Virus record (IMG/VR): IMGVR_UViG_3300010354_000017
Location: 1-33,904 of that record
DNA: 33,904 bases
Direction: 5' to 3' (one strand)
Source of the DNA: a virus
Shown: in pieces, positions 1 to 33,904 of the stretch
How positions within the stretch are numbered: the stretch's first letter is position 1
Layout: each line of letters begins with the position of its first letter
Program-made: the position numbers and the translations under genes
The notes under the pieces: generated by a model
Databases searched by the model: none
What the model saw: only the letters and a program-made list of their open reading frames with translations
What the model was told of the DNA's origin: nothing

Positions 1-123
1 TTCACTTTAAAATCGGAGGTCAAATAACGGCAGCCAATAACGAAACGATTGAATTTCACGTAATGAGTGCATCGACGATTTTAGCCGATTCCAGTATTAT
101 TACGTTGCCAAATATTTCGGCAA
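1..123. repeat. Left copy of the 123-bp terminal direct repeat (circular overlap)
   Basis: These bases are identical to 33782-33904. A tail gene starting at 33517 reads in frame through the repeat and continues after base 123, which is what a circular map opened at an arbitrary point gives. I read it as an assembly overlap of a circular or circularly permuted genome, not as a physical terminal repeat, though a real short redundancy cannot be excluded from sequence alone. Confidence 0.95.
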
Positions 124-380
124 TAGCGTGGGAAATCGAACTCGATTTTACAATTAGGGCTATCGGTACGGCTGGAGTTGCTGAAATAGTTACAACTGGA
201 TCATTTGCGTACAACAAAAACGCATCCAATGCCATCGAGGGGGAAAACTTTTTCGACTTAAATAACACTACATTCGACACCACGATTTCGAATACTTTGG
301 TAATCAAATGTGCGTGGGGATCAACGAACCCGACCAATTCAATCAAAAGCCGTCAGGGTTACTTACTCAAAATCATGTAA
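1..380 (+). CDS. Tail fibre/receptor-binding-like protein, C-terminal part of a junction-spanning gene
   Basis: This is the 3' portion of the gene that starts at 33517; the reading frame enters at base 3 and the stop is at 378-380. Joined across the 123-bp overlap, the gene gives a 214-residue protein. The part seen here is rich in Ser, Thr, Ile and Asn with alternating hydrophobic residues, as in a beta-sandwich fibre head, and ends in SRQGYLLKIM. An internal ATG at 63 lies in the same frame but is not the start. Role inferred from composition and from its place between tail-tip genes: an exposed tail appendage that may contact the host surface. No family is firmly recognised. Confidence 0.7.
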   Translation, partial: HFKIGGQITAANNETIEFHVMSASTILADSSIITLPNISAIAWEIELDFTIRAIGTAGVAEIVTTGSFAYNKNASNAIEGENFFDLNNTTFDTTISNTLVIKCAWGSTNPTNSIKSRQGYLLKIM

Positions 381-383
381 AAA

Positions 384-1832
384 ATGTGCGACTGTTTACA
401 ACTTGAATTTCATTTAATCGAGGATCCAGCGCCGAGTACAAATGAAACCCTTTTTGCAACTGGAACTTTAAACGGTTACAATACGTACGAATTCACTTAC
501 GACGGTGTTACGTATTACATTTGGCACAATACAACGGACGACTGGTCGGTTACAACGGACGGCTACGGTGGAGTAATTCAGGTAACTGGAATAAAAGATA
601 CGGATCAAAGTTGCCCTATCGCATCGATTCCAGTTTGGTTACCGGGGGTTTTTGACGTGTTCACAACTTCCGAATGCTCGTTTGGGTGCAACTGTTTAAA
701 CGTGGTTATTCAAGGTAGCGAGGAGGGATCACCAACGTCGACGTATCAGGTTAATGCGGTAGGGGTTTTCAACGGTTACAATTATTACCAGTTTAATTAT
801 TTAGGAACGACGTATACGATTTACTGGAACGAATCAGTTTGGAATGTAGTTACGGACGGCGTTGGAGGTTCGGCGGTTGTGGCTTTGTGGGGCGAGGCGA
901 TTGATTGCCCTGCGACCACGAGTTGGGAATTAACGCCTTTTTTAGTATTGTTTCAAACCAGAACGTGCGGATGTGAAAAACGAGAGGATCGGATTTTCAA
1001 GGAATACGGATCAATTAAATTACCTGATATTTTTGTTGAGCAAAATCGAGGTTTAAAAGAATGTTGCTGTCGTCAATTGGTTTTGGCTTCAAATGAATCG
1101 GAATCGTGGAAAAATGACATAACGTCGGCATGGATTAAAGTAAGTTCAAACGACGATTTTTATTCCTTCAGTCTATTAAAAGACGGTTTGTCAACCAATT
1201 ACACGCCAACGATAAACGAGTTCGTAAATGAACCGAACGCGGTTTATACGACGATTCATTGGAAGGACGTTTTGAATTCGGACGGGGCTGGATGCTACAA
1301 AATAATCGTTGAATTCACTTTGAGCGGTATCGCTGGTTCGTTTATTTGGGGCGAATATGAGTTAAAAGAATATAGCGTACAAACGGCACGAACAACGTCA
1401 AGGGTTCGAGCCATATTTAACGGTTATCAGGAAAATGAAGGTATCGACTTTACGGCTTCGAATGTGGAAAGTACGCATCGTTTCCACGGATTTATAGGCA
1501 ATATGCAACCGAATACGGAAATCGACAATTTGATTTTTAATAACCGTGAAATGAAACGGGTAATTCGTGAAAATTTACGCGATTACGAAATCAATACCGA
1601 CCCGGAGGATGAGTGCATTATTCGACCTTTACATGAATTGTATTTACTGAGTGAAAATGAACTATTCATTTCGGATTATAACGCTTTCAATCATTCGTAT
1701 CGTTATTTGGACGTTCCAGTTATTTTAAAGGAAAGCGCCAAAATAGAATACAAACAATACAGTCGAAAAGCGGTTTTGACGTGCAAAGTAGAGGATAAAT
1801 TTAAACAAAATCGAACCTATTATAATGGATGA
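384..1832 (+). CDS. Cys-rich tail tip/baseplate protein with two tandem N-terminal repeats
   Basis: This 482-residue protein starts three bases after the preceding stop. Residues about 2-95 and 98-195 are two copies of one module: each opens with a C-x-C-L motif (CDCL, CNCL), then has an NGYN-x-Y segment and ends a Tyr-rich stretch with VTDG-x-GG. Further Cys clusters (CGC, CCC) follow near residues 195-230. The C-terminal half has no obvious repeat; it is acidic and aromatic. Its place between a fibre gene and holin/fibre genes suggests a minor tail or baseplate component. The Cys pairs could bind metal or form disulfides in the virion. The function is inferred from position only; I do not recognise a named family. 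Confidence 0.65.
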   Translation: MCDCLQLEFHLIEDPAPSTNETLFATGTLNGYNTYEFTYDGVTYYIWHNTTDDWSVTTDGYGGVIQVTGIKDTDQSCPIASIPVWLPGVFDVFTTSECSFGCNCLNVVIQGSEEGSPTSTYQVNAVGVFNGYNYYQFNYLGTTYTIYWNESVWNVVTDGVGGSAVVALWGEAIDCPATTSWELTPFLVLFQTRTCGCEKREDRIFKEYGSIKLPDIFVEQNRGLKECCCRQLVLASNESESWKNDITSAWIKVSSNDDFYSFSLLKDGLSTNYTPTINEFVNEPNAVYTTIHWKDVLNSDGAGCYKIIVEFTLSGIAGSFIWGEYELKEYSVQTARTTSRVRAIFNGYQENEGIDFTASNVESTHRFHGFIGNMQPNTEIDNLIFNNREMKRVIRENLRDYEINTDPEDECIIRPLHELYLLSENELFISDYNAFNHSYRYLDVPVILKESAKIEYKQYSRKAVLTCKVEDKFKQNRTYYNG

Positions 1833-2016
1833 AAAACGAATATTTGACGAGGTTTTGGATTACGGGCTTTTGGGGGCTTTGGTTTTCGTACTGGGTTACG
1901 TGGTTTACAATTATTGGATGCGTGACCAAAACGAAATAAAGCGATTAAACGAACGTATTAACCAGTTGGAGGAGGAGAACATTATCCTAAAAGAAAAACT
2001 ACGGGAAATCGATTAA
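1825..2016 (+). CDS. Small membrane protein with coiled coil, holin-like
   Basis: The product has 63 residues. Residues about 13-31 form one hydrophobic transmembrane segment (YGLLGALVFVLGYVVYNYW region), followed by a charged amphipathic heptad-like tail (residues 35-62) rich in Glu, Lys, Leu and Asn that should form a coiled coil. The gene overlaps the upstream gene by 8 nt. One TM plus a charged C-terminal tail resembles small BhlA/UviB-type phage holins. The endolysin-like gene lies 1.3 kb downstream and a second holin-like gene is at 4229. A structural coiled-coil anchor is an alternative. Confidence 0.55.
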   Translation: MDEKRIFDEVLDYGLLGALVFVLGYVVYNYWMRDQNEIKRLNERINQLEEENIILKEKLREID

Positions 2017-2028
2017 AAACGGGGTAAA

Positions 2029-3153
2029 ATGGACAAAATATATTTAAACAATAATTACATCGTGGTCGAAGTTGGGGGCGAAACCAGCGTTTTCCCTAAA
2101 TTTTACGCCGCATATTACGAAACGTCAACGCATTTTTTCATTTCAAACGTAATCGGTCAATCCTATGTTCGAACGGTCAGTATTGAATTAGCGGATATTC
2201 CTAATTTTTACGATGAGGCTGGAGTAACGGCATACAATATAAACACGTTACGGGCTTTTTTACGTTTAAATACGGGTTTTAAGTCGCCCTCGGGAGGAAG
2301 CGGGGGCGTTTCAGATGGAAACAAAGGAGATATTACGGTATCTGGAGGGGGTGCGGTTTGGGATATTAACGCGCTGGCGGTTGACGATGCTAAAATTTCA
2401 GATGTTGACGCACTCAAAGTAACCACAAACCCAACAAAACGATTCGTAACGGATACTGATTTGACGGTTTTATCGAATACTTCAGGCACGAATTCAGGGG
2501 ATGAAACAACGTCGAGCATAAAAACAAAACTCGGCGCGGCAACTGGATTACTGGACGGTTATTTAACGGCAAGCGACTGGGATATTTTCAACGGAAAACA
2601 GCCAGTTTTAATTTCGGGTACAAACATAAAAACGATTAACGGTTCGTCGGTTTTGGGCTCTGGAAATTTAACGGTTTCTGTAGGTTCGCCATCGTTGGGA
2701 ATTGTAAACGGAACGAATGTAACTGGAACGACAGCGATGACAAAATCGGCATCGATATTAATCCCAGCGAACACGATTACCGTAAACTCAATTTTAGAAA
2801 TCGAAGCCCGTGCAATCCGTGTTGTTAATACCGCTCATTCGTTTGTTTTTCAAATGTACATTAATACGTCGGATACTTTGACCGGAGCAACTTTGTTAGG
2901 AGTATTTAATAATATGACAACGAGTAACTGGTTTTCACAGGCTCGGAGGTCATTATTCATTGACCCAAGTACAAATACATTGACCTGCATAAATACTGGA
3001 ACCACGGTTAACTCGGATTTTACATCCACGGGTGCAAACGGAAGCATTCCATTTGACGAGACACAAAACTATTATATAATTTTCGGGTTGCAACCTTCCA
3101 ATACGGGAGCAACTGGAACAATTCAATATGCTTTTGCCAAAAAATATGAATGA
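2029..3153 (+). CDS. Tail fibre protein
   Basis: The protein has 374 residues. Residues 1-84 form a compact N-terminal module that is also found as a free protein at 3981-4232 (shared NYIV, PK, FLR-x-NT motifs). A Gly/Ser-rich hinge (about 84-96) leads to a region with DAKISDVDALKVT and later SGTNIKTINGSSVLGSGNL, a motif style common in fibre shafts of Bacteroidota phages. The C-terminal 150 residues are Thr/Asn-rich beta structure. This build of attachment domain, shaft and head fits a trimeric host-recognition fibre. The assignment rests on motif style and location beside other tail genes. Confidence 0.75.
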   Translation: MDKIYLNNNYIVVEVGGETSVFPKFYAAYYETSTHFFISNVIGQSYVRTVSIELADIPNFYDEAGVTAYNINTLRAFLRLNTGFKSPSGGSGGVSDGNKGDITVSGGGAVWDINALAVDDAKISDVDALKVTTNPTKRFVTDTDLTVLSNTSGTNSGDETTSSIKTKLGAATGLLDGYLTASDWDIFNGKQPVLISGTNIKTINGSSVLGSGNLTVSVGSPSLGIVNGTNVTGTTAMTKSASILIPANTITVNSILEIEARAIRVVNTAHSFVFQMYINTSDTLTGATLLGVFNNMTTSNWFSQARRSLFIDPSTNTLTCINTGTTVNSDFTSTGANGSIPFDETQNYYIIFGLQPSNTGATGTIQYAFAKKYE

Positions 3154-3358
3154 TATTACTAAAATTGTAGGAGGTTTTGAATACCAAAACCAAATATTCG
3201 AATTTATCGAAATTGACGGAATTCGTTACAATATAATAAGCGATTCGCAAGTCCACATATGCACGGATTTGGGGGTTATTTTGTTGGATTTATCGTGTAC
3301 TATTAATGGAGGTCAATTCGACGATATTCACGAATTTATTAATTATTTGCTATGGTAA
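3146..3358 (+). CDS. Small hypothetical protein after tail fibre
   Basis: I place the start at the ATG at 3146, whose ATGAATGA overlaps the fibre stop by 8 nt, rather than the in-frame ATG 18 nt upstream; the product is then 70 residues. It is acidic with alternating hydrophobics and a C-terminal DDIHEFINYLLW. That ending loosely recalls the ends of the N-terminal fibre module and of the 83-residue protein at 3981, but the resemblance is too weak to claim homology. It may be a fibre-associated accessory or chaperone; I do not recognise it. Confidence 0.6.
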   Translation: MNDITKIVGGFEYQNQIFEFIEIDGIRYNIISDSQVHICTDLGVILLDLSCTINGGQFDDIHEFINYLLW

Positions 3359-3939
3359 GAAAATACACGGATGCGCAACTTTTGAAGCGAGTAAAGGAAC
3401 TCGGCTCGTTTAAAAAAATCCCCTCCAGTTATTGGATTTTGGGCGTACGTTCAAACGAGGACATTCCAAACGCTTTTGACGATAAATTTTACATATTTGA
3501 AGGCGAACGGTTTATAATGGTTTTATCCGGAACGACGAATCCGGGGGTTTCTATTCTCAAAAATCATTACAAATTTAATTCAGTTGGAGCGGCAATCGTT
3601 GCGGCTGATAACTGGTATTACGACCTTTGGATATTTGGAAAGCATCGAGGTAAAATCGATGCGTTGTTACAACTGGGTAACAAAATACTGGTTTACCGTG
3701 ACGGCGATAAGGACAACAAAAGCGAGGAACTCGGCACTCCAAAATGGGGTTTTTATGGCATCAACTTTCATTTGAATTCACATGATATAAATTCGAACCA
3801 GATTAAAGGCGATATAAACGGTTGGTCGGCTGGATGTCAAGTTCCAAACGACCCTAAAAAATACCGTGCGGCAATGGAATTGTTTAAAAACCGACGAGAA
3901 AAATTTTCCTATTGTTTATTAAATGAATTCGAGCCGTAA
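3352..3939 (+). CDS. Probable endolysin, L,D-transpeptidase-like catalytic fold
   Basis: The protein has 195 residues. Near the C-terminus, GINFH (His140) is followed about 20 residues later by GWSAGCQVP (Cys162). A His before a [Ser/Thr]-x-G-Cys motif is the catalytic layout of YkuD-type L,D-transpeptidase folds, which some phages use to cleave or remodel peptidoglycan cross-links. No signal peptide is visible, so release would need a holin. The gene overlaps the 70-residue gene upstream by 7 nt, and a holin-like gene lies 290 bp downstream, which forms a lysis group. Residues 1-100 contain no domain I can name. Confidence 0.65.
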   Translation: MVRKYTDAQLLKRVKELGSFKKIPSSYWILGVRSNEDIPNAFDDKFYIFEGERFIMVLSGTTNPGVSILKNHYKFNSVGAAIVAADNWYYDLWIFGKHRGKIDALLQLGNKILVYRDGDKDNKSEELGTPKWGFYGINFHLNSHDINSNQIKGDINGWSAGCQVPNDPKKYRAAMELFKNRREKFSYCLLNEFEP

Positions 3940-3950
3940 GTAGAAATACG

Positions 3951-3958
3951 TACATTTG
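3951..3958 (+). promoter_or_regulatory. Candidate -7 box TACATTTG
   Basis: TACATTTG fits the Bacteroidota TAnnTTTG -7 consensus and lies in the 41-bp gap before the gene at 3981, leaving room for a short leader. No TTG -33 element exists at the expected distance (17-23 bp), so the match is partial. Confidence 0.45.
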
Positions 3959-3980
3959 TAAAAAGGGCAAATAATAGGGC

Positions 3981-4232
3981 ATGAAAAAAATATTTATATC
4001 GGGAAATTATATCGTTTTCAGCGTTAACGGTGCTGAATTAGATTATCCAAAATCGTTATGTTATTTCTTTACCGACCGTGATTATATTAGAGTGCGTAAA
4101 ACGTACGGCGGTGAATTTCGTATTTTTAAAGCTGAGGTGGCAAGGGGTTTATGGTTCGAAGAGGACGGAACGACTCCATTTACCGAGGAAAGTTTGATTC
4201 AATTTTTAAGAAATAACACGGCGGCGATATGA
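3981..4232 (+). CDS. Free-standing copy of the tail fibre N-terminal module
   Basis: The product has 83 residues and aligns end to end with residues 1-84 of the fibre at 2029: both begin M-x-KI, share NYIV near residue 9, a Pro-Lys near 23, and end in LIQFLRNNT / LRAFLRLNT. It therefore appears to be a duplicated domain. As an independent protein it could be a fibre assembly chaperone, an alternative attachment adaptor or a regulator; the sequence does not say which. It has its own candidate promoter box and overlaps the holin-like gene by 4 nt. Confidence 0.75.
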   Translation: MKKIFISGNYIVFSVNGAELDYPKSLCYFFTDRDYIRVRKTYGGEFRIFKAEVARGLWFEEDGTTPFTEESLIQFLRNNTAAI

Positions 4233-4465
4233 CAACGACACAGTTAATCGAAATCGTAAAGAAGCACGGGGCGATTGGCGTACTGTGTGCGTGGTTGGTT
4301 TGGACGAATGTACGTCTGGGAGCGGTCGAACAGAAACTATATCTTTGTTACGACCGTATTTTAACCGCTGAAATAACAACGGCAAAAGAAAACCATATAA
4401 AACCGAATGAGGTTTACGCCGTTTTACCAGAACAGATAAAAATAAGCCGTAAAAAGCACGGATAA
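4229..4465 (+). CDS. Holin-like small membrane protein (BhlA/UviB type)
   Basis: The protein has 78 residues. A short polar N-terminus (QLIEIVKKHG) leads into one hydrophobic segment (about residues 15-28), then a charged helix with VEQKLYLCYDRI. This order, K-x-G, one TM, then an E-x-KLY helix, is the pattern of BhlA/UviB-type holin-like proteins. It ends the lysis group that includes the lysin at 3352 and is followed by a terminator. The start ATGA overlaps the upstream stop. It would sit in the inner membrane and release the lysin; function is inferred. Confidence 0.65.
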   Translation: MTTTQLIEIVKKHGAIGVLCAWLVWTNVRLGAVEQKLYLCYDRILTAEITTAKENHIKPNEVYAVLPEQIKISRKKHG

Positions 4466-4523
4466 AACCGAATAAATCGCGTATTTTAGCGATAAGTTCT
4501 CAATTCTTTCATTTTCTCGCAAG

Positions 4524-4562
4524 GCGAATCCTCAGTAAAAACAGGGGGTTCGCTTTTTTTTT
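4524..4562 (+). terminator. Intrinsic terminator after tail/lysis genes
   Basis: A 10-bp stem (4524-4533 with 4544-4553, two G-U pairs) with a 10-nt A-rich loop is followed by nine T residues at 4554-4562. It closes the tail/lysis transcription unit. Confidence 0.9.
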
Positions 4563-4594
4563 ACACGAAATCGTAAAAAATTAACAATTAACGC

Positions 4595-4624
4595 TTGCCA
4601 ATAAAAAATAAAGTTTTACATTTG
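4595..4624 (+). promoter_or_regulatory. Promoter: TTG - 19 bp - TACATTTG
   Basis: TTG at 4595-4597 and TACATTTG at 4617-4624 are separated by 19 bp, matching the TTG-N17-23-TAnnTTTG promoter described for flavobacteria. It lies just after the terminator at 4524-4562 and starts the early gene run. Confidence 0.75.
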
Positions 4625-4651
4625 TGTATGTCAAACGAAAAAAAACGATTT

Positions 4652-4741
4652 ATGTCAGAGCATACAAAATTATTAGGAAAGGCACTATTGACAGGAATAG
4701 TAATGAGCATTTTAATAGGTTTAATTGAAACAATTTTTTAG
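4652..4741 (+). CDS. 29-residue single-pass membrane peptide
   Basis: The ORF encodes a very short protein whose second half is a single hydrophobic segment (LLTGIVMSILIGLIETIF). An in-frame ATG at 4628 would give 37 residues, but that codon lies 3 nt after the -7 box, before or at the expected transcript start, so the ATG at 4652 is preferred. It is the first gene after the promoter at 4595 and ends 2 nt before the next ATG. Function unknown; early phage membrane peptides often alter host membrane functions. Confidence 0.5.
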   Translation: MSEHTKLLGKALLTGIVMSILIGLIETIF

Positions 4742-4743
4742 TC

Positions 4744-5019
4744 ATGGAATGTAGAGAATGTAGAGGAAAGGGAATTATTGAAGCGTTTGTAGGTTGTTCA
4801 AAACCGGCTTCGATGTGTTGCGGTGGTTGCGTTCAGGATTTCGATTGCCACGTTTGCGACGGTTCTGGCGAAGTAATCGAAGGCGACGAAATAATCGACC
4901 GAATTATAACGGTATATGAAAAACTGGAGGTGCACCCAGTACGCCATGAAAAATGGATTGATTGCCTATTTAATGAGGCGAATGATTTAGCGGAGGATTT
5001 AGCACAATTTAAACTTTAA
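4744..5019 (+). CDS. DnaJ-type zinc-finger small protein
   Basis: The protein has 91 residues. Two C-x-x-C-x-G-x-G motifs, CRECRGKG near residue 3 and CHVCDGSG near residue 35, flank a segment with further Cys (CCGGC). This is the paired layout of a DnaJ-like zinc finger. No J domain is present. The C-terminal half is acidic and helical. The Zn finger is directly readable; the role is unknown, with adaptor or chaperone-like functions possible. It is the second gene after the early promoter at 4595-4624. Confidence 0.65.
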   Translation: MECRECRGKGIIEAFVGCSKPASMCCGGCVQDFDCHVCDGSGEVIEGDEIIDRIITVYEKLEVHPVRHEKWIDCLFNEANDLAEDLAQFKL

Positions 5020-5023
5020 AAAA

Positions 5024-5377
5024 ATGAAGGTATTATTTATTACATTGATTGGCGTCATTTTAGGCGCTGTAACAACGGGAAAAGCGACGTACTATGGTCA
5101 GCATTGGACAGGACGTTTAACGGCTTCAGGCGAGCGATTCAATGCCGATTCGTTAACCTGTGCGCATAAAACGTTGCCGTTCGGAACGGTATTGAAAGTA
5201 ACGGATTTAAAATCTGGTAAAACTATCGAGGTCAAAGTTAACGACCGCCTTCCGAAATGGTCTGGAGTTTTAATCGATTTAACGTATGGAGCGGCAAAGG
5301 AAATGAACATGATTCGAAAGGGGGTTTTAACCGTCAGCATTGAAAAAGTAGGTACACGTAAAATTTATAAAAAATAA
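5024..5377 (+). CDS. Secreted RlpA-like double-psi beta-barrel protein
   Basis: The product has 117 residues. Residues 1-21 form a Sec-type signal peptide ending near GKA. The mature part matches RlpA-type DPBB domains: YYG (23-25), TASGE (33-37), AHKTLPFGT (47-55), VNDR (72-75) and DLTYGAA (85-91). RlpA proteins act on peptidoglycan as lytic transglycosylases or as bound septal factors. This one is the bare domain with no SPOR module. It is expressed with early genes, away from the lysin at 3352, which hints at a role in envelope passage or superinfection rather than only lysis; that is inference. Confidence 0.8.
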   Translation: MKVLFITLIGVILGAVTTGKATYYGQHWTGRLTASGERFNADSLTCAHKTLPFGTVLKVTDLKSGKTIEVKVNDRLPKWSGVLIDLTYGAAKEMNMIRKGVLTVSIEKVGTRKIYKK

Positions 5378-5381
5378 GAAC

Positions 5382-5660
5382 ATGACACGAGAACAAACGA
5401 ACGCAACGATTGAGCGGTTTTTCAAAATCAATCCTAAAAAAATCGAGGAATATAACGAGCGAATTTCGCTTTATTTGTGGACTGAAAACAAGCGGTTCGA
5501 TTTAGACTGGAACGCTTTAATCCCAATCGTAAAGGAAATTTTCGAAGACCCGCACGCAATAATGGCGCACGACGACTTGATGTGGGGATTAACCAAAGGA
5601 AAAATTTTGTACGTTTATTTTCATGTGGCGATGCACGTAATTAAGGAACAACGATGCTAA
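5382..5660 (+). CDS. Hypothetical protein
   Basis: The product has 92 residues, is mostly helical in composition, with a charged N-terminal half and an aromatic His-rich C-terminal half (GLTKGKILYVYFHVAMHVI). No motif is recognised. It starts 4 nt after the RlpA-like stop, so it is in the same operon. Its last codons overlap the first of three AATTAAGGAA repeats that begin at 5639, so the repeat array constrains the C-terminal sequence. Confidence 0.7.
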   Translation: MTREQTNATIERFFKINPKKIEEYNERISLYLWTENKRFDLDWNALIPIVKEIFEDPHAIMAHDDLMWGLTKGKILYVYFHVAMHVIKEQRC

Positions 5661-5701
5661 ATTAAGGAACATTGACGTTTAATTAAGGAATAATTAACCA
5701 A
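5639..5701. repeat. Three iteron-like direct repeats, 21-bp spacing
   Basis: AATTAAGGAA occurs at 5639-5648, 5660-5669 and 5681-5690, each exactly 21 bp apart (two helical turns); the first two share an extra C. The array sits directly upstream of a small gene and the DnaA domain IV-like gene. Regular spacing near an initiator-like gene is the hallmark of iterons, so this could be a replication origin or an operator for a nearby DNA-binding protein. Confidence 0.6.
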
Positions 5702-5711
5702 AATTCAGGGT

Positions 5712-5870
5712 ATGGAAAAGGGTAAAAATAGGGTGCCGATGATTCCGTTAATAACGATAATCGATTGGTGGGAAAAACAGAAAGTACATTGCGACCGAGG
5801 GGGTTCGTTTAATCTTGATTTGTACATTTCGATTTGTCGAGCGAAACAATTAAAACAAATGGAGGCATGA
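5712..5870 (+). CDS. 52-residue hypothetical protein
   Basis: A short ORF from ATG 5712 to TGA 5868-5870. Its stop overlaps the ATG of the next gene as ATGA, which supports it being real. The sequence contains IIDWWEKQK and a basic C-terminus (CRAKQLKQMEA). No family recognised. Because it lies between the iteron-like repeats and the DnaA-like gene, it may belong to replication control. Confidence 0.55.
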   Translation: MEKGKNRVPMIPLITIIDWWEKQKVHCDRGGSFNLDLYISICRAKQLKQMEA

Positions 5871-6286
5871 AACGACGCGATATTATGGACCGCCTCCAGT
5901 TGAACCGGTACGACATTACCGATGTTCTGGAAATATGCCCGTTTCATTTGTGGGAACTTCAGAGTAAAACCAGAACCCGCGAGTTAACGATGTGGCGGGA
6001 TATTTGCATGATTTGGGTTTGGTTATCTGGGGAGTCAACGGTCGCCGCATCCAGACGGTTTAATCGAGACCATTCGACGCTAATTTATGCGATTCAAAAA
6101 TTAAACGATACTCTGGACGGTTTCGGGTTCTGGGAGTTACGGGATATTTTGGAGCGTATAAAATACCAGATTCGATGCGAGGTTCAACAAACGCCCGATA
6201 TTAACATAAATGAAATGGTTTCTTTGATATTGCTCGAAAATGAATTTCAGTATTTAATTGAACGAACTCAAAAAATGAAGGGATAA
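5867..6286 (+). CDS. DnaA domain IV-like DNA-binding protein
   Basis: With the ATG at 5867 (ATGA overlap with the gene upstream) the product is 139 residues. Residues about 39-82 match the DnaA C-terminal DNA-binding domain: WRDIC, then a Ser-rich turn, then RFNRDHSTLIYAIQKL (residues 64-79), where RDHST is the DnaA-box-contacting signature. The AAA+ ATPase domain of DnaA is missing. A longer TTG-start version from 5834 is less likely. It probably binds DnaA boxes or the adjacent repeats to start or control phage replication, or competes with host DnaA. Confidence 0.75.
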   Translation: MKRRDIMDRLQLNRYDITDVLEICPFHLWELQSKTRTRELTMWRDICMIWVWLSGESTVAASRRFNRDHSTLIYAIQKLNDTLDGFGFWELRDILERIKYQIRCEVQQTPDININEMVSLILLENEFQYLIERTQKMKG

Positions 6287-6290
6287 TTTT

Positions 6291-6298
6291 TATATTTG
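6291..6298 (+). promoter_or_regulatory. Candidate -7 box TATATTTG
   Basis: TATATTTG matches the TAnnTTTG consensus in the 119-bp gap after the DnaA-like gene. No TTG lies 17-23 bp upstream; the nearest ends 30 bp away. Transcription would begin at about 6304, the first base of a hairpin. Confidence 0.45.
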
Positions 6299-6303
6299 TA
6301 TCT

Positions 6304-6394
6304 GGTTCGGCTTCACATTATAGAACCTTAAAAAATTATTGACCCTGTTAATGAATTTGGAAGTGAAGCCCCAAAGGATTTAGCGGGGTTTTTT
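6304..6394 (+). ncRNA. Structured leader or small RNA ending in a terminator
   Basis: Three pairings can be drawn: GGTTC 6304-6308 with GAACC 6323-6327; GGCTTCAC 6309-6316 with GTGAAGCC 6363-6370 (perfect 8 bp); and 6366-6372 with 6385-6391 (terminator stem). The second and third share 6366-6370 and exclude each other, as in an attenuator. The 8-nt arm at 6309 lies in the loop of the first hairpin, so a pseudoknot is also possible. It precedes the replication initiator at 6406 with no ORF of its own. Confidence 0.5.
6366..6394 (+). terminator. Intrinsic terminator in leader of replication genes
   Basis: A 7-bp stem (6366-6372 with 6385-6391, one G-U pair) with a 12-nt loop is followed by a T run at 6389-6394. 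It sits only 12 nt before the ATG at 6406, so it would cut off expression unless bypassed or unless the gene has readthrough. Confidence 0.65.
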
Positions 6395-6405
6395 AATTTA
6401 TTGAT

Positions 6406-7005
6406 ATGGACAGAAAAGCGTTTAAATTTTATCGAAGTTACTGGGAAATTGCGCAAGAATTAAACGACTCAGAGCGGTTGCAATTTTACGATGCGTTGCT
6501 GAAACGTCAATTTACTGGCGAGGAAAGCACGTTAACTGGATTAGCAAATTTCGCGTACATTTCCCAACGTCATTCGATTGATTTACAAATCGACGGGTAT
6601 TTAGCACAATCGCAAAAAAAGAACCCTATTAAAGACCCTATGCAAGGGGGTGCGCAAGGGTGTACGCAAGCCCCTTCGATACAAGAGAAAGAGAAAGAGA
6701 AAGAGAAAGGAATAATTAATACCAGCGAATTCGAGCGATTTTGGTCGGCATTCGATAAAAAGGTTGACCGTAAAAAATGTTTTGATATTTGGGGAAGAAT
6801 ACCAGTAACAAAACGAAACCAAATAATCGATGCGGCAAATAAATATCGCATATCAACGCCAGAGGCACGATATCGCAAAAATCCGTTAACGTGGTTACGT
6901 GGGGAATGCTGGAACGATGAGCCAATTATAAACCTAAATACACAATCAAATGAGCAATTTAATGAACTTACAAAATCAATCCGGGAACAATATCCAAACG
7001 TCTGA
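6406..7005 (+). CDS. Replication initiation/helicase-loader-like protein
   Basis: The protein has 199 residues. Residues 1-62 (FYRSYWEIAQELNDSERLQFYDALL and on) resemble the DUF6291-type N-terminal domain common in phage replication proteins. A low-complexity Glu-Lys linker (about residues 94-101) is followed by FERFWSAFDKKVDRKKCFDIW and KNPLTWLRGECWNDE, a C-terminal pattern typical of phage DnaD/O-like replisome organisers. It would recruit the helicase at 7266 to the origin. It is preceded by the leader/terminator at 6304-6394. Confidence 0.7.
   Translation: MDRKAFKFYRSYWEIAQELNDSERLQFYDALLKRQFTGEESTLTGLANFAYISQRHSIDLQIDGYLAQSQKKNPIKDPMQGGAQGCTQAPSIQEKEKEKEKGIINTSEFERFWSAFDKKVDRKKCFDIWGRIPVTKRNQIIDAANKYRISTPEARYRKNPLTWLRGECWNDEPIINLNTQSNEQFNELTKSIREQYPNV
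6685..6708. repeat. GAGAAA x4 microsatellite in coding sequence
   Basis: Four tandem GAGAAA hexamers encode the alternating Glu-Lys linker of the replication protein at 6406. Changes in copy number would keep the frame and alter only linker length. Confidence 0.95.
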
Positions 7006-7264
7006 TAAAAAACAAGCGATTGCGGTAGCGGTTGCGGTGGCTTTTGAGCGAACAGGAACGAACCCGTTTCCAATTGAAAACATGCTAAACGATATCGTAA
7101 ACGAATTTCAGGATTTGGACGCTGGGGAAATAATCAAAGCAATTCGTAACGGCGGTCTGGGAAAATACGGAAGGACGTATAAATTAACGACTCAAGAAAT
7201 ATGCGTTTGGATTCGTCAATACATTAATGACCGTAATTTGGCAAAATTTAATCCATTCGGTTAA
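6950..7264 (+). CDS. Small helicase-loader-like protein
   Basis: The product has 104 residues; starts at ATG 6950 or 6962, both inside the end of the gene upstream. Residues about 22-40 are Ala/Val-rich, then IVNEFQDLDAGEIIKAIRNGGLGKYGRTYKLTT leads to a WIRQYI helix. The GKYGR-x-Y-x-L...W-x-R-x-Y pattern is one I associate with small proteins next to phage helicases in Bacteroidota. It lies between the initiator and the helicase, so a loader or clamp role is plausible. No enzymatic motif is present. Confidence 0.6.
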   Translation: MSNLMNLQNQSGNNIQTSDKKQAIAVAVAVAFERTGTNPFPIENMLNDIVNEFQDLDAGEIIKAIRNGGLGKYGRTYKLTTQEICVWIRQYINDRNLAKFNPFG

Positions 7265-7265
7265 T

Positions 7266-8162
7266 ATGAAAGGTTACGAAATTATCAAATCTGGAGACGT
7301 TTTGAACGGGTTACATAAATACCGAAAAACGTACAACGAAAAAGGGGTTTATTTGGGTTTTCAAAACGTACACGAATATTATTCCATGCAATTGGGAGGG
7401 GTTACGGATTGGACGGGTTATCCGATGAGCGGCAAAACGCAAGTTTTAATGGAGTTCCTTTTGAATACTTCGGAGGCTTACGGTTGGCGTCATTTGGTTT
7501 ATTTTCCAGACGTCGGAAATGCGGTTGAAATCGTAGCGGATTTAATCCACAAGAAAACAGGAAAATCCTTTAACCCATTAAACCAGAACCATATTACGGA
7601 AATAGAAATAAATTCAACGCTTGACTGGGTATTATATCACTTTAAAATTTTGACGCGTCGAGATATGAAAGCGAAGTTAACCGCTATCGAGTTTTGGGAT
7701 TACGCCGTTAAATTGAAAAACGATGAGGGGCTGGAAACGGCATCGATTGACAGCTGGAAGGATTTACAGCATGATTATTCGACGTTTGGAGGTTACGCCC
7801 AGTATTTAGAGTTCGTTTTGCCATACCGAAACCAGATTGCGGAGGATAACGATTTGCATTTGCATACGATAATTCACCCGAAATTGACTGAAAAAGAAAA
7901 AGACGGAACCAGAAAACCGCCCGTTCCATACGATTTAAAAGGGGGTTCGGAGTGGTTCAATTCAGGAAAGAGCATGATAACTGTCCATCGACCTTTTTTC
8001 GATGATAATCTGGTTCAATTGTTTTTCAATAAAATAAAACCGCGTTCAATTGGTAAAATCGGCGAAACCGAATTACGGTTTGATATCGAAAAATTCCGTT
8101 ATTATTTCCTCGACCATTCAATACCGAACATTCATCGTAAAGTATATTCAAATCAAAATTAA
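7266..8162 (+). CDS. DnaB-type replicative helicase ATPase domain
   Basis: I choose ATG 7266, 1 nt after the upstream stop, giving 298 residues. Walker A is GYPMSGKT at residues 51-58. Near residue 190-250, a HTIIHPKL strand, a basic loop with KPPVPYDLKGGSEWFNSGKSMITVHR, reproduces the DnaB C-terminal order of a beta strand, a disordered loop, PP-x-x-DL-x-G and a closing HR (arginine finger region). The DnaB N-terminal primase-interaction domain is absent and no primase is encoded nearby, so host primase is probably used. Confidence 0.75.
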   Translation: MKGYEIIKSGDVLNGLHKYRKTYNEKGVYLGFQNVHEYYSMQLGGVTDWTGYPMSGKTQVLMEFLLNTSEAYGWRHLVYFPDVGNAVEIVADLIHKKTGKSFNPLNQNHITEIEINSTLDWVLYHFKILTRRDMKAKLTAIEFWDYAVKLKNDEGLETASIDSWKDLQHDYSTFGGYAQYLEFVLPYRNQIAEDNDLHLHTIIHPKLTEKEKDGTRKPPVPYDLKGGSEWFNSGKSMITVHRPFFDDNLVQLFFNKIKPRSIGKIGETELRFDIEKFRYYFLDHSIPNIHRKVYSNQN

Positions 8163-8167
8163 AAACT

Positions 8168-8461
8168 ATGGACGAAATCGACTTTTTACTGGCAAAGGGT
8201 TACGTTTGGGAAATTTCCAAATCGATGGAAATCGAAATCGAACGAATCCAGAAACATCGCCCAGAGGCGACAAACTACATTGAAGGAATGACCAAGCATA
8301 TCGGACAAATGGAGCACGTAATGAAGTATATTTTATGGGCTAAACAATGCAACGCTGAATTTATGCGGAAGGCTTACGGTCTTTCGATTGAAAACGCTAA
8401 ATTAACCGCTAAAATTAAGGTTCTGGAGGAAAAAAATAAACGTTTATTCGATGGAATATAA
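8168..8461 (+). CDS. Hypothetical helical protein
   Basis: The product has 97 residues, predicted mostly helical with a C-terminal coiled-coil-like stretch (ENAKLTAKIKVLEEKNKRL). It lies 5 nt after the helicase and overlaps ninG by 11 nt, so it is co-expressed with replication and recombination genes. No catalytic or metal-binding motif is seen. It may be a structural partner of a neighbouring enzyme; this is a guess from context. Confidence 0.65.
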   Translation: MDEIDFLLAKGYVWEISKSMEIEIERIQKHRPEATNYIEGMTKHIGQMEHVMKYILWAKQCNAEFMRKAYGLSIENAKLTAKIKVLEEKNKRLFDGI

Positions 8462-8993
8462 AAAAAAACGATGCAAAAATTGCGGGGAATTATTCGAAAT
8501 TGTGCGGTTCAATCAAAAATACTGTTTTGAACCTAAATGCGTGGCTGTCTGGGTTCAAACTGAAAAACAGAAACAATGGAAACAACGTAAAACTAAATTG
8601 AAAAATGAACTTTTGGGCGTTCAAGACTGGGTAAAAATTGCGCAAGGCACGTTTAATAAATGGGTTAATTTGAGGGATGAGGGTTTACCTTGTATTTCGT
8701 GCCAGAAACCAATTAACGGAAGGGTAAACGCATCGCATTATTTCAACGCAAATAATCATTGGAACGTGCGATTTGACCCTGACAACGTGCATTCGTCATG
8801 TGTTCCATGTAATCAACATTTGAGCGGTAATTTACACGAATACCGAATCCAGTTAATAAAAAAAATCGGGCTTAAAAGGTTCGAGGAACTGGAAGAAAAA
8901 GCACGAATTACGAGGAAATTCACGGTCGATGAACTGAAACAAATTACGGACGTCTATAAAATTTTATGCAAATCGATTGGAAATAAAAAATAA
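8451..8993 (+). CDS. ninG: NinG/Rap-family recombination protein
   Basis: The protein has 180 residues. An N-terminal Cys4 zinc finger (C8, C11, C25, C30) is followed by a coiled basic stretch and then the NinG core: CISC (81-84), ASHYF with His96, NVRFDPDNVHSSCVPCNQHLSGN (105-127) and a Leu/Ile-rich C-terminal helix. Lambda NinG (Rap) targets Holliday junctions and promotes Red-type recombination; the C-x-x-C, GH/SH, C-x-x-CN layout also resembles HNH-like Zn nucleases. It fits with the ERF and exonuclease genes downstream. Confidence 0.85.
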   Translation: MEYKKKRCKNCGELFEIVRFNQKYCFEPKCVAVWVQTEKQKQWKQRKTKLKNELLGVQDWVKIAQGTFNKWVNLRDEGLPCISCQKPINGRVNASHYFNANNHWNVRFDPDNVHSSCVPCNQHLSGNLHEYRIQLIKKIGLKRFEELEEKARITRKFTVDELKQITDVYKILCKSIGNKK

Positions 8994-9006
8994 AATTCTA
9001 CATTTG
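8977..9006 (+). promoter_or_regulatory. Promoter: TTG - 19 bp - TACATTTG
   Basis: TTG 8977-8979 and TACATTTG 8999-9006 are 19 bp apart, the same spacing as the promoter at 4595-4624. It overlaps the end of ninG and leaves a leader of roughly 15 nt before the ATG at 9029. Confidence 0.7.
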
Positions 9007-9028
9007 TAGAAATCAAAAACGAGAAAAA

Positions 9029-9298
9029 ATGAGAATGGTTAATTTTAATGGGAGCGTAGCGCATTTAGAGGCAAAAGGTTTGTCGAATGTATGGAAGGCG
9101 TACGCAAGTGAATGTGCAAGCGATGAAATAATCGAAATCGGTTTTAATCCAAACAGCGGTTACGTTTATATCGCTTTGGAAAATGGAATAACGATTGGTT
9201 CATGTATGGGGCAAAGCGTTGAATTTATCGTATCCGATTTTTATGCTGGGGATGAAAAATTTTACGATTCGTATTTTGACGCAATAAATCATTTGTAA
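9029..9298 (+). CDS. Hypothetical protein, first gene of recombination operon
   Basis: The product has 89 residues: acidic, with aromatic beta-like segments (GYVYIALENGITIG) and a C-terminal EFIVSDFYAGDEKFYDSYFDAI. No family recognised. It is the first gene after the promoter at 8977-9006. The same AAACGAGAAAA leader sequence precedes this gene's ATG and that of the next gene, which suggests a shared translation signal. Confidence 0.65.
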   Translation: MRMVNFNGSVAHLEAKGLSNVWKAYASECASDEIIEIGFNPNSGYVYIALENGITIGSCMGQSVEFIVSDFYAGDEKFYDSYFDAINHL

Positions 9299-9311
9299 TT
9301 AATTACGGGGG

Positions 9312-9330
9312 TTGCGCATCCATAACGCAA
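9312..9330. repeat. Small inverted repeat in intergenic gap
   Basis: TTGCG (9312-9316) and CGCAA (9326-9330) can form a 5-bp stem with a 9-nt loop in the 55-bp gap between two small genes. There is no T run, so it is not a standard terminator; it may be an mRNA-processing hairpin or chance. Confidence 0.3.
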
Positions 9331-9353
9331 AATAATTCCTAAAAAACGAGAAA

Positions 9354-9815
9354 ATGGAATACAAAAAACGAGGTCCGAGACCGCAAACAATCAAAAAGTA
9401 TTATGATTGTTTTAACGACATTCAATTTCAACTAAGGGTTAACGAATCCGTGTCATTGAGTGAAATAACCAGAAAGCACGAAGTAAGCAATTTCGTGGTA
9501 ACGGCTTTAATTAAAACAAAAGCCATTGAAATAACTACAAAGGGTTACCGTTGGATTGCATCCGAACCAATGCCGAATGTTATTGCCAATGTTTTAACGT
9601 TTGTTTCTGAATACAACAAGCAAAAAGCCATTTACCGCCGTTCAATTGGTTTGAATTCCGAATCCGAACTAAACGAATCAGAGTATTTAACAAACCAACC
9701 TGAAGCGATATTTACGGTAAATAAACCAATTCAAAACGAAGTTACTCATGTAGTAAATGACCGAACGTTCGAAATATCAATGTTTGGCTTTTCAATCCTA
9801 AAAATTAAACGTTAA
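9354..9815 (+). CDS. Hypothetical protein, possible HTH
   Basis: The protein has 153 residues with a basic N-terminus (KKRGPRPQTIKKYYD). Residues about 35-65 (SLSEITRKHEVSNFVVTALIKTKAIE) have the length and polarity of a helix-turn-helix, and GYRWIA could form a wing. The second half is Ser/Asn/Glu-rich. It lies between the promoter at 8977 and the ERF gene, so it might be a regulator or DNA-binding accessory. HTH assignment is by eye and tentative. Confidence 0.6.
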   Translation: MEYKKRGPRPQTIKKYYDCFNDIQFQLRVNESVSLSEITRKHEVSNFVVTALIKTKAIEITTKGYRWIASEPMPNVIANVLTFVSEYNKQKAIYRRSIGLNSESELNESEYLTNQPEAIFTVNKPIQNEVTHVVNDRTFEISMFGFSILKIKR

Positions 9816-9830
9816 TTAAAAACCAATATC

Positions 9831-10427
9831 ATGCGAGAAAAGAGCAAAAGAACAGAACCAGTTAACGAGGTTAACGAACCAATCGAATCATTCGAGGACG
9901 CCATTCCAAAACCGCAATCGATTTATCATTCGATTTGGAAGATAAAAAAGGAACTGGGTAAAGTAACAAAGGGAAGCGATAACCCGTATTTTAAATCAAA
10001 ATACGCCGATTTAAATACGATAATCGAAGCGATTGAACCTATTTTAATGAAGTACGACTTTATCTTATTACAGCCAATTGAAAACGGCGATGTGGTTAGT
10101 CGAGTTATTCAATGCGATACTGGGGAATTTATCGAAAGCCGATTACAGTTACCCATTATTTCCGACCCGCAAAAATTGATTGCGTGTTGTACTTATTTTC
10201 GTCGTGCGACCCTTCAATCGTTATTCTCGATGCAAGCGGTAGACGATGACGGAAACGCGGCTCGTGAAGGGGTTAACGAAACGCAAACGAACCCAGTTTA
10301 CGAATTGAACGAAAAACAATTTCAGACAGCGTTAAATTACATCAAAACGGGTCAACGTACAAAGGACGATATCAAATCAAAGTACGCATTAACAACCGAA
10401 CAATTAACCACAATAAACAATTTATAA
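9831..10427 (+). CDS. erf: ERF-family single-strand annealing protein
   Basis: The product has 198 residues. It contains the ERF signature: NPYFKSKYADLNTIIEAIEP (residues 51-70), a DTGEFIES strand (96-103), TYFRRATLQSLF (121-132) and DDDGNAA (138-144). ERF proteins (as P22 Erf) anneal complementary ssDNA during phage recombination and circularisation. A C-terminal tail of about 40 residues (KTGQRTKDDIKSKYALTTEQL) resembles a small helical accessory domain. It is paired with the exonuclease 1 nt downstream as a two-component recombinase. Confidence 0.9.
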   Translation: MREKSKRTEPVNEVNEPIESFEDAIPKPQSIYHSIWKIKKELGKVTKGSDNPYFKSKYADLNTIIEAIEPILMKYDFILLQPIENGDVVSRVIQCDTGEFIESRLQLPIISDPQKLIACCTYFRRATLQSLFSMQAVDDDGNAAREGVNETQTNPVYELNEKQFQTALNYIKTGQRTKDDIKSKYALTTEQLTTINNL

Positions 10428-10428
10428 C

Positions 10429-11247
10429 ATGAATCACGAATTTATCCCGAGAGCGTCGTCAATGGGCGCTCTTTTAACTGAAAATCGAAAAGTTAATTTA
10501 ACCCAGAAACAAGTCGAGGAATTAAAGGAACTATCGAATAAAGTCAAGTTAACCGACAAACAAGCCGACCGATTAATGGAATTGCGTGCGAAAAGGGATG
10601 CCGTTCCAGAGTTGAGCGAAACCGCCAAATCTGAGGTTCAAAAATACGTACTGAAAAATAAATACGGAATTGAACAGAACGTCAATACGTGGCAAATGGA
10701 AAAGGGAACTATTAACGAACCTATCGGGGTTGAAATGGCGACAAATGTTTACGGCTGGCTGGATACCGAACGAATCCAGAAACAACGGGTAACAAATGGC
10801 TGGATTACTGGCGAGGCGGATGTGGTAACGGCTGATATTTTAGCGGATATAAAATGCTCGGCTGACGGTACGACCTTTCCATGGTTCAAAGAAAAACCAG
10901 ACGCCGGATACGTGGCACAACTTCAGTGCTATATGTGGCTTTACAATCGAACGGAATCTTTACTGGTTTACGCCTTGACGAATACTCCAGAGCATTTAAT
11001 TTACGATTTGAAAACCCGTGAATATTACCGAATGTGCGCACGCCCTGAATTCGCCCATTTATCAACTGACGAACTGGAAATGTTAGCGGAGGACAAAGTA
11101 CGAAAAGCGCATACCTTTGACCATATCCCAGTTGAAAAGCGATTGAAAAGTTACGTAATTGAATTCGATAATAATTACGTTCAAAGGATTAAACAAGCGG
11201 TAACAATGGCACGGGCTTATTACGATGAAATTTACGACCAGATATGA
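10429..11247 (+). CDS. YqaJ/lambda-exonuclease-like PD-(D/E)XK nuclease
   Basis: The protein has 272 residues. After an N-terminal coiled-coil segment (residues 24-60), the nuclease core shows G-x-x-NEP (93-98), GEADVV (128-133, Asp131), DIKCS (140-144, Asp140 and Lys142) and YVAQLQCYMWL (161-171), the ordered motifs of YqaJ-type exonucleases. These resect dsDNA ends to give ssDNA for the annealing partner, here ERF. The SxG-like N-terminus RASSMGALL is also typical. The 1-nt spacing to erf supports co-function. Confidence 0.85.
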   Translation: MNHEFIPRASSMGALLTENRKVNLTQKQVEELKELSNKVKLTDKQADRLMELRAKRDAVPELSETAKSEVQKYVLKNKYGIEQNVNTWQMEKGTINEPIGVEMATNVYGWLDTERIQKQRVTNGWITGEADVVTADILADIKCSADGTTFPWFKEKPDAGYVAQLQCYMWLYNRTESLLVYALTNTPEHLIYDLKTREYYRMCARPEFAHLSTDELEMLAEDKVRKAHTFDHIPVEKRLKSYVIEFDNNYVQRIKQAVTMARAYYDEIYDQI

Positions 11248-11435
11248 CACCAAAAGAAAAAGCACAAAAGTTGGTTAATAAAATGCTTGAACAAACGCAT
11301 TTAAAATTTTATAATAATTATAATGTGGCTAAACTATGCGCATTAATTGCAGTAGATGAATTAATTTCATATGCACACAATAACTATTATAATAACTATT
11401 GGAAAGAAGTTAAACAGGAAATAGAGAAATTATGA
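11244..11435 (+). CDS. Small Bacteroidota-type protein of AT-rich composition
   Basis: The product has 63 residues, starting MTPKEKAQKLVNKML and ending YWKEVKQEIEKL with a central AKLCALIAVDELI helix. I recognise this pattern from small proteins widespread in flavobacterial phages and prophages, with unknown role. Codon use differs from the neighbours: AAT and TAT dominate and only one ACG occurs. ATGA overlaps with the exonuclease gene. Confidence 0.7.
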   Translation: MTPKEKAQKLVNKMLEQTHLKFYNNYNVAKLCALIAVDELISYAHNNYYNNYWKEVKQEIEKL

Positions 11436-11659
11436 AACAGACAGCAGTAGAGTGGTTAGAGATTGAAATAAGAGAACTTGAATATACAAGAAATGAAAGG
11501 TCTTTAAGTTTACATTTAGACCTTTATAATGAATATTTTAAACAAGCCAAACAAATGGAGAAAGAGCAGATAATGGATGCTTATAAGGAGGGTCATTATC
11601 ATCTTCACCTTGATTCATTTAATCCAGAACAATACTACAACGAAACCTTTAAAAATTAA
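11432..11659 (+). CDS. Small Bacteroidota-type protein of AT-rich composition
   Basis: The product has 75 residues: MKQTAVEWLEIEI at the start, a QAKQMEKEQIMDAYKEG helix and EQYYNETF at the end. This is a recurrent small family in flavobacterial phages and prophages, often beside the MTPKEKA-type protein as here. Function unknown. Arg is written AGA/AGG, unlike the CGA/CGT used elsewhere in this genome, which points to recent joint acquisition with the gene upstream. ATGA overlap. Confidence 0.7.
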   Translation: MKQTAVEWLEIEIRELEYTRNERSLSLHLDLYNEYFKQAKQMEKEQIMDAYKEGHYHLHLDSFNPEQYYNETFKN

Positions 11660-11679
11660 CAATTAAAATCAAATAACAA

Positions 11680-12003
11680 ATGAGTACAAAAGTAAACGGG
11701 CGCGTTCACACGATAGGCGCAACAGAGCAAAAAAGCGACAAATTAACTATTCGTGAAATCTGGGTTGAAACAACCGACGGTAAATTTAGCGAAGTGCTAC
11801 CGGTTCAATTTATCAATGATAAAATCGATTTGGTTAATAACCTGAAAATCGGCGATGAGGTCGAAATCGGCGTTAACCTTCGCGGAAGGGTTTGGAAAGA
11901 CCGTTGTTTTTTAAGTTTGAACGGCTGGACGATGATGTTAACGAATAACTCCAGTTTTCAGGAACGAACCGGAATGAGTTATAAAGACGATTTACCGATA
12001 TAA
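11680..12003 (+). CDS. DUF3127-like OB-fold protein, probable ssDNA-binding
   Basis: The product has 107 residues. The order VNGRVHTIGATEQKSDKLTIREIWVET, then FINDKIDLVNNLKIGDEVEIGVNLRGR and a closing FLSLNGWTM matches DUF3127, an OB-fold-like family seen in Bacteroidota and their phages. Placed just after the ERF/exonuclease pair, it likely serves as the phage single-strand binding protein. The short acidic C-terminus (SYKDDLPI) recalls the acidic tip of SSB proteins. Function inferred from family and context. Confidence 0.75.
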   Translation: MSTKVNGRVHTIGATEQKSDKLTIREIWVETTDGKFSEVLPVQFINDKIDLVNNLKIGDEVEIGVNLRGRVWKDRCFLSLNGWTMMLTNNSSFQERTGMSYKDDLPI

Positions 12004-12012
12004 TTTGAAGCC

Positions 12013-12228
12013 ATGAAAGGAATTAATTTGATAACCATAAACGAGGACGTAAAAAAGTTACTGTTAAATCACATGGAAAAGCACAAAGTAACTTTAAACC
12101 AAATCGCCTATCGATGCAAAATTCACCAGTCGCAACTATGGATGTATGTTTATTCCAACGATAAAAAAGGAATCCATTCGAAATCGTTGGAGCGCATAGG
12201 TGAATATTTGAACCAGTACGGAGAATAA
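12013..12228 (+). CDS. Small HTH DNA-binding protein (XRE-like)
   Basis: The product has 71 residues. Residues about 26-50 (VTLNQIAYRCKIHQSQLWMYVYS) form a Cro/XRE-like helix-turn-helix, with LERIGEYL as the last helix. No other domain is present. It is the last gene before the promoter/terminator element at 12239-12303 and may control that promoter. With no integrase in the genome, a lysogeny switch is unlikely; a middle/late regulator is more plausible. Confidence 0.7.
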   Translation: MKGINLITINEDVKKLLLNHMEKHKVTLNQIAYRCKIHQSQLWMYVYSNDKKGIHSKSLERIGEYLNQYGE

Positions 12229-12238
12229 AAAAAAATCG

Positions 12239-12246
12239 TACATTTG
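12239..12246 (+). promoter_or_regulatory. Candidate -7 box TACATTTG
   Basis: TACATTTG matches TAnnTTTG in the gap after the HTH gene. The nearest TTG upstream ends 28 bp away, too far for the usual spacing. A strong terminator follows about 32 nt later. Confidence 0.45.
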
Positions 12247-12277
12247 GAACGTGATGATTTAGTTTTATAGTGGTTGG

Positions 12278-12303
12278 AAGGGGGTTTACGAATCCCCTTT
12301 TTT
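12278..12303 (+). terminator. Strong intrinsic terminator with TACG tetraloop
   Basis: A 9-bp stem (12278-12286 with 12291-12299, one G-U pair) closes a TACG loop at 12287-12290 and is followed by T residues through 12303. It ends the recombination transcription unit, or attenuates transcription from the box at 12239; the gene at 12316 starts 12 nt later. Confidence 0.9.
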
Positions 12304-12315
12304 AAATTAACAAGA

Positions 12316-12558
12316 ATGAAAAGAAGGAAAGAAATTATAATTGGATTAGCATTAATGCCAATATTTTACACGTTGTTCATGTTGGACCGTGGCGTTATGT
12401 TATTTTGCCCTCATATCGAACACAAATCAATTAAAGACTGGGCGGGAAATAATCAGTTAATGCTACAATCGTTTACCAGAGTAATCGTTGTCGGTTTGGT
12501 TCTGGGGGTTTTACAATTGTGCATTTGGACATATCACATTTTATTTAACGAGTTATGA
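12316..12558 (+). CDS. Small two-TM membrane protein
   Basis: With ATG 12316 the product is 80 residues: a basic start (MKRRK), a first hydrophobic segment (IIIGLALMPIFYTLFML) and a second (VIVVGLVLGVLQLCIWTYHILF) at the C-terminus. A longer reading from a TTG at 12274 would run through the terminator and is rejected. Unknown role; small phage membrane proteins may be holins or exclusion factors, but it is far from the lysin. ATGA overlap with the next small gene. Confidence 0.6.
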   Translation: MKRRKEIIIGLALMPIFYTLFMLDRGVMLFCPHIEHKSIKDWAGNNQLMLQSFTRVIVVGLVLGVLQLCIWTYHILFNEL

Positions 12559-12641
12559 ATGTATCGGAAATAATTTTAACCGTAATCGTGGTATCGATTT
12601 CTTATTTGTTTTGGTGGGGCTTTTCTTTAATTTGGTGGTAA
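12555..12641 (+). CDS. 28-residue single-TM peptide
   Basis: A very short ORF, ATG 12555 to TAA 12639-12641, whose start overlaps the upstream stop (ATGA) and whose stop overlaps the next start (TAATG). Almost the whole peptide is hydrophobic and ends in LIWW. The coupling on both sides supports it as a real gene. Unknown function. Confidence 0.5.
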   Translation: MNVSEIILTVIVVSISYLFWWGFSLIWW

Positions 12642-12772
12642 TGAATATTCACGATAAAATAGAAGCGTTAAAGCAACGGAAAAAACGCAAAAAAATGCCC
12701 AGAAAAACAACCGACCCAGTATTAAAAAAATTCGCTCCAGATTCATTCGAGCGATTAAACCCAGAGGAATGA
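12641..12772 (+). CDS. 43-residue basic hypothetical protein
   Basis: I use ATG 12641 (TAATG overlap with the upstream stop); the longer upstream reading in this frame would overlap two TM genes. The peptide is highly basic (EALKQRKKRKKMPRKT) with an acidic-polar C-terminus. It may bind nucleic acid or the ParB-like protein encoded next, with which it overlaps by ATGA. Confidence 0.55.
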   Translation: MNIHDKIEALKQRKKRKKMPRKTTDPVLKKFAPDSFERLNPEE

Positions 12773-13314
12773 AACATGTCAAAATTTCGGAGGTAAAACC
12801 GAACCCAAAAAACCCACGAGTAATTAGAGACGAAAAGTTTAACAAGTTGGTAAAATCCATTGAGGAGTTCCCAGATATGTTAAATAAGCGCCCGTTAATC
12901 GTTTTCACTGATAAAGACGGTAAATATGTCGTTCTGGGTGGAAATATGCGCTTAAAGGCGTTAAATGAATTAAAATATTCCCACGTTCCAATTATTTTGG
13001 CGGATGAATGGACGGAAGAACAGAAAAACGAATTTTTGATTAAAGATAACGTCGGTTTTGGCGAATGGGAATGGGATTCCTTAGCGAACGAATGGGATGC
13101 CGAATTATTATCGGACTGGGGTTTGGATGTACCGGTTTATTCAGATGTAAATTTGGATGATTTTTTCAACGAAACGGAAGAAACAAACGAACCCGAGCAA
13201 AAATTCACCATAACATTGGAATATTCGGAGGAGGATTACGCCGAAGTAATTGAATTATTTGATAGACATAACGGTTCAAAAGAATCCATTGTGTACAAAT
13301 TATTGAAAAAATAG
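12769..13314 (+). CDS. ParB/Srx-domain protein
   Basis: The protein has 181 residues. It starts with a ParB-like N-terminal region: VKISEVKPNPKNPR, LVKSIEEF, RPLIVFTDKDGKYVVLGGNMRLKALNEL, where GGNMR (57-61) corresponds to the GE/GGxR nucleotide-binding turn of ParB and sulfiredoxin-like folds. The C-terminal 60 residues are acidic and end FTITLEYSEEDYAEVIELF, a pattern seen in phage ParB-like proteins. Such proteins often neighbour DNA modification or terminase genes, as here. It could be a CTP-dependent DNA clamp or a nuclease; neither is shown. Confidence 0.75.
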   Translation: MKHVKISEVKPNPKNPRVIRDEKFNKLVKSIEEFPDMLNKRPLIVFTDKDGKYVVLGGNMRLKALNELKYSHVPIILADEWTEEQKNEFLIKDNVGFGEWEWDSLANEWDAELLSDWGLDVPVYSDVNLDDFFNETEETNEPEQKFTITLEYSEEDYAEVIELFDRHNGSKESIVYKLLKK

Positions 13315-13322
13315 TATTTTCG
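13289..13322 (+). promoter_or_regulatory. Weak candidate promoter before the deazaguanine cassette
   Basis: TTG 13289-13291 and TATTTTCG 13315-13322 are 23 bp apart; the -7 box departs from TAnnTTTG at one base. It lies just before the first cassette gene at 13339, which has no better candidate upstream. Confidence 0.25.
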
Positions 13323-13338
13323 TTAAAAAATTGAGAAC

Positions 13339-13674
13339 ATGAAAGCGCAAATAATAGTTCAATTCGACGTAGAGGGGTTTCATAATTACCCAAATGCACC
13401 AACCGAAGTCCAATTTTTAGAGCACAAACATCGTCACGTATTCCAAATTACAGCGGGTTATATGGTAACCAATTTAAACAGGGAAAAGGAAATATTTCTC
13501 CAAAGGGATGAATTAAAATTTTACTTAAACGAATGCTACGGTTCGCCTTGCGAATTTGGTAGTATGTCATGTGAAATGATTGCAAAAGAATTAATGCAAT
13601 ACGGTGATGAAGACGGCATGGTTTGGTGCGAAGTATGGGAAGAAAAAACGGGCGGGGCAAGAATTGAAAAATGA
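13339..13674 (+). CDS. QueD-fold (6-pyruvoyl-tetrahydropterin synthase-like) paralog, possible base-tailoring enzyme
   Basis: The product has 111 residues. It has the histidine layout of the QueD/PTPS T-fold: His15 in the first strand (FDVEGFHNYP) and an HxH pair at His31 and His33 (EHKHRHVFQI). A Glu-rich end (CEVWEEKTGGA) occupies the place of the substrate-binding Glu. The catalytic Cys that precedes HGH in true QueD (C25 in the protein at 15036) is absent, and the SCEMIAKEL helix is distinctive. It overlaps dpdA by 4 nt. It likely binds a pterin- or deazaguanine-like ligand; a CDG-processing role such as DpdL-type decarboxylation is a hypothesis only. Confidence 0.65.
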   Translation: MKAQIIVQFDVEGFHNYPNAPTEVQFLEHKHRHVFQITAGYMVTNLNREKEIFLQRDELKFYLNECYGSPCEFGSMSCEMIAKELMQYGDEDGMVWCEVWEEKTGGARIEK

Positions 13675-14558
13675 TAATCGAAAACCAGTCTAATATTCGG
13701 GTGCATTTAGCAACTACGGAAATTATACCTCAAGGAATTGCGGCAATCGCTGGCGGTTCAAAATACAACTTAGGAACGGCGTTTCCATTCGTTTACGATA
13801 TGTTTAAAACTGGCAAAATTACACAGTCAAAAGTTGGTGTAATTAATAAAATGGCATCCTTATCAAATCATTACATTTTAGACAGCGGTTTGTTTACATT
13901 AATGTTTGGGGCATTAAAGGGAAAAAAGGACGAAAAATATATTGAAAAATGGTATGAATGTTTAACCGATTTTGTTTTGAACGAAAATTACCAAGGAACA
14001 ATGGTTGAAGTTGATTGTCAAAAAGTACTTGGACCAGAAAAGGCGTGGGAATTCAGAACCAAAATGAAAGAAAAAATTAACAACCGTATCATTAACGTTT
14101 TTCATATTGAAGACGGTCAGCGTGGGCTGGATAGGTTAATTGAATTTTCGGATTACATCGCCATTTCGGTTCCAGAATTACGGTTTTCTGGCAAAAAAAA
14201 TCACTTAAATTCAGTCGCTCATTACATTAAAAACAAAAAACCAACCATCGACATTCATTTACTGGGTTGTACCGAAAAAAACAAATTAAAAGAACTGAAT
14301 TTTTGTTCATCGTCGGATTCCAGTTCGTGGATAAGTGGAGTTCGTTATGGGTCAATAGAAAGTTTTGGTGGAAAACACCATATTAACCAAATTAAACACG
14401 AGGTAAAAGTAAACCGTTACGAAAAGTGGTTGCATATAAGAAACCAACTATTTCCAAATTTTCCAATTCCAAAAGATGTACTTCGGTGTGGTATTTTAAC
14501 CTTTGCAAGTGAACAATATTTACAAATTTATTCAAGATATGGGGGTCCTCAAAATTAG
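13671..14558 (+). CDS. dpdA: DpdA-like DNA 7-deazaguanine transglycosylase
   Basis: The protein has 295 residues. It is a tRNA-guanine-transglycosylase relative: LDSGLF (70-75) matches the TGT DSGGF catalytic Asp motif, MVEVDC (111-116) the second acidic strand, IHLLGCT (195-201) the HLLG barrel strand and SSSDSSSW (213-220, Asp216) the nucleophile region. This set is characteristic of phage DpdA, which swaps guanine in DNA for a 7-deazaguanine base to resist restriction. No tRNA-binding C-terminal PUA domain is present. Neighbours folE, queD and queE make the base. I cannot assign a DpdA subfamily by eye. Confidence 0.85.
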   Translation: MIIENQSNIRVHLATTEIIPQGIAAIAGGSKYNLGTAFPFVYDMFKTGKITQSKVGVINKMASLSNHYILDSGLFTLMFGALKGKKDEKYIEKWYECLTDFVLNENYQGTMVEVDCQKVLGPEKAWEFRTKMKEKINNRIINVFHIEDGQRGLDRLIEFSDYIAISVPELRFSGKKNHLNSVAHYIKNKKPTIDIHLLGCTEKNKLKELNFCSSSDSSSWISGVRYGSIESFGGKHHINQIKHEVKVNRYEKWLHIRNQLFPNFPIPKDVLRCGILTFASEQYLQIYSRYGGPQN

Positions 14559-15054
14559 CGTTTATTTGTTGGCGTTTGTGATTGCCAATTTTGTCGTGCT
14601 TTGGTTTGGTTCAAATGGGTTAATATTTACGGCGTTATTTCTAATTCCTTTTGATTTTGTAATGCGGTGCGTGTTTCACGAGACGTGGAAGGGGTTCGAA
14701 TTAATAGCAAAAATGTTCATTTTGGTTTTGGTTGCTGGGGTTATTACTTATTTAATTAACCATGAAACTCATAAAATTGCCGTTGCGTCTATTATTGGTT
14801 TTACCGCCGCACAAATATTTGCGGGGTTTATGTATCAAATTTCAATCAAAAAATCCTACTTATTAAAAGTAAATACATCGGACGCCATTGGAATAATTGT
14901 AGATTCGATTTCGTTTCAGTTATTCGCGTTTGGAACTGTTAATTGGTATATTTTCAGTTCCCAGTTTATGCTTAAAATAATTGGCGGTTTGTTTTGGTAC
15001 TGGGTTATTTTTGTTAAATTAAAATTGAATACAAAATGGGAGAATTCACAGTAA
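14539..15054 (+). CDS. VUT/YhhQ-family membrane transporter, probable deazaguanine precursor uptake
   Basis: ATG 14539 (20-nt overlap with dpdA) gives 171 residues with about five hydrophobic segments. The motifs follow the VUT/YhhQ (DUF165) family: ANFVVLWFG, a FDFVMRCVFHETW cytoplasmic turn, a central IAVASIIGFTAAQIFAGFMYQ helix, VNTSDAIGIIVDSISFQLFAFG and KIIGGLFWYW. E. coli YhhQ takes up preQ0. Here it could import a deazaguanine precursor into the host for DpdA. A longer TTG start at 14503 is less likely. Confidence 0.8.
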   Translation: MGVLKISVYLLAFVIANFVVLWFGSNGLIFTALFLIPFDFVMRCVFHETWKGFELIAKMFILVLVAGVITYLINHETHKIAVASIIGFTAAQIFAGFMYQISIKKSYLLKVNTSDAIGIIVDSISFQLFAFGTVNWYIFSSQFMLKIIGGLFWYWVIFVKLKLNTKWENSQ

Positions 15055-15467
15055 CAAGGTATCACGATTTTTGCGCCGGTCATCGAGTGGTTGGGCACGA
15101 AAACAAATGCAAACATTTTCACGGTCATAACTACCGAATTCATTTTACTGTTTCCACCGTGGACGGTTTGGACCTCATTGGAAGGGTAATTGATTTTTCC
15201 GTAATAAAAACTCTGTTATGCGAATGGTTGGAAATCAACTGGGACCATAAATTTCTCATGTATAAAAACGACCCATTTTTAAATCTAATGCAGGAAATGG
15301 ACCCGTCAAGCGTGGTAGTGGTTCAATTTAACCCAACCGCTGAAAATATGGCGCGGTATTTAGTAGAAGTGGTAGCTCCAAATATATTGCAAGGATTGAA
15401 TTGTGAATTGGTCGAATGTACAATTGATGAAACCCGTAAATGTTCCGCAAGTTATGTTAAAAGTTAG
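15036..15467 (+). CDS. queD: QueD, 6-carboxy-5,6,7,8-tetrahydropterin synthase
   Basis: The protein has 143 residues, near the usual QueD length. Zn ligands His16 (FCAGHR), His29 and His31 (KHFHGHNY), catalytic Cys25, the GRVIDFSVIK strand with Asp53, WDHK (Asp70-His71) and the closing ECTIDETRKCSASY are all in order. It converts 7,8-dihydroneopterin triphosphate, the FolE product, to 6-carboxytetrahydropterin. It overlaps the transporter by 19 nt and queE by 14 nt. Confidence 0.9.
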   Translation: MGEFTVTRYHDFCAGHRVVGHENKCKHFHGHNYRIHFTVSTVDGLDLIGRVIDFSVIKTLLCEWLEINWDHKFLMYKNDPFLNLMQEMDPSSVVVVQFNPTAENMARYLVEVVAPNILQGLNCELVECTIDETRKCSASYVKS

Positions 15468-16053
15468 TGAAATTTTTTATAGCCTTCAGGGCGAAGGGCA
15501 AAGAACCGGCACGCCGACCGTTTTTATCAGATTGCAAGGGTGCAAAGCAAAAAATGCGTGTTTTGCGGCTGGTATTCGATGCGACACGGAGTTTAATTCC
15601 GGTCGAGCAATGGAATTAATCGATATTTTGAAGTGGATTCGGGAAAACGCACCAAAATGCGAAGAAATTACATGGACTGGGGGCGAACCGCTTGACCAAT
15701 TGACCGAGGAACACATCGAATACTTTAAAAATGAAAATTTTTACCAATGTATCGAGACTTCAGGCTTGCATCCATGCCCAAAAGGCATTGATTACATAAC
15801 CGTAAGCCCAAAAGTAGCGGAACACGTCATAAAAAAGAACTTTCCAGACGGGGTAACTGAATTGCGCTACGTTCGACACAAAGGGCAAAGCGTGCCAGAG
15901 CCAGAAATCGAAGCAAAATACTATTTTTTGAGCCCACATTCCGACGGCTTTACAATCAATGGGGAAAATTTAACGCATTGCATATCGTTGTGCCTCGAAA
16001 ATCCAAAATGGAAATTAAGCCTTCAAAATCATAAAATATGGAATATCCTGTAA
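15454..16053 (+). CDS. queE: QueE, 7-carboxy-7-deazaguanine synthase (radical SAM)
   Basis: With ATG 15454 the product is 199 residues. EIFYSLQGEG and G-TPTVFIRLQGC at the N-terminus, CDTEFNSG, WTGGEPL (74-80), ETSG, VSPK (117-120) and a C-terminal WKLSLQNHK are QueE signatures. It makes CDG from 6-carboxytetrahydropterin using S-adenosylmethionine and a 4Fe-4S cluster. The cluster cysteines are C30, C36 and C43, a C-x5-C-x6-C spacing rather than the usual C-x3-C-x2-C. It overlaps folE by 16 nt. Confidence 0.88.
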   Translation: MLKVSEIFYSLQGEGQRTGTPTVFIRLQGCKAKNACFAAGIRCDTEFNSGRAMELIDILKWIRENAPKCEEITWTGGEPLDQLTEEHIEYFKNENFYQCIETSGLHPCPKGIDYITVSPKVAEHVIKKNFPDGVTELRYVRHKGQSVPEPEIEAKYYFLSPHSDGFTINGENLTHCISLCLENPKWKLSLQNHKIWNIL

Positions 16054-16586
16054 ATTCGCCCGAATGGCATTTTAAACAAATTTTACTTTCGTTGGGTGAA
16101 AATCCGGAAAGGGAAGGGTTAAAAGAAACGCCCAAACGATACATTAAATTCATGCGCGAATTTTTAGAACCGAAAGAGTTTAATTTTACCACATTTGAAG
16201 GGGAAGGAACTGACGAAATGATAATTCAGACAAATATCCCCTTTTATTCGATTTGCGAACACCATACCGCACCGTTTTTTGGGATAGCGGACGTTGCCTA
16301 CATTCCTAACGATAAAATCATTGGATTGAGCAAATTAGCCCGCACGGTCGACCTATATTCAAACCGGTTCCAAAATCAGGAACGAATAACGACACAAATC
16401 GCCGAACGATTACAAAAGGAATTGAATCCAAACGGGGTTGCAGTTCATTTAAAAGCCCAGCACCTTTGTATGTGCATGAGAGGAGTAAAAAAACACGATA
16501 CTTGGACATCAACGTCAAAATTATTAGGGGTTTTTAAAACAGATGAAAAAGCACGTTCGGAATTCTTAAATTTGATATCAAAATAA
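16038..16586 (+). CDS. folE: FolE, GTP cyclohydrolase I
   Basis: The product has 182 residues. GLKETPKRY, ICEHHTAPFFG (Cys73, His75, His76), IIGLSKLARTVDLYSNRFQNQERITTQIA and QHLCMCMRGVKK with TSTSKLLGVF are the FolE core. Zn is held by Cys73, His76 and the Cys near 144. It turns GTP into dihydroneopterin triphosphate, the first step toward 7-deazaguanines. It is the last gene of the cassette, 19 nt before the small terminase gene. Host FolE would exist, so a phage copy points to high demand for the pathway. Confidence 0.95.
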   Translation: MEYPVNSPEWHFKQILLSLGENPEREGLKETPKRYIKFMREFLEPKEFNFTTFEGEGTDEMIIQTNIPFYSICEHHTAPFFGIADVAYIPNDKIIGLSKLARTVDLYSNRFQNQERITTQIAERLQKELNPNGVAVHLKAQHLCMCMRGVKKHDTWTSTSKLLGVFKTDEKARSEFLNLISK

Positions 16587-16605
16587 CACAAAAAAAACCC
16601 GGAAA

Positions 16606-16977
16606 ATGAGCAAATCAACGCAATATGAACAGGAATTAATCAAAGCAATTCAAAAATTCAAGTGGATGAGGTGGGCGCATATCGATTGGAGTTCATTATC
16701 ATTCGTCAGGTCAACGGCTTACGTTCATTCCTTGGACAAATCGGACGCAATAAAAGACGCATTCTTTCAAAATAGAGCAAAGGGAACGAATTACCTATTA
16801 CAAAAATGGATTCAGAGTGAAAATGCGACCCTTCAGATTGCGGCGTTCAAAATCATTGCCGAACCAGACGACCATAAACGGCTAAACCAAAGTTACGTCG
16901 AACAGCAATCGACCAATATCGATTTAACCGATATAACAACGGAGGACATCGAGCGTTTTTTGAACGAAAATGAATGA
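16606..16977 (+). CDS. terS: Terminase small subunit (probable)
   Basis: The product has 123 residues, helical, with a basic N-terminal DNA-binding-like half (FKWMRWAHIDW) and an acidic C-terminus (DLTDITTEDIERFLNENE). The central LLQKWIQSENATLQIAAFKIIAEPDDHKRLNQSY helix-turn and the acidic IER-F-x-NE tail recall small terminases. It directly precedes and overlaps terL by 8 nt. The call rests mainly on position. Confidence 0.75.
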   Translation: MSKSTQYEQELIKAIQKFKWMRWAHIDWSSLSFVRSTAYVHSLDKSDAIKDAFFQNRAKGTNYLLQKWIQSENATLQIAAFKIIAEPDDHKRLNQSYVEQQSTNIDLTDITTEDIERFLNENE

Positions 16978-18328
16978 TAAGAAGGAAGCGATACGACACC
17001 TATTCAAAATCGAACTCGCACGACGAAAGTTTTGGGGCTTTTGTATGTTTTACGATGCTGATTTTTTTAGTAAAAGAGGCTTTTTACGCGAGGTTGCGGA
17101 GGGGCTTCAGGATATCGAGGACCGTAAAATAACCAGTTTGAGCGTATCGATGCCGCCCAGAGCGGGAAAATCCTATATTACATCGTTATTTTGTGCATGG
17201 AGCATAGGGAAAAACCCTGAAAAATCGGTCATGAGGAACGCGTGTACCGCTACTTTGTACCTGAAATTCAGTTACGATGTTCGGGCGATACTTAAAAGCG
17301 ATAAATTCCGCGATGTTTTTCCGGATACAAGGCTTTCCGATGATAAAGCAAACCTTCAGGGGTGGAATACCAACAAATCCAAACAAGTCGGTTATTTTGG
17401 TGCTGGGGTTGGAGGTACGATTATCGGATTTGGAGCCTCAAACGTGGCGATAACTGACGACCTTTACAAAGGAATCGAGGACGCATTGAGCGACACGGTA
17501 AACGACCGAATCATTCAATGGAAGGAATCAACGCACGATTCGAGGTTGGAATCTGGATGCGCAAAGATTGATATCGGCACACGATGGACGCTAAACGATA
17601 TTATCGGTCGAAGCATGGAAGCGAACCAGTACGATAAATCGATTGTCGTAAAGGCTCTGGATGAAAACGATAATTCCTTTTGCGAGGACGTACTAACAAC
17701 AAGTGAATACCACGAAATCCGAAAGAGAATGTCCAAGGAAATTTGGCTCGCTGAATACCAACAGGAGCCAATCGACATGAAAGGGAGGTTATTTACTGGG
17801 GTGCATTTCATTACAAAATCCGAATTCGATGACCTTATCAAAACGAATCCGATTGAAGGATGCGTTGGTTACGTTGATGTGAGCGATACGGGAATGGATT
17901 ACACGGCTGTCGCAATTGCCGCAATTGTTAAAAATAAACCGTTTATTGTGGATTATTTATTTACCCGCGATAATACCGACATTTCAATACCATTAACCGC
18001 CGCAATATTGAACAAATGGAACGTGAATTATTGCCGTGTGGAGTCGAATAATATGGGTGCGATGTTTGCTCGTTCACTCCAGACGTTAACCAAAACAAAA
18101 ATCCTTCAGGTATCGAATACCACGAATAAGTTAACCCGAATAATCATGCAAGCGGCATTCATAAATAACCGCATGATATTCGTTCGTGACGGGCGACAGG
18201 AAAGCGAATCGTTTTTAACAAATATGTTCACATTCACGAAGGAAGGAAAGAATAAACACGACGATGCACCGGATTGCGTTGCTGGGCTCGCCCTGTTCAT
18301 GCAATCAATGTTTAAAAATTTGTCGTAA
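16970..18328 (+). CDS. terL: Terminase large subunit
   Basis: The protein has 452 residues. The ATPase half has Walker A MPPRAGKS (61-68), a C-motif region and Walker B VAITDDL (159-165). The RNase H-like nuclease half has GYVDVSDTGMD (300-310, Asp303), a VESN acidic strand (Glu358) and KHDDAPDCVAG (429-439, Asp431/432). It packages DNA into the prohead. The start overlaps terS as ATGAATGA. Confidence 0.95.
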   Translation: MNDKKEAIRHLFKIELARRKFWGFCMFYDADFFSKRGFLREVAEGLQDIEDRKITSLSVSMPPRAGKSYITSLFCAWSIGKNPEKSVMRNACTATLYLKFSYDVRAILKSDKFRDVFPDTRLSDDKANLQGWNTNKSKQVGYFGAGVGGTIIGFGASNVAITDDLYKGIEDALSDTVNDRIIQWKESTHDSRLESGCAKIDIGTRWTLNDIIGRSMEANQYDKSIVVKALDENDNSFCEDVLTTSEYHEIRKRMSKEIWLAEYQQEPIDMKGRLFTGVHFITKSEFDDLIKTNPIEGCVGYVDVSDTGMDYTAVAIAAIVKNKPFIVDYLFTRDNTDISIPLTAAILNKWNVNYCRVESNNMGAMFARSLQTLTKTKILQVSNTTNKLTRIIMQAAFINNRMIFVRDGRQESESFLTNMFTFTKEGKNKHDDAPDCVAGLALFMQSMFKNLS

Positions 18329-18329
18329 T

Positions 18330-18350
18330 TTTGATTGAAATTTAATCAAA
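18330..18350. repeat. 7-bp inverted repeat between terL and portal
   Basis: TTTGATT (18330-18336) and AATCAAA (18344-18350) are perfect inverted copies around a 7-nt loop in the 29-bp gap between terL and the portal gene. No T run follows. It could be a weak RNA hairpin that tunes expression, or chance in an AT-rich gap. Confidence 0.45.
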
Positions 18351-18357
18351 TGGGCTA

Positions 18358-19629
18358 ATGACTTTAAGCTGGTGGGAGACGTTTTTCGGGATTGACCCGT
18401 ACAAAGAAAACCGATTTATTAATCAATGGTCGGATTTTATGCCGCACGTCAATCAACTTTGGGGCGTAAAAAATGCGGTTTGGATTGACACAAATAAAGC
18501 ATGGGAGCATTATAAAACCATTCCTGAATTACGTGCGGTAGTCAGTAAACGAGCATCGATGATGTCATCCAACGAGGCGCGATTGATTGATGCGGAAGGA
18601 AACGAGGTAACAAATCATTGGTTCAATGACCTAATTAAACGACCGAATCCAATTCAAAGTTGGTCAGACGTTGTTTATTCGTTGGCTGTAAACGACGGTT
18701 TATATTCAAACGCATTCGGGTATTCACCAAAGCGAACGGGGAATATAAGGAACTTGTTTATTACCCTACCGTCAAATAAAATAATGATTGAAACCACGGG
18801 AAAAACGTTAAAACAGATTGACATTGACGGCATGATTTCGCGGTTTAAATTTGCGTACGATGACAACCGCTCCGAATGGTTAACGCTCGACGAAATCATT
18901 TATTTGACGACTACCGACGGAATGAACATGATTAAACCGACTTCGCGTATTGATGCGTTGAAATATCCCCTTTCAAACATTAAAGCCAGTTACCACAAAC
19001 GAAACGTATTACTGGAAAATATCGGGGCAATCGGGATCCTGTCGGCACAAAAAAGCGATTTAGGTGGGGCGATTCCAATGACGCCAGAGGAAAAAACCGA
19101 GATCCAGAAAAGTTGGTATAATCGTTCCAAGGACGAATTATTAATCACTGAATCCCAACTAAATTGGACGCCGATGACGTTTCCTACGAGGGATTTAATG
19201 TTATTCGAGGAACTTACCGAGGATAAAATCGCATTAATTGACGCGTTCGGACTTCATTACAATTTGTTTTCAAGTGAAAAAGGAACGACGTTTACCAATG
19301 TTCGAGATTCGATTCGAATGGTTTATCAGGATACGATAATACCAGAAACGCAACAAATGTACGATGCGTTGGCGCACCAAATGGGGCTCGATGCTGAGGG
19401 AATCCAATTAATAGCTGATTTTTCACATTTACCAGTTTTACAGGACGATGAACAAACCAAAGCCGCAGCGGAAAAAGTCGAAGTAGAAAAACAAAATATC
19501 GAGGCGCAAGGAATAATTAACCTAAATAAATCGGTTTTAATGGGCGAAATGTCAAGGGAAAGCGCCGTAAATACTTTGGTAATGGTTTACAATTTTGATC
19601 CAGTTGACGCAAATAAATTAATAACATGA
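18358..19629 (+). CDS. Portal protein (HK97 family)
   Basis: The protein has 423 residues, a typical length. SWWETFFG at the start, a central IPELRAVVSKRASMMSS, WFNDLIKRPNPIQSW, then NIGAIGILSAQK and a helical LFEELTEDKIALIDAFGLHYNLFSSEKGTTFTN region are characteristic of HK97-type portals. It forms the dodecameric ring at the head vertex through which DNA passes. ATGA overlap couples it to the protease. Confidence 0.9.
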   Translation: MTLSWWETFFGIDPYKENRFINQWSDFMPHVNQLWGVKNAVWIDTNKAWEHYKTIPELRAVVSKRASMMSSNEARLIDAEGNEVTNHWFNDLIKRPNPIQSWSDVVYSLAVNDGLYSNAFGYSPKRTGNIRNLFITLPSNKIMIETTGKTLKQIDIDGMISRFKFAYDDNRSEWLTLDEIIYLTTTDGMNMIKPTSRIDALKYPLSNIKASYHKRNVLLENIGAIGILSAQKSDLGGAIPMTPEEKTEIQKSWYNRSKDELLITESQLNWTPMTFPTRDLMLFEELTEDKIALIDAFGLHYNLFSSEKGTTFTNVRDSIRMVYQDTIIPETQQMYDALAHQMGLDAEGIQLIADFSHLPVLQDDEQTKAAAEKVEVEKQNIEAQGIINLNKSVLMGEMSRESAVNTLVMVYNFDPVDANKLIT

Positions 19630-20378
19630 TAAAAGATACGAATATTTACCGCACAAAAGCGGCACAAAAAGTGAAAGATATCGACTCAGAAAAACGGGAA
19701 GTTGCCGTGTATTTGAGTATATTCGATAACATCGATGCGGATAACGACATGATCAAAAAGGGGGCGTTCAGTAAATCAATACAGGAACGAGGGCCGGAAA
19801 GTTCAGGGAACAGGAAAATCGCATATTTACGGCACCACGATTGGGACTGGCAAATCGGTAAATGGTTAAAACTCGAGGAGGACGATAAAGGGCTTTTTGC
19901 GGTAGGTCAACTCGGACGATCTACGGCTGGAAACGATGCGTTTCTGGATTACGAGGACGGTATTATTCGGGAACATTCAATCGGATTTCAATACATTCAG
20001 GATAAAATACGCTGGATTGAGGATTCTAATATCGAGGCTGGGGGTTACTTCATGATTACCGAGGTAAAACTTTACGAGGGTTCAGCGGTTACGTTAGGCG
20101 CAAATGAAATGACGGAAACGGTTGCGGTAATGAAATCAGAACAGAAAAAAGAAAAAGCCGATAAATTACAAAGGGAAATTAATACAATAATCAAAGCCCT
20201 CGCCAATGGCAAAGGAACCGACGAGCGGCTTTATTCCCACGAAATGAAACTCAAGTACCTAAACGCTGAAATGTACGCACTTGCGACAACTGAACCGCTA
20301 AATTTACGGCATTCAGTACAAAGCGAGCCGCCCAATGTGGCAGCGTTTGACTGGGGCAAAGTAATAAGTTCAATTTAA
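19626..20378 (+). CDS. Prohead protease (HK97/U35-like)
   Basis: The product has 250 residues. VAVYLSIFDNIDADND opens the domain; YLRHHD (68-72) carries the catalytic His, and EHSIGF (116-121) the catalytic Ser118 in the usual HK97-like protease pattern, followed by a KLYEGSAVTLGANE strand. A long charged C-terminal tail (residues 170-250) may act as scaffold. It cleaves the capsid N-terminal delta domain. It sits between portal and capsid in canonical order. Confidence 0.9.
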   Translation: MIKDTNIYRTKAAQKVKDIDSEKREVAVYLSIFDNIDADNDMIKKGAFSKSIQERGPESSGNRKIAYLRHHDWDWQIGKWLKLEEDDKGLFAVGQLGRSTAGNDAFLDYEDGIIREHSIGFQYIQDKIRWIEDSNIEAGGYFMITEVKLYEGSAVTLGANEMTETVAVMKSEQKKEKADKLQREINTIIKALANGKGTDERLYSHEMKLKYLNAEMYALATTEPLNLRHSVQSEPPNVAAFDWGKVISSI

Positions 20379-20401
20379 TTTTAACTAAAATCCAAAAACA
20401 A

Positions 20402-21598
20402 ATGGAAAACTTAACACCTGAACAAGTCGTTGAACAAATCAACGCTAAGTTCGATGAAAAATTAACAGGGGTTGCGACCAAATCGGACGTTGAATCCCTA
20501 AAAAATGACGTTGAAACGCTTAAAGCTATGGAGCAAAAAAGCGCGGATATCGAAAAGGCGATTGCCAAAATGGAGGGTCGTTTGGAAGCGATGGCGGAAA
20601 AAGCGATAAACCCAGTTGAAAAAACCCCAAAAACGTTAAGCGAAGCCCTTGTTAAGGCTTTCACTGATAACGTTGACAAAATCAGCGAGGGAGTTGAAAA
20701 GCGTCAAGCGGTAAACATGAACGTTAAAGTCGATACGACGATTACTGGTAATTACACTGGAAACGTAGCCCTTTCCACTTTGGAGGCTGGCGTTAACAGG
20801 ATTGCTCGACCAATTCGTCGCATGAGGGAAATCGCTAACGTTGGAACTACATTATCAAAATTCGTTACCTACATTCAGCAAACCGTACAACCAATTGCGG
20901 GCTGGACTGGCGAGGCTGGCGATAAATACAACACGACCACTGAATACACGGAAGTATCCGAAGAGGTAAAAAAAGTCGCTGGATACATTAAAGTATCAAA
21001 GGAAATGCTCGCCGATTTGGCTTTTGTTCGTTCCGAAATCAATATGGATTTAATGGAGGCTATCGAGCAAAATATCGACGATGCAATCCTTAACGGTGCT
21101 GGCGGTACTTCATTAACTGGATTAATCGGTAACGTACCGGCATTCGCTGCGGGTACTTTTGCTGGAGCGGTTCCATCGGCAAATATTTCGGACGTTATTC
21201 GTATTGCAAAATCAAATATCGAGGCGGCTAATTTTGTACCTACGCACGTAGTATTGAATCCAGAGGACGTTGCAAAAATTGAACTAACCAAAGCAACCGA
21301 CGGTTCGTACACGTATCCAGCTTTTTGGGATGCTAACATGAACATCGCTGGTTTAATGGTAGTTAGTTCAAATAACATCGCTGCCGGTACTATGTTAGTT
21401 GGGGATTTCACCAAATTAAACCTAAAATTTCGTGAGGACGTTAACCTACAAGTGGGTTACGAAAACGACGATTTTACTCGTAACATGGTTACAATTTTGG
21501 CGGAGGCTCGATTGGTATCCTATGTGAAAGGTAACGATGTAAACGCTTTCGTTGAGGCGGATTTGGCTACGGCTATCGCAGCTATCGACGCTCCGTAA
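20402..21598 (+). CDS. Major capsid protein (HK97 fold)
   Basis: The product has 398 residues. Residues 1-75 are a charged coiled-coil delta domain expected to be removed by the protease. The rest has HK97 capsid features: an IRRMREIANV N-arm, VQPIAGWTGEAGDKY, EVKKVAGYIKVSKEMLADLAF spine helix region, a DDAILNGAGGTSLTGLIG loop, NPEDVAKIELTKATDGSY and a C-terminal FREDVNLQVGYENDDFTRNMVTILAEARLVSYV. It forms the head shell. Confidence 0.92.
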   Translation: MENLTPEQVVEQINAKFDEKLTGVATKSDVESLKNDVETLKAMEQKSADIEKAIAKMEGRLEAMAEKAINPVEKTPKTLSEALVKAFTDNVDKISEGVEKRQAVNMNVKVDTTITGNYTGNVALSTLEAGVNRIARPIRRMREIANVGTTLSKFVTYIQQTVQPIAGWTGEAGDKYNTTTEYTEVSEEVKKVAGYIKVSKEMLADLAFVRSEINMDLMEAIEQNIDDAILNGAGGTSLTGLIGNVPAFAAGTFAGAVPSANISDVIRIAKSNIEAANFVPTHVVLNPEDVAKIELTKATDGSYTYPAFWDANMNIAGLMVVSSNNIAAGTMLVGDFTKLNLKFREDVNLQVGYENDDFTRNMVTILAEARLVSYVKGNDVNAFVEADLATAIAAIDAP

Positions 21599-21631
21599 TT
21601 AGGGTTAAAACCCGCTTAAATTTTGCATAAA

Positions 21632-21940
21632 ATGGAAAAAAAACCCAGAACAAAACGATCAGTAAAAGCCAAAATTGACACAAAAAACGTCGATGTAACT
21701 CTGGAAAAAAACGAACAGGGCGACGTTAAAGTGGAAATCGATACGGCAAAAACCGATATTTCAGTAACTAAAAAATCGTCTGGAGGGGTTAAAGTGGAAA
21801 TCGAAATCGATGATAAATTGATCTACGAATTCGAATCGAACGGTAACTCCAAACACATGGCAAAAGGTAAAATATTCAAGGTTACTGGTGAAATGGTTAA
21901 ATTATTCCTTAAACGAGGCTTCGGTCGATTAAAACAGTAA
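21632..21940 (+). CDS. Small head-associated protein
   Basis: ATG 21632 gives 102 residues; an upstream TTG at 21623 is in frame but less likely. The N-terminus is Lys/Arg-rich; two similar segments (NVDVTLEKNEQGDVKVEID and DISVTKKSSGGVKVEIEID) suggest a short internal beta repeat. The C-terminus KGKIFKVTGEMVKLFLKRGFG resembles the KG-...-LIKKG helix seen in small proteins encoded next to phage capsids. Decoration or connector function is inferred from place. Confidence 0.6.
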   Translation: MEKKPRTKRSVKAKIDTKNVDVTLEKNEQGDVKVEIDTAKTDISVTKKSSGGVKVEIEIDDKLIYEFESNGNSKHMAKGKIFKVTGEMVKLFLKRGFGRLKQ

Positions 21941-21944
21941 AAAA

Positions 21945-22691
21945 ATGTTCATAACGCCTACGGATTTCACTGGTAAATACGAACTGCATCGAGGGATGTA
22001 TTCGCAAAATACGATTCAGGATTACATCGATATTTACGTTAAACGGTACTTGATTGATTTATTGGGTGCGGATTTATACGATTTATTTATCGCTGATCTG
22101 GACGTAAATGAAATTCCGTTAAGCCCTAATTACCAAAAAATATATTACCCGTTTCACATGGACGGCAATATTACGACTACGGTAATTTCAGAGGGAATAA
22201 AACAGATGTTAAAGGGCTTCGTTTACTTTGAATACGTTAAGGATTTGACAAACCAGAACACTATTAACGGTCAAACAATACCACAAAATGAGAATTCGTT
22301 AACCGCTACGACGTTGTATTCAATGATGTACACGCGATTTAACGAGGCCGTACGGACTTATCGTGCGATTCAGTGGTATATTATAACCAATATGACTGCA
22401 AAGGGCGGACAAGCGACTGAATTAAGCCTAATTAATCCCGGTACGAATTACGTTGATTCGTTAAATTCGGCAACGACTGGAGGTTCTGGATCAGGATTAA
22501 CGGTTGTCGTTGCGACAACTGGTGGAATAATTGATTCGGCAACTATTAACGAGGGAGGTTTAAACTACACCGTTGGGGATGTCGTTACGATATCTGGAGG
22601 GGATAACAACGCTTCGGCTGAAATCACTAAAATCGGTCAAACATTTACTGAATTTTACGGTAGGCGTAAGGAATTAATGACGTGGATATGA
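21945..22691 (+). CDS. Head-tail connector-like protein with an inserted Gly-rich beta domain
   Basis: The product has 248 residues. The first 150 residues are helical (YIDIYVKRYLIDLLGADLYDLFIADL, KQMLKGFVYFEYVKDLT, FNEAVRTYRAIQWYI), resembling the DUF6712-type connector family. Residues about 160-228 are an insert with GTNYVDS, TTGGSGSGLTVVV, GGLNYTVGDVVTISGG and ASAEITKIG, a beta pattern found in other phage surface proteins. The connector sequence resumes with FTEFYGRRKEL. Without the insert, length would be about 180. It follows the capsid genes as expected. Confidence 0.65.
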   Translation: MFITPTDFTGKYELHRGMYSQNTIQDYIDIYVKRYLIDLLGADLYDLFIADLDVNEIPLSPNYQKIYYPFHMDGNITTTVISEGIKQMLKGFVYFEYVKDLTNQNTINGQTIPQNENSLTATTLYSMMYTRFNEAVRTYRAIQWYIITNMTAKGGQATELSLINPGTNYVDSLNSATTGGSGSGLTVVVATTGGIIDSATINEGGLNYTVGDVVTISGGDNNASAEITKIGQTFTEFYGRRKELMTWI

Positions 22692-23374
22692 TCGAAATTA
22701 GCAAAGCGATAAAACAGATTTACCAATCAATCGATAACACTATCGACGGAACGTGGAATGTGGCGCAATCACGCACTGATTTTTGCGCTACAAAATGGGC
22801 TCGGGTTGGTAAAATTGTCGTCGATTCAATCGGTAGGGAATACCTAATCGAACAAATCGATTACGATAACTGGATTATTGCGACGGCTTTGGATCCGTTA
22901 AATATGGATCCTTTGGAGGGAATGATTTATTTACCGCAGCCATTTTGGATTTCAGGAACACGAATCGTAACGAACAACGAGTGGGGTAAATTCTCAAACG
23001 ACCTTACACAAAAACTTCCGTTAGTTTGGCTTTTGGAGGTTTTAAGATATCGTCGTTTTGGACGTGAATCGGTAATCGAATTCGAATCGGATTTGAGGCT
23101 GTTTTTCCTCGATGAAACAAACGTTACCCAGTATTTGAATAGTGAACATAGGGAAAACGTCGTCGAGCCAATGGAACGGCTTTTAAATGAGTTTTTGAAC
23201 GTGGTTAATTCAGATCGTGAATATCGGACCGTCGAGGATTACGAGGTAATCACTTTCAGTCGGTTCGGTGTAGAAAACGAACAGGGGATGTTTAAAAACG
23301 TTCTCGATGCAAATTTAAGCGGGGTCGAACTCCGAGTTACTTTGAGTAAGTACAAAGAAAAATGTAAATGTTAA
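22688..23374 (+). CDS. Head completion/tail adaptor protein
   Basis: ATG 22688 overlaps the upstream stop by ATGA and gives 228 residues. It includes an ISKAIKQIYQSIDNTIDG start, an aromatic central LVWLLEVLRYRRFG segment and a C-terminal VELRVTLSKYKEKCKC ending in a Cys-x-Cys pair. It lies between the connector and the major tail protein, the usual place for adaptor or stopper proteins. I do not recognise a specific family; the call is from position. Confidence 0.6.
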   Translation: MIEISKAIKQIYQSIDNTIDGTWNVAQSRTDFCATKWARVGKIVVDSIGREYLIEQIDYDNWIIATALDPLNMDPLEGMIYLPQPFWISGTRIVTNNEWGKFSNDLTQKLPLVWLLEVLRYRRFGRESVIEFESDLRLFFLDETNVTQYLNSEHRENVVEPMERLLNEFLNVVNSDREYRTVEDYEVITFSRFGVENEQGMFKNVLDANLSGVELRVTLSKYKEKCKC

Positions 23375-23396
23375 ATTTTAAAAAAGCGAAAAAAAT

Positions 23397-24293
23397 ATGG
23401 CTTTAGGATGTAATTGTAATGCGGGTTTATCCAATACTGGGCGCCCGAATTGCGTACCGATTCAATCGGTAACAAGTAAGTTAATAATGGTTCCGTTATT
23501 TGATGCCGACGGAAACCAAAATTTCATCGATTTAACGGCACCCGTGCCAAACTGGGTCGATTTAGTAAACGAGGCGGATGCAACAAAACGCTGGTTTCCA
23601 CTTCCAAATTTCGAAAACGTTGAACTACCGAAAGCGGATAGTCAATTCGAGGAAGCGAACAGCGGTCGAATGGTATTCCTACGTCAAGGAAAAAGGTCGT
23701 TCACTGGTGAACTATGGGCGGACGATAGTTCCCCTACTTTGTTAAGTAAATTACAAAATAATCGATGCGTTGATTTCGGTGTTTACATCGTTGACGTTAA
23801 CGGTTCTTTGGTAGGTTCAAAGGTAGGCGACGAACTTTACCCGATACCAGTCGATAATCCATCGTTCGACCCTAAGTATATGTTCGCAACTGATTCGACC
23901 ACTTCCAAAATAATGGTCGCATTTGATTTCGATCGTTTATTCGATGAGGGCACGATGTACATGATTACAGCGACCGAAGCTGGTTTGGATTTTAATACAC
24001 TGAACGGACTAATCGATGTTAATTTTACAGCGAATGTAACTCCTGGCGGTGGTCAATTAATTTCGACTTTGCTTTTGGATTACGGTACGGCGTATAACCC
24101 GATTCAATTTACTGGAGGGGTCGCAGCGGATTTCGCAATTACAATTAACGGTGTGGCGTCAACGTTTACTTCGGTAACAGAGGGGCCGTCTGGAACTTAC
24201 ACGTTTTTACATGGTGGAACTCCGGGCGATGAAATCCTTATTTCGGTTGCCAAAACTGGTTACACTGGTTCGTTCGGATACACTGAACCTTAA
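23397..24293 (+). CDS. Major tail protein with C-terminal Ig-like domain
   Basis: The product has 298 residues, opening with a Cys cluster (GCNCNAG, later NC). A tail-tube-like beta core covers about 20-195 (VTSKLIMVPLFDADGN, FENVELPKADSQFEEANSGRMVFLRQGKRSFTGELW, MVAFDFDRLFDEGTMYMIT). Residues about 200-298 (GGQLISTLLLDYGTAYNPIQFTGG, GTPGDEILISVAKTGYTGSF) look like an added Ig/Big-like domain on the tube surface. Position before the tape measure genes supports the call. Confidence 0.75.
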   Translation: MALGCNCNAGLSNTGRPNCVPIQSVTSKLIMVPLFDADGNQNFIDLTAPVPNWVDLVNEADATKRWFPLPNFENVELPKADSQFEEANSGRMVFLRQGKRSFTGELWADDSSPTLLSKLQNNRCVDFGVYIVDVNGSLVGSKVGDELYPIPVDNPSFDPKYMFATDSTTSKIMVAFDFDRLFDEGTMYMITATEAGLDFNTLNGLIDVNFTANVTPGGGQLISTLLLDYGTAYNPIQFTGGVAADFAITINGVASTFTSVTEGPSGTYTFLHGGTPGDEILISVAKTGYTGSFGYTEP

Positions 24294-24302
24294 TTTTGAA
24301 CT

Positions 24303-24473
24303 ATGGAATTTCTTAAAATAGGACGGCACTCGTTGAATATTGCGCAACTGGAGGGAATGACAAAAGCCGAAGCGCTTGAAGTGTTAAAGCACATCCCTAA
24401 AAATGTAATCGAACACGCATACCAACTGGTAAAACCACGTCCAAAGAAAAAACCAAAGGACAAAAGCGAATAA
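24303..24473 (+). CDS. 56-residue protein after major tail protein
   Basis: A short ORF 9 nt after the tail gene. The N-terminal part (FLKIGRHSLNIAQLEGMTKAEALEVLKHIP) is helical and the C-terminus is strongly basic (KPRPKKKPKDKSE). Its location is where tail assembly chaperones are usually encoded, but it is shorter than those. It is followed at once by a terminator. Identity unknown. Confidence 0.6.
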   Translation: MEFLKIGRHSLNIAQLEGMTKAEALEVLKHIPKNVIEHAYQLVKPRPKKKPKDKSE

Positions 24474-24491
24474 ATCGCAAAAAACTCGTAG

Positions 24492-24520
24492 AGGGGCGTC
24501 AGAAACGGCGCCCTTTTTTT
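24492..24520 (+). terminator. Intrinsic terminator splitting the structural genes
   Basis: A 7-bp stem (24492-24498 with 24509-24515, one G-U pair) and a T run through 24520 follow the 56-residue gene. It ends the packaging/head/major-tail transcription unit. Confidence 0.85.
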
Positions 24521-24524
24521 ATCG

Positions 24525-24532
24525 TACCTTTG
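24525..24532 (+). promoter_or_regulatory. Candidate -7 box TACCTTTG next to a start codon
   Basis: TACCTTTG fits TAnnTTTG and lies 4 nt after the terminator T run. The next ATG is only 4 nt downstream, and no TTG element is seen at the expected distance, which is inside the terminator hairpin. Confidence 0.45.
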
Positions 24533-24536
24533 TTTT

Positions 24537-25013
24537 ATGGCGGTAAATTTACTCGATACGGCTTTGGGAGGGGTTTTGCGTAATGCCCAAACGATTAGTT
24601 TTCCAGTAATCTGGCGGGCGGTTTTTCAGGACGTTAAATTTAAAACGATGATTTTGGACTGGATTCGTTGGGATCAGCTTTATTCGCAAGGGGTTGACGA
24701 ATTCGGGCGAATTATTGGGTATTATTCAGAGTATACCGAGATAATTAACCCCTCAAAAGTGGCTGGAACTCCATTTACTTTATACGATACAGGGGATTTT
24801 TACCGTTCGTTGTATATTTACGTTACAAACGATTCATTTTTTATCGATGGGGAAAGTGTTAAAACAGACGAGAACGGCGCTACAAAGGATCTTTTCGTGG
24901 AATACGGACAAGGAATCGTCGGACTTACCGATGAAAACAGAACCAGACTCGCAAACGAACTTATCACGAGGTTCCAAATGGAGTACGAAAGACTATTATT
25001 CGGGAATCGATGA
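24537..25013 (+). CDS. Tail completion-like protein
   Basis: The product has 158 residues. An AVFQDVKFKTMILDWIRWDQL helix, then IGYYSEYTEIINPSKVAGTPFTLYDTGDFYRSLYIYV; the LYDTGDFYRSL strand resembles tail completion/neck proteins of HK97 gp10 type. A conserved-looking DENRTRLANELITRFQMEYERLL helix ends it. Starts immediately after a terminator and a -7 box with almost no leader; the next in-frame ATG is about 36 codons later, so this start is probably used, as a leaderless or readthrough message. Confidence 0.6.
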   Translation: MAVNLLDTALGGVLRNAQTISFPVIWRAVFQDVKFKTMILDWIRWDQLYSQGVDEFGRIIGYYSEYTEIINPSKVAGTPFTLYDTGDFYRSLYIYVTNDSFFIDGESVKTDENGATKDLFVEYGQGIVGLTDENRTRLANELITRFQMEYERLLFGNR

Positions 25014-25428
25014 AATGCCGCTGTTTAATTGGATTGAATGTAATAAAGGGAACATTGAATACGTCAGAAAACCAGAGGGAAAAAGTAAACGGCACGATGT
25101 GGAAGCGTGGACCGCAATTTACGATGCGTATATTACTGAATTCGGACTCGGAAAATTGTACGATAGACTGTTAAAAGCGATGAAAAAAAAGGTCGAATTA
25201 CAACTGGATTACGTGATTACTGGGGATCGGTTCAGATTAACCGAAATCGAAGTGGAAAACGCTCGTTTGGAGTCGATGTTAAGTAACAAGGGCAACGGCA
25301 TGACGATTGAACAAACCCTAATCCATTTATCCAAGTGGCTCGGGTCGTGGATCAATTCAAAAAACATTACGGTAAGGGAATATTTTAATTTAATACACGA
25401 GTATGGCAAAGCAAATAAAGGCGTCTGA
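24931..25428 (+). CDS. Hypothetical tail protein before tape measure
   Basis: From ATG 24931 the product is 165 residues and overlaps the preceding gene by 83 nt; from ATG 25015, 1 nt after that gene's stop, it would be 137. I prefer 24931 because STKDYYSGIDEMPLFNW reads as one continuous conserved-looking motif before 25015, but this is uncertain. The rest is charged and helical with VELQLDYVITGDRFRLTEIEVENARLE. It precedes the tape measure with a 26-nt overlap, the usual place for a tail assembly chaperone. Confidence 0.55.
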   Translation: MKTEPDSQTNLSRGSKWSTKDYYSGIDEMPLFNWIECNKGNIEYVRKPEGKSKRHDVEAWTAIYDAYITEFGLGKLYDRLLKAMKKKVELQLDYVITGDRFRLTEIEVENARLESMLSNKGNGMTIEQTLIHLSKWLGSWINSKNITVREYFNLIHEYGKANKGV

Positions 25429-28400
25429 TATATTTGAGAACGACGATATTTTTAAGGGGATAAGGGATTCGGCGATACAAACGATTTCAATGCTGGATAA
25501 AATGAACGCCGAGTTTGTTCAGTTGGCGACTACGATGAAAAAATCAATCGGCAGTCAAAAATTTGATTCGACAAAATCGATAAATGAGTTCCTAACGGCG
25601 CAAGGGAAAGCGAATACGTTAATGGAAAAATCGATTAACATCCAGAAAGCCAAATCCAATGCTGAAAAAGCGGCATCGCAAGCGCAGCAACAACTAACAA
25701 AAAACGAAATCGAGCGGGAAAAACTCGAACAGCAAAGAATCAGGACGGCACAACAAAAAGCCAAAGCCGACCAACAAGCGGCAAGGGAGGCGGATAAACT
25801 GGCAAAAGCTGAGGAACGAGCGGCAGCCGCAGCCCAAAAGGAGGCAAGCGCGTACGCTAAATTAGAAGCTGAAACAAGGGAATTAAAGAACCAGTCAAAA
25901 GAACTTTACGCCCAAATGTTAAAACTCGAACAGGAGGGTAAAAGAAACAGTGATCAATATCGACAACTCGCGAGGACTTACGGCGATGTAACCGACCGTG
26001 CAAGGGAACAACATCAGCAACTGTTACTTATCGACGGGGCGGTAGGGGATAATTTCCGAAATGTAGGTAATTACACGACCCAATGGCAAAATTTACAGGC
26101 GGTTCTCGGTACGGTTGGTTTGGCGTTTGGAATTCAGCAACTGTTCACTGGAGTAAAAGGAGCAGTGGACGAAATGAAAAAACTTCGTAAAGAGGCTTCG
26201 ATGTTAGGAATGGAGGGAACGCAAATCGATAAATTTGCTACTTCAGTAAAAGCCCTTTCCGATACGTTTGGAGTCGATCAACAGGAACTTACGCTCGCAG
26301 CGAATTCAATGATGAAACAGTTCGGAATGTCCGCTGACGATGCGTTCAGAGTTTTAAAGGAGGGTTACATGAGCGGGGCAAACGCACAGGGGGATTTAAC
26401 CCAACAAGTGAAAGAATATGCGACCCAAATGAAAGACGCTGGAGGAAACGCCGATACGTTAATGCTGATTTTGAGCAAATCAAATAAAGCGGGGATTTTT
26501 TCAGATAAGGGAATCGACGTCGTTAAGGAATTCGGATTAAGGATTCGAGAACAAACAAAAGCGACCCGTACAGCGATGAACGATGCCTTTGGTAAGGATT
26601 TCACAGAACGTATATTCAAAGGGATTAACGACGGCTCAATTACGACTGTTCAAGCGTTACAGGAGGTTTCAAAGAAAATGAACGATACTTCGATTCCAGC
26701 GAACAAACTTCAAACGGTCGTTGCGGATGTTTTTGCGGGTCCGGGCGAGGATGCTGGTTTGGAATACTTAAAAACCCTAACTGATATCGGCGACGCAACT
26801 GGTAATCTGGTCGACAAAAATGATCCATTCGTTAAGCAAATGGAAAAAATGGAACAGTTAAACCAGCAACTCGCTGCGGCACAACTGGAATTCGCAAAAT
26901 CGTTAGGATCTGGCGCCTCCAGTATTGACGAATTAATAATCAAAGCCAAAATTTTGTTTTTTACGGTATTTATTCCGGCGGTTGGATTCATTTTAAAAGT
27001 CGTTGCGGCTTTTGGTTTATTACAGGCTGCAATCTGGATAAATAATGGAGGGTTAAAAGTTTTAGCCGAATCGTTTACTAATATGGGTTCGGTATTCCAA
27101 CGAACAACAACTCAAGCAAATACATCGGCAGCGGCTCAACGTGGTGCGGGAGCAGCAGCGCAAACGGCTGGAACACAAACGCAAAACGCTGGTAAAGCGA
27201 TGAGTGCGGTTCCGTGGGTTTTATTAATTACCCTCGCTATTCAATTCGCTACGGCTTTATACGATGTGGCAAGCGGTGCGGCAGCGGCACGATATGCCAA
27301 TGAACAACTCGAAGCCCAAAAACAAGCGGCAGCCAAATCGGCAAACGCTCGAGTTAGCGATCGAGAAAAAGACTTTCAGAGGGAATTATCACAACTGGAT
27401 CGTTTACGTCGTGGGTACATGGTTAACGGTAAAGTGGTTAAAATAACCGACGAGGAATATTTACGCCGTAAAAAGAAGTTAACCGATGCAAATAACCAAC
27501 AAATAAAAGGCGATATCAAAGGGGTTACGGAACGTAATAAAACGTACAAAAAAGAACTCGCCGAGTTAAAAAAAATGGAGGCAGCGTGGCGAAAGGAGGC
27601 TGATAAAGGATACGGCGCAAATTTGGATAAACAAAATATGTTATTTGAAAAATTTACCAAACGTTCAAATGAAATCGCTAAAAAATATAAGTTAACCGAG
27701 GACGATTACATTTTTACGGTAATTCCATTTGGGAAAACGACAATGGGTTACGAAAAAACAATGGCGCAATTAGGGGCTAAAATTGGCGCTACAAATGAAA
27801 AATTAACTATTTACAACGAGGAACAGGATCGTTCGGTAGAAAGTTTACGGGATTTGAATACGGAAACAGTTGAAAATACGATAAATCGTGTCGATAATAC
27901 TGGTAAAATAAACGCCCATGTTCCCAGCATGAAAAAAGAAAACGTGGAACTGGAAAAAATGAACGAGTACTTAAGCGAACAAAATTCACTTTTAAATGAA
28001 CTAAACCAAACAAGGCTCGACGCACAGGTATTTTTAATCGATGAACGTATCAAAAAAGAACTGGAAAACCAGAAAAAATTGGTCGAGGAATCGGTTTTAA
28101 TAGGTGAAAATCAGGATATCAAATACAACACCGCCGAACTGGAGAAATTATTACAGGAAAAAGGACGTTTGGAGCGTCAACAAATCGAAGAAAGGGTAAA
28201 ATTTGAACGTGACGAGGCTTCAAAATGGCGTACCGAACAAATAATGGAAAACCGTAAACAACTCGAGGAAGATTACGCCAAAGCTAAAAAGGATGCGGAG
28301 GGAAATGCGGCAGCGTTGGCAAAAATCGAAGCTGATTACAAACAAAACAAACAAATCGAGGCGGAAAATGAACTCCAGATTGAATCGGATTACAAATTGA

Positions 28401-29332
28401 AAATCCAAAATATTAACGAAAAAGCGAATCTGGAAATCATGGAACTGAATAAAAAAACTGACGAGGAAACGATTAACTCGTTAAAGGAGGTCACGGATGC
28501 GGTTACCACTGAAACGGAAAAACAAACCCAAACTAAAAAAGACGCTGACGATAAGGAACTGGAAAACCTAAAAGCCATGATGGATAAGCGCAACGAGTGG
28601 GCAAAATGGTTAACCGATTATTTCATTCAGCAAAGCGATAAACGAATTGATCAGATTGACAAGGAAATCGAGGCAGCGGAAAATCAATTCGACACGCTTC
28701 AGGAACTCGCCAAAAATGGAAACATTAACGCTAAGGAATCACTTGCGGAACAGCAAAGGATAATTAACGAAGCCAACAAAATGAAAGCGAAAGAGGAACG
28801 CCGTAAACAAGCGATCGAATTGGCTTCCAGTGTTTACCAAACGTACAATAATAAAGTCGCTGAGGGCGTAGAAAATCCATTAATGGATACGATAAAGGAT
28901 ACGGTTTTACTTCAACAGTTCGTTAACACTTTAATCGGTTCAATGCCGTCGTTTATGGACGGTACCGAGGATACTGGGGTAAATGGTAAAGGGGTTGACG
29001 GTAAAGGAGGGTTTCACGCAATATTACATCCGAACGAACGAGTAGTTCCAAAAGCCTTAAACCAAATGATTGGGGATTTAACTAACGAGGAACTGGCAAC
29101 TATCGCACAGGAATACCAAAACGGCAAAGTGGTTCGCGGAAATTCCCAGATCATGAGCGCACTCGATACGGCGGTTTTGGTTTCAAAACTGGACGAGTTA
29201 AAATCCACTATTGAAAATAAACCAGAACATAACATCGAACTCGGTCAAATAACGACCAGCATGATCGAAATTTTGGATTCAAAAAAGACCGGAAACATGA
29301 TCAAAACTAACCGATTTAAAGTAAGGAAATGA
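25403..29332 (+). CDS. Tape measure protein
   Basis: The protein has 1309 residues, the longest in the genome. Residues about 60-210 are Ala/Gln/Glu/Lys-rich coiled coil; a TP901-type-like core follows (FGIQQLFTGVKGAVDEMKKLRKEASMLG, VQALQEVSKKMNDTSIPANKLQTVVADVFAGPGEDAGLEYL). Two hydrophobic segments (near residues 515-545 and 605-630) and another long coiled coil to about residue 1130 complete it. HAILHPNERVVPKALNQM near 1210 is a common tape measure C-terminal motif. It sets tail length and is ejected with DNA. Confidence 0.95.
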   Translation: MAKQIKASDIFENDDIFKGIRDSAIQTISMLDKMNAEFVQLATTMKKSIGSQKFDSTKSINEFLTAQGKANTLMEKSINIQKAKSNAEKAASQAQQQLTKNEIEREKLEQQRIRTAQQKAKADQQAAREADKLAKAEERAAAAAQKEASAYAKLEAETRELKNQSKELYAQMLKLEQEGKRNSDQYRQLARTYGDVTDRAREQHQQLLLIDGAVGDNFRNVGNYTTQWQNLQAVLGTVGLAFGIQQLFTGVKGAVDEMKKLRKEASMLGMEGTQIDKFATSVKALSDTFGVDQQELTLAANSMMKQFGMSADDAFRVLKEGYMSGANAQGDLTQQVKEYATQMKDAGGNADTLMLILSKSNKAGIFSDKGIDVVKEFGLRIREQTKATRTAMNDAFGKDFTERIFKGINDGSITTVQALQEVSKKMNDTSIPANKLQTVVADVFAGPGEDAGLEYLKTLTDIGDATGNLVDKNDPFVKQMEKMEQLNQQLAAAQLEFAKSLGSGASSIDELIIKAKILFFTVFIPAVGFILKVVAAFGLLQAAIWINNGGLKVLAESFTNMGSVFQRTTTQANTSAAAQRGAGAAAQTAGTQTQNAGKAMSAVPWVLLITLAIQFATALYDVASGAAAARYANEQLEAQKQAAAKSANARVSDREKDFQRELSQLDRLRRGYMVNGKVVKITDEEYLRRKKKLTDANNQQIKGDIKGVTERNKTYKKELAELKKMEAAWRKEADKGYGANLDKQNMLFEKFTKRSNEIAKKYKLTEDDYIFTVIPFGKTTMGYEKTMAQLGAKIGATNEKLTIYNEEQDRSVESLRDLNTETVENTINRVDNTGKINAHVPSMKKENVELEKMNEYLSEQNSLLNELNQTRLDAQVFLIDERIKKELENQKKLVEESVLIGENQDIKYNTAELEKLLQEKGRLERQQIEERVKFERDEASKWRTEQIMENRKQLEEDYAKAKKDAEGNAAALAKIEADYKQNKQIEAENELQIESDYKLKIQNINEKANLEIMELNKKTDEETINSLKEVTDAVTTETEKQTQTKKDADDKELENLKAMMDKRNEWAKWLTDYFIQQSDKRIDQIDKEIEAAENQFDTLQELAKNGNINAKESLAEQQRIINEANKMKAKEERRKQAIELASSVYQTYNNKVAEGVENPLMDTIKDTVLLQQFVNTLIGSMPSFMDGTEDTGVNGKGVDGKGGFHAILHPNERVVPKALNQMIGDLTNEELATIAQEYQNGKVVRGNSQIMSALDTAVLVSKLDELKSTIENKPEHNIELGQITTSMIEILDSKKTGNMIKTNRFKVRK

Positions 29333-31053
29333 GGCATTTATTAAACGGTGTAGAAATAACACCACGGAATCGGGAAAATATCGGAGTCGTTTCGGACTTT
29401 ACTGGAAATCCAGACTTTTTAAACTTAAATGTCGATTCAATTATTTTGCCACGGGAGGGATACGAAATCGTAAAACAACACGTACAAACAGTTGGTTTAT
29501 TTGAGGGAATTCCGTATACGGTGGAAATGGAACCGAACGTTACTTTGGAGTATTACGTCGATTTAACTGATCCAAATACTAAATTTAAGTCGTACGAATG
29601 CGAGATCAAAATTAAAAAACGGGTAAGTCAAGAAAGTTTTTTCGACGATGCGAACGGTACTTCATTTGAATTAATGCTGAAAAAAGGGGTTCAGTTTACC
29701 AATGTAAACATTCCGTATGTAATTATTCGCGATAATCAGGTCGAATTGGGGGTTTCTTTGGCGATTTCTTCGTACATAATGGTAAAGGAATTAATACTCG
29801 CAGCGGATCGATTAGCGTTAGCGGTAACCAATTTAATCGAGGCGGTTACTCCAAACGTTGGAATAACAGGGCCGAGCGTTTCAGTTGGGGAAATTATTTC
29901 GTTATCATTACAAGTTTTAATGGCGGCAGCGTATTTTGCGGCTACTTTAATCGCCGTAATTGATTTGGCGAGGCGTATGTTTGCGTTGATCTTTCCAAAG
30001 GTTCGTTATTTGAAAGGGTGCAAAATTCAGGAATTAATGAAAAAAGGGTGCGAATATCTGGGTTATCAATTCGAATCCAATTTATTAACTCAGTTTCCAA
30101 ATTTTACGGTCGTTCCTGTTCCTTTAGTTAGGAATCGTAAATCGATTTTCATGTTCCCCAGTGACGAGTTAACAAACGCATTCAATAAAACGACGCCCAG
30201 TTCAAGCGATACGGTAGCGACGTTAGGTCAACTGTTCGATGCGTGCGAAACGATGTTTAATGCGAGAACAAGGGTAAATAACGGCGTTGTACGATTTGAA
30301 CGGAGGGATTACGGACAAACAAATGTTAACGTAACGATTGATCCAGCCTTAAATATCCAACAGGATCGAGACGATGCGTTCACTTACAACGTCGACGACA
30401 TCTGGAAACGATATTACATTCATTTCACTTTGGATTCGATGGATATTTACACAATGGACGAAAATTACGATCACCACGACGCTGAATATTCGACCGAGCC
30501 GACTTCATTTGTTAACGAAGATCTGGTTTCAATCAAAGGTTTAAACGACGTTCCAGTTCCTTTTGCGTTGGGATATCGAAAAGCTGGTTTAAACTGGCTG
30601 GAAAAACTCGCAAAAGGGTTTTTTACCGTTATCGATTGGGTTACTGGAGTTTTGGGAGGTTACACGAACTACGTTGGTAAAATAAATCAAAGGGTCGGCG
30701 TGTTGGTAATTAGCCAAAATTATTTCGGAGTTACAAAATTACTTTGGACGATTGGGGGAAAACAGCCGCAATCGTGGGCTTCGTATTGTTCTGGGCGTGG
30801 TTTGTGGCAAAATTTCCACTACATTAACCAAATCACGTTAAATGATTACATCGTTAAGGCCGATGCAAGGATTCGGATAACTTCAAACGATTTCGTAAAT
30901 TTGTTAAATAACAACTACATCGAGGTAAATGGTTTGGTTTGTGAAGTGTTACGGCTTGAATGGATTGACGAAAAATCGCTTGCGACAATTACGTACAGGA
31001 TTCCCAACGATTACGCCTCTGGTAAAGTTTATACATTGACGATAAATGAATGA
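29329..31053 (+). CDS. Distal tail/baseplate protein
   Basis: The product has 574 residues and overlaps the tape measure by ATGA. Residues 1-150 are beta-rich. Residues about 140-225 contain two hydrophobic helices (ISSYIMVKELILAADRLALAV, LSLQVLMAAAYFAATLIAVIDLA), unusual for a soluble virion protein. The remainder is aromatic and beta-rich (YNVDDIWKRYYIHFTLDSMDIYT, VNGLVCEVLRLEWID). Position right after the tape measure fits a distal tail or hub protein. No catalytic site is seen. Confidence 0.65.
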   Translation: MRHLLNGVEITPRNRENIGVVSDFTGNPDFLNLNVDSIILPREGYEIVKQHVQTVGLFEGIPYTVEMEPNVTLEYYVDLTDPNTKFKSYECEIKIKKRVSQESFFDDANGTSFELMLKKGVQFTNVNIPYVIIRDNQVELGVSLAISSYIMVKELILAADRLALAVTNLIEAVTPNVGITGPSVSVGEIISLSLQVLMAAAYFAATLIAVIDLARRMFALIFPKVRYLKGCKIQELMKKGCEYLGYQFESNLLTQFPNFTVVPVPLVRNRKSIFMFPSDELTNAFNKTTPSSSDTVATLGQLFDACETMFNARTRVNNGVVRFERRDYGQTNVNVTIDPALNIQQDRDDAFTYNVDDIWKRYYIHFTLDSMDIYTMDENYDHHDAEYSTEPTSFVNEDLVSIKGLNDVPVPFALGYRKAGLNWLEKLAKGFFTVIDWVTGVLGGYTNYVGKINQRVGVLVISQNYFGVTKLLWTIGGKQPQSWASYCSGRGLWQNFHYINQITLNDYIVKADARIRITSNDFVNLLNNNYIEVNGLVCEVLRLEWIDEKSLATITYRIPNDYASGKVYTLTINE

Positions 31054-31264
31054 TGTTAAAAAACATATCGAGCAACTTCAAAAATCGTTTAAAACGATGC
31101 TCAAAGCCAACGAGGATATTTTAAAAAAATTACCCGAGGAACAACGGTTAAAAGTGGCACCGATTCAGGCCGATATTAACGAAATAATGAGGGCGGTAAA
31201 AAAAGGGGATTTACTAAGGGTTAACGAAATACGGGGAAAATATGCCGATCCAGATACTGAGTAA
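31046..31264 (+). CDS. Small helical tail-tip protein
   Basis: The product has 72 residues, nearly all helix, with heptad-like spacing (IEQLQKSFKTMLKANEDILKKL) and a second helix (INEIMRAVKKGDLLRVNEI). It overlaps both neighbours (8 nt and 23 nt), so it is translated with the two large tail proteins. It may be a chaperone or spacer in baseplate assembly. Not recognised. Confidence 0.6.
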   Translation: MNDVKKHIEQLQKSFKTMLKANEDILKKLPEEQRLKVAPIQADINEIMRAVKKGDLLRVNEIRGKYADPDTE

Positions 31265-33512
31265 AGAATACACCGATTTATTTAATGTGGTGCGTTCCTT
31301 TTTGAGGGGCAACGCTGGCGACCGTCAGCTACTCAAAGTAAGGATGCGTGCGTCGATTAGTATTTCGTCACTGAATAATCCGTTAACACTGGATATCGCT
31401 AACTACCAAATTATTTCAAGTTCTCAAAGTTGGCTCGATGAGGGCTTTCGATTAGGCGATACGGTTCAGTTGGATTTTTACGACCAATTAAACCCAGTTC
31501 CGTTAAATTCTTATCAGGCAACTGTTAACTATATTGACGACCAAATACTCGAAATAAACACTTTGCTCGGTTGGTATTCAATCGTAAATGATCAATTTGC
31601 GGTTATTTCCGTTGTGGATCGAGCGAGGGATACACTGGAAGTATTAACCAATTTTACACAAAATAATCAGCCCGGATCGGAATTTTCGTTAATTGACGGC
31701 GAAGTTACTCGTATTAAATTTGAGGGAATCGACGCACTGGCACCGACTTTCGATATCGTTGGGGTTCAAACTGGGAATAAATCAGGATCCTTTCAAGTGG
31801 CTTCGTTATTGGAACGAATAGACGCTGGAACGTCAAACATTGAAAGGGAATATTTACTGTTTTTAACCACTACTCAAAGCGGAGTTTACGACGAGGAGTG
31901 GTTTTTTACCAACGATTGCCTGAAACAATACACGAAAATGTTATGGAGTTCCCTCGCCAATGAACCTTATTCGCAAACTGAAATCGTAATAAATGACGGA
32001 AGCGATACTGGTTGGTTTGACGAGGCGTTTAACACTGGTTCAATTAATGCAACGTTGATTCAAGGTATTTCGTACGTCGATTATCAATTCCCGACTACTG
32101 GTCAATTCGTTATTGATTCAAGTTCCAGCGATTACGGTTTTGGGTCGTGCTACATTCCAATCGATGAAAGTTATTACAAAAATCGACCTTATTCCCAGAG
32201 TCAAATAACGATGAATATTCCGACGACTGATTTCGGAATAATTGGTACGCCTTATTCGTCAAATCAAAATGAGTTCGGTGCTGGTTACACTTTGGAAATT
32301 ACGAACGTTTCGGTTTCTGGAACGGTTTATACGTGCGATTTTGAACTGATCCCTAACGCACAAATGGCGACCTTTTTTGAGGGCCGAGAGGAGGGCGATC
32401 GTAAATTTTACATTTGGGCTCGATTTGGAAACGTCAATTTATTGGTTTTTGACGGTCAACTGGAAACGCAACCGCCATCGGGGGGGCTTTGGATTCCAGA
32501 AATAAGCCAATTTTTTGATCATTCAGAACAAACCACTACGCCCAGTATTAATATTCAAGGATATTCGGCAAATATCGAGGACGATTTGGGCTGGACTGGT
32601 TATTTTTTACTCGATAATTCAACGGTTTACGATTCAGTAACGGCAAAAATCGAGGCGCACAACTCAGTAACTGGCGAATCATTTACTTTAAATTCCACTT
32701 TTTTCGATTTTTCAACGGTTCCCTACAACGGTACTAAACACCTTTTAAATATTACGCAGCCAGTTCAAACCCAGTTACCGACTACCAGTGTAAAAAGGGA
32801 TGCGTTTTTGTTTTTGGAACCGTCAATCGATACATTAACACAATATGGGGTCGTTCTTTATTTCCCTTTTTTGTATCGCTGGGAATATTGGCTCGCACAA
32901 ACGAATGCGGATTCGGATTTTTACCCAAATTACCAGACGAAAAACTGGTATCCATACGACTCGACTGGCGATTGGAATGTTAGGTTAAAAATTGATCTGG
33001 TAAAAGACGGTTTAAGTTATTCTCATATCGAGGACGTAACGATTAAAAATTACGATAGCGATCCAGTAATAAAACAAGGGATTGAACTTTACGTCGATTC
33101 AACAAATCAAAACGTTCAAATCGTTGTCGAAAATCAATTAATGAGGGTCGTCGCTACGCATGAATTAATCGACGGAACTGGCTGGAATCCCTCCGAGATT
33201 TGGGGCATGATAACAGTTGAACCAAAGGAGGGTGCGCCGAGGTATATTTTATCGACGGTAGTTCCTTTTGATTACGACCCAAATAACCCTTTAACGCCTT
33301 TAAGTGGAACGTTAATAAATATAACGTACCCGTCAATGAATATCGCTCGAATGGAGTGCTATTTCGACCCAACAAAAATCGATTTATCCAACGGGGTTAA
33401 ATTCACTACTAAGGTAAAAGGATGTACGGGCGAGGAATTTTTACTAACTAAATTAACGACGTTTGGAGTTCCAAAGGAAACGACGGACGGATTTACTAAA
33501 TTAAAAGCGTAA
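31242..33512 (+). CDS. Large tail tip/baseplate protein
   Basis: The protein has 756 residues, beta-rich, with few charged helices. It contains many Tyr/Ser/Asn/Thr strands (DYQFPTTGQFVIDSSSSDYGFGSCYIP; GYSANIEDDLGWTGYFLLDNSTVYDSVTAKIEAHNSVTGESFTLNSTFFDF), suggestive of several stacked beta domains. It lies between the baseplate protein and the junction-spanning fibre. Probably a tail tip or fibre anchor; no enzymatic motif stands out and no family is recognised. Confidence 0.6.
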   Translation: MPIQILSKEYTDLFNVVRSFLRGNAGDRQLLKVRMRASISISSLNNPLTLDIANYQIISSSQSWLDEGFRLGDTVQLDFYDQLNPVPLNSYQATVNYIDDQILEINTLLGWYSIVNDQFAVISVVDRARDTLEVLTNFTQNNQPGSEFSLIDGEVTRIKFEGIDALAPTFDIVGVQTGNKSGSFQVASLLERIDAGTSNIEREYLLFLTTTQSGVYDEEWFFTNDCLKQYTKMLWSSLANEPYSQTEIVINDGSDTGWFDEAFNTGSINATLIQGISYVDYQFPTTGQFVIDSSSSDYGFGSCYIPIDESYYKNRPYSQSQITMNIPTTDFGIIGTPYSSNQNEFGAGYTLEITNVSVSGTVYTCDFELIPNAQMATFFEGREEGDRKFYIWARFGNVNLLVFDGQLETQPPSGGLWIPEISQFFDHSEQTTTPSINIQGYSANIEDDLGWTGYFLLDNSTVYDSVTAKIEAHNSVTGESFTLNSTFFDFSTVPYNGTKHLLNITQPVQTQLPTTSVKRDAFLFLEPSIDTLTQYGVVLYFPFLYRWEYWLAQTNADSDFYPNYQTKNWYPYDSTGDWNVRLKIDLVKDGLSYSHIEDVTIKNYDSDPVIKQGIELYVDSTNQNVQIVVENQLMRVVATHELIDGTGWNPSEIWGMITVEPKEGAPRYILSTVVPFDYDPNNPLTPLSGTLINITYPSMNIARMECYFDPTKIDLSNGVKFTTKVKGCTGEEFLLTKLTTFGVPKETTDGFTKLKA

Positions 33513-33516
33513 TAAA

Positions 33517-33904
33517 ATGGGGCAACAAATTAACCAATATGCGAACGAAGCAACTGAGTTGAACGATGACGATTATTTGGATATCGATAAATATCTGGGA
33601 CCGTCCAGTTATCAATCAAATAAAATCAAAGCTGAAACAGTTCGTGCGGCAATGTATAACGGGATCTGGTCGCAAACAAACGACATAACGGTTTCTGGTA
33701 TTAATTTCATGACACCGTTAAGCGGTTCAGGGGTTGGATCTTTAACTGTTCCGGCAAATGGGTTTCAAGTTGGGAATACGTTTCACTTTAAAATCGGAGG
33801 TCAAATAACGGCAGCCAATAACGAAACGATTGAATTTCACGTAATGAGTGCATCGACGATTTTAGCCGATTCCAGTATTATTACGTTGCCAAATATTTCG
33901 GCAA
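33517..33904 (+). CDS. Tail fibre/receptor-binding-like protein, N-terminal part of a junction-spanning gene
   Basis: ATG 33517 is 4 nt after the preceding stop. The reading frame runs off the end of the window inside the terminal repeat and continues at base 1 to stop at 380; the whole protein has 214 residues. N-terminus: INQYANEATELNDDDYLDIDKYLG then YQSNKIKAETVRAAMYNG, an acidic and helical anchor-like region, followed by a Ser/Gly-rich beta domain. The anchor probably docks onto the tail tip. Confidence 0.7.
   Translation, partial: MGQQINQYANEATELNDDDYLDIDKYLGPSSYQSNKIKAETVRAAMYNGIWSQTNDITVSGINFMTPLSGSGVGSLTVPANGFQVGNTFHFKIGGQITAANNETIEFHVMSASTILADSSIITLPNISA
33782..33904. repeat. Right copy of the 123-bp terminal direct repeat
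   Basis: Identical to bases 1-123, as described there; the repeat lies inside the coding sequence of the junction-spanning tail gene. Confidence 0.95.

Follow-up and report, generated by a model that had tools for sequence, protein, structure and literature searches.

A 21-bp repeat trio ahead of the replication genes of a phage with a likely Bacteroidota host: a possible operator-type cluster, with a more likely origin inside the initiator gene

The question raised by this locus is whether three short direct repeats lying just before the replication genes of a phage mark its replication origin, an operator, or a duplication without function. The window, by which we mean the whole stretch of DNA analyzed, comprises the 33,904 nucleotides of IMG/VR record IMGVR_UViG_3300010354_000017, and an earlier note on it had described the repeats as a candidate origin or operator with the classical appearance of iterons. 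The exact 21-bp spacing (two helical turns) given in that note was confirmed. Identical copies of the core AATTAAGGAA were found on the + strand at 5639..5648, 5660..5669 and 5681..5690 (start-to-start distances of 21 and 21), and these are the only three exact occurrences in the whole 33.9-kb window. The units across 5639-5701 read AATTAAGGAACAACGATGCTA, AATTAAGGAACATTGACGTTT and AATTAAGGAATAATTAACCAA, followed in register by AATTCAGGGTATGG; a degenerate fourth unit on the + strand, AATTCAGGGT (5702..5711, 7/10 positions retained), is also in register and abuts the ATG at 5712. As had been noted, repeat 1 falls within the final codons of the preceding gene, a 92-aa ORF (5382..5660, + strand; ..V-IKE-QRC-stop) which ends inside unit 1 and for which no homologues or relatives were found in the collections searched. 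The 21-bp units preserve the reading frame of this ORF, with ..IKE.. in each, up to in-frame stops.

The trio is not a chance product. Tandem Repeats Finder reported 5639-5690 (period 21, score 69) as the top-scoring array of the window, and the trio is the only identical word of at least 8 bases that is present three times at one spacing when spacings of 10-45 bp are considered. No such triple was observed in 36 Markov-simulated windows (orders 1, 2 and 4) at k=10 or in 18 simulated windows at k=8. Of the 21 unit columns twelve are invariant, ten of them forming one uninterrupted block, while the 11-bp spacers are mostly diverged and of equal length; the contiguity of the ten core columns gave a permutation P of ~0.0035 in a test which was post hoc and based on three units only. 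A conserved core with diverged spacers of equal length is a pattern like that of binding sites, which is suggestive but not proof. No short inverted repeats flanking the trio were found.

All genes around the array are on the + strand, and their order is the one the earlier note had given, with a small gene and a DnaA domain IV-like gene after the repeats and then an initiator and a helicase. The replication operon opens with a conserved small phage gene (5712..5870, 52 aa) that has homologues in other phages. It is followed by a stand-alone DnaA domain IV-like protein of 139 aa (5867..6286; Pfam Bac_DnaA_C, 32.8 bits against a cut-off of 31.5) which retains the DHST motif, the part that reads DnaA boxes. 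A replication initiator-like gene (6406..7005), with a DUF6291 N-terminal domain and weak similarity to phage replication-initiator PHROGs, and a helicase-like gene (7227..8162; PHROG 5482, with a weak DNA primase/helicase match) come next, and a NinG-like gene (8451) and an Erf-like annealing gene (9831) lie further downstream. The helicase-like gene has homologues in Flavobacterium phages, and since its closest annotated relatives are from Flavobacterium columnare phages (49% identical), the host is likely a member of the Bacteroidota. A Shine-Dalgarno-like motif at the usual distance was found at none of the 44 gene starts of the window (background 3.9%), which is consistent with such a host. 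A QueD-like gene and, after it, an overlapping ORF resembling QueE were also observed at 15036-16053, and these are possible 7-deazaguanine pathway genes in the phage.

The earlier note had proposed that the array be looked for in related phages, and none of the relatives examined proved to have it at the orthologous position. In 66 viral loci obtained from a scan with the helicase-like protein no clusters of TTAAGGAA were detected, and no relative had an equally spaced identical triple longer than 5 bases ahead of its 5712-like or 5867-like gene, compared with 10 in the window. The locus L123 (IMGVR_UViG_3300011115_000524) repeats the gene order of the window, with genes matching 5712 and 5867, a helicase-like gene and an Erf-like gene, and a replication gene in between. 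This syntenic locus contains no array, nor does it have room for one, since the 5712-like gene and the ORF before it overlap. Two nearly identical contigs (L055 and L074) stop short of the array region. TTAAGGAA is absent from the cultured F. columnare phage FCOV-F19, in which no comparable initiator lies next to the helicase-like gene either. As it is absent from all relatives examined, the array is confined to this phage or to a narrow lineage, and for the same reason selection across species is not demonstrable. Lack of conservation was one of two results, the other being lack of protein binding, which according to the earlier note would speak against its reading, and lack of conservation is what these relatives show.

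The trio was also considered as a conserved phage motif, and this was rejected: the exact 21-bp pair pattern matched in 3 viral contigs, and a looser pattern matched 50 viral contigs which on inspection were mostly protein-coding heptads (VKE/LKE). A literature search for the motif returned primers and unrelated papers only. A non-coding AATTAAGGAAC pair at 21 bp was observed in an unrelated viral contig (L005:2916-2946), with an amidase-like gene region on one side and small genes on the other, ~140 bases before a TACTTTTG motif; no DnaA_C-family gene was found in this contig.

If the trio were an iteron-type origin, or an accessory part of one, it would be bound by the DnaA domain IV-like protein, by host DnaA or by the initiator. 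Its three exact and one degenerate units of 21 bp, in helical phase, fall within the 17-22 bp of plasmid iterons (PMC4980987), and like the iterons of RK2, R6K and F they are short, directly repeated and about two turns apart, with initiator and helicase genes nearby; the array region is also 70% A+T compared with 60% for the window. Unlike those iterons (PMC4980987), the trio is not conserved in the relatives examined and not tied to the initiator gene, its binding is putative, and a separate set of repeats is present inside the initiator gene of the window. Moreover, relatives in which the DnaA-like, initiator and helicase genes are retained lack the array. GC skew, which the earlier note had put forward as a check, does not change sign at the array. 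DnaA boxes are in no excess or cluster: TTATCCACA-like sites with one mismatch number 10 in the window (9.9 expected) with none near 5639, and the three TTWTNCACA sites are all distant from 5639. On this evidence we consider an origin at the trio unlikely and disfavour that reading; the description of the repeats as iterons is not supported, and a misleading origin call at 5639 is removed.

The better candidate lies ~1 kb downstream of the trio. Inside the initiator gene an iteron-like array of period 12 with GCAAG units (GCAAGGGGGTGC, GCAAGGGTGTAC, GCAAGCCCCTTC; 6642..6677, + strand) is directly followed by a GA-rich run, (AAGAGA)4.5 (6683..6709, + strand), and the 40 bases of block 6680-6719 are 72% A+T, although GA-rich, against the window mean of 60%. 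Arrays of 10-13-bp units were found in relatives some 300 to 450 bases ahead of the helicase-like gene. The units themselves are lineage-specific (TATGCAAGGGGG, and CAAAGCAC-, AAGCAAAA- and CCCTTGAA-type), while the position is fixed, and some loci, including the window, have the GA-rich run after the repeats. In 32/32 non-redundant loci the repeat score of the initiator-gene region exceeded the mean of same-locus controls (Wilcoxon p = 4.7e-10), with a few of these scores stemming from GA-rich low-complexity runs. Repeats at this fixed place were seen at 6642-6709 of the window and in L056, L063, L071, L081, L096, L107 and others; between L106 and L107 the difference is a single 12-bp unit. 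From relative to relative the C-terminal module of the initiator differs or is swapped.

From this conserved position we infer that replication more likely starts at ~6642-6709, inside the initiator gene, and that the initiator-gene repeats are probable origins of the lambda O type in Flavobacterium-type phages. As in the lambda ori in gene O (PMC7466680), the repeats at 6642-6709, as distinct from the trio, are iterons in the middle of an initiator gene, with helicase-like, NinG-like and Erf-like genes downstream. The part of the gene that contains them may likewise encode a linker, of low model confidence and likely disordered, and the stretch after them may correspond to the A+T-rich one of lambda. 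The 6642-6677 iterons encode initiator residues ~79-91, and in the AlphaFold model, which is weak as a whole (mean pLDDT 56.8), residues 80-106 have a pLDDT below 50 while the N-terminal helices are well modelled. Unit number varies between lambda and related phages (PMC7466680), as it does among the relatives of this phage. The differences are the 10-13-bp units and the DUF6291 N-terminal domain, and the likeness seen is one of layout, any homology to lambda O being putative. For the Flavobacterium-type phage group this points to a testable origin, made of fast-changing iterons at a fixed place in a DUF6291-domain initiator gene.

The operator half of the earlier proposal may hold for the trio, in view of its core, spacers, two-turn spacing and position, while the origin half is unsupported. 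Our tentative preference, held with somewhat less than even confidence, is that the trio and its degraded fourth unit are a lineage-specific operator-type cluster of putative protein-binding sites and not an origin. The array sits where the lysis module gives way to the replication operon, which runs from 5712 onward. Its non-palindromic core AATTAAGGAA would be recognized every 21 bp, along one face of the helix, by a DNA-binding protein that is most likely encoded by the phage and that would regulate either transcription into the replication genes or their expression. The exact 21-bp phase and the placement directly before the first gene of the operon speak for an operator; against it, the array is not conserved in the relatives examined and no Bacteroidota-type promoter motif adjoins it. 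The TANNTTTG motif does not occur on the + strand between 4617 and 6291, and the first -7 promoter motif of this type on that strand after 4617 is TATATTTG at 6291..6298. If the trio is an operator, it would mark a control point of the replication operon. We consider it improbable that the array is specifically the target of the stand-alone DnaA domain IV-like protein, acting without an ATPase as a DNA-binding switch, with the origin again in the initiator gene; in that case the protein might coordinate expression of the replication genes or compete with host DnaA.

Ranking close behind the operator as a possible explanation is a short tandem duplication without function, a minisatellite begun at the 3' end of ORF 5382 whose units have since diverged. 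The position of repeat 1 in the last codons of this ORF, whose frame the units keep until the in-frame stops, fits such an event, as does the absence of the array in relatives, and intergenic arrays of this period and core turn up sporadically in bacterial chromosomes. These sporadic 21-bp TTAAGGAA arrays, together with the missing host-type promoter motif beside the trio, are what make the duplication a close rival. Even divergence over the 21 bp would, however, be expected of a minisatellite, yet the ten invariant columns form a single block, and the likeness of the bacterial parallels is partly one of selection as they were gathered using this core as query. Far less probable than either is an RNA element: UUAAGGAA resembles a Shine-Dalgarno sequence, and the array would be a leader through which translation of the 5712 gene is controlled. 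The sequence AAGGA does lie 6 bases from an ATG at 5655, and a tiny ORF (ATG CTA AAT TAA) follows repeat 1, but repeats 2 and 3 have no ATG at the right distance and the array RNA folds no better than shuffled sequences (z = +0.7), a result on which a role in RNA structure was rejected. A Shine-Dalgarno role of the repeats was likewise rejected, as the motif count at gene starts given above indicates that this phage apparently makes no use of such sites. This folding result and the lack of these motifs make a role at the DNA level likelier than one at the RNA or ribosome level.

When genomes were scanned for three TTAAGGAA spaced 21 bp apart, 67 loci were returned. These include arrays in Gaoshiqia, Sunxiuqinia, Draconibacterium, Tannerella and an Ignavibacteriales genome, several of which are intergenic. 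Multi-unit arrays were present in 1/198 genomes of a phylum sample and in 3/60 genomes of a sample of the family of Gaoshiqia, and with such sporadic occurrence the array was rejected as a phylum-wide host repeat. Because the core served as bait, these loci show that such arrays arise sporadically and not that they form one family. Their orientation relative to the upstream gene was 22 vs 14 (p = 0.24), and no preference is claimed. BrickBuilt of Porphyromonas gingivalis, a 23-bp intergenic minisatellite with a leader and a tail with inverted-repeat ends (PMC4596501), resembles the trio in its intergenic head-to-tail units of 21-23 bp and belongs to the same phylum as the likely host. The trio differs in having 21-bp units, only three to four of them, with diverged spacers and in a phage genome, and no leader or tail with inverted-repeat ends was detected around it.

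Among the bacterial loci, arrays of 4 to 13 units, mostly intergenic, were observed in Draconibacterium and Gaoshiqia (L131, L140, L153 and L194) and in Porphyromonadaceae and Tannerella (L155, L161, L168 and L178). In both groups these have an exact 21-bp period, the TTAAGGAA core and variable spacers, and in several of them a V/L-K-E reading frame stays open. Bacteroidales bacterium STD2_111 carries a dispersed element, in which a ATTAAGGAAAAA unit is repeated three or four times in 21-bp steps, on more than 10 contigs (L129, L132, L145, L147, L156, L166, L167, L171, L177, L181, L185 and L189).
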